In this document: positions 1 to 64,000 of the stretch, piece after piece
How the letters are laid out: each line of letters opens with the position of its first letter
Position numbering within the stretch: position 1 is the first letter of the stretch
Origin: Streptomyces capitiformicae
Lineage (GTDB): Bacteria > Actinomycetota > Actinomycetes > Streptomycetales > Streptomycetaceae
Length of the DNA: 64,000 nt
NCBI RefSeq assembly: GCF_002214185.1
Contig: NZ_CP022161.1
Coordinates: 1 to 64,000 of the forward strand
Reading direction: 5' to 3'
Position numbers and translations under genes: made by a program
Notes under the pieces: generated by a model
What the model was told of the DNA's origin: nothing
Databases searched by the model: none
The model's input: only the letters and a program-made list of their open reading frames with translations

Positions 1-2662
1 TCGCCCCGTCCGCCGTGCCGTTACCGCTGACATCCAGGCACTTGCCCAACGCCTTGACCGTCGACCCCGGCGTCACCGTCCACCGCTGCCCCGCCGAGCC
101 CGTACACGACGAGATCTGCACCGCCGTCCCATCCGCCGAGCTGCCGCTACGGACATCCAGACACTTACCCGCGAGCCCCACGACCGGACCCGCGCCGGGG
201 GTGGGTGTCGGGCCGCCGCCGGGATTGAAGGTGAACGCGTCGACGTCGAAGAGGAATCCGGAGCCGCCGGCGAAGGTCAGGTAGAGCGTGGTGGTGCCGG
301 CCGGTGCACCGGAGATCGAGCCGCCCACGGTGGTGAAGTTCGTCCACGAGCCGGTGACCGGGACGGTGGCGGAGCCGAGGATGGTGCCGGTCGGCGAGCC
401 GGCCCGAACCTGCAACGTGCCGCCCGCGCCACCTGACGACACCCGGGCGCTGAACGACGTGGCGTTGCTCAGCTTGTACGGCTCGAATGCGATCCAGTCG
501 CCGTTCTCGATGTCACCGACGGACTTGCCGCCCTCGGCGGTCGACTTGTCCAAGGTGGCGATGCCGGACGATGTCTTGTAGTGCTCGGCCTGCCGGTGCT
601 TCGGCTGCAGGATGTGCTGCGTGTGCGTGGTGAGCCCGGCGTTGTCGGTGTACTCGGCATCGAAGACCCCGAAGATGTTCGCCGCGTCGTCGTGCTCACC
701 GTCGACCGGGATGGTGATCGTGCCGGAGCAACCGGTCTTCGAGGTGATCGGGTGGCCGTGGCTGTCGTGACCGACGATGTACGTCAGCTTGACCTTGGTG
801 CAGTCGACCGTGCCGTCCTCCGGATCCGTCACGGTGATACTGAACGGCACGGTGTCGCCGAAGGCGAAGATCTCCCCCGCGGCGGGGCTGTTGATGGTCA
901 CGGTCGGCGCGGTGTTGCCGACGGTGATCCGCACGTCGGCGGTGCCGGTGGCACCCTGCGGGTCGCGCACGGTCAGCGTGGCCGTGTAGTCGCCGTTTGT
1001 GTTGTACGTCTTCGTCGGGTTGGCGACGGTGGAGCTGGTGCCGTCACCGAAGTTCCACGCATAGGTCAGTGCCCCACCGTCAGGGTCGGATGAGCCGGCC
1101 GAGGAGAATGTCACGGTCAACGGCGCCGCGCCGGAGGTTCGGTTGGCGCCGGCCATCGCCGTGGGCGCCCGGTTGCCGCCGCCGACGTAGTCGAAGCGGT
1201 AAAGGGCAGAGTATTGGTCGCCCTGGTACAGCCCGGCGCCGTAGTCCAGCACGTAGTAGGAGCCGTCCGGGCCGAACGCCGAGTCGATCACCTGCTTGCC
1301 ATTCCAGGGGAAGCTGTCGATGGTCCCCGGGGAGCCGTCGGCGTTGAGGTGGATCGGCTTGATCCAGCCGCGACCGAACTCCGTGGCGAAGAACTGCCCG
1401 TCGAACGACTGCGGGAACTTCGTGGGCGAGCTGACGTTGGGGTCATACCGGTACACCGGGCCCGCCATCGGCGACTCCGAACCGCCGCCGAACGCCGGCG
1501 GGCTGCCGGCGTCGCCGCCGTAACGGATCCAGGCAGCCTTGGCGGGGGGCAGCGCGCTCAGGCCGGTATTGCGGAACGAGTTGTTCGTCGGCCCGCCCGA
1601 GCAGTTGTACTTCGCGCCTGCCGTGTTGGTGGCGAAGTCCCACTCGGCGTACGTCTCGGAGCTCGTGTTCGTGCCGGTGCAGTATGGCCAGCCGTAGAAG
1701 CCCGGGCCCGTGACGCGGTTGAACTCGACCTGGCCCTGCGGCCCGCGGGCCGAGGTGGCGCCGGCATCGGGGCCGTAGTCGCCGACGTAGACGATGCCGG
1801 TGGCCTTGTCCACGCTCATCCGGAACGGGTTGCGGAGGCCCATCGCGTAGATCTCCGGCCGGGTCCTGGCCGTGCCGGGCGGGAACATGTTGCCTGCCGG
1901 GATCGAGTACGACCCGTTCTCGTTCACCTTGATTCGTAAGATCTTGCCGCGCAGGTCGTTGGTGTTGGCGGCGGTGCGCTGCGCGTCGAACGCCGGGTTG
2001 CGGTTGGTCCGCTCGTCGAGTGGGGAATATCCGGCGGACTCGAACGGGTTGGTGTCGTCGCCTGTGGACAGGTACAGATTGCCTGCCGCGTCGAAGTCGA
2101 TGTCTCCGCCGGCGTGGCAGCAGATACCTCGGTCAGCCGGCACGTCGAGGATGTCCACTCTGCTGGACTGGTTGAGTGTGAAGTCGGCGTTGAGCGTGAA
2201 CCGGGAAAGCCGGTTGACACCCTGCCACGCCGACCAGTTGCCGCCGGTGGTCGGGGCGTCGCCTCCTGGTGTGGACAGCGGCGGGGAGTAGTAGAGGTAG
2301 ATGTGCCGGTTGGCGGCGAAACCCGGGTCGATGCCGATGCCCTGCAGGCCGTCCTCGTCGTGCACGTATACGGGGATGCTGCCGATCACCGTGGTGGTGC
2401 CGCCCGCATCCGTGCGGCGCACGGTCCCGTTGCGAGCGGTATGCAGCACGGACCGGTCGGCGAGTACGGCCAGCGACATCGGCTCACCGACCTCCGCGAC
2501 CCCGCGGGCCAGTTGGACCTGCTGGAAGTCGGCGGCGTTGATCGGGTGCGCCGAGGCCGGGGTCGCACTGGACAAGGCCACGATGAGAGAGGCCACGACC
2601 AGGAGCAGAGCCGAACCGATGGCCGGCCAACGCGCGGGAGACCTCTTGATCTTCATGAACAT
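1..2662 (-). CDS. Secreted PQQ-type sugar dehydrogenase with PKD, CBM6 and ricin-lectin domains (3' partial)
   Basis: Reading the minus strand from ATG 2662 (second ATG at 2656; GGAAGGGG lies about 11 bases upstream) gives about 887 codons open to the window edge. A basic start and hydrophobic segment ending in an ASA site make a Sec signal peptide. Next comes a six-bladed propeller of the soluble glucose/sorbosone dehydrogenase type (about residues 40-390; motifs DGLQGIGIDP, CHAGGDIDFD, GLRNPFR, GDYGPDAG). A PKD domain with the NFGDGTSS motif follows, then an Ig-like segment containing GHDSHGHP, a CBM6-like domain (QAEHY, GDWIAF, FDVDAF), a Pro/Gly linker and a ricin-B lectin start (KCLDV, QRW). 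It probably oxidises sugars outside the cell while bound to polysaccharide. The catalytic assignment comes from fold motifs; the exact substrate cannot be read. The C-terminus lies left of the window. Confidence 0.85.
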   Translation of the reverse strand, partial: MFMKIKRSPARWPAIGSALLLVVASLIVALSSATPASAHPINAADFQQVQLARGVAEVGEPMSLAVLADRSVLHTARNGTVRRTDAGGTTTVIGSIPVYVHDEDGLQGIGIDPGFAANRHIYLYYSPPLSTPGGDAPTTGGNWSAWQGVNRLSRFTLNADFTLNQSSRVDILDVPADRGICCHAGGDIDFDAAGNLYLSTGDDTNPFESAGYSPLDERTNRNPAFDAQRTAANTNDLRGKILRIKVNENGSYSIPAGNMFPPGTARTRPEIYAMGLRNPFRMSVDKATGIVYVGDYGPDAGATSARGPQGQVEFNRVTGPGFYGWPYCTGTNTSSETYAEWDFATNTAGAKYNCSGGPTNNSFRNTGLSALPPAKAAWIRYGGDAGSPPAFGGGSESPMAGPVYRYDPNVSSPTKFPQSFDGQFFATEFGRGWIKPIHLNADGSPGTIDSFPWNGKQVIDSAFGPDGSYYVLDYGAGLYQGDQYSALYRFDYVGGGNRAPTAMAGANRTSGAAPLTVTFSSAGSSDPDGGALTYAWNFGDGTSSTVANPTKTYNTNGDYTATLTVRDPQGATGTADVRITVGNTAPTVTINSPAAGEIFAFGDTVPFSITVTDPEDGTVDCTKVKLTYIVGHDSHGHPITSKTGCSGTITIPVDGEHDDAANIFGVFDAEYTDNAGLTTHTQHILQPKHRQAEHYKTSSGIATLDKSTAEGGKSVGDIENGDWIAFEPYKLSNATSFSARVSSGGAGGTLQVRAGSPTGTILGSATVPVTGSWTNFTTVGGSISGAPAGTTTLYLTFAGGSGFLFDVDAFTFNPGGGPTPTPGAGPVVGLAGKCLDVRSGSSADGTAVQISSCTGSAGQRWTVTPGSTVKALGKCLDVSGNGTADGA

Positions 2663-3476
2663 GACAATGCAATCCCCTTCCTGAACAGGTGGCTGCCAGG
2701 CTTGGGGCGCGCGCTGCCGCGCCGATGCCGTAGCGGGATGTCGCCGCTTCGGCCCGCTGGGTGTGCTTCAGCAGGCCACTACGCCGAGCGGGGGCAACCG
2801 CTCGGAAACAGTAGAAGTCGATGGCTACCGCGCTGTCGGGTCACATCGACGACCGTGATGGTCTGCCGACAAGGCTAGAAGACTTCAGCCCAATGTGTCC
2901 ACACTTCCCTCCGGACCAGCCAGGCTTTTGGTCTGTTGTGGAGCAAGTTGCGAAGGGCCCGAGCCCTGTCAGGACTCGGTGCCATCTCCCACCCGGATTG
3001 GCGGGACGCAGACGGGTGCGTGATCGCCGCCGCCCGCCCCGACAACCCGGCCGAGCCCGGCCACACCTTCGCCGACCACGAACACATCCTGCCCACCGCA
3101 GCCGAGGCCACGGGACTCACCACGTGCCGCAGATCGTGGCCATCAGCCGCCCCGGCGAAGGCGACCAGTTTCTTTACTACGCCGGCCCGGCCGAAGTCAG
3201 CGACGCGGCCAACCAGTACCGAGGAAGCGTCAAGGAAGCCCCTATCGCGGGGGCTGGCAGGAAGGCGGGCTGCATCATGCCCGGGAGCCGGAACCGCCCA
3301 GTTCACATCGCGTTTCAGGGCAGCCTTCGACGCCGGGCGGGCTCAAACCCTCGTCGTGCCGCGCGTGATGGTGTTGCGGCGATCCGGGCGTGTGTCGAGG
3401 ACGCGCAGTCGCGTCGGCGGGACATACCGTGGCCGCGGAACGGCGGACACACGACGAGGGACCCCATGGGGGCCTG
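2663..3476. other. Gene-poor stretch with decayed-looking ORF pieces
   Basis: No full-length gene is convincing in these 814 bases. Between about 2980 and 3340 on the plus strand, two neighbouring frames each look protein-like for a while. One has a segment around ARPDNPAEPGHTFADHEHI, and the next frame continues with HVPQIVAISRPGEGDQFLYY. This would fit one frameshifted gene remnant. I do not recognise the family. The first 150 bases presumably carry the promoter of the leftward sugar dehydrogenase gene. Confidence 0.35.
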
Positions 3477-4124
3477 ATGTGCTGGAGTGCGACGGCGGAT
3501 CTCGTGGCGGGCAGCGGTATCGCGGTCGTCGGGGTGGCCTGTGTGACGCGGGTACGCCGTAGCCGGGATGTGCCACTTGCCGCGCTCCCGCTCCTGCTCG
3601 GCGCCCATCAGCTCGTCGAGTCGGTGGTCTGGGAATCGGGGGGCGGGAGCGGACCCGCCACCGTCGTCTGGGCGGTCATCGCGCTGCCCGTACTGGCGGT
3701 ATGGGTGCCGGTGGCGGTGTGGTGTGCCGCTCCGCCGGGCGTCCGGCGGCGCCTGCTTCTCCCGCTCGCAGCAGGAACCGTCACAGCCGCACTGCTCGCC
3801 CACGGTCTTGCGACCGGCCCGGTGACGGCCGAGCCCCGTGGGCACACGATCGGCTACACAGTCGGCCTGTCCCACACACCTGTCCTCGTCACCGGCTATC
3901 TCCTGGCCACCGTGGGCTCCCTGCTGCTGTCCGGCGACCGGTGGCTGCGCGCCCTGGGCACTCTGGTCGCCATCGGCGCGCCGGCCTGCTGGGCGCTGTG
4001 GCGGCTGGAGTTCGTCTCGACCTGGTGCGCGTTCGCAGCCGTGTGCTCGATGGTGCTCCTCGGCTGGGTCCGCGCCCGGCCAACCTCACCGGCAGCACCA
4101 CATGACCCGGCCGCGGAACCATGA
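3477..4124 (+). CDS. DUF6629-like integral membrane protein
   Basis: A 215-residue, strongly hydrophobic protein beginning MCWSATADL. I recall this start and the LLLGAHQLVE motif from the actinobacterial DUF6629 family. About six or seven membrane segments can be drawn (around residues 5-25, 35-50, 60-80, 88-108, 130-150, 155-175 and 180-200), with a hydrophilic Pro-rich tail. I chose ATG 3477 because the family starts at MCWS; the frame is open further upstream but that part reads like non-coding sequence. Function is unknown. The next gene follows on the same strand after about 100 bases, but nothing indicates that the two act together. Confidence 0.7.
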   Translation: MCWSATADLVAGSGIAVVGVACVTRVRRSRDVPLAALPLLLGAHQLVESVVWESGGGSGPATVVWAVIALPVLAVWVPVAVWCAAPPGVRRRLLLPLAAGTVTAALLAHGLATGPVTAEPRGHTIGYTVGLSHTPVLVTGYLLATVGSLLLSGDRWLRALGTLVAIGAPACWALWRLEFVSTWCAFAAVCSMVLLGWVRARPTSPAAPHDPAAEP

Positions 4125-4221
4125 CAGCACGTGGTGAGACCCGGCCGACGGGTTGTGGCTGTTCCTGGGAAAGGCTGCCCGGTTCGTACTCGTCCCCCGT
4201 GGCTGCATAAGATCATCGGCC

Positions 4222-4953
4222 GTGACCCGAAGCAGGCTGGGCGACCTTGTCGCCACTGGTTTGACCGACCGTCTCGACCGGCGTGACAGGAAGCTCCTGG
4301 AGCGGCGTGCGCTTATCAAGTCCGCTGGTGACGAGCCGTTCGCCCTGGATCCTCGCGGCTGGTGGTACGCGGTACCCGGCGCGACGTACGAAGGGCTCTT
4401 CGAGGCGCTCGGTCTGCACGACCGGTTCCCGGTCACGCTGGACGAGGGCGCCGACGTGGAGGATCTGCCGTTCCGTGAGGACGCCCTGCCCACCTTCGTC
4501 ACGCCTGAACTGGACGGCTGGCGGCTGATCTTCGGCAACCTGGCCGATCTTGTCGGTATCGACTGGGACGAGTGGATGGACGCGGTGGAACGACTGAGCG
4601 TCCACTGCGGTACCGCGCAGATGTTCTTCGAGGACTCGGTGGCGGGTGCCGAGATCTGGGTGGTCGCCGAGAAGGGCCGCATCCGTCGGCGTTACGCGGC
4701 GGACAGCATCCCGGAGTGGACCGGCGACCCGCTGCCCTGGGAAGAACTCCGGGTCAACGAACCCGACTTCGACCCGGAGTCCGGCGAGGCCGACCCCAAT
4801 GAGGGCACGGCGGGGGTCGCCCACGCCTGTGCACGGCTGTCCGTCGATCCCGACAGCATCGGTGCCACCACTCGTATGCGCGGCCATGGCTGGCTCGCGC
4901 TCAGGCGGCCGGGCATCGGCCACGACAACCTCACCGCTCTCGTGCAACGCTGA
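4222..4953 (+). CDS. Hypothetical cytosolic protein, about 243 aa
   Basis: A soluble acidic protein with no signal peptide or membrane segment. The body contains FALDPRGWWYAVPGATYEGLFEALGL, read here as two adjoining pieces (FALDPRGWWY, then AVPGATYEGL), then a Trp-rich middle (DGWRLIFGN, IDWDEWMDAVERLS) and an acidic stretch of NEPDFDPESGEADPNEG type before a C-terminal RMRGHGWLALR. Codon use looks like genuine Streptomyces coding sequence. The start is taken at GTG 4222 because residues upstream of it look untranslated; an ATG at 4153 would add 23 residues. I do not recognise a family with certainty. The layout is reminiscent of small immunity or hypothetical proteins of Streptomyces, which is only an impression. 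Confidence 0.6.
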   Translation: MTRSRLGDLVATGLTDRLDRRDRKLLERRALIKSAGDEPFALDPRGWWYAVPGATYEGLFEALGLHDRFPVTLDEGADVEDLPFREDALPTFVTPELDGWRLIFGNLADLVGIDWDEWMDAVERLSVHCGTAQMFFEDSVAGAEIWVVAEKGRIRRRYAADSIPEWTGDPLPWEELRVNEPDFDPESGEADPNEGTAGVAHACARLSVDPDSIGATTRMRGHGWLALRRPGIGHDNLTALVQR

Positions 4954-5071
4954 ACTCACCGCTTCACGGTGGCGTGGTGGCCGTTGTCCGACGCCGCTGG
5001 CTCTCCAGTCACGTGGCGGGTGTCGTCGCCCGTCGGCAATGCCAAGGCTTCCTCGCGGTCGGTCGGGGCCC

Positions 5072-5821
5072 TCAGCGGCTTCGCGAGCGGGGCTGTGCGT
5101 GGGGCTCGGCGCTCCGGGCGGCCAGGTGCCGCTGCCACTGCACGATGGCCTTTCCGAGGGACTCGCTCATGAGGTAAAGGAGTTCCGCTGAGGACTCGAA
5201 GCGGGCGCCCGCCGGGGTGGCGGCTCCGAGAATCTCGGCGCCACGCCGCGATTCGGCCGCCAGGGCGTCGCTCATCCGCAGGGTTTCCAGCAGACCCCGG
5301 ACCCAGATCTCCTCGTCGATGACATAGCGTTCGCGGCGCACGCCGGGAGTTCTCTCCCGCCTGAGCAGTCCCTGCTGTTCGAGGAAGGCGACGGCGTGCG
5401 AGATCGACGCCGGGCTGACGCGAAGCCGCTGGACCAGGTCGGCGGCGGTGAGAGCGCCGGAGTCGGTGATGTACAGGCAGGCCAGCACCCCTGCCGCCAC
5501 TCGGGGCATCCCCTGCTGCATCAGGACCGTGGTGAAGGACTCCGCGAAGTCCTGGACCGCTCGGGGGTCACGCCCGTGGCGGCTGTCGGGGACCGGCGGT
5601 GCCGGAGACTGCGCCCGCTTACCCCTGCGCGCACGATGCCGTGTGGCCTCGTGCGCTCGATTCGCCCGGTAACCGTCGGGTCCGCCGTTGCGGGTGACCT
5701 CCCGCATGACGGTCGAGGCGGGGCGGCCCAGACGCCGGCCGATCTCCGCGTATCCGAGTCCCTCGGCCAGCCCCGTGGCGATGTGCTGACGGTCCTCACT
5801 GGTGAGTCTGTCTCCGGGCAT
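5072..5821 (-). CDS. GbsR/MarR-like transcriptional regulator with an extra N-terminal HTH
   Basis: About 249 residues. The N-terminus (residues 1-50) reads as a helix-turn-helix of the transposase/IS30-like HTH_38 type (TSEDRQHIATGLAEG, YAEIGRRLGRPASTVMREV). A linker follows, then a GbsR/MarR-type winged helix (about residues 80-160) with LTAADLVQRLRVSPASISHA and FLEQQGLLRRE, and a C-terminal dimerisation helix region. ATG 5821 is preceded by GGGGAGA at suitable spacing. The gene diverges from the serine hydrolase at 6103, so it likely controls that gene, itself, or both. The spacer between them carries several A/T-rich inverted repeats that could be operators. Having two DNA-binding modules in one chain is a little unusual. 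Confidence 0.75.
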   Translation of the reverse strand: MPGDRLTSEDRQHIATGLAEGLGYAEIGRRLGRPASTVMREVTRNGGPDGYRANRAHEATRHRARRGKRAQSPAPPVPDSRHGRDPRAVQDFAESFTTVLMQQGMPRVAAGVLACLYITDSGALTAADLVQRLRVSPASISHAVAFLEQQGLLRRERTPGVRRERYVIDEEIWVRGLLETLRMSDALAAESRRGAEILGAATPAGARFESSAELLYLMSESLGKAIVQWQRHLAARSAEPHAQPRSRSR

Positions 5822-5912
5822 CGGCACTCGTCTCCCCTCCGTCGACTCCGTCGACAGGCGCGGAGCCCGGCGTCGGCGCGCCCCGCCACACAGTATGCAT
5901 TCACGCGAACCC

Positions 5913-6059
5913 CATTGCAATGAGAAGCTCGGCCCGTCCTTTGCATTAAGCGTCACTGTCATTGCAAAGAGAGCTCAACCATCCCGCCTTAATGGGGATA
6001 TTGGATTCCTTTGTTCGTTGCGCATTATCTGAACGCAATGTAGCGTCACAGACGTTCAG
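5913..6059. promoter_or_regulatory. Candidate operator palindromes between divergent genes
   Basis: The spacer 5822-6102 is visibly richer in A/T than its surroundings. It holds a perfect palindrome CATTGCAATG (5913-5922). CTTTGCA at 5939-5945 is inverted as TGCAAAG at 5963-5969. CTGAACG at 6029-6035 is inverted as CGTTCAG at 6053-6059. The recurring TTGCA core suggests one binding protein, most simply the divergently encoded GbsR/MarR-like regulator. This is inference from symmetry alone. Confidence 0.4.
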
Positions 6060-6102
6060 CGAAACCTGAACACTGTCGAGAGATTCAAAGGAGCGCACAG
6101 CC

Positions 6103-7632
6103 ATGTCCGTCGCCCTTACCGATCAGGACAAGCTCACCCTGCGGACCGCCGCGTACGGTGCCGTCTCGCTGTTGGCCGCCGCCGGAGCCGCCGGCTCGCC
6201 CCACAAGGTCGCCACCGACGGTTCCCTCGCCCTGGCCTCCGCGACCGGCCCGGTCGGGCATGTGCTCGCCGAGAAACCCAAGGGTGTGAACCTGGACGGC
6301 AAGTCCGTAGCCGCGATCGCCGACCAGGTGCTGCCGGCCCTGACGGCAGCCATGAGTCTGCTGAGGAAGCAGGATCCGGCGGAGGCCGACAACTTCCGCG
6401 GAACCGTCGTCGTCGCCCTCGAAGCGGCCGCCCGGACCCACCAGGGCGAGCCCAGCCCTCCCATGGCCGAGATGACCCGCAAGATCATCAAAGCCCTGGA
6501 CGGCGCGGACGGCGCGGACGGCGCGGCCGTGCCGCAGGCCGGTGCCGGGCAGGATCGCCCGGATCTGCGGGAGGCCATCGAGACGTTCGTCGCTGCCGGT
6601 TTCGCCGGGATACAGATGCGCGTGCACGACGAGCGGGGCGAGTGGGTCGGCAGCGCCGGGGTGCGCAAGCTGGGCGAGGCCGCGAAGCCTTCGCCGAACG
6701 GGCTGTTCTGGGTGGGCAGCACGACCAAGACCTTCGTCGCCACGCTGGTGTTACAGCTGGTGGCCGACGGCACGATCAAGCTGGACACCCCGGTGGCCGA
6801 CCACCTGCCCGAGCTCGGGCTGGACAAGCGGATCACCGTGCGGATGCTGCTGCAGCACACCAGCGGGTTGTACAACTACACCGGCGAACTCGACCCCGAG
6901 GGGACGTTCGTGCCGGGGATCCCCGCGGTGGGCAAGGAGTGGGTGGACAACCGGTTCCACTCCTACCGGCCGGAGGAGCTCGTGCGGTTCGCGTTGTCCA
7001 AGCCGGCGCGGTTCGAGCCGGGGGCGGACCAGAGCTACTCCAACAGCAACTACACGCTGGCCGTGTTGCTGATCGAGAAGGTCACCGGCCGCTCGTACGA
7101 CGAGGAGATGCAGCGGCGGATCCTGCGGCCGCTCGGGCTGCGGGACACCTTGGTGCCGGGCGACTCGCCGGAGATCCCCGGGCCGCACGCCCACGGCTAC
7201 TACCGCTACGAGGACGCCGGCGAATGGAAGGTGGTCGATGTCAGCCGCCAGAACCTCTCCCTGCTGGTCGGCGCCGGTGACATGATCTCGTCGACCCGGG
7301 ATCTCCACATGTTCTTCTCCGCGCTGCTGGGCGGCAGGCTCCTGCCGGAACCGCTGCTGGCCGCGATGCGCAAGCCGCACGGGATGCTCGGTTATGGCCT
7401 GGGGCTGTTCGTGCAGGACTTGGGCCCGGACTGCGGCGGCCGCACCATCGTCCACCACAACGGCGGCGCCCCCGGTGGCTACGGGGCGCTGATGATCAGC
7501 ACTCCCGACGGCAGTATGACCCTGACGGCCGGGCTGACCACCGGGGACGCCGACGTCGACCCGGCACAGGAGTTCCCGAAGGCGCTGGACAGGCTCATCA
7601 AGGACGTGTTCTGCGGCGGGCAGGTCGGGTAG
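6103..7632 (+). CDS. Serine hydrolase of the beta-lactamase/DD-peptidase fold with an added N-terminal domain
   Basis: 509 residues in two parts. Residues about 140-509 are a class-C beta-lactamase-type serine hydrolase: SxxK at S206-K209 in VGSTTKTF, the YSN motif at Y312 in YSNSNYTL, and HHNGGAPGGY near the C-terminus in place of the KTG box. Such proteins act as esterases, D-aminopeptidases or peptidoglycan carboxypeptidases. Residues 1-138 (MSVALTDQDKLTL onward) look like a separate small helical Streptomyces protein that I recall as free-standing. They are joined by a linker with a three-fold Gly-Ala-Asp repeat. No signal peptide is evident, so the enzyme is probably cytosolic. ATG 6103 follows AAAGGAG. 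It is transcribed divergently from the GbsR/MarR-like regulator. Confidence 0.85.
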   Translation: MSVALTDQDKLTLRTAAYGAVSLLAAAGAAGSPHKVATDGSLALASATGPVGHVLAEKPKGVNLDGKSVAAIADQVLPALTAAMSLLRKQDPAEADNFRGTVVVALEAAARTHQGEPSPPMAEMTRKIIKALDGADGADGAAVPQAGAGQDRPDLREAIETFVAAGFAGIQMRVHDERGEWVGSAGVRKLGEAAKPSPNGLFWVGSTTKTFVATLVLQLVADGTIKLDTPVADHLPELGLDKRITVRMLLQHTSGLYNYTGELDPEGTFVPGIPAVGKEWVDNRFHSYRPEELVRFALSKPARFEPGADQSYSNSNYTLAVLLIEKVTGRSYDEEMQRRILRPLGLRDTLVPGDSPEIPGPHAHGYYRYEDAGEWKVVDVSRQNLSLLVGAGDMISSTRDLHMFFSALLGGRLLPEPLLAAMRKPHGMLGYGLGLFVQDLGPDCGGRTIVHHNGGAPGGYGALMISTPDGSMTLTAGLTTGDADVDPAQEFPKALDRLIKDVFCGGQVG

Positions 7633-7795
7633 GCCGACGAGGCCACGCCGGCTCGGCCCACGGGCTGACCACCACACTCTTACCCTGTGCATGTCAGCGG
7701 TGCCAGACTCCGGAATCGATGCCTGCCCGTCAGCCTGTCGGCGGACCGGGCGCCGCCCGCACTCGTCCGGCTGGTCTCGACCTCAAGGGAGTGGC

Positions 7796-7975
7796 GTGTT
7801 ACGTGCACCGATGTTCAGGCACGTTCCGCTGGGCGCGACGGCGGTCGTTCTCGCCCTGGTTCTGTCCGCCTGCGGAGGCGGCGGTGGGCCGGGCGGGGTC
7901 GGCGTCGCCGCCTCCGCGTCGCTCGATCCCGGGGCGGACCTGGGCAAGCAGCGGCTCACAGTGTCTGGGACGTCG
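7796..7975 (+). pseudogene. Truncated lipoprotein gene (5' fragment)
   Basis: AAGGGAG precedes GTG 7796, giving a short basic start, a hydrophobic run and the lipobox LVLSAC followed by a poly-Gly stretch, which is a good lipoprotein signal. After about 55 residues the frame stays open but reads as low-quality Pro/Ser/Arg sequence. That part is antisense to a recognisable ATP-grasp fragment. The signal therefore appears cut off from its own mature domain by a rearrangement, and the original lipoprotein family cannot be told. Confidence 0.5.
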
Positions 7976-7979
7976 GTCT

Positions 7980-8555
7980 CCCCGGCCTCCCCGGCCTCCC
8001 CGGCGACGAACTCCTCCAGCAGCAGGGGACCGTGGGGCAGTTGGGAGGGGAATCGGTATTTCCGTATCACCCAGGTGCCGGATCCTCCAGCACCGTGCTC
8101 GGTCTTCACGCCGGTGGTCTGCCCCGCCCGGCCGCGCGTCCTGAGCGGCCGAGCCGCCGCACGCCGGGTGGCCGCCTGCCTGTGTTCCGGCACCCTGATG
8201 CCGGGGTGGGCGGGTGCGAGCAGGGTGAACAGTTCGTGCGCGGCCCGCTTGGACTCGTACCGCAGGGCGTCCGGGGGCAGCGCCTCGCCGGCGAGTTCGG
8301 CGAAGCCGGGGGCGCGGCCCCACGGTACGAGGGGCAGGGCGAAGGACTTCAGCCGTTCGGCGAGGGCGGGGCGGGACAGGACGGCGCGGCTGAGGCTTCC
8401 CCATGCCGCACCGGGCTCCGTCAGACCGTCGTACACCTCCACGGCTTCCCAGCCCAGGGCGTCGCCGACCATACCGATCCGGTCGCGGGGCACCGCCCGG
8501 GGCAGGATCAGTACGGCCGGGTGCGGGGAGATGAAGGCGGCCAGGCCCAGGAGTA
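7980..8555 (-). pseudogene. Decayed ATP-grasp (peptide-ligase-like) gene fragment
   Basis: Read on the minus strand from about 8555, the frame gives a convincing pre-ATP-grasp segment (ISPHPAVLILPRAVPRD, ALGWEAVEVYDGL, RYESKRAAHELFTLLAP). It then gives an ATP-grasp nucleotide loop (VKTEHGAGGSGTWVI) and HGPLLLEEFVAG. There is no start codon or ribosome site at its 5' end, and the sequence begins almost at the stop codon of the upstream GNAT gene. The catalytic C-terminal half is missing after about 7980, where a truncated lipoprotein gene abuts from the other strand. I read it as a gene trimmed at both ends. The parent family was probably an ATP-dependent carboxylate-amine ligase. Confidence 0.5.
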
Positions 8556-8597
8556 GTGCGCGGCTTCGGCGGAGGCGGGGCCGAACTGGCCCTGGAA

Positions 8598-9122
8598 TTA
8601 GGCCACGTTGCCGAGGTGGACCGGGCGACGGCCCTCCGTCCACGCATGGGCCCAGCTGTCGCGGCGGGGCACGAAGACCACTTCGAGGACGGGCAGTTCA
8701 CGCCCCGCGATCGAGCCGGAGGGGGTTCGTCCGACGGGTCGGGCGCCCATCCGGCGGTAGAAGGGTTCCGCGTTGGGGTCCGAGTCGATCGTGATCCAGG
8801 TGAATCCGAACTCGCGTGCGGCTCGCATCACATGGGAGTACAGGGCCCGGCCCACTCCTCGGCCGATGGCGCTGGGCTCGACGAAGCACAGGCCCACGCG
8901 GCCCTGCGGAGCCGTGCCCTCCAAGGAGGCGACACCGAGCACTCCGGGCTGTGCGTCCTCGGCGACGACGATCCGGCGGTCGTCGATCTCGTCCGGCCGG
9001 ATGGTGAGTTCCGCACGGCACGCTTCCAGGAACTCCGCGTCGTATCCCCAGTGCGCCTTCGAGCGCAGGACGAGTTCGGTCAGCGCCGTCGCTTCTTCGG
9101 CTCGTGCGGGTCGGATCCGCAC
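8598..9122 (-). CDS. GNAT family N-acetyltransferase
   Basis: About 174 residues from GTG 9122 (GGGGG just upstream); the frame stays open to an ATG at 9212, which would add 30 low-complexity residues. The fold signatures are the start VRIRPARAEEATALTEL, the acetyl-CoA loop region GRGVGRALYSHVMRAA, and the terminal strand segment ITIDSDPNAEPFYRRMGA followed by GRTPSGSI. These are typical of stand-alone GNAT enzymes acting on small amines or amino acids; the acceptor cannot be predicted. It is followed directly by the ATP-grasp remnant on the same strand, so the two may once have formed an operon. Confidence 0.8.
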   Translation of the reverse strand: MRIRPARAEEATALTELVLRSKAHWGYDAEFLEACRAELTIRPDEIDDRRIVVAEDAQPGVLGVASLEGTAPQGRVGLCFVEPSAIGRGVGRALYSHVMRAAREFGFTWITIDSDPNAEPFYRRMGARPVGRTPSGSIAGRELPVLEVVFVPRRDSWAHAWTEGRRPVHLGNVA

Positions 9123-9358
9123 TTGCCCCCGTACTTCCTCGACGCCGTATCGCGTGATCAGACTAGAACATGTACCGTCCGCATTCGGGCGGTCACTCCT
9201 GGCCCTGGCCATCCGGGACGCCGGACGTGATCTGGGACATACCCGTTCCCCGCCCGGTTGTGGATAGTTTGTTGTGTTTGCTCGTCCTGTTCACAGCGTT
9301 ACGCCACCGGGCCGGCGTTCCGTCGATCATCCACGCTCTGTCGATCACCAGGAGACCC

Positions 9359-11080
9359 ATGCGCCTCCGAATACCCCTCACCGCGCGCGAAGCCTCTGTT
9401 CCACCCCTCGCCCTGGCGGGCGGTGCCCTGAGCGTCGGCCTCGGCGGGCTGTATCTCGCCGGGCTGCTGCTGACGGGCGGGGAGATCGAAACGGGTACGA
9501 CCGTGCGCGGTGTCGACATCGGCGGTCTGAGCCGCGCGGAGGCCACCTCGAAGCTGGAGAGACACTGGGCGCAGACCGGCTCGCGGAAACTGACCGTGAA
9601 GGTCGGTGACCGTACGGACACGGTCGTCGCGGGGCAGGCCGGACTCGGCTTCGACGCCGGGCGGACCGTCGACCGGGCGGTGCGCACCGGCTCCGATCCG
9701 GTCAGCGTGATCGGCGGGTTCTTCCGCTCGGGCGGTGCCGTCGAACCGGTCGTACGCGTCGACGAGGACAAGGCACGCGACACCCTCGGAAAGCTGGCGA
9801 AGACCCTCGACCAGAAGGTCCGGGACGGCGCCGTCACCTTCGCGGACGGCCGGGTCGAGGAAGTCGCCCCGCGCCGCGGATACGCGATGGACGTGGACGC
9901 GGCGGTCGACACCCTGCGCACGTCCTTCCTGCACGGCGCGACAGGCTCGGTCACGGCCCTGCCCACCGACGAGACCGAGCCGAAGGTCTCGGCGGAAGAG
10001 GTGCGGAGGGCGGTGCGGGAGTTCGCGCGGCCGGCCGTCTCGGCGCCGGTCACGCTCACGGCGGATGACACGCGGTTCACGATCGATCAGGCCGTTCTGG
10101 GCGAGCACCTGACGATGCGGCCCGACGACACGGGCAGGCTGGTGCCGAAACTCGACGGCAAGGGCCTGCGCGCCGCCCCCGCGGTGGCCGAGCCCCTGTC
10201 CGGCCTGCCCGCCGAGCCCGAGAACGCCACGCTGCGCCTCGACGGCGACAGGGTCGTGGCGGCCGACGACGCGACGCCCGCCGTCCAGGTCACCGACAAG
10301 GCCCTGAGCGAGGCCGTGCTGCCGCTGCTCACCAAGTCGGGCGCCGCCGCCCGCACCGGCGAGGTCGCCACACGGGTGACACAGCCGGAGGTGACCGGCG
10401 AGAACGCCGCGCGGCTGGGCCTGACCGAGAAGATGTCCTCCTTCACGGTCAACTTCGAACCGGCGCCGTACCGCACGAAGAACATCGGCCGGGCCGCCGA
10501 GCTGATCAACGGCTCCGTCGTCATGCCGGGCGAGACCTGGAGCTTCAACCGGACCGTCGGCGAGCGCACCGAGGCCAACGGCTTCGTCGAGGGCATCATG
10601 ATCCTCGACGACCAGTTCACCAAGGCGCCCGGCGGCGGTGTCTCCGCCGTCGCCACGACCATGTTCAACGCGATGTTCTTCGCCGGGGTCAGGCCCGTTG
10701 AGTACGGCGCCCACTCCTTCTACATCGAGCGCTACCCGGAGGGCCGCGAGGCGACGGTCGCCTGGGGCAGCCTGGACCTGAAGTTCGACAACGACTCCGG
10801 CAACGCCATCTACATCCAGGCCGAGTCCACCGACACCTCGGTCACCATCACCTTCCTCGGCACCAAGAAGTACGACGAGATCGAGTCGGTCACGGGTCCG
10901 CGCACAAACGTGAAGGAGCCCGAGAAGAAGGTGAGCACCGACAAGAAGTGCGTGCCGCAGACTCCGCTGGAGGGCTTCGACGTCACCGTGGAGCGGGTCT
11001 TCCACGCAGGCGGCGAAGAGGTGAAGCGGGAGCCGTTCCGTACCCACTACACCCCGCGCAACGAGATCGTCTGCGAGTGA
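9359..11080 (+). CDS. VanW family protein with peptidoglycan-binding-like repeats
   Basis: 573 residues. AGGAG lies just before ATG 9359, and upstream in-frame codons are ignored because they read as spacer. A single N-terminal membrane segment (about residues 20-45, GGLYLAGLLLTGG) anchors an extracellular domain. Two repeats of the YoaR/PG_binding_4 type follow (about 50-350; GVDIGGLSRAEA and GLGFDAGRTVDRA are diagnostic). The VanW domain comes last (about 420-530; YRTKNIGRAAELING, PGETWSFN, GGGVSAVATTMFNA). The family is common in Gram-positive bacteria and was named from vancomycin-resistance clusters, but its molecular role is unknown. Nothing nearby links this copy to glycopeptide resistance; envelope maintenance is the cautious guess. 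Confidence 0.85.
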   Translation: MRLRIPLTAREASVPPLALAGGALSVGLGGLYLAGLLLTGGEIETGTTVRGVDIGGLSRAEATSKLERHWAQTGSRKLTVKVGDRTDTVVAGQAGLGFDAGRTVDRAVRTGSDPVSVIGGFFRSGGAVEPVVRVDEDKARDTLGKLAKTLDQKVRDGAVTFADGRVEEVAPRRGYAMDVDAAVDTLRTSFLHGATGSVTALPTDETEPKVSAEEVRRAVREFARPAVSAPVTLTADDTRFTIDQAVLGEHLTMRPDDTGRLVPKLDGKGLRAAPAVAEPLSGLPAEPENATLRLDGDRVVAADDATPAVQVTDKALSEAVLPLLTKSGAAARTGEVATRVTQPEVTGENAARLGLTEKMSSFTVNFEPAPYRTKNIGRAAELINGSVVMPGETWSFNRTVGERTEANGFVEGIMILDDQFTKAPGGGVSAVATTMFNAMFFAGVRPVEYGAHSFYIERYPEGREATVAWGSLDLKFDNDSGNAIYIQAESTDTSVTITFLGTKKYDEIESVTGPRTNVKEPEKKVSTDKKCVPQTPLEGFDVTVERVFHAGGEEVKREPFRTHYTPRNEIVCE

Positions 11081-11156
11081 CGTCCCGCACCACAAAATCA
11101 GTGTTCAACCGCCTTCCTCCCACGTGACAATCAGTCACCAGCATGGGGAGGAACAC

Positions 11157-12365
11157 ATGAGCCAGGCCCACCTGACTCTTCACGAGCTGCTGCCGCCCGA
11201 GGAGTTGGCGGCGGCACTCGACGCGGGGCACGTCACGCGCAAGCAGCACCCGGAACTGCCGCTGTCCATCTACACGTACACGAGGACATGCCAGTACGAG
11301 CGGGTGTGGAACCGCGTGACCATCCGCTGCCGCGGCCTCGTCGCCGACGACAGCACCGGTGAGATCGTCGCGCTTCCGCTGCCGAAGTTCTTCAACGTCG
11401 GTGAGCACGAGGCCGGTCAGCCGTACGCGCCGGCCCTCCCTGACGAGCCGTTCGACGTGTACGACAAGGTCGACGGCAGCCTGGCCGTGGTGTTCCACTA
11501 CGCCGGCCGGTGGCAGGTGGCCTCCAAGGGGTCGTTCATCAGCACGCAGGCCACCTGGGCGCAGCGGCTGCTCGACGGGAAGGACACCTCCGGTCTCGTT
11601 CCGGGAGTGACCTACCTCGCCGAGATCCTCTACCCGCAGAACCGGATCGTCGTCGACTACGGCGACCGTCGTGATCTGGTGCTGCTGGCCGCGTTCGCCA
11701 AGGACGGCACGGAGGTCGCGCTGTCCGAGGCGGCGACCGGCTGGCAGGACATCGGGTCGGTCGTGACCGTGTGGCCCGCGATGCCGCTCGCGGAGCTGCT
11801 GGCCATGGCCGAGGCCAACCGCCTGCCCGGTGGCCGTCCCGCCACGGGCACCGACGCGGAGGGCTTCGTGCTGCGCTTCGCCTCGGGGGTGCGGGCCAAG
11901 GCCAAGCTCGCCGAGTACGTCCGGCTCCACAAGGTGCTCACCGGTGTGACCGAGCGGGACATCTGGCGCGGTCACGGCATCCAGCGGTTCGCGGGGCTGC
12001 CCGCCAAGCAGGTGGCCCAGGCGCTCGGCTGCTCGGCCGAGGACATCGAGGCGTCCGGTGGCAGGCCCCTGGACGCGCTGCTGGAGCAGGTGCCCGACGA
12101 GTTCGACGCCTGGGTGCGGGGCGTGATCACGGGCATCGAGAAGCAGGTGGAGGACCGCGAGCGCGCGATCGACGAGGCGTTCCGGACCCTCGCGCATCTT
12201 GTCGGCGACCGGGGAGCCTTCGCCCGCGCCGCGAAGGCGCTGCCCGACGCCGCCCTGCGCCCCGCCATGTTCCTGCGCCTGGACGGGCGCCCGACCGAGC
12301 TCGTGACCTACCGTTCCGCCCGGCCGGAGGCGTCCGACCCGTTCAAGACCGACGAGGAGAACTGA
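11157..12365 (+). CDS. T4 Rnl1-like RNA ligase
   Basis: 402 residues from ATG 11157 with GGAGGA upstream. The nucleotidyltransferase motif I lysine is K104 in YDKVDGSL, preceded by RCRGLVAD and KFFNVGE. It is followed by VASKGSF (motif III region), TYLAEILYPQNRIVV (motif IIIa/IV), EGFVLRF and KAKLAEYVRLH (motif V). This order is that of ATP-dependent RNA ligases of the T4 Rnl1 group, which adenylate a lysine and seal 5'-phosphate to 3'-hydroxyl RNA ends. The next gene, starting three bases after the stop, encodes the matching polynucleotide kinase/3'-phosphatase. The pair therefore forms an RNA-repair operon like the phage T4 tRNA-repair pathway. Family and motif calls are firm; the physiological RNA target is unknown. 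Confidence 0.85.
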   Translation: MSQAHLTLHELLPPEELAAALDAGHVTRKQHPELPLSIYTYTRTCQYERVWNRVTIRCRGLVADDSTGEIVALPLPKFFNVGEHEAGQPYAPALPDEPFDVYDKVDGSLAVVFHYAGRWQVASKGSFISTQATWAQRLLDGKDTSGLVPGVTYLAEILYPQNRIVVDYGDRRDLVLLAAFAKDGTEVALSEAATGWQDIGSVVTVWPAMPLAELLAMAEANRLPGGRPATGTDAEGFVLRFASGVRAKAKLAEYVRLHKVLTGVTERDIWRGHGIQRFAGLPAKQVAQALGCSAEDIEASGGRPLDALLEQVPDEFDAWVRGVITGIEKQVEDRERAIDEAFRTLAHLVGDRGAFARAAKALPDAALRPAMFLRLDGRPTELVTYRSARPEASDPFKTDEEN

Positions 12366-12367
12366 CC

Positions 12368-13282
12368 GTGCCCGTAGTACACGTCATGACGGGGCTTCCG
12401 GCCTCGGGGAAGACGACCGCCGCGCGGGGGCTGCAGGCGGAGTCCGAGGGCCGGATGCGCCGCGTCAACCTCGACGACCTGCGGACGATGCTCGACGTCC
12501 CGGCGCCCGAGCGCGGCCGGTCGCACGCGCACGAGCAGACGGTGCTGGCGATCCAGGACGCGGCGGTGCGCGCGGCCGTCGACGGCGGCTTCGACGTCGT
12601 GGTGGACAACACGCACCTGACTCCGCACATACCGAAGCGGCTGAAGGCGGCGGTGGCGGGACAGGCCACGTTCGTCGTGCACGACTTCACCGACGTCCCC
12701 GTGGAGGAGTGCGTTCGGCGCGATGCCGGGCGGGACCGGGCGGTCGGCGAGGAGATCATCCGGATTCTCGCCGACAAGCACGCGAAGACCCGCAGGGGCG
12801 GCTGGCGGCTCACCGCGGAGTGGTTGAACGACGAGCCCGTGGTCGAGCCGTACACCGCCGATCCGGCGCTTCCCTCGGCGGTCATGTGCGACATCGACGG
12901 CACGCTGGCCCTGCGGGGCGATCGGGGGCCGTACGACTTCACGCGCTGCGAGGAGGATCTGCTCAACGTGTCGGTGCGCGGGGCTCTGCGTTCGTTCCGG
13001 AGCGCCGACGGTGATGTCATCGTCCTGCTCTCCGGCCGGGGTGAGGAGCACCGCGAGCGCACGGAGGCGTGGCTGCGTGCGCACGAGGTCCCGTACGACG
13101 AACTGTGGATGCGGGCCGCCGGTGACGGGCGCCGCGACGACGTGGTGAAGGCCGAACTGTTCGACCGGCATGTGCGCCACCGTTTCGCGGTGCGGGTCTC
13201 CCTCGACGACCGTGACCGCGTCGTCGCCGTGTGGCGTCGTATGGGGCTGCCGACCTGGCAGGTCAATTACGGCAGCTTCTGA
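12368..13282 (+). CDS. Polynucleotide 5'-kinase/3'-phosphatase (T4 Pnkp-like)
   Basis: 304 residues from GTG 12368 (GAGGAG over the end of the previous gene). The N-terminal half is a P-loop kinase with GLPASGKTT (residues 9-17), DVVVDNTH and an Arg-rich lid region. The C-terminal half is a HAD phosphatase with DxDGT at D175-D177 (CDIDGTLA), then LSGRGEEHRERTEAWL and a terminal VSLDDRDRVV. This kinase-then-phosphatase order is that of T4 Pnkp, which converts broken RNA ends (5'-OH and 2',3'-cyclic or 3'-phosphate) into ligatable 5'-phosphate and 3'-OH. With the RNA ligase directly upstream, it completes a two-step repair module. A dense hairpin after the stop likely ends the transcript. Confidence 0.87.
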   Translation: MPVVHVMTGLPASGKTTAARGLQAESEGRMRRVNLDDLRTMLDVPAPERGRSHAHEQTVLAIQDAAVRAAVDGGFDVVVDNTHLTPHIPKRLKAAVAGQATFVVHDFTDVPVEECVRRDAGRDRAVGEEIIRILADKHAKTRRGGWRLTAEWLNDEPVVEPYTADPALPSAVMCDIDGTLALRGDRGPYDFTRCEEDLLNVSVRGALRSFRSADGDVIVLLSGRGEEHRERTEAWLRAHEVPYDELWMRAAGDGRRDDVVKAELFDRHVRHRFAVRVSLDDRDRVVAVWRRMGLPTWQVNYGSF

Positions 13283-13323
13283 TCCGAGGCCCGCTGGTAG
13301 AGTGACGGGACGCTTCGACGCCG

Positions 13324-13355
13324 CCGGGGCCCGTACCAAGGGGTACGGGCCCCGG
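13324..13355. terminator. Perfect 14-bp hairpin between the RNA-repair pair and the helicase
   Basis: CCGGGGCCCGTACC (13324-13337) pairs with its exact complement at 13342-13355 across a four-base AAGG loop. There is no T-tract, as usual for Streptomyces terminators. It sits 41 bases after the kinase/phosphatase stop and 35 bases before the helicase start, so it could end the repair operon or act in the helicase leader. Confidence 0.7.
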
Positions 13356-13390
13356 TGCGTTTACCGGCGCCAGACCAGGAAGGTTCCCCC

Positions 13391-14731
13391 ATGAACGCGA
13401 AGCCGTCGGCTTCTGGAACGTCCCGTGCCGCGTCCTTCGACGCGCTCGGGCTGCCGCCGCGGCTGCTGGAGACGATGACCGGCCTCGGGGTGACGGAGCC
13501 CTTCCCGATCCAGGCGGCGACCCTGCCGGACGCGCTGGCCGGCCGCGATGTCCTTGGCCGCGCGCGGACCGGTTCCGGCAAGACGCTGGCTTTCGGGCTC
13601 GCGCTGCTCACCCGGACGGCAGGCCTGCGCGCGGAGTCCAAGCGGCCGCTCGCGCTGGTTCTGGTGCCGACCCGGGAACTCGCGCAGCAGGTGAGCGACG
13701 CGCTGGAGCCCTACGCGCGGACGCTGAACGTACGCCTGGCGACGGTGGTGGGCGGGCTGGCGATCAACCGGCAGGCGGCACTGCTGCGGGACGGAGCCGA
13801 CGTGGTCGTCGCGACGCCGGGGCGGCTGACCGACCTGGTGTCGCGCCGGTACTGCCATCTGGATCAGGTGCGGATCACGGTGCTGGACGAGGCGGACCAG
13901 ATGTGCGACCTGGGGTTCCTGCCGCAGGTCTCGGACCTCCTGGAGCAGGTCCGCTCCGACGGGCAGCGGCTGCTGTTCTCGGCCACGCTCGACGGCGACG
14001 TCGACCAACTGGTGCGGAGCCACCTGCACGACCCGGTTCTCGCCTCGGTGGACCAGGTGGCAGGCTCGGTGATCACGATGGAACACCATGTGCTGAACAT
14101 CCACCCCGCCGACAAGTACGCGACCGCGACCGAGATCGCCGCGCGGGACGGGCGGGTCCTGATGTTCCTGGACACCAAGGCGGGCGTGGACCGGTTCACG
14201 CGCCATCTGCGGGACAGTGGCGTACGGGCCGGCGCGCTGCACGGCGGGAAGTCGCAGCCGCAGCGCACGCACACGCTGGCCCGGTTCAAGGAGGGCGATA
14301 TCACGGTGCTGGTGGCCACCGATGTCGCGGCGCGGGGCATTCACATCGACGCGCTCGATCTCGTCGTCAACGTCGACCCGCCGGCCGACGCCAAGGACTA
14401 TCTGCACCGTGGTGGGCGTACGGCGCGGGCCGGGGAGTCCGGGAGCGTGGTCACGCTGGTCACCCCGGACCAACGGCGCGATGTGAACCGGATGCTGTCC
14501 GAAGCCGGGATCCGGCCGACGGTCACACAAGTGCGTTCCGGCGAGGCGAAGTTGACCGCCATCACGGGAGCGCAACGGCCGCCGGCCGGGGCGAAGGGCA
14601 ACAGCGGCAACGCCCCCTTCCGGGGACTCGGCACCCGCCCGGGCGGCCGCGCGAAGGAGTCCCGCAAAGCCGCCGAGGCCCGCAAGGCCGCGGAGGCCCG
14701 CGCGGCGGCACGGGTACGCAAGGGCCGCTGA
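13391..14731 (+). CDS. DEAD-box ATP-dependent RNA helicase
   Basis: 446 residues from ATG 13391, with AGGAAGG upstream. Ordered motifs: FDALGLPPRLLETM with the Q-motif FPIQAATLPDAL, motif I ARTGSGKT, PTRELAQQ (Ia), ATPGRL (Ib), DEAD in LDEADQMCDLGFLP (D166), FSATLDGDV (III), then in the second RecA lobe LMFLDTKAGVDRF, LHGGKSQPQR, TDVAARGIHIDAL and HRGGRTARAG (VI). The tail is a basic Ala/Lys/Arg-rich extension (KESRKAAEARKAAEARAAAR), typical of RNA-annealing helicases of cold or ribosome-assembly type. It lies right after the RNA-repair pair and five bases before the next gene, with which it is probably co-transcribed. Confidence 0.92.
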   Translation: MNAKPSASGTSRAASFDALGLPPRLLETMTGLGVTEPFPIQAATLPDALAGRDVLGRARTGSGKTLAFGLALLTRTAGLRAESKRPLALVLVPTRELAQQVSDALEPYARTLNVRLATVVGGLAINRQAALLRDGADVVVATPGRLTDLVSRRYCHLDQVRITVLDEADQMCDLGFLPQVSDLLEQVRSDGQRLLFSATLDGDVDQLVRSHLHDPVLASVDQVAGSVITMEHHVLNIHPADKYATATEIAARDGRVLMFLDTKAGVDRFTRHLRDSGVRAGALHGGKSQPQRTHTLARFKEGDITVLVATDVAARGIHIDALDLVVNVDPPADAKDYLHRGGRTARAGESGSVVTLVTPDQRRDVNRMLSEAGIRPTVTQVRSGEAKLTAITGAQRPPAGAKGNSGNAPFRGLGTRPGGRAKESRKAAEARKAAEARAAARVRKGR

Positions 14732-14736
14732 CCCCG

Positions 14737-15984
14737 GTGACGCGGACCGTCAGTACCTCGGAGCCTCCCCAGGATGTGTATGCCTCACCGCACTCGCTCA
14801 AGGGGCTGTTGCAACGGGGGCGAGGGCTGGGCGCGTTGTTGGCATCGGGCGAAGGGGAGGAATCGGCGGGTGCCGCCGAGTCGGTGTACGACGTCGTCCG
14901 GCGGGACTGGCGGTGGGACTCGGTCGATGACCGCCACCTCTATCTGGCGCGCCTGGTCCGGGAGTTGAAGCTCGGGCTGGATCCGGTGTTCGCCCTGTTG
15001 GCGGGGGACGCGGACGACTGCGAGCGGGCCACCCGCATGCTGGAGTTGCTCGCCCTGTCGGGGTCGGAACAGGCACGTGAGGCGCTTCGGGCGTACGTCC
15101 ACGAGGGCGAGCACTGGGTCGATGTGCTCGAGTCGGTGGCGGACGCCTGGCCGGTCGAGTGGTGGGACGATCTGGCCGATGTGGCGCGGGCCCGGCTGAC
15201 CGGGGAGGAGCGGCTGTTGTGGCGCTGCGGGCCCTGGGTGCGTTGGGGGATGGCGGGTGAGACCTCCTCCCCCGGTCGTCCGGCGCGGCCTGGTGTGACC
15301 GACGTCGGTACGAGCAGCGGTCGGCTTCTTTCCGTCCTGGCCGATGGTGGATCGTCCCGCAGTGACAAGGTGCGTGCTCTGCAGGTGCTGGCAGGGCGTC
15401 CGCCGGAGCCGGGGCTGATCCCGTTCGTGCCCGGCCTTGCGGACGTGAACGGTGAACTGCCCCTTCCCGGGCTCACGCGGGCCGTTGACAGGCTCGGTGT
15501 CCTTGCCGTCCCCGAGGCGCGGGCGTGGGCGGTCGACGAGCGGCCGTGGCTGTCGTGGACCGGCATCCGGGTGCTCGCGGAACACGGGGAAGTCCAGGAC
15601 CTGCCCGTACTGGTGGATGAGCTCGCGGCCCATGAAGAGGCACGCCAGTGGTGTGGGCCCTCGGTACTGGCCGACGGGCTCGCCCGTTTCGGAGCGGCGG
15701 CCGCCGATGCGGCTCCGACGCTGCGGCGGCTGTGGCTGCGCACTCCTCATTCGTACGAACGACCCGCCTATGTGAAGGCGCTGGCGGCCATCGCACCGGC
15801 CGGGCTGGACCTGGTGTACGCAGAGTCGCTGTGGGACTGCGAATCGGAGGCCCGGCTGCTGGGCATCGCCTCGGCGCCCGATCTGCCGCATGTCCGGGAA
15901 CTGCTCGCGCGGCTGCGGGACGATCCCATGGAGGAGACCGAGGTCCGGGTCGCGGCCGGGGAGCGCCTGGCCTCCCCTTCCTGA
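14737..15984 (+). CDS. HEAT-repeat-like hypothetical protein
   Basis: 415 residues from GTG 14737, five bases after the helicase stop, so the two genes are probably one transcript. The sequence is a series of amphipathic helix pairs with frequent LARL, ALLA, LADV and LRRLW turns (for example GLARFGAAAADAAPTLRRLW and ALAAIAPAGLDLVYAE, the latter resembling a HEAT helix pair). This suggests an alpha-solenoid scaffold. No catalytic motif, signal peptide or membrane segment is visible. The function is unknown; association with the helicase or with RNA metabolism is only suggested by the tight spacing. Confidence 0.65.
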   Translation: MTRTVSTSEPPQDVYASPHSLKGLLQRGRGLGALLASGEGEESAGAAESVYDVVRRDWRWDSVDDRHLYLARLVRELKLGLDPVFALLAGDADDCERATRMLELLALSGSEQAREALRAYVHEGEHWVDVLESVADAWPVEWWDDLADVARARLTGEERLLWRCGPWVRWGMAGETSSPGRPARPGVTDVGTSSGRLLSVLADGGSSRSDKVRALQVLAGRPPEPGLIPFVPGLADVNGELPLPGLTRAVDRLGVLAVPEARAWAVDERPWLSWTGIRVLAEHGEVQDLPVLVDELAAHEEARQWCGPSVLADGLARFGAAAADAAPTLRRLWLRTPHSYERPAYVKALAAIAPAGLDLVYAESLWDCESEARLLGIASAPDLPHVRELLARLRDDPMEETEVRVAAGERLASPS

Positions 15985-16030
15985 GCCTTTACGGAAGCCT
16001 TTACGGAAGCCTTTACGGAGGCGTTTCCGG
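15985..16030. repeat. 12-bp tandem repeat, three copies plus a degenerate fourth
   Basis: GCCTTTACGGAA occurs at 15985-15996 and 15997-16008, and as GCCTTTACGGAG at 16009-16020. A decayed fourth unit, GCGTTTCCGG, runs to 16030. The array starts with the base after the stop codon of the HEAT-repeat gene. Confidence 0.8.
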
Positions 16031-16228
16031 ACAACGACTTGATATGCCCCTGACATAGGCGGCTCACGTCTGTCACTCTGTGCGCATTCCGCCTCACGGC
16101 GGCGCACGCGCACCCGCACACGCAGTTCTCTCTGCTCACTGCTCTCTGCACTACCCGGTGCCATCGACCCGTCACCGGGTCCTTCGTACGGCCGCTCGTC
16201 CGACGTCGGCCGCAGCAAAGGAGTTCGC

Positions 16229-18508
16229 GTGAGATCCACCCCCCACAGACGCTCGACGGCCATGGCCTCGCTCGTCGTCGCGGCGGCCGTGCTCGCCGTC
16301 GCCGTTCCCGGCGGTCCCGCCAGCGCCCGCGATGACGGAGGCGAAGGCACCGCCCGTCCCGCGGCCGCGAAGCCGGACCGCGGGTCGCTGCCCGCACAGC
16401 TCACTCCCGTTCAGCGCGAGAGTCTCATCCGGAAGGCCGAGAAGGCCACGGACGACACCGCTGACCGCCTCGGCCTGGGCGGCGAGGAGGAGTTGCGGGT
16501 GCGTGACGTCATCAAGGACGTCGACGGCACCGTGCACACGCGGTACGAGCGCACGTACGCCGGTCTGCCCGTGCTCGGCGGCGATCTGGTCGTCCACGCG
16601 TCGAAGTCCGGCGCGGTCGAGAGTGTCACACGGGCCTACAAGGCCCGGTTGAAGGTGTCCGACCTCAGCCCCGAGGTCAGCAAGGCCGCCGCCCAGAAGC
16701 AGGCGCTCGCGGCGGCGAAGGAGGAAGGGTCCGACAAGACCGCGGCGGACAGCAGCCGCAAGGTCGTCTGGGCCGCCAAGGGCACGCCGACGCTCGCCTA
16801 CGAGACCGTGGTGAGCGGGTTCCAGCACGACGACACCCCCAGTGAGCTGCACGTCATCACCGACGCGCAGACCGGCGAGAAGCTGTTCGAGTACGAGGCG
16901 GTGCACACCGGCACCGGCAACACCCGCTACAGCGGCACGGTCACGCTCGGGACCAGTCAGTCCGGGTCGTCGTACACCCTCACGGACGCGGACCGGGGCA
17001 ACCACCGTACGTACAACCTCAATCGGGGCACGTCGGGGACGGGCACGCTGTTCAGCGGGACCGATGACGTCTGGGGCGACGGGACCACCTCCGATCTGGA
17101 GACCGCGGGCGCGGACGCGCACTACGGGGCCGCGCTGACCTGGGACTACTACAAGAACGTGCACGGGCGGAACGGGCTGCGGGGCGACGGGGTCTCGCCG
17201 TACAGCCGGGTGCACTACGGCAACAACTACATCAACGCGTTCTGGCAGGACTCCTGCTTCTGCATGACGTACGGCGACGGCTCCGGCAACGCCAACCCGC
17301 TGACGTCGATCGACGTGGCCGCGCACGAGATGACGCACGGGCTGACCTCGGTCACCGCGAACCTCAACTACAGCGGTGAGTCGGGTGGGTTGAACGAGGC
17401 GACCTCCGACATCTTCGCCGCCGCGGTCGAGTTCGCCGTCGGCAACGCAGGCGATGTCGGGGACTACCTGGTCGGCGAGAAGATCGACATCAACGGCGAC
17501 GGCACGCCGCTGCGTTACATGGACAAGCCCAGCCGGGACGGCTCCTCGCGCGACTACTGGTCCTCCACGCTCGGCTCCATAGACGTCCACTACTCCTCGG
17601 GCCCGGCCAACCACTGGTACTACCTGGCCTCCGAGGGCAGCGGCGCGAAGGTCGTCAACGGCGTCTCCTACGACTCGCCGACGTACGACGGGCTGCCGGT
17701 CACCCCGATAGGCCGGGAGGCCGCCGAGAAGATCTGGTTCCGGGCGCTGACCACGTACATGACGTCCACGACCAACTACGCAGGCGCCCGCAACGCCACC
17801 CTTCAGGCCGCCGCCGACCTGTACGGGCTCGGCTCGGTGACCTACAACAACACCGCCAACGCCTGGGCCGCCATCAACGTCGGCTCCCGCATCCTCGACG
17901 GGGTGACGGTCGTTCCGCCGGCCAGCCAGTACTCCCTGGTCGGCCAGGCCGTCACGCTGGACGTCCAGGCGTCCTCCACCAACGCCGGCGCCCTGTCGTA
18001 CGCGGCCACCGGTCTGCCGGACGGGCTGTCCATCGACTCGGCCACGGGCCGCGTCTCGGGTACGCCGACCACGGCCGCGAGCTACACGCCCACCGTCACC
18101 GTGACGGACGCGGCCGGCGAGACCGGTACGGCGAGCTTCGCCTGGCGGGTGGACGAGGAGGGCAACGCGTCGGTCTTCGAGAACACCGCCGACTACCAGA
18201 TCCCCGACAGTGACACCGTCGAGTCCCCGATCAACGTCAACCGCGCCGGAGCGGCGTCCAGCCCCCTCCGCGTGGACGTGAACATCATCCACACCTGGCG
18301 CGGTGACCTGGCCATCGACCTCGTTGCGCCGGACGGCACGGTGTACCGGCTCAAGGACGCCTCCGCCGGCGACTCCGCCGACAACGTGATCGAGACCTAC
18401 ACCGTTGACGCCTCCGCCGAAACGGCCGCGGGTGTCTGGAAGTTGCGGGTGCAGGACACGGCCAGCCTGGACACCGGTTACATCGACAGTTGGAAGCTCA
18501 CTTTCTGA
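16229..18508 (+). CDS. Secreted M4 (thermolysin-like) zinc metalloprotease with Ig-like and P domains
   Basis: 759 residues from GTG 16229 (AAGGAG upstream). A Sec signal peptide (about 1-35) is followed by a propeptide with FTP/PepSY-like segments (about 60-215, RVRDVIKDVDGTVHTRYERTY). The catalytic domain has HEMTH (H366, E367, H370), the third zinc ligand E390 in GGLNEATSD, and the active-site His H462 in SGPANHW. After about residue 565 comes a putative Ig-like domain (TGLPDGLSIDSATGRVSGTP). A proprotein-convertase P/Homo-B domain follows (about 650-759, INVNRAG, HTWRGDLAIDLVAPDGT, ending SWKLTF). It is probably an extracellular neutral protease used for nutrient scavenging. All catalytic residues are present, so the enzyme should be active after propeptide removal. 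Confidence 0.95.
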   Translation: MRSTPHRRSTAMASLVVAAAVLAVAVPGGPASARDDGGEGTARPAAAKPDRGSLPAQLTPVQRESLIRKAEKATDDTADRLGLGGEEELRVRDVIKDVDGTVHTRYERTYAGLPVLGGDLVVHASKSGAVESVTRAYKARLKVSDLSPEVSKAAAQKQALAAAKEEGSDKTAADSSRKVVWAAKGTPTLAYETVVSGFQHDDTPSELHVITDAQTGEKLFEYEAVHTGTGNTRYSGTVTLGTSQSGSSYTLTDADRGNHRTYNLNRGTSGTGTLFSGTDDVWGDGTTSDLETAGADAHYGAALTWDYYKNVHGRNGLRGDGVSPYSRVHYGNNYINAFWQDSCFCMTYGDGSGNANPLTSIDVAAHEMTHGLTSVTANLNYSGESGGLNEATSDIFAAAVEFAVGNAGDVGDYLVGEKIDINGDGTPLRYMDKPSRDGSSRDYWSSTLGSIDVHYSSGPANHWYYLASEGSGAKVVNGVSYDSPTYDGLPVTPIGREAAEKIWFRALTTYMTSTTNYAGARNATLQAAADLYGLGSVTYNNTANAWAAINVGSRILDGVTVVPPASQYSLVGQAVTLDVQASSTNAGALSYAATGLPDGLSIDSATGRVSGTPTTAASYTPTVTVTDAAGETGTASFAWRVDEEGNASVFENTADYQIPDSDTVESPINVNRAGAASSPLRVDVNIIHTWRGDLAIDLVAPDGTVYRLKDASAGDSADNVIETYTVDASAETAAGVWKLRVQDTASLDTGYIDSWKLTF

Positions 18509-18543
18509 AAGGACCGTCAATCACCTTGATCGACAGGTGAGTT

Positions 18544-18589
18544 GGCTGAGCGGTCGGACCTGCCCCGGGGTGGGTCCGGCCGCTCAGCC
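18544..18589. terminator. Bidirectional hairpin between convergent protease and MMPL genes
   Basis: GGCTGAGCGGTCGGACC (18544-18560) pairs with GGTCCGGCCGCTCAGCC (18573-18589) over 17 bp, with one G-U pair on one strand and a 12-base C/G-rich loop. It overlaps the last codons of the MMPL gene and lies 36 bases past the protease stop. Confidence 0.7.
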
Positions 18590-20851
18590 GCGTTCTTTCT
18601 CCCCCTCGGCGTCGATGTGCGGGAGCACGCGGTCGAGCCAGTGGGGTGTCCACCAGGCGTGGCGGCCGAGGAGGGTCATCACGGCCGGGACGAGGAGGAG
18701 ACGTACGACCGTCGCGTCGATCAGGACGCTCACGGCGAGGCCCAGACCCAGCATCTTCACCACGATGTTGTCGCTGACGATGAACGCGGCGAAGACGCTC
18801 ACCATGATCAGGGCGGCGCAGGTGATGACGCGGGCGGTGATCTCCAGGGCGTGGGCGACGGCGGCGCGGGCGTCGCCGGTGTGCAGCCAGGCCTCGTGGA
18901 CACGGGAGAGGAGGAAGATCTCGTAGTCCATGCTGAGGCCGAAGATGATGGCGAACATCATCATCGGGACATAACTCTCGATGGGCACCTTGCCGTCGAC
19001 CCCCAGGGCGGGGCCGCCCCAGCCCCACTGGAAGACGGCGACGACCACGCCGTACGAGGCGGTGATGGACAGGACGTTGAGGACCGCCGCTTTCCACGCG
19101 ACCAGCAGGCCGCGGAACACGGCGAGGATGATCAGGAAGGCCAGGGCGACGACCACGGCGATGATGAGGGGCAGTCGACTCGCCACGATGTCACGGAAGT
19201 CGACCTGGGCGGCCGTGGTGCCGGTGACATAGCCCTCGGCCTTCGTGCCGGAGACCGAGGCGGGGAGGGTGTCGTCGACGAGGCGGTTGACCAGGTCCGT
19301 GGTGTCGGCGTTCTGCGGGGACTCCTTCGAGTAGACCGTGCCGATCAGGACATCCCCGTCCTTGGTGGCGGTCAGCGGGGTGACCGCGTGCGCTCCCTCC
19401 ACCGCGTTCAGGTTCTTCTGCGCCGTGCTCTGCAAGGACTGGCGGTCCGAGGACGGCACGGAGGTCTGGTCGATGGCGATCGTGAGGGGGCCGTTGGAGC
19501 CGGGGCCGAAGGCGTCGGTCATCAGGTCGTAGGCGCGTCGGTCGGTGAACGAGGTGGGGTCGGCGCCGTCGCCGATGTGACCGAGTTGGATGGAGAAAGC
19601 GGGGATCGCCAGGACGACGATCGCCGTGACGCCCGCCGCCAGGAATCGCCAGGGCCGGTGTTCCACGCGCTGGGCGTAGCGGTGCCAGGTTCCCTGGATC
19701 TCCTCCCCCTGCTCCCCTTCCTCGGTGCCGGTCTCGGCGACCGGGTGGCGGACGTGGTAGCGGTCGATGCGTCTGCCGATCAGGCCGAGCAGGGCCGGGA
19801 CCAGGGTGAGGGCGCCGAGGACGGCCGAGACGACGGTCATCGCGGCCGCGAGGCCGAGTTTGCCGATGAAGCTCACGCCGGACGCGTACAGCCCGGCCAG
19901 GGCGATGATCACCGTGCAGCCGGAGATGAGGACGGCGCGGCCGCCGGTCGCCGTGGCACGGCCGGCCGCGCGCACGGGGTCGGCGCCGTCCATGAGGTTC
20001 TGGCGGTGACGGGTGATCAGGAACAGGGCGTAGTCGATGCCCACGCCGAGACCGATCATCGTGGCCAGGGTCGGTGAGACGGTCGCGAAGGTGAACGCCG
20101 AGGCGAGCAGGCCGAGGCAGGCAAGGCCGCCGACCGCGCTGAGCAGCGCGGTCACCAGCGGCAGTCCGGCCGCGATCACGCTGCCGAAGCCGACCAGGAG
20201 GACGACGATCGCCACCGCGAACCCGATCAGTTCGCTCACCCGGTCGTCGGCCGCGGGGCGGGCCAGTTCGCCGAGCGGGCCGCCGTACTCGACGTCGGCG
20301 CCGGCCGACCGCAGGGGCTGCACGGAGTCGTCCACGCCGTCGAGATAACTGTCATCAAGGGTCGAGGGCTGTACGTCGAAGCGGATGGTGATGTACGCCG
20401 TCTTCTGGTCGGAGGACAGGGGGCCGACGTTCGGCTGCTTCGACTGGTCGGACTGGTCGGACGACTGCGAGGAGGCCGCGGTGAGCGGGTTCTGGGCCGA
20501 CAGTACGTGCGGCAGTTTCTGCAGGTCGTCGACCGTCTCGGACATCTGGGAGCCGAGGGAGGTCAGGGGCTTGTCCGCGTCGTGCAGGACGATCTGGCTG
20601 CTGTAGCCGCCGGCCGCCGGATCGTGCTTCTCCAGCACCTCCAGGCCTTGCTGGGACTGCACGCCCGAGAGGGAGAAGTTGTCCGAGTAGTCGCCGCCGA
20701 AGGACCGGTTCAGCGTCTGCAGGGCGGCGAGGATTACCAGCCAGGCGACGATGACGATGACGAAGTGCCGGGCGCACCACTCGCCGAGGCGCCGCAGCCG
20801 TCCCGCCGCGGCACGGGTCCCGCTCTCCGCACCGGATCGACTCGAGCGCAT
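18584..20851 (-). CDS. MMPL/RND family membrane transporter
   Basis: 755 residues. The N-terminus has a first membrane helix (about 30-50, [16 protein letters not shown]). A large extracytoplasmic loop follows, then a cluster of five helices (about 190-380, with [22 protein letters not shown] and [17 protein letters not shown], the conserved MMPL motif). A second loop and a second helical cluster come next (about 550-745, with [15 protein letters not shown] repeating that motif). The internally duplicated plan is that of MMPL exporters, which are proton-driven and export lipids or hydrophobic compounds. The substrate is unknown; the FAAL-PKS locus is about 10 kb away, and a link would be speculation. 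ATG 20851 has GGAGAG upstream within a triplicated element. Confidence 0.9.
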
Positions 20852-20895
20852 CGCCTCTCCCAGCTCATCGCCTCTCCCAGCTCATCGCCTCTCCA
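20845..20895 (-). repeat. 17-bp tandem repeat carrying three SD-ATG units before the MMPL gene
   Basis: On the minus strand the unit GGAGAGGCGATGAGCTG is repeated, so that GGAGAGGCG plus ATG occurs three times, with ATGs at 20885, 20868 and 20851. The last opens the transporter gene. From ATG 20885 a six-codon frame ends in a TGA that overlaps ATG 20868 (ATGA). From ATG 20868 the frame is +1/+2 relative to the transporter and runs over its start. Confidence 0.75.
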
Positions 20896-21033
20896 GCGGG
20901 AGCGATCTCCCGCACCCTCATTACACGCTCCGGCCACCACCCCGGCACCTCCGGCGACACCGGTCCCCCCGGTTGGCGGCCCCGGCTTGACAGGCGGACG
21001 ATGGAGGAGTGGGTCGGAACGGAAGGAGCCATC

Positions 21034-21399
21034 ATGCTGGAGATCAAGACGGTCGAGAAGCCGGACGAGCGGCGGGACTTCCCGCGCGGCCACCTTGAGG
21101 CCGTCCACCTCACCGGGCTCGACTTCGCGGTGGCCACCTTCGAACCCGGCTGGCGCTGGTCGGAATCCGTGGCCCCCATCGCCGGCACGAAGAGCTGCCA
21201 GGTCCACCACGACGGGTACGTCGTCCAAGGACGCCTGCACATCGTCATGGACGAAGGCGGTGAGAGCGAGGTCGGGCCCGGCGACGTCTTCGTGTGCCCG
21301 CCCGGGCACGACGCGTGGGTCGTGGGTGACGAGCAGTGCGTGGTGTACGACTTCGCGGGACCCATGGCACAGGGGTACGCCAAGGCGCAGAGCGACTGA
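21034..21399 (+). CDS. Cupin-domain protein
   Basis: About 121 residues. ATG 21034 is chosen over ATG 21001 because GGAAGGAG sits just upstream of it. A single small beta-barrel is suggested by WRWSESVAPIAGTKSCQVHH, read here as WRWSESVAP then KSCQVHH, then a YVVQGRLHIVMDEG strand pair and GPGDVFVCPPGHDAWVVGD, the typical second cupin motif. The histidines in QVHH and PPGHDAW could bind a metal. Similar single-domain cupins act as isomerases, dioxygenases or sensors, and no specific reaction can be named. A hairpin follows before the convergent gene. Confidence 0.8.
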   Translation: MLEIKTVEKPDERRDFPRGHLEAVHLTGLDFAVATFEPGWRWSESVAPIAGTKSCQVHHDGYVVQGRLHIVMDEGGESEVGPGDVFVCPPGHDAWVVGDEQCVVYDFAGPMAQGYAKAQSD

Positions 21400-21418
21400 C
21401 CGAGGCCGAGGTGAGGGT

Positions 21419-21466
21419 GACAGGGCAGGGAGGCGGCGGCGTTCTCGCCCCGCCCCCGGCCCTGTC
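21419..21466. terminator. Hairpin between convergent cupin and membrane-protein genes
   Basis: GACAGGGC (21419-21426) is inverted as GCCCTGTC (21459-21466). Between them, G-rich and C-rich runs (GGGAGGCGG against CGCCCC/GCCCCC) can extend the stem. It lies just after the cupin stop and 26 bases before the end of the opposing gene. Confidence 0.5.
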
Positions 21467-21491
21467 TTTCCTGTGTTGGTTCCCGCTGCCG

Positions 21492-22508
21492 TCACACCCC
21501 GTCGATGGACTTGAGGTTCTCCAGCGTCGAGGTGGTGTCCTCCTTCAGCCAGCCCACGACCTCGTCCACCTCCGGCATCGACACGTCGTCGTAGGTGGAG
21601 CCGTAGGCGCTCCAGCGCATCTCGTACGTCATCCAGCCGTCGCGCACCGCGAGGGTGGCCGACCGGCTGCCGCTGGTGTCGTCGCCGGACGTGCTGTCCT
21701 CGGTGACGAGATACGCCTCGTCGCCGAAGCCGGTGACCTTCTCCACGTCGTAGTCGTCGTAGCGCTGGTCGTACTCGGACCACAGGGCGGTGAACTCGGG
21801 CCCTGGGTCGGTCTTCTTGTGGAGCTCCATCTGGACCGAGAAGTAGGCGTCGGAGATGGTGGAGGCGGAGGACGTCTTGAGGGAGATGCTGCAGTAGTTC
21901 TGGTCGAGGGCCTCGTGCTCCAGGGCGTTGTCCACGGGAGCCGTGTCCTCCTCCGGGTACTCGTCCTTGAACGACGAGTAGTCCACCGAGGAGCAGAGGT
22001 TGGCCTTGGCCTGGTATCCGCGCAGGTCCGCCTCGGTGTCGTCGCCGCCCAGGAGGAAGACTCCGCCGGCCCACGCCGCGGAGGCGACCACCGCGCCCAG
22101 CACCGCCCACAGTACGGCGCGGCCGGCGCCGCCGGCCGCCGCGGGCGGGGTGGGCGCGAGCGGGTAGCCGCCGGGCGGCTGGCCGTAGGGGTTCTGCTGG
22201 TGGGGTATCGGGGCGACCGGAGGGCCGTAGCCGGCCGGTGACTGGGGGCTGGGGTAGGGATAGGCGCTCGGTGTCGGCTGGGCCTGTGGTGTCTGGGGCT
22301 GTGCCTGCGGCTGCGGCTGCGGCTGCGGCTGCGGCTGCGGCTGCGGCTGTACCGATGCGGGGAGTTGGGGCTGCGTCGGCGTCTGGTGCGGGGGCTGAGC
22401 CGGCTGCTGGGTCTCGACACCGGGCTGTCTTGGAGGCCAGGCCGGGGGCGCGGACGGCTGATCCTGCGGCTCGGGCTGGGCCGGGGCGCCGTCGGGGCGT
22501 TCGGTCAT
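21492..22508 (-). CDS. Pro/Gln-rich single-pass membrane protein of unknown function
   Basis: 338 residues. ATG 22508 has GAGGAGAAGCCG before it. Residues 1-125 are a disordered Pro/Gln-rich cytoplasmic region with a run of QP dipeptides (a GGCTGC-type repeat in the DNA near 22311-22352). One membrane helix follows (about 130-150, AVLWAVLGAVVASAAWAGGVFLL). The rest is a soluble extracellular domain of about 185 residues with cysteines (LCSSVDYSSF and QNYCSISL), probably a disulfide. This N-tail, helix and outer domain plan is common in Streptomyces envelope proteins of unknown role. I see no catalytic motif. Confidence 0.75.
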   Translation of the reverse strand: MTERPDGAPAQPEPQDQPSAPPAWPPRQPGVETQQPAQPPHQTPTQPQLPASVQPQPQPQPQPQPQPQAQPQTPQAQPTPSAYPYPSPQSPAGYGPPVAPIPHQQNPYGQPPGGYPLAPTPPAAAGGAGRAVLWAVLGAVVASAAWAGGVFLLGGDDTEADLRGYQAKANLCSSVDYSSFKDEYPEEDTAPVDNALEHEALDQNYCSISLKTSSASTISDAYFSVQMELHKKTDPGPEFTALWSEYDQRYDDYDVEKVTGFGDEAYLVTEDSTSGDDTSGSRSATLAVRDGWMTYEMRWSAYGSTYDDVSMPEVDEVVGWLKEDTTSTLENLKSIDGV

Positions 22509-22646
22509 CGGCTTCTCCTCTGTCGTGGTGCGTGGCGCGTCGGGGTCGGGGGTGGAGGGTACGTACCCGCCGCCGGATCCCTTCCATGCGGCTTCGGGGC
22601 CGGGCCGGCCGCCGTCGTGGGGCGGTTGTCGGAGCCCGGTGGTTTC

Positions 22647-23120
22647 ATGGGTGGCATGACCAGCAGAAGTGTCGTCGTCGAGCGGCGGGTCGCCGCTGCG
22701 CAGGGGCCCGTGTGGGAGGCCCTCACGGACCTCGGCGGTATGGCGCGGATGCTGAGCGGTGTGACAAAGGTGGAGGTCCTCACGGAGGGGGGCTTCGGGG
22801 AGGGCGCCCGGTGGCGGGAGACCCGGCGTATGTTCGGCAAGGACGCCACCGAGGAGATGTGGGTGACCGTCAGCGAGCCGCCCGAACGGTATGTGGTGGA
22901 GGCCGAGTCCCACGGCAGCCACTACGTCTCGGAGTGGGAGTTGCGGGCGGACGGGCCCACCTCGACGACGGTGCGGATGACGTTCACGGCCGTGCCGTCC
23001 GGTGCGGTCGCGGGTCTGTTCGCCAAGGTCCTGGGCGGTGTCGGCGTCCGCTCCGTGAGCAAGGCGATCGCGAAGGACCTCGACGACGTCGCGGCGTGGG
23101 TGGAGGGCCGCAGGGTCTGA
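22647..23120 (+). CDS. SRPBCC (START/Bet v1-fold) family protein
   Basis: 157 residues from ATG 22647 (an alternative ATG at 22656 is in frame). The opening VVVERRVAAAQGPVWEALTD and LGGMARMLSGVTKVEVL are the usual first strand and helix of polyketide-cyclase/SRPBCC proteins. GEGARWRETR follows, then SEWELRADGPTSTTVRMTF and a long C-terminal helix (IAKDLDDVAAWVE). Such proteins bind hydrophobic ligands in a central cavity; many are coenzyme-like or stress-linked, and the ligand here is unknown. It is divergent from the Pro/Gln-rich membrane protein and convergent with the next gene. Confidence 0.8.
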   Translation: MGGMTSRSVVVERRVAAAQGPVWEALTDLGGMARMLSGVTKVEVLTEGGFGEGARWRETRRMFGKDATEEMWVTVSEPPERYVVEAESHGSHYVSEWELRADGPTSTTVRMTFTAVPSGAVAGLFAKVLGGVGVRSVSKAIAKDLDDVAAWVEGRRV

Positions 23121-23163
23121 GCCGCCCCGGCCGACCCGCCACCCGGCCGCCCTACCACGGGGA

Positions 23164-24795
23164 TCAGGAGTCCACGCCGAAGCCCGTGGTCGTGTAGGCG
23201 CACTCTGTGTAGATGTAACCGGACTGGAGCTTGGCGGTGTCCGAGGCCGGGCTGGAGCGGCTGTCGCCCTTCGGCTTGTGGAGGAAGTACGTGGTGCCGA
23301 CGGGCAGGCTGATCGTCTTCTGGGGGTAGTTCTTACTGCCGCTGCACGGCTGGAAGTTGGGGTCCAGCGTGCGGCTCCAGTCGTAGCTGGTGCAGCTGCC
23401 GCAGCCCTTCAGGGAGAAGCTGCCGGTCACGGGACCGGTGTACATGACCTGGATGTCGTCGGGGCTGTCGTTCTTGACGGTGACGGTGATGCTGCCGCCG
23501 GAACGCGTCGTGGGCAGCTTCTTACCCGCCTCCGGGACCTCCTGGGCGACCTCGGCGGCGATCGCGATCTTCTTGGCGAGGGCCGCGTTCTTGTGGTTCT
23601 TGTTGGCGCCGACGAACTTGTTCATCGAGGTCACCGCCGCGGCGAAGTCACCGTCCTTGTACTGGTCCACGCCACAGGCGTAGACGCCGGTGGAGGCGGA
23701 GGTGTCGGCACGTCCGGTGTTCTCGGTGAGGGCCTTGTCTATGCCCGCCTTCTCCCCGGGCAGTTCCTTGACCTGGCTGCTGAGGGACTCCAGCTGCTCC
23801 ACCGCGCCGCACGGGTCGTCACCGCCCACGGCCTTGATCGCCTCGTCGACGGCGGCCTTGACGTCGGGTTCGACCTGCGCCACCTGCTCCGAGTCCGGGA
23901 ACTCGTCGAGGAGTTTGGTGAAGTTGGCCGTCCAGCCGGCCTGACGGCCCGCGAGGCCCTCGGAGCCGCACTCGTACAGGGAGGTGGCGAGCCGCTCGTC
24001 GGGCCAGGTGGCCAGGGAGCCGAGGTCCTTCTCGCTGACGGTCTGCGGGACGTCACGCAGGTATTCGAGGGGCGCGATCGCCGCGCAGTACTCCTGCTCC
24101 TCGTAGGGGGCGCCGACCGTCGTGTAGAAGTTCTTCAGCCGGTCCGGGACCTGCTCGGCCGCCCGGGAGCCGGGGTGGTCGGTGGTGAGGGCGTCGTAGG
24201 CGCTCAGGGCGCGGCCGTACTCGGACCGGGTTGAGTCGAACGACTGGCCGGAGGCCTTCTTCACGAGGTTGTCCGCCGTCTCCAGGCGGTCCAGGAGCAT
24301 CTCCTCGACGGCTTCGTTCCGCGCGCTCTCGTACAGCAGACCGCCCACGACCGGTACGCCGAGGAGCAGGACGCCGAGCACGATCGCGAGCGGGGACCGG
24401 GCAGGCCACACCAGGCGGGAGCGCAGGCCCAGCAGGGCGCCGTGGAGGGCGGCGAGGACGAGGAACAGGCCGTAGACGGTGAGGGTCGTGCCCGACACTC
24501 CGTCCGGGTCGGCCGGCAGCGCCACGAACAGCAGGATTCCGGTGGCCACCCAGCACGCCAGCGTCAGGAAGGGGCGGCGGATGAGGGCGTAACCTAGGCC
24601 GAGACCGCTGAGGTTGAGCAAGCCCACGCCGACCGCGCGCCACACGTCGGCCGGAGCGGGGGGCGGTGCCGTCGGCATCGGCGGCGCGACGAAGCTCTGG
24701 CTCCAGCCGTCCTGGTCCCTGCCGAACTGGTCCCTACCGAACTGATCTCTACCGAACTGATCTCTGCCGTACTGGCCGAATTGGTCTCCGGACAT
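23164..24795 (-). CDS. Membrane protein with cytoplasmic FGRDQ repeats and extracellular domain
   Basis: 543 residues from ATG 24795 (GGGGGG seven bases upstream; an ATG at 24813 would add six residues). The N-tail holds four copies of a five-residue FGRDQ unit, encoded by near-identical 15-bp DNA repeats. Three or four membrane helices follow (about 55-75, 78-95, 100-120 and 128-150, including PLAIVLGVLLLGVPVVGGLL). A large extracellular helical region comes next (about 160-420, TPR-like in look, with GDFAAAVTSMNKFVGANKN). The C-terminal beta-rich domain has several cysteines (GCGSCTSYDW). It resembles Streptomyces proteins annotated only as hypothetical; a cell-envelope role is an inference. 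Confidence 0.75.
   Translation of the reverse strand: MSGDQFGQYGRDQFGRDQFGRDQFGRDQDGWSQSFVAPPMPTAPPPAPADVWRAVGVGLLNLSGLGLGYALIRRPFLTLACWVATGILLFVALPADPDGVSGTTLTVYGLFLVLAALHGALLGLRSRLVWPARSPLAIVLGVLLLGVPVVGGLLYESARNEAVEEMLLDRLETADNLVKKASGQSFDSTRSEYGRALSAYDALTTDHPGSRAAEQVPDRLKNFYTTVGAPYEEQEYCAAIAPLEYLRDVPQTVSEKDLGSLATWPDERLATSLYECGSEGLAGRQAGWTANFTKLLDEFPDSEQVAQVEPDVKAAVDEAIKAVGGDDPCGAVEQLESLSSQVKELPGEKAGIDKALTENTGRADTSASTGVYACGVDQYKDGDFAAAVTSMNKFVGANKNHKNAALAKKIAIAAEVAQEVPEAGKKLPTTRSGGSITVTVKNDSPDDIQVMYTGPVTGSFSLKGCGSCTSYDWSRTLDPNFQPCSGSKNYPQKTISLPVGTTYFLHKPKGDSRSSPASDTAKLQSGYIYTECAYTTTGFGVDS
24714..24779. repeat. 15-bp tandem repeat inside a coding region
   Basis: Units of the type CGAACTGGTCCCTAC / CGAACTGATCTCTAC recur four times and encode FGRDQ on the minus strand. 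The copies differ at few positions, which points to recent duplication. Confidence 0.75.
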
Positions 24796-25049
24796 GTCGG
24801 ATCCCCCCGTCAACTACACCCGCATGCCTACGAATTGTCAGTGTACGGCCCAAACCCGATACGGAGACAGCTCGTTCCCGTGTTCGAGAAGGGATCGATG
24901 ACCATTTGTGACCACGTGATGACGGCCGAGGCTCACAGCGCCCGCGGGGCGCTCGCGGGGGCTGCGCCGCCGTACGGCCGACCGCACCGGCTGTCACAGT
25001 GCGTGACCCCCTCTCGCCTCCTGGCGCGGGGCAGTGTAGACATGGGCAC

Positions 25050-27818
25050 ATGGTCCGTCTCCTGGGTCGATCTCGCATTCCATCGGCCCGTCGTCCCCCT
25101 GCTCAGCGCGCGCACAGCCGGGACAGCCGCGTCCGGCGCCTGGCGCACGCATCCGTGGACGGCGGGGGGCGGGAGCCCGGGTGGCGCCCGCTCGCGGGGC
25201 TGCGGTCGGCGCTGAGCGGGCGCAGTGTCGCCGGGCAGGTGTTCCTGCTACAGGTCGTGATCGTGCTGGTGCTGATCGCGTCGGCCGTGGTGGCGCTGGT
25301 CCTGCAGGTTCGGAACGACAGCACCAAGGAAGCGCACAACCGTTCCCTCGCGGTGGCCGAGACGTTCGCCAACGCGCCCGGCACCCGGGAGGCGCTGAGC
25401 GCCCCCGATCCGTCGGCGGTGCTCCAGCCGAGGGCCGAGGCCGCGAGGATCCGGTCCAAGGTGGACTTCGTCGTCGTGCTGAACACCGACGGGATCCGCT
25501 ACACCCACCCCAAGCCGGACCGCATAGGCAAGAAGTTCGTCGGCACCCTCGAGCCGGCGCTGGCCGGGAAGTCCTTCACCGAGGAGATCGTCGGGACGCT
25601 CGGGCCGCTGGTCCAGGCGGTGGTGCCGATCAAGGCGCCCGACGGTTCGGTCGTGGGCCTGGTCTCGGCCGGGATCACGACCGAGAACGTGGGCGGGGCG
25701 GCGGACCGGCAGCTGCCCCTTCTGCTCGGCGCCGGGGCCGCCGCTCTCGCCCTCTCCACGGCGGGGACGGCGCTGGTCAGCAAGCGGCTCATGCGGCAGA
25801 CCCATGGCCTCGGCCCGTCCGAGATGACCCGCATGTACGAGCACCACGACGCCGTCCTGCACGCCGTACGGGAGGGCGTGATCATCGTCGGCGGCGGGGG
25901 ACGGCTGCTGCTCGCCAACGACGAGGCGCACCGTCTGCTGGACCTGCCCGCGGACGCCCAGGGGCAGGACGTCGCCGGGCTCGGGCTGGAGCCGCACATG
26001 GCCGAGCTGCTGGCCTCGGGGCGCGTCGCCAACGACGAGGTGCACCTGGTCGGCGACCGGCTGCTCGCAGTCAACCAGCGGCCCACCGATCTGCAGGGCG
26101 AGCCCTCCGGCAGCGTCGCCACGGTCCGCGACTCCACCGAGCTGCGCGCCCTGTCCGGCCGGGCGGAGGCGGCACGGGAGCGCCTGAAGCTGCTCTACGA
26201 CGCCGGGGTGGGGGTCGGCACCAGCCTGGACGTGACCCGTACCGCCGAGGAGCTGGCGGAGGTGGCCGTCCCCCGGTTCGCGGACTTCGTCACGGTGGAC
26301 CTGGCCCCGGCGGCGCTCAGTGGTGACGAACCGGAGACGGTGATGACGCTGCGCCGTACGGCGTTCAGCGGGATCCGCAAGGACGCGCCGCTGTACAAGG
26401 TGGGCGAGAGGATCGACCTCGTCGCCTCCTCTCCGCAGGCCCGCAGCATCGAGAGCGGACAGTCGATCCTGGAGGTCGACCTCGCCAGATCGCCCGGGTG
26501 GCGTGCGCAGGATCTCGAACGGTCGGCGCAGGTCGTCGAGTACGGCATCCACTCCCTCATCACCGTGCCGTTGCGGGTGGGGCCGCTGGTGATGGGTGTC
26601 GCCAACTTCTGGCGGTCGGACAAGCCCGAGCCGTTCGACCGGGAGGAGCTGGCGCTCGCCGAGGAACTCGTCGCCCGGGCCGCGGTCTCCATCGACAACG
26701 CGCGGCGCTACACGCGCGAGCACACCATGGCCGTGACGCTTCAGCGCAGTCTGCTGCCCCGCAGCCTCCCCGAGCAGAGCGCCCTGGACGTCGCCTACCG
26801 GTATCTGCCCGCGCAGGCCGGGGTGGGCGGCGACTGGTTCGACGTACTGCCGCTGTCGGGCAGCCGGGTCGCGGTCGTCGTGGGCGATGTCGTCGGCCAC
26901 GGTCTGCACGCGGCGGCCACGATGGGGCGGCTGCGCACCGCGGTCCACAACTTCACCGCCCTGGATCTGCCGCCGGACGAGATCCTCGGGCTCCTCGACG
27001 AGATGGTCAGCCGTATCGACCAGGACGAGGCGGAGGACGGCACCGCCCCGATCACCGGTGCCACCTGCCTGTACGCGATCTATGACCCGGTGTCGCGGTG
27101 CTGCACCGTGGCCCGGGCCGGCCATCCGCCGCTCGCGGTGGCCCGCCCCGACGGCGGTGTCGAGTTCCCCGACATACCGGCCGGTCCGCCGCTCGGGCTC
27201 GGCGGTCTGCCGTTCGAGACGGCTGAGCTCGACCTGGCCGAGGGCAGCCGTCTGGTCCTGTACACCGACGGGCTCGTCGAGGACCGGGAGCGGGACATCG
27301 ACGACGGGCTCGAACTGCTGCGCACCGCGCTCGCCGGGGCCGACACCTCACCGCAGGGGACCTGTCAGGCGGTGCTGGACGCGCTGCCGCCGCGCCGGAC
27401 GAGCGACGACATCGCCCTGATCGTCGCCCGCACCCGCGCCCTCGACTCCGATCGTGTCGTCGAGTGGGAGGTGCCCGGCGACCCGGCGGCCGTCGCCCAG
27501 GCCCGCGCCGACGCCACCCGGCAGCTGGCCGAATGGGGCCTTCAGGAGCTGGAGTTCACCACCGAACTGATCCTCAGCGAACTGGTCACCAACGCGATCC
27601 GGTACGGCGGCGGGCCCATCTGTGTCCGTCTCATCCATGACCGCAACCTGATCTGCGAGGTCACCGACAGCAGCCACACCTCGCCCCATCTGCGGTACGC
27701 GGCGACGACCGACGAGGGCGGGCGCGGCCTGTATCTCATCGCCCAGCTCACCCAGCGCTGGGGCACTCGTTACTCTCCCACCGGCAAGACGATCTGGACC
27801 GAACAGGCTGTGTCCTGA
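25050..27818 (+). CDS. SpoIIE-type PP2C phosphatase with sensor, PAS, GAF and HATPase domains
   Basis: About 922 residues. Two membrane helices (about 65-87 and 220-242) flank an extracellular Cache-like sensor with YTHPKPDRIGKKFVGTL. Inside the cell come a PAS domain (about 265-370, HDAVLHAVREGVIIV), a GAF domain (about 390-545) and a SpoIIE/PP2C phosphatase (about 570-780; GGDWFDVLPL, VGDVVGHGLHAA, RAGHPP, YTDGLVE). The C-terminal RsbW-like ATPase follows (ELILSELVTNAIRYG, GGRGLYLI). Such proteins pair anti-sigma kinase and phosphatase activities to steer sigma/anti-sigma partner switching in response to an external ligand. The start is uncertain: ATG 25050 is the first Met before the transmembrane region, but its ribosome site is poor. 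No partner genes are adjacent, as is usual in Streptomyces. Confidence 0.9.
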   Translation: MVRLLGRSRIPSARRPPAQRAHSRDSRVRRLAHASVDGGGREPGWRPLAGLRSALSGRSVAGQVFLLQVVIVLVLIASAVVALVLQVRNDSTKEAHNRSLAVAETFANAPGTREALSAPDPSAVLQPRAEAARIRSKVDFVVVLNTDGIRYTHPKPDRIGKKFVGTLEPALAGKSFTEEIVGTLGPLVQAVVPIKAPDGSVVGLVSAGITTENVGGAADRQLPLLLGAGAAALALSTAGTALVSKRLMRQTHGLGPSEMTRMYEHHDAVLHAVREGVIIVGGGGRLLLANDEAHRLLDLPADAQGQDVAGLGLEPHMAELLASGRVANDEVHLVGDRLLAVNQRPTDLQGEPSGSVATVRDSTELRALSGRAEAARERLKLLYDAGVGVGTSLDVTRTAEELAEVAVPRFADFVTVDLAPAALSGDEPETVMTLRRTAFSGIRKDAPLYKVGERIDLVASSPQARSIESGQSILEVDLARSPGWRAQDLERSAQVVEYGIHSLITVPLRVGPLVMGVANFWRSDKPEPFDREELALAEELVARAAVSIDNARRYTREHTMAVTLQRSLLPRSLPEQSALDVAYRYLPAQAGVGGDWFDVLPLSGSRVAVVVGDVVGHGLHAAATMGRLRTAVHNFTALDLPPDEILGLLDEMVSRIDQDEAEDGTAPITGATCLYAIYDPVSRCCTVARAGHPPLAVARPDGGVEFPDIPAGPPLGLGGLPFETAELDLAEGSRLVLYTDGLVEDRERDIDDGLELLRTALAGADTSPQGTCQAVLDALPPRRTSDDIALIVARTRALDSDRVVEWEVPGDPAAVAQARADATRQLAEWGLQELEFTTELILSELVTNAIRYGGGPICVRLIHDRNLICEVTDSSHTSPHLRYAATTDEGGRGLYLIAQLTQRWGTRYSPTGKTIWTEQAVS

Positions 27819-27838
27819 GGGACTGAGGGACTGAGGGA
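27815..27838. repeat. 8-bp tandem repeat over a stop codon
   Basis: CTGAGGGA is repeated exactly three times. The first copy contains the TGA (27816-27818) that ends the SpoIIE phosphatase gene. Confidence 0.8.
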
Positions 27839-27872
27839 CCCGGCCCACGACGCGTAAGGAGAGGACCGCGGC

Positions 27873-28760
27873 ATGCGTATCGGACTGCTCGGAACAGGAC
27901 CGTGGGCCGAGATGGCCTATGCCCCAGCGCTGAGCGCGCACACGGAGCTGGACTTCGCGGGGGTGTGGGGCAGGCGTCCGGAGGCGGCCAAGGCGCTCGC
28001 CGACAAGCACGGCGGACTGCCTGTGTACGAGGACGCCGACGCGCTGTTCGCCGATGTGGACGCGGTCGCCGTGGCCCTGCCGCCCGCCGTTCAGGCGCCC
28101 CTCGCGGTGCGGGCCGCGCGGGCGGGCTGTCATCTGCTGCTCGACAAGCCGCTCGCCACGGATGTCGAGCAGGGGCGGGCCGTGGTCGAGGCGGTCACGG
28201 CGGCCGGTGTCGCGTCCGTGGTGTTCTTCACCGCCCGTTTCCAGCCCGCCGTTGACGCGTGGATCACCGAACACGCCGACGGCGCGGGCTGGTTCACCGC
28301 CCGCGCGCAGTGGCTCGGCTCGCTGTTCGACGGTGACAGCGACAGCCCCTTCGCGGCGTCGCCGTGGCGGCGGGAGAAGGGGGCCCTCTGGGACGTCGGC
28401 CCGCATGCCCTGTCGGTGCTGCTGCCGGTGCTCGGGGACGTCGAGAAGGTCGCCGCCGCCGTGCGCGGGCCCGAGGACACGGTCCACCTGGTCCTTCGGC
28501 ACGTCGGCGGGGCGTCCAGCACCGTGACACTCAGTCTGACCGCCCCGCCCGCGGCCTCCGGGGCCACCGCGGAGCTGTACGGCCGGACCGGGACGACTCT
28601 GCTGCCCGCGTCCTCCGACGGTGCCGTATCCGCCCTCGTCCGGGCGGGCGACGCGCTGTTGGCCGCCGTACGCACCGGTCTCCCGCATCCGTGCGACGCG
28701 GCGTTCGCTCTGCGGGTGACGGAGGTACTCGCCGCCGCGGAAGGCCAGTTGACCGGCTGA
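27873..28760 (+). CDS. Gfo/Idh/MocA family NAD(P)-dependent oxidoreductase
   Basis: 295 residues from ATG 27873, with AAGGAGAGG upstream. The N-terminal Rossmann fold opens MRIGLLGTGPWAE (GxGxxA-like). A V-W-GRRPEAAKALA segment follows, then the family signature of HLLLDKPLATD, where the lysine is the conserved EKP-type residue (here DKP). The C-terminal alpha/beta domain includes SPWRREKGALWDVGPHAL, where the DxGxH motif (D-V-G-P-H) is characteristic. It probably oxidises or reduces a sugar or cyclitol; the substrate cannot be told. It lies just downstream of the phosphatase gene, but the short repeat and the separate ribosome site do not prove an operon. Confidence 0.88.
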   Translation: MRIGLLGTGPWAEMAYAPALSAHTELDFAGVWGRRPEAAKALADKHGGLPVYEDADALFADVDAVAVALPPAVQAPLAVRAARAGCHLLLDKPLATDVEQGRAVVEAVTAAGVASVVFFTARFQPAVDAWITEHADGAGWFTARAQWLGSLFDGDSDSPFAASPWRREKGALWDVGPHALSVLLPVLGDVEKVAAAVRGPEDTVHLVLRHVGGASSTVTLSLTAPPAASGATAELYGRTGTTLLPASSDGAVSALVRAGDALLAAVRTGLPHPCDAAFALRVTEVLAAAEGQLTG

Positions 28761-28865
28761 CACGCCCAACTCATCTGCCGCGTTCGGGTTTGCGTCCGGC
28801 CGTTACCGGACATCGACCGGTGGCGGGCACACCTTCGCCTCGCGCGTTTCGGTGAGGAGGTGCTC

Positions 28866-29657
28866 GTGAGCGGAAAGGACGGGGCCGTCACCGTGCCCCT
28901 GCGGGACAGGGTGGTGGCGGCACAGCGGGATCAGGACGCGCGCACGGTCATGCGGCTGCGCCTGGGGGTCGGCGTCATCGGCGTCCTCCTTCCCCTGGCG
29001 CTGCCGCTCGGCAACTGGATGGCGGCACGGCTGGACGGCCGTACGGGAGCCGATGCCTGGCCCGGTTCCATGAGCGGCGCGTACTACACGAGCACACGTG
29101 ACATCTTCGTCGGCGCCCTGTGCGCGCTCGGCATCTTCCTGATCATCTACCGCTTCAACAAACTCAACGACGTCATGGGCACGGTCGCCGGCTGCTGCGC
29201 CGTCGGCGTCGCCCTCTTCCCGACCGCGCCTCCCGGCGCCGACGCGACCGAATCGCCGGTCGCCGTGCTCCACTTCGTGTTCGCCGCGCTTCTGTTGATC
29301 TCGATGGCCGTCTTCTGCCTCCTCATGTACCGGGCCCCAGGCATCAAGGAACGGTCGTACGTACGGCGTCCCTATCTCGTCGCCGGTGTGCTGATCCTCG
29401 TGTTCGTCGCGCTGGCCATCGCGGCGGCGGCCACCGACATCGGCGACGACTGGCTGATCACGCCGCTGTATCTGTGCGAGTGGCTGTCGGTGTGGTCCTT
29501 CGGTTTCGCGTGGACGGGCGCGGCCCTGTCGCTCGCAGAGGACATCGGCCGGCTGTCGCGGACGCGGGCGGTCGTGGGGGCCGTGCTCAAGTGGCTCCGG
29601 TCTCCCGGTGCTCCGCTGGGCCGGGGGAAGCCGCCGACGAGCGAGGCGACCTCATGA
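28866..29657 (+). CDS. Six-helix membrane protein (DUF998-like)
   Basis: About 263 residues. GTG 28866 is preferred to GTG 28860 because GAGGAG lies at 28854-28859, giving proper spacing only for the second. Six hydrophobic helices follow (around residues 35-52, 80-100, 108-128, 138-160, 172-195 and 205-228). The loop motif DAWPGSMSGAYYTSTRDIF and the helix segment FNKLNDVMGTVAG resemble DUF998-type proteins. The tail is short and basic. Function is unknown. The gene ends inside a 12-bp tandem array that also contains the stop codon of the convergent hydrolase. Confidence 0.65.
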   Translation: MSGKDGAVTVPLRDRVVAAQRDQDARTVMRLRLGVGVIGVLLPLALPLGNWMAARLDGRTGADAWPGSMSGAYYTSTRDIFVGALCALGIFLIIYRFNKLNDVMGTVAGCCAVGVALFPTAPPGADATESPVAVLHFVFAALLLISMAVFCLLMYRAPGIKERSYVRRPYLVAGVLILVFVALAIAAAATDIGDDWLITPLYLCEWLSVWSFGFAWTGAALSLAEDIGRLSRTRAVVGAVLKWLRSPGAPLGRGKPPTSEATS

Positions 29658-29707
29658 CCGACCTCATGACCGACCTCATGACCGACCTCATGACCGATCT
29701 CATGACC
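29648..29707. repeat. 12-bp tandem repeat, five copies, covering two convergent stop codons
   Basis: GACCTCATGACC is repeated at 29648, 29660, 29672 and 29684, with GATCTCATGACC at 29696. The plus-strand membrane-protein stop (29655-29657) lies in the first copy and the minus-strand hydrolase stop (29700-29702) in the last. In one plus frame the array would encode repeated MTDL. Confidence 0.9.
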
Positions 29708-30479
29708 GTTCGGTGAGGAACCGGTCGAGTGTGCTGGTGAGTTCGGCCGGCTTCTCCACCGGGAGCTCGTGGCCGGCGTCCAGGATGCGGACCTCGGCGT
29801 CCGGGAAGGCCTTGGCCATCCGGAGCATCTGGGAGACGGGCAGCTGGATGTCGTGGTAGCCGTGCACGATCAGCGTGGGGGTGCGGATCTCGCCGACGCG
29901 GTCGAGGACGTCGAAGGCGCGCATGGCGTTGTAGAGGGTCATGACGACCTCGCGCGGGGTGGCGGCGGAGGCCCGGATGTACCTGCGGACCTCCTCGCGG
30001 GGGTAGCCGGGGGCGAAGGCGCGCTGGATGTTGGCGGCGATGAAGAGATTGAAGGGGACGAGGGTGGAGGCCGCCATGAGCAGGCCCCGGCCGCGGTTGT
30101 AGGTCATGCGGCTGATCGAGTCGACCAGGACCATGCGTTCCACCCGGTCGGGGTGGGACAGGGCGATGAGCTGGGAGATCATGCCGCCCATGGAGTGGCC
30201 GACGAGGACGAACCGTTCGATCTTCAGATGATCGAGGAGGGCGAGGACGTCCCTCGCCAGCTCCTCGATCGTCCGCACCCCGGCGACGCCGCTCTCGCCG
30301 TGCCCGCGCAGGTCGAGCCGTACCACCCGGCGCTTCTCGGAGAAGTGCGCCATCTGGTGGTCCCAGCGGTGCCGGTTCGCCGTCCAGCCGTGGACGAAGA
30401 CCAGGGGCACACCGCCGCCGTCGCGGGGGCCCTCGTCGTCGTACGTCAGGCTCGCGCCGTCGACTTCGAGCTGCGGCAT
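29700..30479 (-). CDS. Alpha/beta hydrolase (serine type)
   Basis: 259 residues from ATG 30479, preceded by AGGAGG. Classical motifs are VPLVFVHGWTANRHRWD (oxyanion HG), the nucleophile elbow GHSMGG (Ser in LVGHSMGGMISQ), the catalytic Asp region in LIVHGYHDIQLP, and the C-terminal His in ILDAGHELPVEKP. The size and layout are those of small esterase, lactonase or haloperoxidase-like hydrolases. The substrate is not predictable. It lies 64 bases downstream of the PKS-locus hydrolase on the same strand, so it may be the last gene of that transcript, though the function does not require it. Confidence 0.88.
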   Translation of the reverse strand: MPQLEVDGASLTYDDEGPRDGGGVPLVFVHGWTANRHRWDHQMAHFSEKRRVVRLDLRGHGESGVAGVRTIEELARDVLALLDHLKIERFVLVGHSMGGMISQLIALSHPDRVERMVLVDSISRMTYNRGRGLLMAASTLVPFNLFIAANIQRAFAPGYPREEVRRYIRASAATPREVVMTLYNAMRAFDVLDRVGEIRTPTLIVHGYHDIQLPVSQMLRMAKAFPDAEVRILDAGHELPVEKPAELTSTLDRFLTERS

Positions 30480-30543
30480 GGGGGCCTCCTGGCTGTGCGC
30501 TCCGGTTACTGATCGGTACGGTAACCGGCGGGTCAGCCCCGCG

Positions 30544-31686
30544 TCACCGTCGTTCACCGAGGAAATCAAGGATGTGGCCGAACACGTCGACGGCGGCGCC
30601 CCGGCCGAGGAACGTGTCGAGGTGTCCGTAGCCGGGGATCTCGATGTACTCCACGTCCAGCTGCGGCTGGCGCCGGGCGAGGATGTCGCGGCAGAGCTCC
30701 TGGGAGTCCAGCCACAGTCCGTTCTCGCTGCCGGCGAGCAGCAGGACGGGGGTGTCGATACGGGCGGCCGCGTCCAGCGCGTTGGGCGGCAGGGCCCGGT
30801 AGCGGTGGTCGGTGTCGTGCCAGCGGACCACGCTTCGGGCCAGCTCGATACGGCGCAGGTGCGGCAGGATCCACAGCGGGGCGGGCCCGAAGAGGTCCGC
30901 GAGGCGCTTGTGGGTGGCCTCGGACAGATGCTCGTGAACGAAGAGGGAGGCGCCCGAGCCCCAGGCCGAGTTGTGCAGGATCTGGCAGGTCGGGTCCGGA
31001 CAGCTCGCCTTGCGGGAGGCGAGGGCGAACAGCGGCGTGTACTTGGACCACAGGCCGACCTTGCGGAAGTCGACCGGGATGTGGTCGATACGGGACTTCA
31101 GCAGTTCCGCCGCCACCGACATGCGCAGAGAGGTGCTCCCGGCGAGCCTCGGCGTCAGGAACACCCCCTGCGAGACCACGCCCGCGAGCCCCGGCACAAG
31201 ACCCGCCGTCATGCTCAGCGACAGGCAGAGGGCGCCGATGCAGTGGGCGACCACGAAGAGCGGGCGGTCGCCGATGCGGCGGCGGATGTGGTTGACGGCC
31301 TCGGGTATGTCGTACAGGGCGACGTCGTCGTACGTGTACTTCCGGCCGGTCTCGTTGTAGGGCAGCCGGCAGCTGCCGCGCCAGTCCAGCAGCCAGGGCT
31401 CGTAGCCGTCGTCGAGGAGGACGTCGACGAGGTTGCGGGTCTCGGGCAGCAGGAACATGTCGGCGGACACGGTGTGACCGTGCAGGATCAGTACGGCCGG
31501 GCGGTCCCGGTCGCCGCTGTCGATCCGGGTCAGACCGAGGCGTACGCCGTCGGCGGCGCGGAAGGGGATCTCCTCCACGCGTGCCGGGTCGAGGCGGTGC
31601 TGGAGGGGGCGCAGGGCCGCGCCGGTCCTGACCCTGCGGAGCGCCGGCCGGGTGGTGGTTCTGGGATTGGTCGTCCGGAAGATCAT
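30544..31686 (-). CDS. PhaC-like alpha/beta hydrolase-fold protein with Cys nucleophile
   Basis: 380 residues. ATG 31686 overlaps the stop of the reductase gene as ATGA, so translation is coupled. The fold is alpha/beta hydrolase: LILHGHTVSADMF (oxyanion region), LLDWRGSCRLPYN and YDIPEAVNHIRRRIG. The nucleophile elbow AHCIGA has Cys149 where hydrolases carry Ser. The terminal His is in IPGYGHLDTF. A Cys at this place is the hallmark of PHA synthases and of hydrolase domains that I recall fused to GMC cholesterol-oxidase-like proteins. Together with the PKS and reductase it may transfer or cyclise the finished acyl product rather than hydrolyse it. That role is inference; fold and Cys are seen directly. 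Confidence 0.8.
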   Translation of the reverse strand: MIFRTTNPRTTTRPALRRVRTGAALRPLQHRLDPARVEEIPFRAADGVRLGLTRIDSGDRDRPAVLILHGHTVSADMFLLPETRNLVDVLLDDGYEPWLLDWRGSCRLPYNETGRKYTYDDVALYDIPEAVNHIRRRIGDRPLFVVAHCIGALCLSLSMTAGLVPGLAGVVSQGVFLTPRLAGSTSLRMSVAAELLKSRIDHIPVDFRKVGLWSKYTPLFALASRKASCPDPTCQILHNSAWGSGASLFVHEHLSEATHKRLADLFGPAPLWILPHLRRIELARSVVRWHDTDHRYRALPPNALDAAARIDTPVLLLAGSENGLWLDSQELCRDILARRQPQLDVEYIEIPGYGHLDTFLGRGAAVDVFGHILDFLGERR

Positions 31687-34061
31687 CGGTTGCGCTCCGT
31701 GGGGGTGGTGGTGCGGCGCAGGTCGAGCAGGTCCGCGGCGACGCGGGCGAAGGGGCCGAGCAGACCGCGGCCCATCTCCATGCCGAACCAGGCGAGCCAG
31801 GTCAGCTTGGCGGCCCGCTTCTCCTGGCTGGTCAGGCGCGGGTCGACCTTGATGCCGTCGATCTGGTCGCGTACATACGAGTCCGCCGGGACGACGACCT
31901 CGCCCGTGAGGATCGCCGACTCGCCCTCGCGGCCGATCTCGACGGTCAGGGCACGGGTCTGCCGCCACACGTCGCGGCGCGCGCGGGCGTACTTGCGGCC
32001 GTCCAGCCACCAGCGGCCCCCGTCGGCGTCGACCAACTCCAGGCGGTAGCTGAGGAGTTGGTGGCGCAGGCCGTGCTGATCGGGGATGCCCTCGTCGGGG
32101 CGGACGACGATGTCGCCGCGTTCCACGGTGACCGGCTCGGGGTGGACGGCCGGGCAGGTGAGGGTGCCGCGCACGTCCACGCGGCGCTCCGAGACGAGCT
32201 GGTGCATGCTCGCGATGGAGAGGGTGAGCGCCATCGAGCAGGGGGTGTCGGTGGGGCGGCCGAACTCGCCGACGGTGCCTTCGGTGGTCTCGGTGAACCA
32301 CAGATAAGGCCGGTCGTCCTTCTGCGGCAGCCGGCCGAGGCCGTCGTTCGCGAGCTTCTCGAACGTCTTCAGCTGGGCCCGCGCGTCGTAGCGGGCGGCC
32401 GGTGGCAGGCCGAGCGCCTCGACGAGCGCGGCGGTGCGGTGGTCCAGGGCCGCCGGGCCCTTGATCGTGGCCTCGCAGAGCTTGAGGGCGGTGGGGCTCT
32501 GCAACACACGGGAGAGGAAGGCCAGTTCGGGGATCTCTTCGGACCGGAGGCGGGCCACGACGTCGGTGCGCCACTCGTCCCACTCCTGGACGCGCACGTG
32601 CATGCCGCCGAACGCCATGTCCCGTACGACGTCGTCGAGGGTGTTGGGTACGCCGGTGAGGTGGTAGTCGTAGCCCCAGGCGTCGGGTTCGCAGACGACG
32701 GCGACGGCGGTTCGGCTCACCCAGTCGACCGGGGCGGCGTTGAGGTAGTGGAAGGCGGGGACGGTGCGGAAGCGGCCGAAGGCGGAGAGGAAGCCGCTGC
32801 TGAGGTCCTGCGGGTTGTAGGCGCCCGTCTTGGTGTGGCCGCCGATGCCGCCGGGGCGCATCGCCGTGACGATGAGGCCGTGGTCGCGGGCGCGGCGCAG
32901 CGCGACCTCGGCGGCCCACTTCGACTGGTCGTAGCCGGCGATGAGGCGGTCGATGTGGGCGAGCGGGTCGTCCTCGCCCATGGCGGTGATGCCGACCTCG
33001 TTGAAGACGGCGACGGAGGAAATGTGGTGCAGCGGTTTGGGCCGGCCGGTCGCCGCGAGTTCGGCCAGGGTCAGGGCGCCGAGGACGTTGCTCTGTCGCA
33101 GGGAGTGGTAGCCGCGCAGGAAGTCCACGGCCGCCGCGACGCCGACGATGCTGTCCAGTTCGTGGGCGAGGGAGTTCCAGAGGTCGTCGGACAGGCCGAG
33201 GTGCGGCCGGCGGATGTCGCCGGGCAGGACCGTGATACGGCGGCGGATCTCCGAGGACCAGGGCAGCTTGTAGCTCTTGAGCGCCTCGCCGAGGCGGGTG
33301 GCGGCCGCGGTCTCGTCGGCCGCGCGGACCAGGCAGTACACATGGGCGTCGCTGTGCCGCAGCAGGTCCAGGAGCATATGGCTGCCGAGGAAGCCGGTGG
33401 CTCCGGTCAGCAGGATCCGGCGGGGCGGCAGTGGCTCGGGCGAGCCGGTGAAGGGCAGCCGGTCGGCGAGGGCGAGGTCGGCGAGGATCTGGTCGAGGTC
33501 CTCGCGGCGGGCGGTGGAGTAGGGGGTGCTGGGGGCGGCGGGGAGATGGGTGGTGGTGGTTGATGGGGGTGCGGTGTGGGGGGTCGGGGCGGGGAGCGTG
33601 TTCGGCGGCGGGAGGGTTGCCGGAGCCGCTGTGGTCGCGGGGGTGACCGAGGCGCCGGTGGCCTCCGCCCAGCGGCGGGCGAGGCTGATCGGTCTGGCGT
33701 CGGCGAACACCTCGTCCAGGTCGAACTCGATGCCCAGCTCGCGCTCCAGCTCCGCGACGAGTTCCACAGCGTGGACGGAGGTGCCGCCCGCGTCGAAGAA
33801 GTCCGCGTCGGGCGACAGGTGTTTCCCGGGCAGGTAACGGCCGGCGGTGGTGGCGATGGTGGCGGCCAGGGTGGCCACATCCACCGCCGGGGCGGTGTCG
33901 GCGACGGCCTCCGGGCCCGCAGCGGTCTGCGCGGGCATGCCCGCGGCCATCACCTTGGCCAGCAGGTCGTTCACACCCAGCCCGCCGCCGCCCCGCTCGA
34001 TCGACTCGGCGGTCGCTCGCGCTCCGGCATACGCCGACGCGTCGTCGTTCAGGTCACCCAT
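31683..34061 (-). CDS. Carrier protein-thioester reductase with C-terminal extra domain
   Basis: 792 residues from ATG 34061 (AAGGGC upstream). Residues about 60-135 are a carrier domain with the phosphopantetheine serine S95 in DFFDAGGTSVHAV, nearer to peptidyl than to acyl carriers. A Pro/Thr-rich linker follows. Residues 213-560 form a thioester reductase of the NRPS/carboxylate-reductase type: NADPH motif GATGFLG (220-226), catalytic Y377xxxK381 in GYDQSKWAAE, and MRPGGIGG. Residues about 585-770 are an extra beta-rich domain (WFTETTEGTVGEF, LLSYRLELVDADGGRWWLDG) resembling the C-terminal part of GMC/hydrolase fusion proteins I recall. The enzyme should release the chain bound to its own carrier as an aldehyde or alcohol. 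It follows the PKS and overlaps the next gene. Confidence 0.88.
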   Translation of the reverse strand: MGDLNDDASAYAGARATAESIERGGGGLGVNDLLAKVMAAGMPAQTAAGPEAVADTAPAVDVATLAATIATTAGRYLPGKHLSPDADFFDAGGTSVHAVELVAELERELGIEFDLDEVFADARPISLARRWAEATGASVTPATTAAPATLPPPNTLPAPTPHTAPPSTTTTHLPAAPSTPYSTARREDLDQILADLALADRLPFTGSPEPLPPRRILLTGATGFLGSHMLLDLLRHSDAHVYCLVRAADETAAATRLGEALKSYKLPWSSEIRRRITVLPGDIRRPHLGLSDDLWNSLAHELDSIVGVAAAVDFLRGYHSLRQSNVLGALTLAELAATGRPKPLHHISSVAVFNEVGITAMGEDDPLAHIDRLIAGYDQSKWAAEVALRRARDHGLIVTAMRPGGIGGHTKTGAYNPQDLSSGFLSAFGRFRTVPAFHYLNAAPVDWVSRTAVAVVCEPDAWGYDYHLTGVPNTLDDVVRDMAFGGMHVRVQEWDEWRTDVVARLRSEEIPELAFLSRVLQSPTALKLCEATIKGPAALDHRTAALVEALGLPPAARYDARAQLKTFEKLANDGLGRLPQKDDRPYLWFTETTEGTVGEFGRPTDTPCSMALTLSIASMHQLVSERRVDVRGTLTCPAVHPEPVTVERGDIVVRPDEGIPDQHGLRHQLLSYRLELVDADGGRWWLDGRKYARARRDVWRQTRALTVEIGREGESAILTGEVVVPADSYVRDQIDGIKVDPRLTSQEKRAAKLTWLAWFGMEMGRGLLGPFARVAADLLDLRRTTTPTERNR

Positions 34062-34134
34062 GAGAGCCCTTCACCTCGTGCGCTGTCCTTTCCATCGGTT
34101 TCATCGGTGCTCCATCACCGCCGTCACGCCCCTG

Positions 34135-37100
34135 TCACTGCTGCCAGGAACGGAACGCCCGCAGGTGTTCCGGAGTGACCATGAGCTCCAGACGCTCGTC
34201 GTCCTGTTCTCCGCCGCCGAGCGCGGCGAGGAGTCGGCGGGCCGGTACGTTGCGCGGGGTGCGTTCCGCCGTCAGGCGGACCTTGGCGCAGCCCAGTTCG
34301 TCGGCCCGGTCGGCGAGCCATTGCAACAGGCGTTCCTCGACGCCCCGGCCGAGGGCCCGGCAGCTCATCAGCCAGGCCAGTACGTCGAGTTGGCCGCCGT
34401 CCGCGCGGAGGGCGAGCAGCCCGATCTGGCCGTAGTCGCCGAACCGGTCCCGGGCGGCGGCCGTCCACACCTCGCCGTGTTGGCGCCAGCGGTCGACGTC
34501 GCCGCCGTCGGCGGACCGGGCGTGCAGGGTGAACTGATTGGTGCGGCGGACGAGTTGCTCGGCCCGCTGGACGTCGCTGTCGGACAGGGCCCTGATGTCG
34601 ACCTGGAGGTCGAGTTCGGCGAGGAAGTCCTCGAAACCCGCCTGCTCGCGTACGGCGTCCCGCTCGCGCTCCTGCTCGTAGAAGCGTGCCCGCAAGGCGT
34701 CCTCGGCGGTTGCCGCCATCGGAACCAGCGGCCACAACCGGCCCAGGAACTCCTCCAGTTCGGTGGCCGGCGGGCAGGTCACCGACAGCACCTGGGGCAG
34801 TGCCGAGCGCATCTTGGCTATCTCGGCGGGGTTGTCGTCCAGGAAGAGGAAGCTGTCGAGGCCGAGGTTGAGTGTGTTCGCCGCGTCGGCCAGGCGGAGG
34901 GGTTTGGGGCCCCAGGCGGCGGAGAGCACGCTGAAGTGTTCGGCCTTGAGGAGGCTGTCGGGCCGGTCCAGTACGGCGCGGACGGTGTCCTCGTCGTTGT
35001 TGCTGACCAGCGCGAGCAGTGCGCCGGCGTCCCGCCACCGCAACAGCCGGCGCGCGAGCAGGGCACGCGGCCCGGTCAGATCGACGGCGTCGGGGCCGAT
35101 CTCTCCGGCCACCCCGCCCCACAGGGTCTCGTCGCCGTCCACCGCGATCACCTTCGGCGCGGGGCGGGTCACCGCCCGTACGACGTCGGCGAGGCGCAGG
35201 GCCACCGCCGCCTGGAACTGCGGGGTGAACGGCAGGTGGGCCAGTCGCTCGGTCGTTGCGTCGAAGCGTTCGGCCACGGGGTGGTGGCGGGTCCAGTCGT
35301 CGGGGCCGAGGACCGCGACAGCGGGCAGTTCGGCGAGTTCGGCGGCGATCTCGCGTTCCCAGCGCGCGAGGCGGTCGTCGTCGCGGTCCTGGCCGGCGAG
35401 ACGGTCGTCGTCGCGGGAGGACGGGAGGAAGCCGACGATCAAGGGCTTTCGGGTGCGCTCGGACAGGGTGCGCAGCGCGGCCGGGTACGTGGTGCGCAGC
35501 TCGGCGAGGAGTGCGTCGTCCACTGGGCCGAACCGTTCCAGGTCCGTCGCCCGCAGCAGTACGACACCCACCGTCGTGGCGGGGTCGGCGAAGACGCCGG
35601 AGGGGTCGCGCAGGGCTGCGAGTACCTGGTGGTACGGGGCTTCCGCGACCTTCGCACCCTCACCGGCCGCCGTCTCGATCATCAGCGGCAGGTTGCCGAG
35701 GGCGAAGGTGGCGGCCAGGGCGAGGGAGTGTCGGGGGGTGGGGGCAGACGGCCGGTCGGTCGTCGTCGTACGCACCGCGGCCGACGGCTCCTCGACCGCC
35801 TCCGCGATCAGCCTCAGGAACTCCTCCCCCAGCGCACCTGCGGTGGCCGCGTCCAGGATGTCGAGGTTGTGGTCGAGGCGGATCCGGCCCGCGTCCGGGG
35901 TCATGGTGATCATCAGGTCGAGGTCGGAGTAGCCCGTCCCTGCCGGGAGGACCTCCAGGTTGCTCAGACGACCCGCCGAGGAGCGGACGAAGTTGAAGTA
36001 CACCTCGATCAGAGGGGCGTTGGCCCGATGCAGGTCCTGCTTGGCCAGGGTCGCCAGGACGTCCGTGAACATGGCGCCCTTCGCCAGGACCTTCTCCAGG
36101 CGGCCGTCGGTGCGGCGCAGTACGTCCTCGATGCGCTCCGTCGCCCGGGCCTCGGCCGGGAACGGCACCGGCACCCCGAAGAAGCCCACCGCGTCGTAGG
36201 CGTCGGCGTGAATGCGGGTGTCCACGGGCACCGCCAGCACGAAACGCTCCCGCTCCCGCATACGGGCCAGCAACACGGTCAGGGCGCCGAGGCAGAAGGC
36301 GGCGGGCGTGACGGCGAGGCTGCTCGCGGCCGCCGAGACCTGTTCCATGAGGCCGTCCGGGATCGTCACGGTGACGCTCCCGGCCCGGTAGGAACGTTCC
36401 GCCGGGCGCGACCGGGCGAGGGTCAGGTCGAGGCGGGCGCTGCCGTGGAAGGCTTCGCGCCACTCGGCCACGCCTTCGGCCGCGCCGTCGGCCTTGGCGG
36501 TCTGCTGGGCCTGGATGAGGAGGTCGATGTCGCGGTTGGTGACCGTGGCGCCGAGCGGGGCGCCGGACAGTTCGGCGTCGATCTCCCCCGCCACCAGCAG
36601 CAGCGACTGGAGATCGCTCACGGCGTGATGGGCGCCGAAGACCAGGGTCTGACCGTGGGTGGTGCCGCCGTCGAGGAGTTCGAAGCGCCACAGGGGTGCG
36701 GTCGTCAGGTCGAACGGCGGTTCCAGCAGCGTGCGCAGCCGGTCGGCGGCGTCGATTCGGGTGTCGTCCGCCACGGTCGTCCAGCGCAGCAAGGGCTCCG
36801 CCGGCTCACGGTCCACCCGCAGCTGTCGGCCCCTGCCGGTGCCGGATTCGATCGCTGTGCGCAGGGCCGCGTGGCGGGCGGCGAGCCGGTCGAGGATGCC
36901 GGTGAGCGTCTCGTGGGTGGTCGGTGTGGTGAGCCGTACGGCGAGGCCGACGGCGTGGGCCGCGTCGGGCATGCCCGGCTGGGCGCTGCGCAGCAGACGT
37001 ACGACGTCGCGGGTGGCGGGCCGGAGCTCGGTGTCGGGAACCTCGGCGGCCGCCTCGGCCCGCTCCTCCAGGGCCTCGGTGGTGGCCCGTTCGGGCAGGG

Positions 37101-40100
37101 CCGCGGCCAGGGCCTGAGCGAGGCCTCGGATGTCGGTGGCCGAGAACACGGCGGCGGCCGGGAGTTCGACGCCCAGTTCACGGGCGAAGGCGTTGCGCAG
37201 GCGGACGAACATCAGGGAGTCCAGGCCCAGTTCCTTCAGCGGCGTGTTCGCCGGTATCTCCGACACCTCCGCCGCACCGCCGGACACCTCGCCGACCCTG
37301 GCCCGTACGTAGGCTTCGAGCCGCATGGCGCGGTCCGCGTCCGTGGCCGCCGTCAGCACCTGCTTGACCAGGTCGTCGGCGCCGTCCGTGCCGCCGCCCG
37401 TGGGGACGGTCACCAGGTCGCCGAGTAGGGGACGCGTGCGGGCCGCGTCCGGGTCGAGGGCGAGCATCTCCCAGTCCAGGGCGAGGGGTGCGAGTTGGCG
37501 TCGCTCGGTGGACAGCACCCGGTCGAAGAGCTCGCCGCCTTCCTGCGGGGTGAAGGCCACCAGGCCGGAACGGTTCATCTCTGCGGCGCGGGTCCCCGAT
37601 TCGGCGACCATGCCGACGCCCGTCCAGGCGCCCCAGTCGAGGCTGAGTGCGTGGCGGTCGGTGTGGGTGAGGTGGTGGGCCCAGGCGTCGAGGAAGGCGT
37701 TGGCCGCCGAGTACGGGCTCTGTCCTGGCGAACCGAGGAGACCGGCAGCCGAGGCGAACAGGATCAAGTCCTCCGCTTCGGGGACGAGTTCGGTGAGGAG
37801 GGCGGTGCCGAGGACCTTGGGGGCGAGGACGCGTCGGACGTGGTCGTCGGTGAGGTTGGTGATCGTCGCGTCGTCGAGGACACCGGCGGCGTGGACGATT
37901 CCGGTGATCGGCCCGGCTTCCTGTCGTACGGCGTCCAGCGCGGTGGTGAGACTGTCGCGGTCGGTGACGTCGGCGCGGGTCAGGCGGACGGTGACGCCGC
38001 GTTCTTCGAGGGCCCTGATCCAGGCGGTGGTGTCCGGGGTGGGGGTGGAGCGGCTCATCAGGGCCAGGTGACGGGCGCCGCGGCGGACCAGCCGGTCGGC
38101 GACGACGCGGCCGAGGCCGCCGAGACCGCCGGTGATGAGGTACACGCCGTCAGGGGTGATCCGGCCGTGACCGCCGTCGTCCGGGCGGGTGCGGGTCAGG
38201 CGCGGGACCAGGCGGCCCGCTCCACGGAGCGCGACGAGGCGTTCGTCGTCCGCGTGTCGCAGCTGGGTCCACAGGGCGTCGGTGTCGGTGGGTGCGAGGT
38301 CGATCAGGGTGGTGGACAGTTCCGGGTGTTCCTGGGCCACGGCGAGGCCGAAGCCCCAGGCGAGGGCCTGCTGGGGGGAGGTCACCTGGGTACTGTCACC
38401 GGCGGCCTGGCTGCCGCGGGTGATCAGGAACAGCCTCGGCGTTTTCCCGGCGCGCCGCCGCTCCGTGAGCGCCCGTACGGCGTGCAGGGTGGTCAGGCAG
38501 GTGAGCCGGGCGGCTTCGTCGGCTGTATGAGGGTCGGTGATGGTGGGGGCGTCGAGGGCGGTCAGCTGGATGACGCGTTCGGGCAGCTGGTCGGGGTAGG
38601 CCTCGTCGAACAGGCGGACCAGTTGCTCGGGGTCGGCCGGGTCGAGGGTGTAGTGGCCGGGGCCCTCGACAGTGAAGGCCTCGCCTCGGCGGGCGATGAC
38701 GTGCGGGATCGAGGCGGCGTCCAGGCGTTCGCCGAGTGCGGCGGCCACACCCGTGTCGTCGGCCAGGAGCAGCCAGCTGTCGTCGGTGGGCTGTGCCTGC
38801 GGGGCGGGCCGGGACTGCCAGCGGGTCTCGAAGAGGGCGCCGTCGAGCGGCGAGAGCGCGGCGACCCTGAACTGCTCGGCCTCCAGAACGAGTTGCTCGT
38901 TCTCGTCGAACAGTCGCAGGTCGAGGGTGGCGGTGTCGCCGTCCACTGAACGGAGGTGGCAGGTCACCCACACGGGTGCGGTGCGCAGCCCGGTGAACCT
39001 CAGCCGTCCGACCCCGGCGGGCACGAACGCCCGCCCCTCGGGCGCGTCACCCGGCAGAGCGGCCGTGTGGAAGGCGGCGTCGAGGAGCGCCGGGTGCAGG
39101 AGATGACCGGCGGCGGGCTTCGGGGCCAGTCGGCCGAGAGCCGCGCCGTCCGTACGGTGGCCCTGCTCAAGGCCGCGGAAGGCCGGGCCGTAGTCGATGC
39201 CGAGGGCGGTGAGGCCGGCGTACACGGTCGGTAGATCGGCTTCCTCGGTGCACCACTCGCGCAGGGTGGCGAGTCGCTCTGTTGCCGCCGGGTGGGTGTC
39301 GGTTTCGGTATGACTGCCCAGGGCGACGCGTCCGGTGACGTGGCGTTCCCATGGCGTACGCCGTTCACCGGTGGGCGCCGAGGCGATGGTGAAGGCCCGG
39401 AAGCCGTCCTCGGCGGGCCGCAGGACCAGCTGCAGCCGTACGGGCTTGTCGGCGTCCAGGCGCAGGGGCTGGACGAACTGGACGTCGGCCAGCCGCACTT
39501 CGCCGCCTTCACGCAGGGCGGAGGCACCCTCCAGTGCCATGTCGAGGAAGGCCGCGCCGGGCAGCCAGACCTCGCCGGTGACCTTGTGGTCGGTCAGGTA
39601 GGCGAAGCGGCTGTCGCGCAGGTCGATGTCGGTCTGGAAGAGGTGGCGGTCGGGTTCGTCGCTGGCCTCGATGTGCGTGCCGAGCAACGGGGCGCCACCC
39701 CCGTTCTGGGCAGCGGGGGCGAGCCAGTGGCGTTCGCGGGCGAAGGCGTACGTGGGCAGGTCGACCCGGTGACCGACCGGGAACACCTGCCCCCACTCGG
39801 GCGTGAACCCGGCCGTGTACAACTCCCCCAGCCTGCCCAGCAGGACGTCCATCCCGTCCTGCTGCCTGCTCAGCGAGCCGACGCTCACCGCGTCGACACC
39901 GGCCTCGGCAGCCACCGCCTCGATCGAGGAGCCGAGCGACGGGTGGGGGCTCACTTCCACGAAGTAGCGGTAGCCGTCGTCCAGCATGCGCCGGATGGTG
40001 TCGGCGAAACGGACGGGCTCGCTGAGGTTCGCGTACCAGTACTCGGCGTCCAGCTGATCGCTCGCGATCGGTTCCGCGCGAACCGTGGAGTACAGCGGGA

Positions 40101-43100
40101 ACAGGGCCCGGCTGCCCCGGACTTCAGTGAACCGCTTGAGGAGTTCCTCGCGGAGCGGGGCCATCGCGGGGGTGTGCGAGGCGAACACCGTCGACAGCCG
40201 ACGGGCCGGTATCTCCTGATCGTCCAGCCGCTGCCGCAGCTCGGCGAGTGCGTCGGCGTCGCCGGCGACCGCGGTGGAATGCGGACTGTTGACGGCCGCG
40301 ACGAACAGGCGGCCCGCGTACGGTACGAGCAGTTCCTCGACCTGCGGGCTCGGCAGTTCGACGGCGAGCATGCCGCCCTTTCCGGCCAGGGGTGCGACGG
40401 CCTGGGCTCGGCCGGTCACCACGGTGACGGCGTCGTCCAGGGTGAGAGCGCCCGTGAGGTATGCGGCGGCGACCTCGCCGAGGCTGTGGCCGACCACGGC
40501 GTCCGGGGTGACACCGAGGCCGCACCAGGCGGCTCCCAGAGCGGCGTTGACCGCGAACAGCACCGGCTGAAGGATCTCGGTGCGGTCGAAGGCGGTCGCT
40601 GTGTCGGTGGTGTTGCTGCTGTCCTTGAGGACGTCGAGCACGGACCAGCCGACGCGCTCGCGGATCGCCGCGTCGATGAGGAGCAGTTCCTCACGGAACG
40701 CCTTCGAGTGGGACATCAGGTGCAGGCCCATGCCGGGCCACTGGCCGCCATGACCGGCCAAGACGAACGCCACCTTGCCGGTCTGTTCCGCGCGGGGTGC
40801 CGTCAGCGGGGCCCGGCCGGTCGCCAAGGCGTCGAGCTGGGCGAGGAGTTCGTCCCGGTCGGCTGCCACGAGTGCGGCACGCCGTTCGAAGTGGGTGCGG
40901 TGGCGGGCCAGGGTGTGGGCGATGTCCGGCAGTACGGCGTCGTCGGCGTCGTGCAGGTGGGTGGCCAGTCGTGCGGCCTGCTCGCGCACGGCCGTCTCAC
41001 TCCGCCCGGACAGTGCGAACAGTCGCTTGCCCGGGGGGAGTTCGACTGACGGCTCCGGTTCGGTCCGGGGCGCTTCTTCGACAATCACGTGGGCGTTGGT
41101 GCCGCTGATACCGAAGGAGCTGACACCGGCACGGCGTACCCGCGTCTCCGAAGCCGGCCAGGCCACCTCCTCGTGCAAAAGGTGCAGTCCGCTGCTGTCC
41201 CAGTCGACATGTCGGCTGGGCGTGTCGGCGTGCAGGGTGCGCGGGAGGGCCTGGTGGCGAAGCGACTGGACCACTTTGATCAGTCCGACAACTCCGGAGG
41301 CCGCCTGTGCGTGGCCGATGTTCGACTTCAGCGAGCCCAGAAACAGCGGACGATCCTGGGGGCGGGTGGTGGCGAAGACCTCGGCCAGGGCGTTGGCCTC
41401 GATCGGGTCGCCCAGCGTGGTGCCCGTGCCGTGGGCCTCGACGTAGTCGATATCGGCGGGCTCCAAGCCGGACTGTTCCAGGGCCCGCTCGATCACCTGT
41501 TCCTGTGCCGGGCCGTTCGGCGCGGACAATCCCTGGCTGCGCCCGTCCTGATTGACGGCCGTACCGCGCAGTACGGCCAGTACCTCGTCCCCGTCCCGCC
41601 GGGCATCACTCAGCCGCTTCAGTACGACCATCCCGACGGCCTCGGACCAGATGGCCCCGTCCGCCGCGTCGGAGAACGACCGGCAGCGCCCCGTCGGCGA
41701 CAGCCCCCGCAACCGGCTGAACTCCACGAAGGTCTGGGGCGTGACCATGAGCGTCACTCCACCGGTCAGCGCGAGATCGCACTCACCATGGCGGAGTGCC
41801 TGCGCGGCCAGGTGGATCGCCACCAGCGACGACGAGCAGGCCGTGTCGACGGTGAGCGCCGGTCCGTTGAGTCCGAGGGTGTAGGCGAGTCGGCCCGAGG
41901 CGACGCTCGGTGCCGAGCCGGTGCCGACGTATCCGTCGAGTTGGTCGAGGCGGGAGCCCGCCAGGTAGTCGCTGCCGAACATGCCGACGTAGACACCGGT
42001 GGTGCTGCCGGCCAGTTCGGCGGGCACGATCCCGGCCCGCTCCAGCGCTTCCCACGCCGTCTCCAGCAGCAACCGCTGCTGCGGGTCCATGGCCGCCGCC
42101 TCCTTCGGGGTGATCCCGAAGAAGCCCGCGTCGAAGGAGCCGATGTCGTCCAGGAAGCCGCCCTCACGGGCATAGGACTTGCCCAGCGCCTCCGGATCGG
42201 GGTCGTAGAGCGACTCCACGTCCCAGCGCCCGGCCGGGAACGGACCCACCGCGTCCCGGCCCTCCGCCACCAGCCGCCACAACCCCTCCGGATCGGTCAC
42301 ACCACCCGGCGCACGACACGCCATCGCCACCACCGCCACCGGCTCGTCGACCGATGCGGTGGCCGGCGCGTCGGGGACCTTGCGGCGGGTCGTGCGGTCA
42401 CCCGGTGCGAGCACCGTGTTCAGGAGGTGCTCGGCGAGTCGGGTCGGAGTGGGGTGGTCGAACAGGAGGGTGGCGGGGAGCTTGGCGCCGAGGCGGTTGC
42501 CGAGACGGTTGCGGAGTTCGACGGCCGTCACCGAGTCCATGCCGAGGTCGCGCAGCGGCTCGTCGGGGCGGACGGACTCCGCTGAACGCATGCCGAGGGC
42601 GCGGCAGGCCTCCTCGCGGATCATGGCGAGAACGCGTTCGGCGCGTTCGGCTTCCGGGAGACGGGCCAGGCGTTCGGCCAGGCCCTCACGGCTGTTCTGG
42701 TCGGCGCGGGCGGCGGGCAGCAGCGAGCGCCAGAGCGCCGCTGAAACACCGCTCGTGGAGGCCGTGTTGTCGCGCAGGCGGCGTAGCTCCAGGGCCCAGG
42801 CGACGAGGTGCGGGGCCCCCTGTCGCAGGGCGAGCCCGACCAGTTCGCGGCCCTGGTCGGTGGTGAGGGCGCGGTGGCCGAGGCGGGCCATCCGTTCCAG
42901 GTCGGCGTGTTCGGCGGCGAGGCCCTCGCCCGCCCAGGCACCGAAGGAGACGGACACGCCCGGCAGGCCCAACGCCCGTCGATGCTGGGCGAGTTGGTCG
43001 AGAAAGACGTTGGCCGCGGCGTAGTTGCCCTGGCCCGCGTTGCCCACCACACCGGCGGCGGAGGAGACCAGCAGGAACAGGTCCAGCGGCAGCTGGGCGG

Positions 43101-46100
43101 TGAGTCGGTGCAGGTGGACGGCGCCGTCGACCTTCGGGCGCAGTACCTGTGCGAGGCGTTCGGGCCTCAGCTCGGCGACCACGCCGTCGGCCAGGATGCC
43201 GGCGCAGTGCACGACACCGCGCAGGGGCAGGTCGTCGCCGATACGGCCGATTACGTCGGCCAGGGCCGCCTCGTCCGCGCTGTCACACGCGGCGACCTCG
43301 ACCTCGGTGCCGAGGGCGGTCAGTTCCGCGGTGACTTCGGCGGTACGTGGATCGGCATCGCCTTGACGGGAGGTCAGCAGCAGGCGGGGGACGCCGTGTT
43401 CGGCGAGAAGCCGGGCGATGTGGCGGCCCACCGCGCCCAGACCGCCGGTGATCAGGACGGTGCCGTCGGTGGGTACGAGTGCCGGGCGGCCCACGAGGTC
43501 GAGGACGACAGGGGCGCCGGTCGCGTGCTGTCGCCGTATCGCCTCGCGTGCGGCGGTGACGGGGAAGACCTGGGGGCGGACGGGGGCGCTCAGAGCCGCG
43601 TCGACGGCTTCACGGACGAACTCTTCACGAGCGGGCTCCTCACGAGCGTCCTCACGATCGGCAACGGCCGGCGTGAGAGCGAGGGCGGCGGCCGCGGTCG
43701 TGAACGGTGTCTCGTCGGGCAGCACCGCGACCAGCCGCGCGTCGGCGACCGCCTCGGAACCCGGCGCGGTGCCGGCGAGGGCGACGACGCGCTGCCCGGG
43801 GGCGAGGCCCTCGACCTCGTCCCCGACCTCGGTGATGATCCCCGCGCACCCGGCGAGCGGCCGTACACCGACCGCGTGCACCTGGATGCGCACCTGGCCC
43901 GGGTCCAGGATCCGGGACTCGGCCGGGCGGAGTGTCACGTCCGTCGTGAGGCCGGTCAGTTCGTATCCGGTCAGTTCGTAGGTGTCTCCGGCGGGGATGC
44001 GCAACGCGTCCGCGGCGCGGGCCCGCACCAGCCTCGGGGCCAGTAACGCACCTGCTCGGCAGGCGAGTTCGGGTTCGTCGACGTAACGGACGGCTGTCGG
44101 CAGGACATCCGGGGAGTCCGGGGAGTCGAGGTCGAGAAGGGTCAGCCCGAGGTCCGGGTGCTCGGTGCGTGCGCTGCGGGCCAGGCCCCACAGCACCGAC
44201 TGGGCGAACCCAGGAACCGTGTCGCCTTCGCCGGCCGCCACCGCGCCCCGCGTCACCCAGACGATCCGGGCGGGCGCCTGCTCCTGTGGCAGGGCGATCA
44301 GCGTCTGGAGTTCGGCCAGTGCCGTGGCCGCCAACTCCTGTGCCACGGCGGCGGGTTCGGCGTCGGCTGCCGGACACGGCCAGAACCGTACGAGGACGTC
44401 GGCGGCCGTGTCACCGGCCCCGACCGCTCCCTCACCGACCCGGATCCCCTCGGCGCGGAGTCCGCGCAGCGCCGCCGCGACCTCCGGATCCGCCGGGTCT
44501 CCCACCACGGTCCACTCGGTGCCCGGGCCTTCGGCGGGTTCCTCGGTGAGATCGGTGAGCGCCGTCCACACCACCTCGTACAGGTGGCGGCCGTTCTCCG
44601 CGCCGCTGTTCAGGTCCGCCGGGTCGGCGGCGCGCAGTCGTACGCCTTCCAGTCGTCCTGCGGGGAGGCCGTCGGTGTCCCACAGGGTCACGTCCATCGT
44701 GAGGTCCGTGCCGGAGCCGCCCGTGCGCCGGACGAGGGCGATGAGGTCGGTGGCGCCGCCGGGCGGCAGGACGCAGCGGCCCACCGCGACCGGCAGCAGG
44801 ACGCGGCTGTCGGAGGTGTCGAAGGAGGCGGCCACGTGCAGGGCCGCGTCCAGCAGGGCCGGGTGGACGGGGTACGGGTCGGCCGTGTCGCGGGCCGCGG
44901 CGGGCAGTGAGAGGCGTGCCAGGAGTTCGCCCTCGGCAGTCGGCACCGCTTCCTGTACGCCCTGGAAGGCCGCGCCGTAGCCGAGGCCCTGGCCGGCGAG
45001 TCGCTCGTACGTCTCCGGGGTCCAGGAGGGTTGGACGGTCTGCGGCCAGGCCGGCGGGCCGACGGCCATGACGGGGGCCGATGCGTCGGCGGACGCGGTG
45101 GCGTGCAGGGTCCAGCCCATGGCCTCCTGGCCGCGCGGCCGGCTGTGGACGGTGATCTCCGGTACGGCACCGGCGGTGACCACCTCGACGGAGACCTCGA
45201 CCGTGCCGGAGGCGGGGAGGGTGAAGGGGGCGAGAATGAGCAGGTCGGTGACGTCACCCGGGGCGTCCGGGCGGGCCACGTCGAGGGCGGCGCGGCACAG
45301 CTCCATCAGGGTGGTGCCGGAGACCACGGTCCGGCCGAACACGGCGTGGTCGGGCAGCCAGTCGGCGGTGGCCGGGGACCACTCGCCCCGGAAGGTCCAG
45401 CGGGTCTCGTCCGCCGACTGGAGTTGGACGCCGAGCAAAGGGTGCGCGGCGCGGTCGAAGAGACCGGAGGCGGCGCCGGCGACGGTTTCGGGCTCGATCC
45501 AGTGGCGCTGTGCGTCCCAGGCATACGTCGGCAGGTCCGCCGGTGTGCTGCCCGGGACCAGGCGGCACCAGTCGATCCGCCGTCCGTGGATATGGAGTTC
45601 GGCGGCGGCCCGGTCCAGGCAGCCGGGGCCGTCCTCGTCGCGGCGCAGTGAGCCGACGGCGACCAGGCTGTCGTGGCCGATGTCCTCGGCGATGGTGCGC
45701 ACCGCGGTGAGCAGGGACGGGTGGGGGCCGAGTTCGACGAAGTACCGGTAACCGTCGGCCAGCATGCGCTCCACGGTGGGTGCGAAGCGGACGGGTTCGC
45801 GGAGGTTGGCGTACCAGTAGTGGGCTTCCAGCTCCTCGGTGACCGGCTCGCCGGTGACCGTCGAGTACCAGGCGACGGACGTCGGGTAGGTGGTGACGCC
45901 GTCGAGTTCGTCGAGGATCGTCGTGCGGACCGGTTCGACGCGGGCACTGTGGGAGGCGTAGTCGACGTCGAGGCGGCGGACGAAGACCTGCTGCCGGTCG
46001 AGTTCGGCGAGCAGGGTCTCCAGGGGCTCGACGTCACCGGCGATCACCGTCGAGCGGCTGCTGTTGACGGCGGCGACGGACACCCGGCCGTCCAGGTCGG

Positions 46101-48498
46101 CGAGGTGGGCCTCGACCTCGGTGTGCGGCTGGGCGACGACGGCCATGGTGCCGGTGCCGGACAGCTCGGTCAGAGCCTGGCTGCGCAGGGCTACGACGGC
46201 GGCGGCGTCGTTGAGGCTGAGCGCCCCGGCGACACAGGCCGCCGCGACCTCGCCCTGGCTGTGCCCGATCACGGCGTCGGGGCGTATGCCTCGGGCCCGC
46301 CACACGGCGGCCAGGGACACCATCACGGCGAAGAGGACCGGTTGGACGACGTCCACGCGGTCCAGGGAAGGGGCGTTCGTGTCGCCGCGCAGGACGGCCG
46401 TCACCGACCAGCCGGTGAAGGGGCGCAGTGCCGAGTCGCAGCGGTCGAGTTCGTCCGCGAACACGGCGTCGCGGTCGAGCAGATCGCGGGCCATGCCGGT
46501 CCACTGGGCGCCCTGGCCGGGGAAGACGAACGCCACCTTGCCTGCGGGGAGCGTCTGTCGGGGGCCGACGACGAGGTCGGTGTCGGGCTGTCCGTCGGGC
46601 TGTCCGTCGGCGAGGCCGCGCAGGGCGGTCAGCAGGTCATCGCGGCCGGCGGCCCGGACGACCGCTCGGTGCTCGAAGTGGGTGCGGTGGTGGGTGAGCG
46701 TGGCGGCCACGGCGGGCAGCGGCAGCTCGGGGGCGGCCGTGAGGGCTTCGTGCAGCCGGGCGGCCTGGCCCTGGAGGGCGGGGAGGGTGCGGGCGGAGAG
46801 CGGGAACAGAGTCGTATGGGGGGCGGGTGGTTCTTCGGTGCTCGCACGAGCGCCCCTTGCCGCTGGTGCGGCCAGGTCTTCGGGGGCCTCCTCCAGCACC
46901 ACATGTGCGTTCGTCCCGCTGATGCCGAACGCGCTCACGCCCGCCCGGCGCACCCGCTCCCCGCCACGCGGCCAGGCGCTCGCGGTGTCCTGCACGCGTA
47001 AGCCAGCGTCCGCCCAGTCGACGTGTTCGGTCGGGGTCTCGGCGTGCAGGGAAGCGGGTAGGTGCTCGTGGCCGAGTGCGAGGACGGTCTTGATGACGCC
47101 GCCGATGCCCGCCGCGGCCTGGGTGTGGCCGATGTTGGACTTCAGGGAGCCGACGGTGAGCGGGTGTCCGGCCGGGCGGCCGGGGCCGAAGACGGCGGCC
47201 AGGGCGCGGCCCTCGATGGGGTCGCCGAGTTTGGTGCCGGTGCCGTGTGCCTCGACGTAGTCGAGGTCGTCCGGGCGGAGGCCGGCGGCGTCCAGGGCGG
47301 CGCGCAGTACGCGTTCCTGCGCAGGGCCGTTGGGGGCGGACAGGCCCTGGCTGCGGCCGTCCTGGTTGATGGCGGAGCCCTTGACGACGGCGAGGACCCG
47401 GTCGCCGTCCCGGCGCGCGTCCGAGAGCCGCTTGAGCAGGACCAGACCGCAGCCCTCGGCCCACACCGCGCCGTCCGCGTCGGCCCCGAACGGGCTGCAC
47501 CGCCCGGACGGCGACAGTCCGCGCAGCCGGCTGAACTCGACGTGCCCGCGCGGGGTCACCAGCAGCGTCGCGCCACCTGCCAGCGCGAGGTCGCACTCGC
47601 CCGCCGCGAGCGCCCGGGCCGCCAGGTGCAGGGCGACGAGGGAGGAGGAGCAGGCGGTGTCGACGGTGACGGCCGGGCCCTGGAGGCCGAGGGTGTAGGC
47701 GATGCGCCCGGAGGCCACGCTGGACGCCGAGCCCGTACCGACGTGCCCGTCGAGTTGGCCCAGTGCGGCGGAGGCCAGGTAGCCGCTGTCGTACAGGCCG
47801 ATGTACACGCCCGTGGAGCTGCCGTTCAGGGTCTCGGGGAGGATCCCGGCGCGTTCGAGGGTCTCCCAGGTGGTCTGGAGGAGCAGTCGTTGCTGCGGAT
47901 CCATGGCCGCGGCCTCGCGCGGCGATATCCCGAAGAAGGCCGCGTCGAAGCGGTCGATGTCGGCGAGGAAGCCGCCGCGCAGCGTGTACGCCTTCCCGGT
48001 GGCCTCCGGGTCGGGGTCGTGGAGGCCGGCGGTGTTCCAACGGCCCGCTGGTACCTCGGAGATGGCGTCCCGGCCCTCGGTCAGCAGCCGCCACAGTGCC
48101 TCGGGATCGTCGGCGCCGCCGGGGAAGCGGCAGGCCATGGAGATGATCGCGATGTCGTCGTCGGGCCGTGCCCGCCTGTGTGTGGGGGACGGGTCCGTCG
48201 CCGTCATGGCGGGGGCGGGCCCGTCGTCGAGTACCGCCTCGGCGATCGCCGCGATCGTGGGGTGGTCGTAGACGAGGGACGGGTCCAGGGTGCGGCCGAT
48301 CCGCTCGGAGAGATCTACGACCAGCGTCACCAACTGGCGTGATCCCAGGCCGAATTCGGCGATGGGCCGGTGCGGGTCGACGGTCAGCGGGTCGAGCCCG
48401 GCCGCCTCGGCGACGGCCGACGCCAGCCAGCAGCGCACGCCGTGCGCGGTCGTGACGGACGTCTCGGGGGTCTGCTTCGGGGACTCGTTCGCAGGCAT
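34135..48498 (-). CDS. Bimodular type I polyketide synthase with terminal condensation and FkbH-like domains
   Basis: 4787 residues, one frame. Order by residue: ACP 20-92 (S53); KS1 112-540 (C283, H418, H458); AT1 655-955 (GHSQGE, YASH 847-850, methylmalonyl-type); DH1 1018-1300 (H1051, D1217; the usual Pro of HxxxGxxxxP is Ser); ER remnant 1520-1665; KR1 1676-1905 (S1813, Y1826, N1830); ACP 1955-2030 (S1989); KS2 2053-2475 (C2221); AT2 2575-2875 (GHSLGE, FASH; extender uncertain); DH2 2935-3215 (H2971, D3140, intact); KR2 3450-3700 (LDD, B-type; Y3596); ACP 3725-3800 (S3761); condensation domain 3825-4240 with HHAVSD at 3957-3962; FkbH-type HAD 4255-4787 (D4454, D4456 in DGDETLWGG). A FAAL gene upstream suggests a fatty-acid starter. 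FkbH domains make glyceryl-S-carrier from a glycolytic intermediate. ATG 48498 follows GAGGA. Confidence 0.95.
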   Translation of the reverse strand: MPANESPKQTPETSVTTAHGVRCWLASAVAEAAGLDPLTVDPHRPIAEFGLGSRQLVTLVVDLSERIGRTLDPSLVYDHPTIAAIAEAVLDDGPAPAMTATDPSPTHRRARPDDDIAIISMACRFPGGADDPEALWRLLTEGRDAISEVPAGRWNTAGLHDPDPEATGKAYTLRGGFLADIDRFDAAFFGISPREAAAMDPQQRLLLQTTWETLERAGILPETLNGSSTGVYIGLYDSGYLASAALGQLDGHVGTGSASSVASGRIAYTLGLQGPAVTVDTACSSSLVALHLAARALAAGECDLALAGGATLLVTPRGHVEFSRLRGLSPSGRCSPFGADADGAVWAEGCGLVLLKRLSDARRDGDRVLAVVKGSAINQDGRSQGLSAPNGPAQERVLRAALDAAGLRPDDLDYVEAHGTGTKLGDPIEGRALAAVFGPGRPAGHPLTVGSLKSNIGHTQAAAGIGGVIKTVLALGHEHLPASLHAETPTEHVDWADAGLRVQDTASAWPRGGERVRRAGVSAFGISGTNAHVVLEEAPEDLAAPAARGARASTEEPPAPHTTLFPLSARTLPALQGQAARLHEALTAAPELPLPAVAATLTHHRTHFEHRAVVRAAGRDDLLTALRGLADGQPDGQPDTDLVVGPRQTLPAGKVAFVFPGQGAQWTGMARDLLDRDAVFADELDRCDSALRPFTGWSVTAVLRGDTNAPSLDRVDVVQPVLFAVMVSLAAVWRARGIRPDAVIGHSQGEVAAACVAGALSLNDAAAVVALRSQALTELSGTGTMAVVAQPHTEVEAHLADLDGRVSVAAVNSSRSTVIAGDVEPLETLLAELDRQQVFVRRLDVDYASHSARVEPVRTTILDELDGVTTYPTSVAWYSTVTGEPVTEELEAHYWYANLREPVRFAPTVERMLADGYRYFVELGPHPSLLTAVRTIAEDIGHDSLVAVGSLRRDEDGPGCLDRAAAELHIHGRRIDWCRLVPGSTPADLPTYAWDAQRHWIEPETVAGAASGLFDRAAHPLLGVQLQSADETRWTFRGEWSPATADWLPDHAVFGRTVVSGTTLMELCRAALDVARPDAPGDVTDLLILAPFTLPASGTVEVSVEVVTAGAVPEITVHSRPRGQEAMGWTLHATASADASAPVMAVGPPAWPQTVQPSWTPETYERLAGQGLGYGAAFQGVQEAVPTAEGELLARLSLPAAARDTADPYPVHPALLDAALHVAASFDTSDSRVLLPVAVGRCVLPPGGATDLIALVRRTGGSGTDLTMDVTLWDTDGLPAGRLEGVRLRAADPADLNSGAENGRHLYEVVWTALTDLTEEPAEGPGTEWTVVGDPADPEVAAALRGLRAEGIRVGEGAVGAGDTAADVLVRFWPCPAADAEPAAVAQELAATALAELQTLIALPQEQAPARIVWVTRGAVAAGEGDTVPGFAQSVLWGLARSARTEHPDLGLTLLDLDSPDSPDVLPTAVRYVDEPELACRAGALLAPRLVRARAADALRIPAGDTYELTGYELTGLTTDVTLRPAESRILDPGQVRIQVHAVGVRPLAGCAGIITEVGDEVEGLAPGQRVVALAGTAPGSEAVADARLVAVLPDETPFTTAAAALALTPAVADREDAREEPAREEFVREAVDAALSAPVRPQVFPVTAAREAIRRQHATGAPVVLDLVGRPALVPTDGTVLITGGLGAVGRHIARLLAEHGVPRLLLTSRQGDADPRTAEVTAELTALGTEVEVAACDSADEAALADVIGRIGDDLPLRGVVHCAGILADGVVAELRPERLAQVLRPKVDGAVHLHRLTAQLPLDLFLLVSSAAGVVGNAGQGNYAAANVFLDQLAQHRRALGLPGVSVSFGAWAGEGLAAEHADLERMARLGHRALTTDQGRELVGLALRQGAPHLVAWALELRRLRDNTASTSGVSAALWRSLLPAARADQNSREGLAERLARLPEAERAERVLAMIREEACRALGMRSAESVRPDEPLRDLGMDSVTAVELRNRLGNRLGAKLPATLLFDHPTPTRLAEHLLNTVLAPGDRTTRRKVPDAPATASVDEPVAVVAMACRAPGGVTDPEGLWRLVAEGRDAVGPFPAGRWDVESLYDPDPEALGKSYAREGGFLDDIGSFDAGFFGITPKEAAAMDPQQRLLLETAWEALERAGIVPAELAGSTTGVYVGMFGSDYLAGSRLDQLDGYVGTGSAPSVASGRLAYTLGLNGPALTVDTACSSSLVAIHLAAQALRHGECDLALTGGVTLMVTPQTFVEFSRLRGLSPTGRCRSFSDAADGAIWSEAVGMVVLKRLSDARRDGDEVLAVLRGTAVNQDGRSQGLSAPNGPAQEQVIERALEQSGLEPADIDYVEAHGTGTTLGDPIEANALAEVFATTRPQDRPLFLGSLKSNIGHAQAASGVVGLIKVVQSLRHQALPRTLHADTPSRHVDWDSSGLHLLHEEVAWPASETRVRRAGVSSFGISGTNAHVIVEEAPRTEPEPSVELPPGKRLFALSGRSETAVREQAARLATHLHDADDAVLPDIAHTLARHRTHFERRAALVAADRDELLAQLDALATGRAPLTAPRAEQTGKVAFVLAGHGGQWPGMGLHLMSHSKAFREELLLIDAAIRERVGWSVLDVLKDSSNTTDTATAFDRTEILQPVLFAVNAALGAAWCGLGVTPDAVVGHSLGEVAAAYLTGALTLDDAVTVVTGRAQAVAPLAGKGGMLAVELPSPQVEELLVPYAGRLFVAAVNSPHSTAVAGDADALAELRQRLDDQEIPARRLSTVFASHTPAMAPLREELLKRFTEVRGSRALFPLYSTVRAEPIASDQLDAEYWYANLSEPVRFADTIRRMLDDGYRYFVEVSPHPSLGSSIEAVAAEAGVDAVSVGSLSRQQDGMDVLLGRLGELYTAGFTPEWGQVFPVGHRVDLPTYAFARERHWLAPAAQNGGGAPLLGTHIEASDEPDRHLFQTDIDLRDSRFAYLTDHKVTGEVWLPGAAFLDMALEGASALREGGEVRLADVQFVQPLRLDADKPVRLQLVLRPAEDGFRAFTIASAPTGERRTPWERHVTGRVALGSHTETDTHPAATERLATLREWCTEEADLPTVYAGLTALGIDYGPAFRGLEQGHRTDGAALGRLAPKPAAGHLLHPALLDAAFHTAALPGDAPEGRAFVPAGVGRLRFTGLRTAPVWVTCHLRSVDGDTATLDLRLFDENEQLVLEAEQFRVAALSPLDGALFETRWQSRPAPQAQPTDDSWLLLADDTGVAAALGERLDAASIPHVIARRGEAFTVEGPGHYTLDPADPEQLVRLFDEAYPDQLPERVIQLTALDAPTITDPHTADEAARLTCLTTLHAVRALTERRRAGKTPRLFLITRGSQAAGDSTQVTSPQQALAWGFGLAVAQEHPELSTTLIDLAPTDTDALWTQLRHADDERLVALRGAGRLVPRLTRTRPDDGGHGRITPDGVYLITGGLGGLGRVVADRLVRRGARHLALMSRSTPTPDTTAWIRALEERGVTVRLTRADVTDRDSLTTALDAVRQEAGPITGIVHAAGVLDDATITNLTDDHVRRVLAPKVLGTALLTELVPEAEDLILFASAAGLLGSPGQSPYSAANAFLDAWAHHLTHTDRHALSLDWGAWTGVGMVAESGTRAAEMNRSGLVAFTPQEGGELFDRVLSTERRQLAPLALDWEMLALDPDAARTRPLLGDLVTVPTGGGTDGADDLVKQVLTAATDADRAMRLEAYVRARVGEVSGGAAEVSEIPANTPLKELGLDSLMFVRLRNAFARELGVELPAAAVFSATDIRGLAQALAAALPERATTEALEERAEAAAEVPDTELRPATRDVVRLLRSAQPGMPDAAHAVGLAVRLTTPTTHETLTGILDRLAARHAALRTAIESGTGRGRQLRVDREPAEPLLRWTTVADDTRIDAADRLRTLLEPPFDLTTAPLWRFELLDGGTTHGQTLVFGAHHAVSDLQSLLLVAGEIDAELSGAPLGATVTNRDIDLLIQAQQTAKADGAAEGVAEWREAFHGSARLDLTLARSRPAERSYRAGSVTVTIPDGLMEQVSAAASSLAVTPAAFCLGALTVLLARMRERERFVLAVPVDTRIHADAYDAVGFFGVPVPFPAEARATERIEDVLRRTDGRLEKVLAKGAMFTDVLATLAKQDLHRANAPLIEVYFNFVRSSAGRLSNLEVLPAGTGYSDLDLMITMTPDAGRIRLDHNLDILDAATAGALGEEFLRLIAEAVEEPSAAVRTTTTDRPSAPTPRHSLALAATFALGNLPLMIETAAGEGAKVAEAPYHQVLAALRDPSGVFADPATTVGVVLLRATDLERFGPVDDALLAELRTTYPAALRTLSERTRKPLIVGFLPSSRDDDRLAGQDRDDDRLARWEREIAAELAELPAVAVLGPDDWTRHHPVAERFDATTERLAHLPFTPQFQAAVALRLADVVRAVTRPAPKVIAVDGDETLWGGVAGEIGPDAVDLTGPRALLARRLLRWRDAGALLALVSNNDEDTVRAVLDRPDSLLKAEHFSVLSAAWGPKPLRLADAANTLNLGLDSFLFLDDNPAEIAKMRSALPQVLSVTCPPATELEEFLGRLWPLVPMAATAEDALRARFYEQERERDAVREQAGFEDFLAELDLQVDIRALSDSDVQRAEQLVRRTNQFTLHARSADGGDVDRWRQHGEVWTAAARDRFGDYGQIGLLALRADGGQLDVLAWLMSCRALGRGVEERLLQWLADRADELGCAKVRLTAERTPRNVPARRLLAALGGGEQDDERLELMVTPEHLRAFRSWQQ
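43504..43941 (-). other. Enoylreductase remnant lacking its nucleotide-binding core
   Basis: PKS residues about 1520-1665 read like both outer parts of an enoylreductase: VTLRPAESRILDPGQVRIQV, then AGIITEVGDEVEGLAPGQRVVALA, and at the other end PQVFPVTAAREAIRRQ. The Rossmann core that should lie between (the AGGVGxxAxQ NADPH motif and about 150 residues) is absent and replaced by a short Ala/Glu-rich joint. The remnant should be inactive. Confidence 0.65.
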
Positions 48499-48592
48499 CT
48501 GGGCAGGTGTCCTCGTGGACTCGGGGCTCAGGCGGTTTCCGTACCGGCGCGATACGGCCGGTACGCGGGGATACGGAGGCGGCCGACCCGCG

Positions 48593-48605
48593 GTTCGAAT
48601 CGAAC
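48593..48605. promoter_or_regulatory. Palindrome in the PKS promoter region
   Basis: GTTCGAATCGAAC is a perfect 6-1-6 inverted repeat about 95 bases upstream of the PKS start codon. It is a candidate regulator site. The only basis is its symmetry and position, and no family consensus is recognised. Confidence 0.3.
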
Positions 48606-48734
48606 GGCGCGAATTCGGTCGGCGACGCCGGTTCGGTCGGCGCTCGATCGGCGCGGGTTCCGCGGACTGCGGCGACGCCCCGGTGGCGACAGCCGCTGTC
48701 GGGCGTACGACTTTCGGCGGGCGCTACCTACCTC

Positions 48735-48777
48735 GGGCCGCCGCCGACACGGCGGTTGATCGTGTCGGCGGCGGCCC
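48735..48777. terminator. 17-bp perfect hairpin just after the FAAL gene
   Basis: GGGCCGCCGCCGACACG (48735-48751) is exactly complementary to 48761-48777 with a nine-base loop. It begins four bases past the FAAL stop codon on the minus strand, so it should end that transcript. The PKS then needs its own promoter in 48499-48734. Confidence 0.8.
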
Positions 48778-48781
48778 CATG

Positions 48782-50542
48782 TCAGGTCGTGGCGGGTGTT
48801 CCGACCACCGAGAGGCTGCCGTCGAGGTACGCGGCGCGGGTGGCGTTGCGCTGGATCTTCCCGCTGGACGTCTTCGGGATCGTGCCGGGGTGGATCAGCA
48901 CGACATCGCGTACCGCCAGGCCGTGGGCCTCGCCGATCGCGCCGCGGACCGTGTCGATGATCTTCTCGGCCTCACCCGCGTCCTCCGGGGCGACCTCGGC
49001 GACGAGGACGGGCTGCTCGCCTCCCACGCCGCCTTCCGCCCCGCCCTCCGCCGCGGTGTCCAGGGAGAACGCGGCGGTGCAGCCGGGTCGCAGGGCGGGG
49101 TGGGACATCTCGGCGGAGAGTTCCAGGTCCTGCGGGTAGTGGTTGCGTCCGTCGATGACCATGAGGTCCTTGAGGCGGCCGGTGACGAACAGTTCGCCGT
49201 CGCGCAGGAACCCGAGGTCGCCGGTGCGCAGGAAACGGCGCTCTTGGCCGACAGGAGGGTCGGTGAGGGTGGCACGGAAGGTCTCGCGGGTGGCGAGGGC
49301 GTTGCGCCAGTAGCCCTTGGCCACGCTGGCGCCGCCGACCCAGATCTCGCCGACCTCACCTTCAGGCAGTCCCTCCCGCAGTTCGGGGTCGGCGATGACC
49401 ACGGTCATGCCGGGGCCGAGCCGCCCGGAGCCGACGGCCGCCGCGTCCGCCGAGCCCCCGTGCGGTGCGGTGCCGCTCGCCTCGACCAGGACGGGCGGGG
49501 CGTCGACGGTGCTTCCGCTGACCATGAGGGTGGCCTCGGCCAGGCCGTAGCAGGGGTAGTGGGCCTCGTGACGGAAGCCGGCCGGGGCGAAGGTCTCGGT
49601 GAAACGGCGCAGGGTTGCGGCGCGTACGGGTTCGGCGCCGTTGAAGGCGACCCTCCAGCGGCTGAGGTCCAGGCCGTCGACGAAGTCGGGGGTGGCGTGC
49701 TTCAGGCTCAGCTCGAAGGCGAAGTTGGGGGCACCGCTGGTGTGCGGCTGGAAGCGGCTGACGGCGGTCAGCCAGCGCGTGGGCCGCTGGAGGAAGTGCA
49801 GCGGCGAGAAGAGGGTGCTGGTGGCGCCCATGTAGACCGTGTTCAGGACCGGGCCGATGAGGCCCATGTCGTGGTAGACGGGCAGCCAGCTGACGAACAG
49901 TTCGTTGTCGTACGCGGCGATCGCGTCCGGGGTGTGGCCCATCCGTTCGGCGATGACCCGCTCGTTGTCGAGCAGGTTCCCGTGGGTGACCATGACGCCG
50001 CGCGGGGCGGAGGTGGAGCCGGAGGTGTACTGGAGGAAGGCGACCGAGTCCGCGGTGAGGTCCGGTTCCCGCCAGGAGCCTGCCAGGTCGTCGGGTATGT
50101 CCTCGGTGACGACGCGGGTGATCCCGTCGAGTTCGGGAAGGTGCTCCGCCATGGTGCCGAGCGCGGCCACGACGTCCCGGCCGCCCAGGATCACCTTGGC
50201 GTCGGCGTCGGCGATGAGGCGCTTCATCCGGGTCAGGGCGCGGTGGTTCTGCGACCGTCCCTGCGGGGGTACGCCGGGTACGGCGACGACACCGGCCGAG
50301 AGGCAGCCGAGGTAGCCGCAGATGAACTCGAGGCCGGGCGGGTAGAGCAGGATGGCGCGGGCACCGGACAGTCCCCGGTCCTGCAGCCAGGCGGCGATGG
50401 CCCGAGAGCGGCCGGCCAGGCGCGCGTACGAGATGTCCTGAACCTCACCGTCGCTGTCACCGCTGACGAGGTAGCGGTAGGCGGTGCGCTGGGGATGGTT
50501 CGAGGCGTGCGCGGCCATTAAGTCGATCAGAGAACGTGCCAT
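48782..50542 (-). CDS. Fatty-acyl-AMP ligase (FAAL)
   Basis: 586 residues from ATG 50542. The ANL-superfamily motifs are TSGSTSAPRGVMVTH (P-loop), SWLPVYHDMGLIG, GAPNFAFELSLK, NGAEPVRAATLRRF, CYGLAEATLMVSG, TGDLGFLRDGELFVTGRLKDLMVIDGRNHYPQD (two motifs joined) and the C-terminal KTSSGKIQR lysine region. The spacing and the HDMGLIG and YPQDLE segments are those of FAALs, which activate fatty acids as acyl-adenylates and pass them to an ACP rather than to CoA. The FAAL-specific insertion in the middle region is consistent but cannot be verified by eye. It is the likely starter supplier for ACP S53 of the PKS. A strong hairpin follows the stop, so the two genes may be transcribed separately. Confidence 0.9.
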   Translation of the reverse strand: MARSLIDLMAAHASNHPQRTAYRYLVSGDSDGEVQDISYARLAGRSRAIAAWLQDRGLSGARAILLYPPGLEFICGYLGCLSAGVVAVPGVPPQGRSQNHRALTRMKRLIADADAKVILGGRDVVAALGTMAEHLPELDGITRVVTEDIPDDLAGSWREPDLTADSVAFLQYTSGSTSAPRGVMVTHGNLLDNERVIAERMGHTPDAIAAYDNELFVSWLPVYHDMGLIGPVLNTVYMGATSTLFSPLHFLQRPTRWLTAVSRFQPHTSGAPNFAFELSLKHATPDFVDGLDLSRWRVAFNGAEPVRAATLRRFTETFAPAGFRHEAHYPCYGLAEATLMVSGSTVDAPPVLVEASGTAPHGGSADAAAVGSGRLGPGMTVVIADPELREGLPEGEVGEIWVGGASVAKGYWRNALATRETFRATLTDPPVGQERRFLRTGDLGFLRDGELFVTGRLKDLMVIDGRNHYPQDLELSAEMSHPALRPGCTAAFSLDTAAEGGAEGGVGGEQPVLVAEVAPEDAGEAEKIIDTVRGAIGEAHGLAVRDVVLIHPGTIPKTSSGKIQRNATRAAYLDGSLSVVGTPATT

Positions 50543-50935
50543 GTGACGTGTCTCACCTGTCCGAATAGGCGGGCCTGGGAGTGGAGTTCGAGGCCTCGGC
50601 CACTCGCCCGAGGCGGCGGGGCTGCATGCCCACCCGCCCCTCAGGACTCCAGTACAAACTTGCTACCGACGAGTAAGAGGACCATAGCAAGCCAGTGGCC
50701 CCCTTCCCGGCGAACGAACGCCGGGCGAACGAGACTTAACACAGGGGAAACTGGAGCGGTCTTCTCCTTCACGGCCAGAGTTTAACCAAACGAAGGAAGT
50801 CGTGATCATTTGCGGACACTCTCCGTCAACGTTTGTAGTTTTCGGGCGAACTCCCGCTATAGGCCAGTGAGTTGCGGGACAATGCCCGGCCGCGATCCCG
50901 CTGAGGGGTCCCGCCACCCCTGCTAGCTTCTCCGG
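50543..50935. promoter_or_regulatory. 393-bp divergent promoter region of FAAL and the DUF1152 gene
   Basis: No gene is seen here. The middle (about 50690-50850) is relatively A/T-rich, with stretches such as GAGTTTAACCAAACGAAGG and a GCGAACGA direct repeat near 50703 and 50716. On the plus strand TAGCTT at 50924-50929 would serve as a -10 box putting the start of transcription at or very near GTG 50936. Since no Shine-Dalgarno precedes that GTG, the DUF1152 message may be leaderless. FAAL promoter elements cannot be placed with confidence. Confidence 0.45.
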
Positions 50936-51901
50936 GTGTTCTCCCTCCAACAGCCCGGCCTCTTCACGCGACTCGGCGACGCACCGCGGATACTCGTCGC
51001 CGGCGCCGGTGGCGGTTTCGACGTCTACGCCGGCCTTCCGCTGGCTCTCGCCCTGCGCTCGGCGGGCAAAGAGGTCCATCTCGCCAATCTCTCCTTCGCC
51101 GATCTGTACGGCCTGGACCTGGATGTGTGGCTGGACCAGGACGTCGCGGCCATCGGCCCGGACACCACGGCCCGGGGCGACTACTTCCCCGAGCGCACCC
51201 TCGCCCAGTGGCTCCACCTGCACCGGCTGCCCGCCACGGTGTACGCCCTCTCCCGTACAGGAGTCGCGCCGCTCAGGGACGCCTACCGCGCGCTCCTGAA
51301 GCACCTCGGCGGGGTCGACGCCATCGTGCTGGTGGACGGCGGTACGGACATCCTGATGCGCGGCGACGAGCACGGACTGGGCACCCCGGAGGAGGACATG
51401 GCCAGCCTGGGCGCAGTCGCCGGACTGGACGAGGTCCCGCACCGGCTCGTGGCGTGCCTCGGCTTCGGCGTGGACGCCTACCACGGGGTCAACCACTCAC
51501 TGGTCCTGGAGAACCTGGCCGCGCTGGAGCGCGACGGCGCCTACCTCGGCGCGTTCTCGCTGCCGCGCGACAGCCGCGAGGGCGCCCTGTACCTGGACGC
51601 GGTGGCGCACGCCCAGCGGTGCACACCGGACCATCCGAGCATCGTCAACGGTTCCGTCGCGGCCGCCGTACGCGGTGACTTCGGTGACGTCCGGTTCACC
51701 GAGCGGACCCGGGACAGCGAGCTGTTCATCAACCCGCTGATGGCGCTGTACTTCTGCGTGGACGCGGTCGGCCTCGCCCGCCGCAACCTCTACCTCGACC
51801 GGCTGGAGAGGACCACGCTCACGCGGCAGATCAGCTCGATCATCGCCGAGTTCCGCGACGAACTGCCCCGGCAGCGCCCACCTCGCGCCTTCCCGCACTG
51901 A
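50936..51901 (+). CDS. DUF1152 protein
   Basis: 321 residues from GTG 50936. The N-terminus ILVAGAGGGFDVYAGLPLALAL is the glycine-rich start typical of DUF1152 proteins, with ANLSFADLYGL following. Later come VDAIVLVDGGTDILMRGDEHGLGTPEEDM, split here as VDAIVLVDGGTDIL and MRGDEHGLGTPEEDM, then VACLGFGVDAYHGVNHS and a C-terminal NPLMALYFCVD. The Gly-rich loop and conserved acidic residues suggest a nucleotide- or metal-binding Rossmann-like enzyme, but no activity is known to me for the family. Probably leaderless translation. A 26-bp repeat array starts at its stop codon. Confidence 0.85.
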   Translation: MFSLQQPGLFTRLGDAPRILVAGAGGGFDVYAGLPLALALRSAGKEVHLANLSFADLYGLDLDVWLDQDVAAIGPDTTARGDYFPERTLAQWLHLHRLPATVYALSRTGVAPLRDAYRALLKHLGGVDAIVLVDGGTDILMRGDEHGLGTPEEDMASLGAVAGLDEVPHRLVACLGFGVDAYHGVNHSLVLENLAALERDGAYLGAFSLPRDSREGALYLDAVAHAQRCTPDHPSIVNGSVAAAVRGDFGDVRFTERTRDSELFINPLMALYFCVDAVGLARRNLYLDRLERTTLTRQISSIIAEFRDELPRQRPPRAFPH

Positions 51902-51988
51902 TCACGAGGGCTGATCACGAAGTGGCAACAGGGGGACTGATCACGAAGTGGGAACAGGGGGACTGATCACGAGGTGGGAACAGGTGAC
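51898..51988. repeat. 26-bp tandem repeat, three copies plus a 13-bp half unit
   Basis: A unit starting CTGATCACGAAGTGG and ending AACAGGGGGA is found at 51911, 51937 and, slightly changed, 51963. A half unit CTGATCACGAGG lies at 51898, where its TGA is the stop codon of the DUF1152 gene. Each copy holds the palindrome TGATCA. The array reaches to 12 bases before the aldo/keto reductase start, so it also forms that gene's leader. Confidence 0.9.
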
Positions 51989-51999
51989 AGACTGACCGC

Positions 52000-52983
52000 A
52001 TGGAAGAACGCGTATTCGGTAGGTCGGGTCACCAGGCATCCGTCGTCGGTCTCGGCACATGGCAGCTCGGCGCCGACTGGGGAGACGTCGACGACAAGGA
52101 AGCCCTGGCGGTGCTGGAGGCGGCGGTCGAGTCGGGGGTGACCTTCTTCGACACGGCCGATGTGTACGGGGACGGGCGCAGCGAGCAGACCATCGCCACG
52201 TTCCTGCGCACCAGGCCCGAGCTCGATGTCTTCGTCGCGACGAAGATGGGCCGTCGCATGGACCAGATCCCCGAGAACTATGTCCTCGACAACTTCCGGG
52301 CCTGGAACGACCGGTCCCGGCGCAACCTCGGCGTGGACCGTCTCGACCTGGTCCAGCTGCACTGCCCGCCGACGCCGGTCTATTCGTCGGACGAGGTGTT
52401 CGACGCCCTGGACACCCTCGTGGCGGAGGAGCGCATCGCCGCGTACGGCGTCAGCGTGGAGTCCTGCGCCGAGGCGCTGACGGCGATCGCCCGGCCGAAC
52501 GTGGCGAGCGTGCAGATCATCCTGAACCCGTTCCGTATGAAGCCGCTGCTGGACGTGCTCCCGGCGGCCGAGAAGGCGGGCGTCGCGATCATCGCCCGGG
52601 TGCCGCTGGCCTCCGGGCTGCTGTCGGGCAAGTACACCAAGGACACGGTGTTCGCCGAGAACGACCATCGCACGTACAACCGGCACGGTGAGTCCTTCGA
52701 CCAGGGCGAGACCTTCTCGGGCGTCGACTACGAGACGGGTGTCGAGGCCGCGGTCGAGTTCGCCGCGCTCGCCCCCGAGGGGTTCACCCCGGCTCAGCTG
52801 GCGCTGCGCTGGATCATTCAGCTGCCGGGTGTCACGACCGTGATCCCCGGTGCCCGTACGCCCGAGCAGGCGCGGGCCAACGCGGCCGCCGCCGCGCTTC
52901 CGGCCCTGTCCGACGAGACCCTGACGGCGATCCGGGATCTGTACGACCGCCGTGTCAAGGAGCAGGTTGAGGGCCGCTGGTAG
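52000..52983 (+). CDS. Aldo/keto reductase
   Basis: 327 residues from ATG 52000. The family motifs are GLGTWQLG near the start, FFDTADVYGDGRSE (catalytic Asp and Tyr region), VATKMGRRM (catalytic Lys), LVQLHCPP (catalytic His), YGVSVESCAEA, VQIILNPF, and the NADPH-binding end TTVIPGARTPEQARANA. All tetrad residues appear present, so an active NADPH-dependent carbonyl reductase is expected. The substrate is unknown. The ribosome site is weak (AGGTGA about 11 bases before ATG), with the 26-bp repeats directly upstream. A perfect bidirectional hairpin ends the gene. Confidence 0.9.
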   Translation: MEERVFGRSGHQASVVGLGTWQLGADWGDVDDKEALAVLEAAVESGVTFFDTADVYGDGRSEQTIATFLRTRPELDVFVATKMGRRMDQIPENYVLDNFRAWNDRSRRNLGVDRLDLVQLHCPPTPVYSSDEVFDALDTLVAEERIAAYGVSVESCAEALTAIARPNVASVQIILNPFRMKPLLDVLPAAEKAGVAIIARVPLASGLLSGKYTKDTVFAENDHRTYNRHGESFDQGETFSGVDYETGVEAAVEFAALAPEGFTPAQLALRWIIQLPGVTTVIPGARTPEQARANAAAAALPALSDETLTAIRDLYDRRVKEQVEGRW

Positions 52984-53028
52984 GGCCTGAGGTCCCGTCG
53001 CCCCGGGTACGGTCCTGTTCTCACGGAC

Positions 53029-53063
53029 GCGGGGGAAGCCGCCGGTCGGGCGGCTTCCCCCGC
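53029..53063. terminator. Perfect 15-bp bidirectional hairpin
   Basis: GCGGGGGAAGCCGCC (53029-53043) is exactly complementary to 53049-53063 with a five-base loop. It lies 45 bases past the aldo/keto reductase stop and 23 bases past the end of the convergent small gene. Confidence 0.85.
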
Positions 53064-53086
53064 GTCGCCTTCGCGTCGCGGGCGAG

Positions 53087-53563
53087 TCAGATGCGTCCGC
53101 CGGTGAGCCGGGTGAGCGGGCCGTGCACATGGCGCTCGGCACGCCGGCCTGCCACGTAGGAGGCGGCGGTGAGTGCGGTCAGGCCCGCGCCGACGCCCGC
53201 TGCGACGAGCTTGCGGTGGGCGATGGCGGTCACGGCCGTCCGGGCGGTGGCCGCGACCTGGCCGGAGGCCTGGACGAGCGCGTGGCGGCCTGCCTCGACG
53301 CCCTTGACCGCGCTGTGCACGGCGCTGCTCATGGTGTCGGCCGCGTGCTTGGTCGTGTCGGCCGCGCGTTCGGCGCCGGCTTCGGCGGCCGACGCCGCGT
53401 CATCCACCTTGATCGAGGCCGTCTTCGCGGACTCCGTGGCGGGGGCCGTCGCCTTGTCCGTGGTCCTGCGGGCCGTCGCCTTGTCCGTGGCCCTGCGGGC
53501 CTTGGCCGCGGCCGTCCCGGCGGATGAGGAATTCTCGTTGGGTTCCTTGTTCGTTCGATTCAT
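53087..53563 (-). CDS. Small Ala/Lys/Thr-rich protein with C-terminal helix, function unknown
   Basis: 158 residues from ATG 53563 (MNRTNKEPNENSSS). The first two thirds are low complexity and helix-prone, with an imperfect repeat of ARRATDKATARRTTDKATA type, split as ARRATDKATA and RRTTDKATA. Then comes an alanine-rich region with regular spacing like apolipoprotein or phasin-type helices. A hydrophobic C-terminal stretch (KLVAAGVGAGLTALTAASYVAG) could sit in a membrane and is followed by a basic end. I do not recognise a family. Codon quality supports real coding sequence. Confidence 0.6.
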   Translation of the reverse strand: MNRTNKEPNENSSSAGTAAAKARRATDKATARRTTDKATAPATESAKTASIKVDDAASAAEAGAERAADTTKHAADTMSSAVHSAVKGVEAGRHALVQASGQVAATARTAVTAIAHRKLVAAGVGAGLTALTAASYVAGRRAERHVHGPLTRLTGGRI

Positions 53564-53720
53564 GGCAACCGCGTTGCCGTTCGCCGCCTCGGCAAACCCC
53601 TCGCGTCGCCGCCCCGTTCGAACGGCCGGGCCGCGCCCCTGCCCCGCCCTCCCCCGCCGTCCGCCCAAGCGCCCGCATGGCATAAGATCGCTTTATGAGG
53701 TCATAGACCCGACCCCGGTA

Positions 53721-53739
53721 CCTGGTAAGGCTTACCTTA
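53721..53739 (+). promoter_or_regulatory. Iron box (DmdR/IdeR-type operator)
   Basis: CCTGGTAAGGCTTACCTTA matches 16 of 19 positions of the actinobacterial iron box consensus TWAGGTWAGSCTWACCTWA; only the first three bases differ. It lies 50 bases before the ferredoxin-NADP reductase start, at a place suited to promoter overlap. DmdR or IdeR with Fe(II) would repress here. Confidence 0.65.
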
Positions 53740-53789
53740 GTTTAGGGTTGCCGTCGAGTCGCTTGCCTCTACTCGAAGGGAACCTCAAC

Positions 53790-55154
53790 ATGCCCCGCCC
53801 TCTGCGGGTAGCCATTGTCGGTGCCGGACCCGCCGGGATCTACGCCGCCGACGCGCTGCTGAAGTCCGACGTGGCCACCGAGCCCGGAGTGTCCATCGAC
53901 CTCTTCGAGCGGATGCCCGCCCCGTTCGGACTGATCCGTTACGGCGTGGCCCCCGACCACCCCCGCATCAAGGGCATCATCACGGCCCTGCACCAGGTGC
54001 TCGACAAGCCGCAGATCCGTCTCTTCGGCAACGTCGACTACCCGACGGACATCAACCTGGACGACCTGCGCGCGTTCTACGACGCCGTGATCTTCTCCAC
54101 GGGCGCCACGGCCGACCGCTCGCTCGACATCCCCGGCATCGACCTCGACGGCTCGTACGGCGCGGCCGACTTCGTCTCCTGGTACGACGGCCACCCCGAC
54201 GTCCCGCGCACCTGGCCGCTGGAGGCGGAGAAGGTCGCCGTCCTCGGTGTCGGCAATGTCGCCCTCGACGTGGCCCGCATCCTCGCCAAGACGGCGGACG
54301 AGCTGCTGCCGACCGAGATCCCGCCGAACGTCTACGACGGGCTCAAGGCCAACAAGGCCCTGGAGGTCCACGTCTTCGGCCGCCGTGGCCCGGCACAGGC
54401 GAAGTTCAGCCCTATGGAGCTGCGGGAGCTGGACCACTCCCCCAACATCGAGGTCATCGTCGACCCCGAGGACATCGACTACGACGACGGCTCGATCGCG
54501 ACCCGGCGCGGCAACAAGCAGGCCGACATGGTCGCCAAGACCCTGGAGAACTGGGCGATCCGCGACGTCGGCGACCGCCCGCACAAGCTGTTCCTGCACT
54601 TCTTCGAGTCGCCCACCGAGATCCTCGGCGAGGACGGCAAGGTCGTCGGCCTGCGCACCGAGCGCACCGCCCTCGACGGCACCGGCAACGTCAAGGGCAC
54701 CGGCGAGTTCAAGGACTGGGACGTCACCGGGATCTACCGCGCGGTCGGCTACCTCTCGGACAAGCTGCCCAAGCTGCCCTGGGACGTCGAGTCGGGCACC
54801 GTGCCGGACGAGGGCGGCCGGGTCATCGAGGAGACCGGCGCGCACCTGCAGTCGATGTACGTCACCGGGTGGATCCGGCGCGGCCCCGTGGGCCTCATCG
54901 GCCACACCAAGGGCGACGCCAACGAGACGGTCTCCAACCTGCTGGACGACTTCGCGAACGGCCGGCTGCACGAGCCCAGTGCCCCGGCGCCGGAGGCCGT
55001 GGACGCGTTCTTCGCGGAGCGGGACGTCCGCTTCACGACGTGGGAGGGCTGGTACAAGCTCGACGCCGCCGAGAAGGCGCTGGGTGAGCCGCAGGGGCGT
55101 GAGCGCGTGAAGATCGTGGAGCGGGAGGACATGCTGCGGTCCAGCGGAGCGTAA
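53790..55154 (+). CDS. fprA: Ferredoxin-NADP+ reductase (FprA type)
   Basis: 454 residues from ATG 53790 (GAAGGGA upstream). The opening LRVAIVGAGPAGIYAADALL is the FAD dinucleotide motif, split LRVAIVGAGP and AGIYAADALL. The family signature FERMPAPFGLIRYGVAPDHP follows, then the NADP-binding VAVLGVGNVALDVARIL, FGRRGPAQAKFSPMELREL, and the C-terminal YVTGWIRRGPVGLIGHTKGDA. This set is characteristic of adrenodoxin-reductase-like FprA enzymes that pass electrons from NADPH to ferredoxins for P450s and other acceptors. An iron box sits in the promoter, suggesting induction under iron limitation. A hairpin with the stop codon in its loop follows. Confidence 0.93.
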   Translation: MPRPLRVAIVGAGPAGIYAADALLKSDVATEPGVSIDLFERMPAPFGLIRYGVAPDHPRIKGIITALHQVLDKPQIRLFGNVDYPTDINLDDLRAFYDAVIFSTGATADRSLDIPGIDLDGSYGAADFVSWYDGHPDVPRTWPLEAEKVAVLGVGNVALDVARILAKTADELLPTEIPPNVYDGLKANKALEVHVFGRRGPAQAKFSPMELRELDHSPNIEVIVDPEDIDYDDGSIATRRGNKQADMVAKTLENWAIRDVGDRPHKLFLHFFESPTEILGEDGKVVGLRTERTALDGTGNVKGTGEFKDWDVTGIYRAVGYLSDKLPKLPWDVESGTVPDEGGRVIEETGAHLQSMYVTGWIRRGPVGLIGHTKGDANETVSNLLDDFANGRLHEPSAPAPEAVDAFFAERDVRFTTWEGWYKLDAAEKALGEPQGRERVKIVEREDMLRSSGA

Positions 55155-55164
55155 GCGCTCCGCT
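55143..55164. terminator. Hairpin with the stop codon in its loop
   Basis: AGCGGAGCG (55143-55151) pairs with CGCTCCGCT (55156-55164). The TAA stop of the ferredoxin reductase lies in the loop. Confidence 0.5.
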
Positions 55165-55205
55165 TGAGGCGCCGTGTTGTTCGGGGGACTGCGGGATGTT
55201 GTTCG

Positions 55206-55277
55206 GCTGCGGGTTCGTCGTGGCTGGTCGCGCTCACGCGGCGGAGCCGCATATGGGCAACGCCCCGCGCCCCTGAA
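55206..55277. repeat. Likely copy of a Streptomyces interspersed intergenic repeat
   Basis: The phrases GGCTGCGGGTTCGTCGTGGC, then TGGTCGCGC, CGGCGGAGCCGCATAT and GCCCCGCGCCCCT occur in this order in a spacer. I recall this string as a widespread non-coding repeat between Streptomyces genes. It contains a small CGGC/GCCG hairpin. No gene is seen in 55165-55341. Confidence 0.5.
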
Positions 55278-55341
55278 GATCTGCGGCCGGGCGGCAGCAG
55301 CAAGGCGCCGTCGGCCGCTCTTGAAGGAATAAGCTCGGCAG

Positions 55342-55962
55342 ATGGCCAAGTACTACGACGTGCACCCCGACAATCCGCAGCCGCGTGCCATCGGTCAGGT
55401 GGCCGACAGCATCCGTCAGGGTGGGCTCATCGCGTATCCGACGGACTCCTGCTTCGCGCTGGGATGCCAGCTGGGCAGCCGGGACGGCATCGAGCGGATC
55501 CGGGTGATCCGGCAGCTCGACGACCGTCACCACTTCACCCTCGTGTGCGAGAACTTCGCGCAGCTGGGCCAGTTCGTGCATGTCGACAACGACGTGTTCC
55601 GCGCCGTCAAGGCGTCGACGCCCGGCAGTTACACCTTCATCCTCCCCGCGACCAGGGAGGTGCCCCGCAAACTGCTCCACCCGAAGAAGCGGACGGTCGG
55701 GGTGCGTATCCCCGACCACCGGGTGGCCCAGGCCCTGCTCGCCGAACTGGGTGAGCCGCTTGTCTCCAGCACGCTGCTGCTGCCCGACGAGGAGGAGCCA
55801 CTGACGCAGGGCTGGGAGATCAAGGAGCGGCTCGATCACCAGGTCGACGCCGTGGTGGACTCCGGGGACTGCGGCACCGAGCCGACGACCGTCATCGACT
55901 TCTCCAGTGGCGAGGCCGAGATCATCCGCAAGGGCGCGGGCGACACCTCACGGTTCGAGTGA
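55342..55962 (+). CDS. YrdC/Sua5/YciO-type protein (threonylcarbamoyl-AMP synthase family)
   Basis: 206 residues from ATG 55342. The family motifs are GGLIAYPTDSCFALGCQ near the start, where standard Sua5/YrdC has YPTDT, then KxR-like RIRVIRQLDDRHHFTLVCENF (split as RIRVIRQLDD and RHHFTLVCENF), SYTFILPATREVP, KRTVGVRIPDH, and LVSSTLLLP. The opening residues and the lack of the C-terminal Sua5 domain place it nearer YciO than the essential TsaC. The role in tRNA t6A synthesis is therefore possible but not certain; YciO paralogs may bind nucleotides or RNA for other ends. Confidence 0.85.
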   Translation: MAKYYDVHPDNPQPRAIGQVADSIRQGGLIAYPTDSCFALGCQLGSRDGIERIRVIRQLDDRHHFTLVCENFAQLGQFVHVDNDVFRAVKASTPGSYTFILPATREVPRKLLHPKKRTVGVRIPDHRVAQALLAELGEPLVSSTLLLPDEEEPLTQGWEIKERLDHQVDAVVDSGDCGTEPTTVIDFSSGEAEIIRKGAGDTSRFE

Positions 55963-55980
55963 CCCGTCACCGTGGCGGGC

Positions 55981-57006
55981 TCAGGTCTGCCGCAGCGGGT
56001 CGTACTCCTCCGCGCTCAGGCCGAAGGTCCAGGCCACTCCCTCCCGGGCCGTGCGTGTCGTCGGTGGCACCCGGAGCCAGTACGTGCGGCTCGTGCCGTC
56101 CGGCTCCGGGGTGGAGTTGACCACCTCGACCATCACCGCGTCCTCGTCGCCGGGCAGTTCTATGCGCCAGAGGACGCCCGTCTCGTCGCGGTGTACGGGC
56201 CTCGCCCCGGATTTCTCCAGATAGCGGTCGTAGCCGTAGTACTCCAACATCACGCGGCGCAGTTCGGCGTTCTCCTCGTTACGGATCCGCTCGGGTGTCA
56301 ACGTGTCGAGGCTGTCGAGGAACTCACCGGGTACGGGCAGTCCACGCCAGGCGTGCAGGGCGAAGCCGTCGGAGTAGGCGAGCGCCGGGCCGTCGCCGCG
56401 GTCGAGGCGGCCGGCCTCGTCGCGATGGAGCTGAGTGGGTCGTTCGGTGATGATCGCGACGTTCTCGTACGGCCACCACCAGCCCGCTGTGCGGGCCACC
56501 TCGGTCAGGCCGTCGAGACCGGAGGCGGTGTCGAGGGCGGAGAGCCAGGCCGCGTCGTGCTGGCCGAGGACGGCGTCCAGAAGGAGGAGCCGGATCCGGG
56601 TTTCCGCCTTCCGGTCGTCGGGGGCCAGGGCCTCGACGATGCCGGTGCGGACACGGTCGACGAGCGGGCGGGTCGTCTCCCACAGGTCGGCGCCGGCCGT
56701 CCGCCAGTGATCGCTCCAGCCCGTGGGGCCCAAGCGGGTGTGCAGTCGGGCGCGTTCGGCGGCGACGGGTCTGGTGCGGACCGCGTCACGGACGCTCGGC
56801 CCCGTCGGCGGCAGGGCCTCGGCGTCTTCCGCCGGCCCGCCCGACAGCAGGCGTACCGCCTCCAGCGGTGAGCGGGCCCACACGATCCTCCCGGGCTCCC
56901 GCAGCCCCGCCCGCTGGTACGCGAGACGCACGCCCGCTTCAGCGCGTGCCCGGTCGCCCGGTCCTGTGGCGGCCGCCACCGCGCGCCAACTCGTCTGTTC
57001 CGTCAC
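55981..57006 (-). CDS. DUF6745-like protein
   Basis: 341 residues from GTG 57006 with GAGGAGAA upstream. Soluble and rich in charged residues and tryptophan. Visible features are GWWWPYENVAIITERPTQLHRDEAGRL with GDGPALAYSDGFALHAWRGLPVP, quoted as pieces, and MLEYYGYDRYLEKSGARPVHRDETG. This text is typical of the DUF6745 domain as I recall it, a family of unknown function often next to leucine-rich proteins. It is preceded by the small GEVTGHAHA gene (57-base gap) and lies divergent from the STM4015-type LRR gene, so the three may belong to one system. Confidence 0.75.
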   Translation of the reverse strand: MTEQTSWRAVAAATGPGDRARAEAGVRLAYQRAGLREPGRIVWARSPLEAVRLLSGGPAEDAEALPPTGPSVRDAVRTRPVAAERARLHTRLGPTGWSDHWRTAGADLWETTRPLVDRVRTGIVEALAPDDRKAETRIRLLLLDAVLGQHDAAWLSALDTASGLDGLTEVARTAGWWWPYENVAIITERPTQLHRDEAGRLDRGDGPALAYSDGFALHAWRGLPVPGEFLDSLDTLTPERIRNEENAELRRVMLEYYGYDRYLEKSGARPVHRDETGVLWRIELPGDEDAVMVEVVNSTPEPDGTSRTYWLRVPPTTRTAREGVAWTFGLSAEEYDPLRQT

Positions 57007-57063
57007 GCCGTTTCTCCTCGTCGTCCTGTGCCTCGTGCCTGTACCTCGTGTCGGCCCGCGGGC

Positions 57064-57390
57064 TCAGTCCGCGACGATCCGGACCGAGCCCGGTACGTAC
57101 TCGCGCTGGCGTATGACCCGGTACCAGCCCTTCGGCAGGGAGATGGCCGCGTGCTCCTCGTGGACGACGCGGGCGCCCTCCGGCACGTGCAGCAGCATCG
57201 GCCCGAAGGCGTCCGTCTCGCGGATCAGCCGGCCCGGGCCGACCACGGCGTGTGCGTGCCCCGTGACCTCGCCGAGAGCGAGGACGAGTCGGCCACGGCG
57301 GTCGCGCGGTTCCGACGTGGCGTCAAATGCGGTGTCGGGCACGGCGCTCTCGGCCAGCGGCGCGATGAGGACGTCTCCTTGCCGGTACAT
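57064..57390 (-). CDS. Small conserved protein with GEVTGHAHA motif
   Basis: 108 residues from ATG 57390, with an excellent ribosome site (GGGAGGGAG). It begins MYRQGDVLIAPL and contains GRLVLALGEVTGHAHAVVG, then a compact beta-rich end (LHVPEGARVVHEEHAAI, GWYRVIRQREY). The same opening and the GEVTGHAHA motif occur, as I recall, in small uncharacterised proteins of bacteria and phages. His residues in GHAHA and HEEH could bind a metal. It is upstream of, and likely co-transcribed with, the DUF6745 gene. Confidence 0.75.
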   Translation of the reverse strand: MYRQGDVLIAPLAESAVPDTAFDATSEPRDRRGRLVLALGEVTGHAHAVVGPGRLIRETDAFGPMLLHVPEGARVVHEEHAAISLPKGWYRVIRQREYVPGSVRIVAD

Positions 57391-57628
57391 GGGTCTCCCT
57401 CCCGTCGGGCACTCGCTGTGCCACGAAAGGACCGTAGAGGCAGGCACTGACAATCGCCCCGCACGCGGTGGCCGTCCACAGGAAGAGGGGTCCGCCGATC
57501 GCGTTGTCAGTGAGGCTTGGTAGAACTCCCCTACCCGGCGGCGCTGTGTGCGCTCCGGGTTCGACGGGCGGGTACGGGCACGGGCTCGGGGCCGGCACAG
57601 GGACAGGGAACGAAGGGGCGGGGCGCAC

Positions 57629-58597
57629 ATGACCATCGGGAGCCATCTGGAGGAGTTCCACGACCTGCCGGTCCGTGTTTTCCCCAGCTCCGTGAAGGGC
57701 CCGAAGGGCGCCGCGCAGCTGCCGGCTCCCGAGTCGGTGGCGTGGCGCGTCGGCGTGTCGGCGTACGAGAGCGACGAGGCGTGGGAGGAGGCGTTCGCCC
57801 GGTTCCTCGCCTCCGTCGACACCACGAAGGTGCGGGCGCTGGTGGTGGGTGCCTGGAGCGACGCGTACGACAGCGGCCCCGAGCCGGTGATCGAGGCGCT
57901 GGTGGCGGCGAAGGACCGGCTGCCCGCGCTGCGGGGACTGTTCCTCGGCGACATCGTGATGGAGGAGTGCGAGATCTCCTGGATCAACCAGGGCGATGTG
58001 AGCCCACTGCTGAACACCTTCACGGCGTTGGAGGAGTTCGGGGTGCGCGGCGGCAGCGGGCTCGGTTTCCCCGCGCTGCGCCACGAGCGGCTGCGGAAGC
58101 TGACGGTCGAGACCGGTGGCATGCCCGCCGAGGCGGTGCGCGGTGTGGCGGCCTGTGAGCTGCCGGCCCTGGTCCACCTGGACCTGTGGCTGGGCACCGA
58201 CGAGTACGGCGGTGACTCCGAGGTAGCCGATCTGGCGCCGATCCTGGCGGGCACCCGGCTGCCGGCTCTCAAGCATCTGGCGCTGCGCAACAGCGAGATG
58301 CAGGACGACATCTGCACGGCGTTGGCCTCCGCCCCGGTGGTGGCCCGCCTCGACGTCCTCGACGTGTCGATGGGCGTCCTGACCGACGACGGGGCGACCG
58401 CGCTGCTCACGGGACAGCCGCTGACCCACCTCACGACGCTGGACCTGCACCACAACTACCTGAGCGCGGAGATACGCGACCGGCTGAGGGACTCCCTGGA
58501 GGCCGAGGGCGTACAGGTCGATGTCGATCCGGACGACGCAGAGCAGGACGAGGAGGACGACGGCACGGTGTGGCGCTTCGTCGCGGTGGGCGAGTAG
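57629..58597 (+). CDS. STM4015 family leucine-rich-repeat protein
   Basis: 322 residues from ATG 57629 (AAGGGGCGGGG upstream). After an N-terminal part (SHLEEFHDLPVRVFP, AYESDEAWEEAFARFLASVD) the second half is a leucine-rich repeat array with strand motifs such as LPALVHLDLWLG, LPALKHLALRNS, RLDVLDVSMG and HLTTLDLHHNYLS. The tail is very acidic (DPDDAEQDEEDDG). This matches the STM4015 family as I know it by name. It is the first gene of the plus-strand STM4015-4014-4013-4012-4011 run. A protein-binding or scaffold role for the system is an inference from the repeat fold. Confidence 0.85.
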   Translation: MTIGSHLEEFHDLPVRVFPSSVKGPKGAAQLPAPESVAWRVGVSAYESDEAWEEAFARFLASVDTTKVRALVVGAWSDAYDSGPEPVIEALVAAKDRLPALRGLFLGDIVMEECEISWINQGDVSPLLNTFTALEEFGVRGGSGLGFPALRHERLRKLTVETGGMPAEAVRGVAACELPALVHLDLWLGTDEYGGDSEVADLAPILAGTRLPALKHLALRNSEMQDDICTALASAPVVARLDVLDVSMGVLTDDGATALLTGQPLTHLTTLDLHHNYLSAEIRDRLRDSLEAEGVQVDVDPDDAEQDEEDDGTVWRFVAVGE

Positions 58598-58638
58598 CGG
58601 CGCGGGGGGTTCGGGGGTTTCGAGTGAGGGGGGTCGGT

Positions 58639-59811
58639 GTGTCCGGTGGGACCGGTGCGGGTGCGGGGCCCGGGCCGTACAGGTGGGTGGTCGTCGGCAA
58701 CGGGGAGAACCGGCGGGTCGGGCTGTTCGTCGCGGCGGCGCGGGCGGCCGGGGTCGGCACGCCGCGGGTCGTCGAGTGGCGGGACGTGCTGCGCGACGGC
58801 GGCCATGAGTTCGCCGACGACGAGGTCGTACGGCTGGACTCGCCCGGGGAGGACGCCGAGGTGGACCGGCGCTTGCGCGGCGTCGACGATCCGACGCGTG
58901 TGGAGGGGTCGGCCACCTGGTACGCCCGTTTCCTGGATGCCGTCCGGTCGTTGCGTGGCGGGGTGCGGCTGGACGATCCGGACGATCTGGCGGTGCTGTT
59001 CGACAAGCGGCTGTGCCATGCCCGGCTCGACGCGACGGGCGTCCCGGTGCCGCCGTCGCCGACCTCGGGCGGTGTGCTGGCGGTGCGGGGCTGGGACGAC
59101 GTACGGGCGGCGATGCGGGAGCACGGCATGCCGCGTGTCTTCGTGAAACCGGCGCACGGGTCCTCCGCGTCCGGGGTCCTCGCCGTCGAGTCGTCGGCGA
59201 GCGGGCGGATCAGGGCCACGACCTCGGTCGAGGTGGCCGCGGACGGGCGGCTCCATGCCCCGCCGCGGCTGCACAACTCGCTGCGGGTCCGCCGGTACAC
59301 CGACGAGGGGGAGATCGCCGGCATCGTCGACGCCCTCGCGCCCGACGGGTTGCACATCGAGCGCTGGCTGCCGAAGGCGTCCGCCCAGGGCAGGTCGGCC
59401 GATCTGCGGGTCCTGGTCGTGGCGGGCCGCGCGACGCACGCCGTCGTGCGCACCAGCCGGTTCCCCATGACGAACCTCCATCTCGGCGGGGCGCGCGGCG
59501 ATCTGGCGTCGGTCGTCGACGCGGCGGGCGACCGCTGGCGGCAGGCGCTCGACATCTGTGAGCAGGCGGCGGCCTGTTTCCCCCGCACGCTGTGCGTGGG
59601 CGTCGATCTGCTGCCGGCGATCGGCTGGCGTCGGTTCGCGGTCGGCGAGGTCAACGCCTTCGGAGACCTGCTGCCCCGGCTGACCGGCCTGCCGGGCAGC
59701 CCGGCGGAAGGCCTGGACACGTACGCCGCGCAGATCGCGGCGGTGCGGAGCCAGGTGCTCCCGACGCCCTCGCACGACCCTCGGCCGAGGAAAGACCATG
59801 CACCCTTCTGA
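58639..59811 (+). CDS. STM4014 family ATP-grasp-like protein
   Basis: 390 residues from GTG 58639 (GAGGGGG just upstream; GTG 58624 is an alternative). The sequence has an N-terminal nucleotide-fold segment (YRWVVVGNGENRRVGLFVAA), then LFDKRLCHARLDATGVPVP, RVFVKPAHGSSASGVLAVE (ATP-grasp-type Lys and Gly-rich loop), HIERWLPKASAQGRSADLRVLVV and FAVGEVNAFGDLLPRL (metal/ATP-binding Glu-Asn). These fit the ATP-grasp fold, suggesting an ATP-dependent ligase that forms an amide, ester or thioester bond. The stop overlaps the next gene by 14 bases, so translation is linked. Confidence 0.85.
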   Translation: MSGGTGAGAGPGPYRWVVVGNGENRRVGLFVAAARAAGVGTPRVVEWRDVLRDGGHEFADDEVVRLDSPGEDAEVDRRLRGVDDPTRVEGSATWYARFLDAVRSLRGGVRLDDPDDLAVLFDKRLCHARLDATGVPVPPSPTSGGVLAVRGWDDVRAAMREHGMPRVFVKPAHGSSASGVLAVESSASGRIRATTSVEVAADGRLHAPPRLHNSLRVRRYTDEGEIAGIVDALAPDGLHIERWLPKASAQGRSADLRVLVVAGRATHAVVRTSRFPMTNLHLGGARGDLASVVDAAGDRWRQALDICEQAAACFPRTLCVGVDLLPAIGWRRFAVGEVNAFGDLLPRLTGLPGSPAEGLDTYAAQIAAVRSQVLPTPSHDPRPRKDHAPF

Positions 59812-60664
59812 CACGGCGCCCGCGCCGCCCTTCGAGGCCACCACGCAGCCACCCGACATGAACGAGGTCGTGGGCCGCGACGACCTGCTGCTGCTCACCC
59901 TCGACACCTTGCGGTACGACGTGGCCGTCGAGCTCACGGCGGCCGGCCGGCTGCCGAATCTGGCCGCCCGTCTGCCGGGCGGCACCTGGGAGAGGCGGCA
60001 CGCGCCCGGCAGCTTCACCTATGCGTCGCACCAGGCGATGTTCGCGGGCTTCCTGCCGACCCCGGCGGCGCCCGGACCGCATCCGCGGCTGTTCGCGGGC
60101 CGGTTCGCCGGCAGTGAGACGACCGCGGGGCGCACGTTCGTCTTCGACAGCCCGGACCTGGTGACGGCGCTCGCCGAGCACGGCTATCGCACGGTGTGCA
60201 TCGGCGGTGTCGGCTTCTTCAACAAGCGGGGAGCGCTCGGGAACGTGCTGCCGGGCCTGTTCCAGGAGAGCCATTGGGAGCCGGAGTTCTCGGTGGCGTC
60301 ACCGACGTCCTTCGAGTCACAGGTGGCCCGCGCCGAGCGGGTCGTGGCCGAACTGCCCGCCGAGCAGCGGCTGTTCCTGTTCCTCAACGCCTCGGCGCTG
60401 CACCAGCCCAACTGGTTCCATCTGCCCGGCGCCACCCGCGAGGCGGGCGACAGCCTGGTCACGCACGCGGCCGCCCTGGAGTACATCGACCGGCACATCG
60501 GCCGGCTCTTCGCCGCGATGAGTTCCCGCCGCCGCTGCTTCGCGATCGTCTGCTCCGACCACGGAACCGCGTACGGCGACGACGGATACACCGGGCACCG
60601 GCTCGGCCACGAGACCGTGTGGACCGTCCCCTACAGCCACTTCTTCCTGGAGGCGTCCGCGTGA
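59798..60664 (+). CDS. STM4013/SEN3800 family hydrolase (alkaline phosphatase/sulfatase fold)
   Basis: 288 residues from ATG 59798 (GAGGAAAG upstream, inside the previous gene). The opening RDDLLLLTLDTLRYDVA is the metal-binding Asp-Thr-Leu-Arg-Tyr-Asp motif of alkaline phosphatase/sulfatase-type enzymes. SFTYASHQAMFAGFLP follows at the nucleophile position, and the second metal site is CSDHGTAYGDDGYTGHRLGH. It should hydrolyse or transfer a phosphate, phosphonate or sulfate group. The family name is recalled from curated models. The stop overlaps the next start as GTGA. Confidence 0.85.
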   Translation: MHPSDTAPAPPFEATTQPPDMNEVVGRDDLLLLTLDTLRYDVAVELTAAGRLPNLAARLPGGTWERRHAPGSFTYASHQAMFAGFLPTPAAPGPHPRLFAGRFAGSETTAGRTFVFDSPDLVTALAEHGYRTVCIGGVGFFNKRGALGNVLPGLFQESHWEPEFSVASPTSFESQVARAERVVAELPAEQRLFLFLNASALHQPNWFHLPGATREAGDSLVTHAAALEYIDRHIGRLFAAMSSRRRCFAIVCSDHGTAYGDDGYTGHRLGHETVWTVPYSHFFLEASA

Positions 60665-62010
60665 CCGTCATCGACCTGCCCACCACCCGGACGCGGCCGT
60701 ACCAGCACTACGTGTACGCCTACCCCCACAAGACCGCCTACCGAGAGCTGGAGGAGAAACCCCGGCTGGCGGACCTGTGGGCCGGGGAATCCAGGCAGGC
60801 CCTGTCGCTGTACGCGCACATACCGTTCTGCGAGGTCCGCTGCGGCTTCTGCAATCTGTTCACCCGTGTCGGCGCGCCCGACGGGCTGACCGGCCGTTAC
60901 CTCGACGCGCTGGAGCGGCAGGCGATCGCGGTGCGGGAGGCGCTCGGGGACGCGGAGCCGGTGCGGTTCGCGAACGCCGCGTTCGGCGGTGGCACGCCCA
61001 CCTTTCTGGAGGCCGCCGAGCTGGCGCGGCTGTGCGACATCGCGGAACGGCACATGGGCGCGGACCTGCGGGCGATCCCGCTGTCGGTGGAGGCCTCCCC
61101 CGCCACGGCGACGGCCGACCGGCTGGCCGTGCTGGCCGAGCGGGGCACGACGCGGCTGAGCCTCGGCGTACAGAGCTTCGTCGAGGAGGAAGCGCGTGCG
61201 GCCGTACGACCCCAGCGGCGGAGTGATGTGGAGGCGGCACTGTCCCGGATCCGCGACACCCGCATTCCCGTCCTCAACATCGACCTGATCTACGGCATCG
61301 ACGGGCAGACGGCGGCCAGTTGGCGGCTGTCCCTGGACGCGGCGCTCGCCTGGCGGCCCGAGGAGATCTACCTCTACCCGCTGTACGTACGGCCGTTGAC
61401 CGGACTGGGGCGTAGCGCCGACCCGGAGGGCGCGGACCGCGCCTGGGACGAGGCCCGGCTGAGCCGCTACCGCGAGGGCCGCGACCATCTCCTCGCCCAC
61501 GGCTACGAGCAGGTCTCCATGCGGATGTTCCGCCGCACGGACGCCCCGCCGCAGGGCCCGGACGACTACGCCTGCCAGACCGACGGCATGATCGGCCTGG
61601 GCTGCGGCGCCCGTTCGTACACCTCCCGGCTGCACTACTCCTTCGACTACGCGGTCAACATGGGGCAGATCCGCGGGATCATCGACGACTACACCGCCAC
61701 TGAGGACTTCGGCCGGGCCGTCGTCGGCCGCCGGGTCGACGAGGACGAGGCGCGGCGTCGGTATCTGCTGCAGTCGCTGCTCCAGGCGTGGGGGTTGCCG
61801 GTGGCCGACTACCGGCGGCAGTTCGGGACCGACCCGTACGACGACTTCCCGGTGGAGCTGGGGCGGCTGGCCTCGCGCGGTTGGCTGGCGGACGCGGGCG
61901 CGGATCTCGTGAAGCTTTCCGCCGAGGGGCTCGCGTACTCGGACGCCATCGGACCCGAGTTCTTCTCCCCCGCCGTACGGGCCGCGATGGCCGCCTACGA
62001 GCTGAAGTGA
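60661..62010 (+). CDS. STM4012 family radical SAM protein (HemN-like)
   Basis: 449 residues from GTG 60661 (GTGA overlap with the previous stop). The radical SAM iron-sulfur motif CxxxCxxC is C57, C61, C64 in PFCEVRCGFCNLF. The HemN-like features AAFGGGTPTFLEAAELARL, RLSLGVQSFVEEEARAAVRP, NIDLIYGIDGQ and YLYPLYVRPLTGLGR follow. A C-terminal winged-helix-type region comes last. This is the plan of coproporphyrinogen-dehydrogenase-like enzymes, which include methyltransferases and cyclopropanases, so the reaction cannot be named. The gene sits between the hydrolase and the second radical SAM gene in a tightly overlapping operon. Confidence 0.9.
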   Translation: MTVIDLPTTRTRPYQHYVYAYPHKTAYRELEEKPRLADLWAGESRQALSLYAHIPFCEVRCGFCNLFTRVGAPDGLTGRYLDALERQAIAVREALGDAEPVRFANAAFGGGTPTFLEAAELARLCDIAERHMGADLRAIPLSVEASPATATADRLAVLAERGTTRLSLGVQSFVEEEARAAVRPQRRSDVEAALSRIRDTRIPVLNIDLIYGIDGQTAASWRLSLDAALAWRPEEIYLYPLYVRPLTGLGRSADPEGADRAWDEARLSRYREGRDHLLAHGYEQVSMRMFRRTDAPPQGPDDYACQTDGMIGLGCGARSYTSRLHYSFDYAVNMGQIRGIIDDYTATEDFGRAVVGRRVDEDEARRRYLLQSLLQAWGLPVADYRRQFGTDPYDDFPVELGRLASRGWLADAGADLVKLSAEGLAYSDAIGPEFFSPAVRAAMAAYELK

Positions 62011-62018
62011 CGGCCGCC

Positions 62019-62873
62019 ATGGACCTGACGCTCCTCTACCGTGGGCCGCTCGCTTCCTGCGACTACGACTGCCCCTACTGTCCCTTCGCCAAGCGGCGTG
62101 ACTCGACGGCACAGTTGCGGGCCGACCGTGCCGCCCTGGACCGTTTCACGACGTGGGCGCGGGAGCAGACCGACGACCGGCTCTCGGTGCTCTTCACACC
62201 CTGGGGTGAGGGGCTGGTGCGTTCCTGGTACCGCAGGGCGCTGGTGGAGTTGTCGCACGAGCCGCATATCGACCGGGTGGCGATCCAGACCAATCTCAGT
62301 TGCCGTACGGAGTGGTTGGCCGAGGCCGACCTGGAAACCGTGGCGCTGTGGTGCACGTATCACCCGGGGCAGACGCCGTACGAGCGGTTCCTCGACAAGA
62401 CGCGTCGGCTGGATGGGATCGGCGTCCGCTTCAGTGTGGGGATCGTCGGGCTGCCGGAGCATCTGAACCAGGCCAGGCGGCTGCGCGCGGAGCTGCCGGA
62501 GCGGGTGTACCTGTGGGTGAACGCCGCCGACGGGCACACGTACACCGACGAACAGGCGGCGCTGTGGAGCGAGTTGGACCCCTTGTTCTCCTTCAGCCGG
62601 CATCCGCACCGCTCGGCGGGTCGCGCGTGCCGTACCGGTTCGACGGTCGTGTCGGTGGACGGAGAGGGGACGGTACGGCGCTGTCACTTCGTCAAGGACG
62701 AGTTGGGCAACCTCTACGACGGCTCCTTCCGTGTTGCTCTCGCACCCCGCCCGTGCCCGCTGGCCGTCTGCGACTGCCACATCGGCTACGTCCACCTGGA
62801 ATCCCTGCCGCTGTACGACGTGTTCGCCGGCGGCGTCCTCGAACGGGTACCGACCATGGAGGCTCGTGTCTGA
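62019..62873 (+). CDS. STM4011 family radical SAM protein
   Basis: 284 residues from ATG 62019. An in-frame GTG at 62007 overlaps the preceding stop as GTGA and is an alternative start. The N-terminal cluster motif CxxxCxxC is C14, C18, C21 in SCDYDCPYCPFAKRR. Then come VLFTPWGEGLVRSWY, VAIQTNLSCRTEWL and GVRFSVGIVGLPEHL. The C-terminal cysteine set (CRTGSTVVSVDGEGTVRRCHF, CPLAVCDCHIGY, quoted in parts) may hold a second cluster. The short size and second Cys set resemble SPASM/twitch-type peptide or substrate modifiers. It is the last gene of the operon and convergent with the LuxR-type regulator. Confidence 0.9.
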   Translation: MDLTLLYRGPLASCDYDCPYCPFAKRRDSTAQLRADRAALDRFTTWAREQTDDRLSVLFTPWGEGLVRSWYRRALVELSHEPHIDRVAIQTNLSCRTEWLAEADLETVALWCTYHPGQTPYERFLDKTRRLDGIGVRFSVGIVGLPEHLNQARRLRAELPERVYLWVNAADGHTYTDEQAALWSELDPLFSFSRHPHRSAGRACRTGSTVVSVDGEGTVRRCHFVKDELGNLYDGSFRVALAPRPCPLAVCDCHIGYVHLESLPLYDVFAGGVLERVPTMEARV

Positions 62874-62973
62874 TCAGAGAGAGATCAGGGATTTCTCAGA
62901 ATCGGATCAGAAAAATCCACTCTCGGAGATTCGCGGGCCGATCGACGACCGGGAAGGCCGCCGGGAGGGGTCT

Positions 62974-64000
62974 TCAGGCGCCGCGATTGCCCCACATGTG
63001 GGCCAGCTCCACACGGGACGAAACGTCCAGCTTCCGGAATATCTTGCGTAAATGGAACGCCACTGTGTGCCGTGACAGAGAAAGCACGCGGGCGACCTGA
63101 ACGTTCGTCATTCCCTGGGCCACGAGTTTGGCGACGGCCTGTTCGCTCCTCGTCAGCTGGGAGAATTCCGGATGCTGTTCCTCTCGTACCGGCGGAGCGG
63201 GGTTCGTTCCGTTGATTCCGCCTAGTTCGCGAATTCTGGAAGTGGTCCTCATGTAGTCGTAGAGTGAGCCCGAAGCCAGGTAGGCGGCGCCCGCCTCGCC
63301 GAGTACGTCCGCGGCGTGCGCGCGTTGGGTGCGGCTCGCGGCCAGCAGGGTGCCGATGTCCTCCAGGGCCGAGGCCCTGGCCCAGGGGTCCGCGTGCGCG
63401 TCGGCCGCGCGCCTGAGGTCGTCGACGCCGGCCTCGACGACTCCCCGGGTGTGCAGGGCCGCGGCGGTCACGGTCGGGAAGAAGGGGTTCCGTGCGGCGA
63501 GGGTCACGACGGTCGTCAACGCGCGGTGGGCCAGCGCGGGTTCGCCGACGCCGAGGGCGAACCGGGCCAGCCAGGGCGCGGCTCCCGGTTGGGCGAGCAG
63601 CAGTTCCCGGCTCACCGGGCCCGGCTCGACGAGTTCCCTGGTCAGCCGTAGGGCGCCTTCGATGTCGTGTGTGGCCCGGTAGGCCAGCGCGGTCACCCAG
63701 GCGCACTGCCCGGGCACGTACAGGGAGCGGCCGAGCATCGCGTCCTCGCCGATGCGTGTCACATGGGTCATCGCCGCCGCGATGTCGACCTTCCGGAGGG
63801 CGGCTGTCGCCAGCAGGGCCTGGCCCGGGGAGTGACACTGGCGCAGACCGTCGCGCTCGGCGGCGGCCAGGCCCTCCACGGTCAGGGCGAACGCGGACTC
63901 CACGTCTCCCGTCGTGAGCGCCAGCTGCGCCCGGAGCACGGCCAGGACGGTCCGGTCCCGCAGGGGGACCTCGCCGGCGGTGTGCGCGGGGGCCTCCTGC
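62974..64000 (-). CDS. LuxR family transcriptional regulator (5' partial)
   Basis: About 342 residues are visible, and the frame stays open to the right edge. The N-terminal part is a helical repeat (TPR-like) region (LRAQLALTTGDVESAFALTV, AALEDIG-like segments such as RASALEDIGTLLAA). The C-terminus is a LuxR DNA-binding domain (LTRSEQAVAKLVAQGMTNVQ, then VARVLSLSRHTVAFHLRKIF and RKLDVSSRVELAHMW). This is the tail of the large LAL-type or TPR-LuxR regulators common in Streptomyces; whether an ATPase domain precedes cannot be seen. It is convergent to the STM4011 gene with a 100-base gap, and control of that operon is possible but unproven. Confidence 0.85.
   Translation of the reverse strand, partial: QEAPAHTAGEVPLRDRTVLAVLRAQLALTTGDVESAFALTVEGLAAAERDGLRQCHSPGQALLATAALRKVDIAAAMTHVTRIGEDAMLGRSLYVPGQCAWVTALAYRATHDIEGALRLTRELVEPGPVSRELLLAQPGAAPWLARFALGVGEPALAHRALTTVVTLAARNPFFPTVTAAALHTRGVVEAGVDDLRRAADAHADPWARASALEDIGTLLAASRTQRAHAADVLGEAGAAYLASGSLYDYMRTTSRIRELGGINGTNPAPPVREEQHPEFSQLTRSEQAVAKLVAQGMTNVQVARVLSLSRHTVAFHLRKIFRKLDVSSRVELAHMWGNRGA

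Follow-up and report, generated by a model that had tools for sequence, protein, structure and literature searches.

For mycofactocin, the extreme C-terminus of MftA is described as almost unchanging in protein but not in DNA sequence, which formed part of the argument for a precursor (PMC3023750). RimK is known as an ATP-dependent ligase whose target is the C-terminus of ribosomal protein RpsF (S6) (PMC4741518). In the precursors of the NHLP/Nif11 type the leader is a larger protein domain, and paralogue expansion in cyanobacteria is reported (PMC2887384). We compared these systems with the STM4011-STM4015 operon found in a window of 64,000 nucleotides, positions 1 to 64,000 of contig NZ_CP022161.1 of Streptomyces capitiformicae. 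As with MftA/MftC, a radical SAM cluster lies beside a product with a nearly invariant extreme C-terminus (PMC3023750). However, MftA is a short peptide, whereas STM4015 has about 320 residues with a leucine-rich-repeat (LRR) domain; the tail sequence, the second radical SAM enzyme, the ATP-grasp and the phosphatase-fold enzyme also differ. STM4014 shows weak similarity to RimK (7e-5; 22.3 bits, far under the model cut-off of 143.4), but represents its own family. To our knowledge, the RimK system includes no radical SAM enzyme. In contrast to NHLP/Nif11, the leader of STM4015 would be an LRR region about 290 residues long, its tail is conserved and not hypervariable, and other enzymes are present.

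The operon occurs in many phyla, also in Salmonella, and goes by locus names alone. That these families carry names without a function was confirmed for open-licence papers, in which none was found under those names; the papers that name STM4013 or STM4015 list them in tables. Described here are the STM4015 tail, the copy-number pattern of STM4015 and the module of a DUF6745 gene and a small gene with its phage and VWA contexts. We propose, at slightly less than even confidence, that STM4011-4015 is a protein-maturation system with the LRR protein STM4015 as substrate, to which the DUF6745/small-gene pair would be an optional second module. The features of the locus are as follows.

55981-57006, minus strand: DUF6745 gene, partner of the small gene; Pfam PF20530, 389 bits (cut-off 27)
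57064-57390, minus strand: small gene; product mostly beta, with GE-TGH-H ... H-EH and a C-terminal Asp conserved; phage-related candidate metalloprotein; phrog_27831, 1.6e-15
57391-57628, no strand: divergent intergenic region between the DUF6745/small pair and the STM operon, 238 bp before STM4015, read directly from the sequence
57629-58597, plus strand: STM4015, LRR protein, proposed substrate/precursor; NF038076, 399 bits (cut-off 275); multi-copy in 16/60 complete operons
58523-58570, plus strand: acidic linker of STM4015 between LRR body and tail, poorly conserved; acidic fraction 0.44 at -20 to -9 (82 proteins)
58571-58594, plus strand: C-terminal octapeptide W-R-F-V-A-V-G-E of STM4015, immediately 5' of the stop codon; Glu end in 78/82 members
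58624-59811, plus strand: STM4014, ATP-grasp ligase with weak RimK/LysX similarity; NF038074, 455 bits (cut-off 175); rimK_fam, 7e-5
59798-60664, plus strand: STM4013, metallohydrolase or transferase of the alkaline-phosphatase/sulfatase superfamily; NF038075, 423 bits (cut-off 250); Pfam Sulfatase match
60661-62010, plus strand: STM4012, HemN-like radical SAM enzyme; NF006067, 644 bits (cut-off 380)
62019-62873, plus strand: STM4011, radical SAM enzyme with five extra invariant Cys, perhaps SPASM/twitch-like; NF038073, 414 bits (cut-off 200)

All seven genes, five on the plus and two on the minus strand, were confirmed with the reading frames and order first described. From STM4015 to STM4011 the genes follow each other with 26 bp, a 14-bp overlap, a 4-bp overlap and 8 bp, as calculated with predicted start codons. 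All five NCBIfam families exceed their curated cut-offs in one operon and in NCBIfam gene order, and the operons of Salmonella, Deinococcus, Paenibacillus and Methylobacterium have the same content. The identification of STM4011-STM4015 and DUF6745 is not due to chance because of these scores and the conserved neighbourhoods. The tightly packed or overlapping genes, catalytic motifs intact, are a conserved unit, and this supports the set of five genes of the preliminary description.

Invariant residues were found in all four enzymes. For STM4014 these are K128, K175, E246, R262, D328 and N344 (43/43 rows), and for STM4013 D36, T74, D254, H255 and H271 (41/41 rows), which we take, by family motifs, to be metal ligands and nucleophile. 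STM4012 carries the CX3CX2C cluster motif with C57, C61 and C64 (46/46 rows) and resembles the solved structures of HemN (1olt) and NocN (9p2u). The same motif is formed in STM4011 by C14, C18 and C21, invariant in 47/47 rows together with five further cysteines, C204, C222, C246, C251 and C253; SPASM models gave no match in the NCBIfam and Pfam searches. The Planctomycetota sample was too sparse to use for STM4011, with 2/149 over the cut-off, one of them the centre genome. Sequence relatives in the PDB were not found for STM4013, and a match for STM4014 spans only 58 residues. The PDB matches of STM4011 were chance antibody matches and were discarded.

Evidence for STM4015 as substrate comes from its C-terminus. 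The family consensus ends approximately with W-R-[YF]-[VI]-A-V-[GSA]-E-COOH behind the poorly conserved acidic linker. In an enlarged de-duplicated set Glu is the last residue of 78/82 members from ten phyla, and all 57 stop-containing reading frames, the copy of the window included, end with E. The information content amounts to 2.56 bits over the last 8 positions and 0.98 over the preceding 16 (82 proteins); a comparable C-terminal jump is not present in STM4014, STM4013 or STM4011. The four members without Glu end are three Herpetosiphon copies with a short extension and one Calothrix copy. Another weak Calothrix member, under the score limit, also lacks the tail. Within the tail only Glu(-1) is near invariant, and S, N or P may stand at -6. 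Diverged cyanobacterial paralogues retain an R-Y-x-x-[VLT]-x-E end (4/4 in Nostoc linckia, 5/7 in Calothrix). The tail is also kept where the DUF6745/small pair is absent, namely in Salmonella, Bacteroides, Paenibacillus and seven same-genus regions. For STM4015 the samples of Bacteroidota (0/296, one just under the cut-off) and Pseudomonadota (1/378, the centre genome) were too sparse to use. In the own 11-Mb genome the tail pattern occurs once, at the STM4015 stop, and a reversed control pattern also once.

At codon level, the synonymous share of differences was 0.57-1.0 at -7, -5, -4, -3 and -1 and 0.02-0.16 in the linker, where changes mostly alter the amino acid. Positions -8, -6 and -2 are mostly non-synonymous (0.00, 0.13 and 0.18). 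Selection at the protein level was shown by this comparison for several tail positions, five of the eight codons being mostly synonymous; the 41 sequences were selected for the tail by a regular expression, so identity at -6, -3 and -1 partly reflects this selection. The preliminary description had seen no obvious precursor peptide. This is perhaps wrong in form, and conservation and codon pattern point to the STM4015 tail as best candidate. As in RiPP systems, a precursor candidate encoded next to putative modifying enzymes has a conserved region, here the octapeptide, whose designation as core we infer. We do not file STM4015 as a RiPP and regard it as a candidate precursor. The operon, to which no function is assigned, thus gains a specific candidate for its substrate and, within it, a short stretch as candidate site of modification.

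Could the tail be structural, closing the LRR solenoid as its C-terminal strand or cap? The family model extends to the last residue, and the distance from LRR motif to C-terminus, placed in 61 of the 82 proteins, is not very variable (41 or 43 in 40 cases, range 39-57). Against this stand the acidic, poorly conserved stretch before the tail and the fact that in almost every member the tail ends directly at the stop codon. Moreover, the octapeptide is missing from four LRR proteins weakly matched in the same searches, one of which does end in Glu. A purely structural tail is very improbable in our view.

The enzymes STM4011-4014 are each present in single copy in 60/60 complete operons, while STM4015 occurs with 2-7 copies in 16 of them; in this count the STM4015 threshold was looser than that of the enzymes, and some array regions were included because arrays had already been seen there. 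Tandem copies with 50-76% overall identity have 5-8 of the last 8 residues in common, compared with 0-11 of the 16 before. Several LRR adaptors on one enzyme set would also fit variable targets with a common dock: STM4015 might recruit a different target for the enzymes, be it protein, RNA or small molecule, with its tail binding one of the enzymes unchanged. A docking peptide, too, would look like a conserved C-terminal tail set off by an acidic linker. Yet a free terminal Glu in 78/82 members beside an ATP-grasp carboxylate ligase exceeds what docking needs, and among the operons read no further non-enzyme gene proved constant. Docking is a possible but rather doubtful explanation.

For the preferred reading, maturation of STM4015, we suggest that STM4011-4014 modify the tail. 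The LRR body would act as leader or scaffold, and the two radical SAM enzymes would alter carbon centres of tail residues. STM4014 might activate the carboxylate of the C-terminal (or a side-chain) Glu with ATP and join an amine, similar to RimK on RpsF; it is proposed to work like RimK, but is not assigned to the RimK-type family. STM4013 may take off or transfer a group resembling phosphate or sulfate. After maturation the tail could stay on the protein as a cofactor or warhead that the LRR domain presents, or be released. If the tail is modified, LRR proteins would be a new scaffold type for radical chemistry. A wider and more speculative version, which we hold to be unlikely, assumes an LRR-led ribosomal precursor class in at least 10 phyla. 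Here, the four enzymes would convert an eight-residue core to a protein-bound or released cofactor or effector, the paralogue arrays would show the same tail on different LRR specificities, and a phage-derived, probably metal-binding protein would, with its DUF6745 partner, read, load or guard the tail.

Conserved C-termini were also found in DUF6745 (Thr/Ala/Ser in 135/137) and in the small protein (Asp in 170/170), including phages without the enzymes. Thus, a conserved end need not mean modification. The small His-rich protein was dropped as precursor peptide; it is modelled as folded and mostly beta, and it is conserved in enzyme-free viral contigs. Its AlphaFold2 model has a pLDDT of 89.9, and 15 residues are invariant in 64/64 chosen rows, while one Skermanella copy departs from the GE-TGH part. 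Pfam and NCBIfam gave no match. The best PDB hit in the fold search had an E value of 0.9. The mostly beta model with its HxH and HxEH motifs recalls a cupin, but cupin matches in Foldseek were weak (E 1.5 and worse). The small protein is probably metal-binding, without solved relative. For DUF6745 the model reached a pLDDT of 94.0, with no PDB match (best fold-search E 0.96), and the profiles of both proteins have no sequence relatives in the PDB. In the viral-library fold search the best matches were all uncharacterised proteins (best E 5.8e-5).

The small protein and DUF6745 match the phage families phrog_27831 and phrog_31813, both without assigned function (the former annotated as 'unknown function'). 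The DUF6745 of the window has an N-terminal half of the phage type; it is devoid of tetrapeptide repeats, in contrast to most of the phage proteins read, which carry long repeat arrays. Both genes adjoin in 79/81 genomic and 68/80 viral copies. A family-typical DUF6745 was found in 76/90 same-genus genomes with STM4011. In 70 of these 76 genomes both genes share a contig at a distance of at most 8.6 kb, with DUF6745 upstream and antiparallel in 70/70. The preliminary description had suggested that the two genes may belong to the operon, naming a lack of co-occurrence elsewhere as possible refutation. The linkage stood, and the claim is not refuted. A fixed association did not stand: the pair is absent in 6/13 plasmid records and in 14/90 same-genus genomes with STM4011, and it is an independent module that outside the STM operon accompanies a VWA gene or is carried by phages. 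In the tree the pairs of Actinobacteria fall together with those of phages (support 88). Mirror-tree correlations show two modules and do not prove an interaction.

The pair might instead stem from phages and serve in conflict, as a defence, exclusion or toxin-like module, which travels with the STM operon outside its chemistry. Its position among DNA-metabolism or accessory genes in named phages, the repeat arrays of phage DUF6745 and the alternative partners, STM and VWA genes, are in line with this. It is opposed by the strict linkage in the genus, where 76/77 family-typical DUF6745 genes co-occur with STM4011, and by the PADLOC search. Its anti-phage defence models gave no match for the small protein and DUF6745 of the window, nor for STM4014, STM4013 and STM4011; one DUF6745 from a phage hit a nickase model (2.6e-8), with its repeat region only. 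Partial matches of STM4015 (1.9e-4) and STM4012 (2.9e-8) were not convincing. We consider a conflict module a real possibility, though a tentative one. In the maturation proposal the pair would be a second, optional module that is linked to the enzymes and evolves apart from them; in it the small, probably metal-binding protein is combined with a partner whose N-terminus can be exchanged (LRR or phage-type). In the simplest view it joined the STM operon more than once, in Actinobacteria from a phage-like branch. The module is a separate phage-linked pair.

The downstream LuxR gene, first mentioned as regulator, was not conserved beside the operon in any of 18 same-genus regions (15 complete operons and 3 remnants, one region stopping about 1.4 kb past STM4011) and was set aside as cognate regulator. 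Peptidase, exporter or transporter families common to the annotated operons read were not found, recurring neighbours being identified in part. In a further reading, the small biosynthetic pathway suggested at first, the four enzymes would make a small molecule (cofactor or natural product) that STM4015 senses or binds. Small molecules are frequent substrates of HemN-like radical SAM enzymes and of enzymes with the alkaline-phosphatase fold, and STM4012 resembles HemN. However, the tail and the STM4015 copy numbers are left unexplained, and we judge this pathway improbable. Individual records show transporters close to the operon, but these belong to different families: ABC in Methylobacterium, efflux genes in Paenibacillus, MFS in Salmonella and MATE in Bacteroides. 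In S. cadmiisoli a gene for a TauE-type exporter overlaps STM4011.

The five plus-strand genes from STM4015 to STM4011 were described in the preliminary description as a tight, partly overlapping set, and this was borne out. All five proteins exceed the NCBIfam cut-offs, and neighbouring genes either lie 26 or 8 bp apart or overlap by 14 or 4 bp. Together with the minus-strand pair, DUF6745 and a small His-rich protein, the locus spans 55981 to 62873 of a 10.99 Mb single-contig genome.

Features of the locus and its flank
55981-57006, minus strand: DUF6745 gene, product above the Pfam cut-off
57064-57390, minus strand: small gene, product of 108 residues matching a phage family of unknown function
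between small gene and STM4015: divergent gap of 238 bp
up to 62873, plus strand: STM4015 to STM4011
62974-63939: LuxR-type regulator, downstream of STM4011

The LuxR gene, placed downstream in the preliminary description, was dropped, since this regulator was absent from the surroundings of the operon in all 18 regions inspected from the genus. For the small protein no Pfam or NCBIfam family was found. That the STM families carry no assigned function was confirmed for the open-licence papers searched, where none was reported. Residue conservation was counted in rows long enough to align, including the window's proteins. STM4011 keeps CX3CX2C and five further cysteines (47/47 rows), STM4012 keeps CX3CX2C (46/46), STM4013 keeps D36, T74, D254, H255 and H271 (41/41), and STM4014 keeps two lysines and D328/N344 (43/43). 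The roles of these residues in STM4011 to STM4014 are presumed from known family motifs.

The leucine-rich-repeat (LRR) protein STM4015 ends in an acidic, poorly conserved linker followed by a mostly hydrophobic octapeptide with terminal Glu. This tail reads WRFVAVGE in the window, YRSIAVSE in Methylobacterium, WRYPSLTE in Paenibacillus, YMNAMYTE in Salmonella and WYYPMITE in Bacteroides. The terminal Glu was found in 57 of 57 STM4015 proteins with a stop, and in 78 of 82 of an enlarged, de-duplicated set admitted on coverage and HMM score (E up to 1e-30). Of the four that deviate, three are Herpetosiphon copies carrying a short extension and the fourth is from Calothrix; another Calothrix member, too weak to pass this E limit, lacks the tail as well. 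STM4015 records came from ten phyla (Actinomycetota, Planctomycetota, Verrucomicrobiota, Chloroflexota, Acidobacteriota, Pseudomonadota, Deinococcota, Bacillota, Bacteroidota and Cyanobacteriota). In the 82 sequences the last eight positions hold 2.56 bits of information, compared with 0.98 in the sixteen before. No comparable C-terminal jump was seen in STM4014, STM4013 or STM4011; the ends of STM4012, DUF6745 and the small protein are conserved in general.

Codons were compared in 41 Actinobacterial copies, selected by a regular expression that itself demands the tail. Counted from the C-terminus, differences at -7, -5, -4, -3 and -1 were mostly synonymous (share 0.57-1.0), those at -8, -6 and -2 mostly non-synonymous (0.00-0.18), and those in the linker hardly ever synonymous (0.02-0.16). 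Glu also ends all 18 STM4015 frames in 15 further same-genus regions, which partly overlap the earlier sets; seven of these regions lack the pair. In the genome of the window the tail-coding pattern matched once (58574-58597), as did the reversed control.

Complete operons were compared in 60 loci, and every one of the four STM enzymes occurs just once in each of them. STM4015 is present there in two copies in nine loci, three in three, four in three and seven in one. Its thresholds in this count were E 1e-20 and half coverage, looser than the E 1e-40 to 1e-100 and 70% applied to the enzymes, and the count includes L236 to L239, which were fetched since arrays had already been observed there. 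The second Embleya copy is a fragment on the opposite strand. In Calothrix (L236:4220-18640), Nostoc linckia (L237) and Herpetosiphon (L238, L239) one STM4011-4014 set lies amid an array of diverged LRR genes of the STM4015 type, four to seven in number. The end R-Y-x-x-[VLT]-x-E is kept by 5/7 array members in Calothrix and 4/4 in Nostoc linckia. Single-copy enzymes beside a multiplying protein of variable body and constant tip look like an enzyme/precursor pattern.

STM4015 may be the substrate of the operon enzymes. The radical SAM enzymes STM4011 and STM4012 would act on the tail and the ATP-grasp ligase STM4014 would target a Glu carboxylate, with a phosphate- or sulfate-like group as the target of STM4013. 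What was observed is limited to the tail, its conservation and the copy pattern; the reading as a whole is tentative, with a probability slightly below even. The chief alternative is that this conserved tail docks without being modified. For the mycofactocin precursor, Haft argued from an invariant C-terminus conserved at the protein level (PMC3023750). Two further papers describe long protein leaders in NHLP/Nif11 precursors (PMC2887384) and ATP-dependent addition to a protein C-terminus by RimK on RpsF (PMC4741518).

Among 199 same-genus genomes 90 have STM4011 above the cut-off, and 77 have a DUF6745 typical of the family (E below 1e-100). Both were found in 76, STM4011 alone in 14 and DUF6745 alone in one (Fisher p 4e-39, kinship uncorrected). 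In 70 genomes both genes share a contig, 4.2-8.6 kb apart, with DUF6745 always upstream and antiparallel; in 6/76 they lie on separate contigs. A partial STM4011 adjoins DUF6745 in the sole DUF6745-only genome (G509), and three genomes (G389, G558, G532) hold remnants of both genes side by side. In 10 same-genus genomes there are also more remote DUF6745 relatives (E 1e-25 to 1e-31), which lie away from STM4011. The suggestion that the pair may belong to the operon is partly supported. Within the genus DUF6745 is linked to it; among 13 plasmid records with STM4011, 7 carry the pair, and it is missing from six, namely two of Embleya, two of Salmonella and one each of Paenibacillus and Bacteroides. 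DUF6745 accompanies the small gene in each of the nine plasmid records that have the latter. On Deinococcus plasmids (L018:8884-10181, L019:8894-10215, L027:8921-10230) DUF6745 and STM4011 are convergent, and the former extends 14-25 bp into the 3' end of the latter. Two Actinomycetota loci outside the genus, L015 (G028) and L016 (G100), hold DUF6745 without an over-cut-off STM4011; in L015 the small gene adjoins it, and this locus groups with STM-linked Actinobacterial pairs.

The pair and the STM enzymes are two modules. When pairwise distances were compared across 35 loci, the correlation was 0.84 between small protein and DUF6745, 0.64-0.79 among the four enzymes and 0.40-0.58 across modules. 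A quick tree built from 128 rows, on which the closest named relatives of the window's genome are Streptomyces, requires five changes of the STM label, at least four by well-supported branches, a count that does not separate gains from losses. Actinobacterial pairs fall with 31 viral pairs into a 50-row group (support 88); the Actinobacterial set and one unlinked relative have support 99, with the exact sister group left unplaced. Pairs of Planctomycetota, Verrucomicrobiota, Pseudomonadota, Cyanobacteriota, Deinococcota and others form a separate 64-row branch (support 100), whose DUF6745 proteins inspected whole (L033, L035, L048) have LRR-like N-termini. The simplest, though tentative, reading is thus that the pair joined the operon more than once.

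A scan with ten small proteins gave at least 536 genomic relatives. The best 80 loci, picked by the small gene and so giving no rate of pair-less STM operons, were used. There, DUF6745 is the direct same-strand neighbour of 79 of the 81 small-gene copies; the other two are L039, which sits at the end of a contig, and L047. Of these 80 loci, 37 have STM genes near the pair, 27 a VWA-domain gene (about 615 residues) and one both. Relative to STM, the copies are convergent (20), co-directional (15), divergent (2) or mixed (1). Where the fetched stretch showed no STM genes beside the pair, 24 genomes were searched, and 7 of them have STM4011 at another place. Genome G221 carries DUF6745 twice: one copy lies 15 bases from STM4011, the other in a VWA-gene locus (L092). 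The VWA protein is the alternative neighbour in Cyanobacteria, Hymenobacter and Deinococcus (e.g. L035:11280-13190, L023:11363-13222), and one Deinococcales locus (L088) combines two pairs, STM genes and a VWA gene.

Of 88 viral relatives 80 loci were used. DUF6745 is adjacent on the same strand in 68 and within 3 kb in 70, and no STM or VWA genes occur in the fetched stretches. It is plausible that the pair is a phage-derived conflict or guard module. Most phage DUF6745 proteins inspected carry V-x-x-Q-type tetrapeptide arrays. The repeats, with variants, lie between N-terminus and DUF6745 domain in L136, L116, L131, L156 and L113 (viral) and L030:739-1929 (Nocardia plasmid); in L136:8517-9046 they are encoded by 44 copies of a 12-base tandem unit. 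The window's DUF6745 has none. Models of DUF6745 (pLDDT 94.0) and of the mostly beta small protein (pLDDT 89.9) gave no PDB match. Fifteen small-protein residues are invariant in 64/64 chosen rows, including H45, H47, H77, E79, H80 and the C-terminal D108, and judged by these residues alone a putative metal site is inferred; the Skermanella protein (L024) deviates in the GE-TGH part. In Microcystis phage Ma-LMM01, a cyanophage, the small gene (L193:6001-6342) lies amid genes for DNA polymerase, exonuclease, dUTPase, uracil-DNA glycosylase and the clamp loader.
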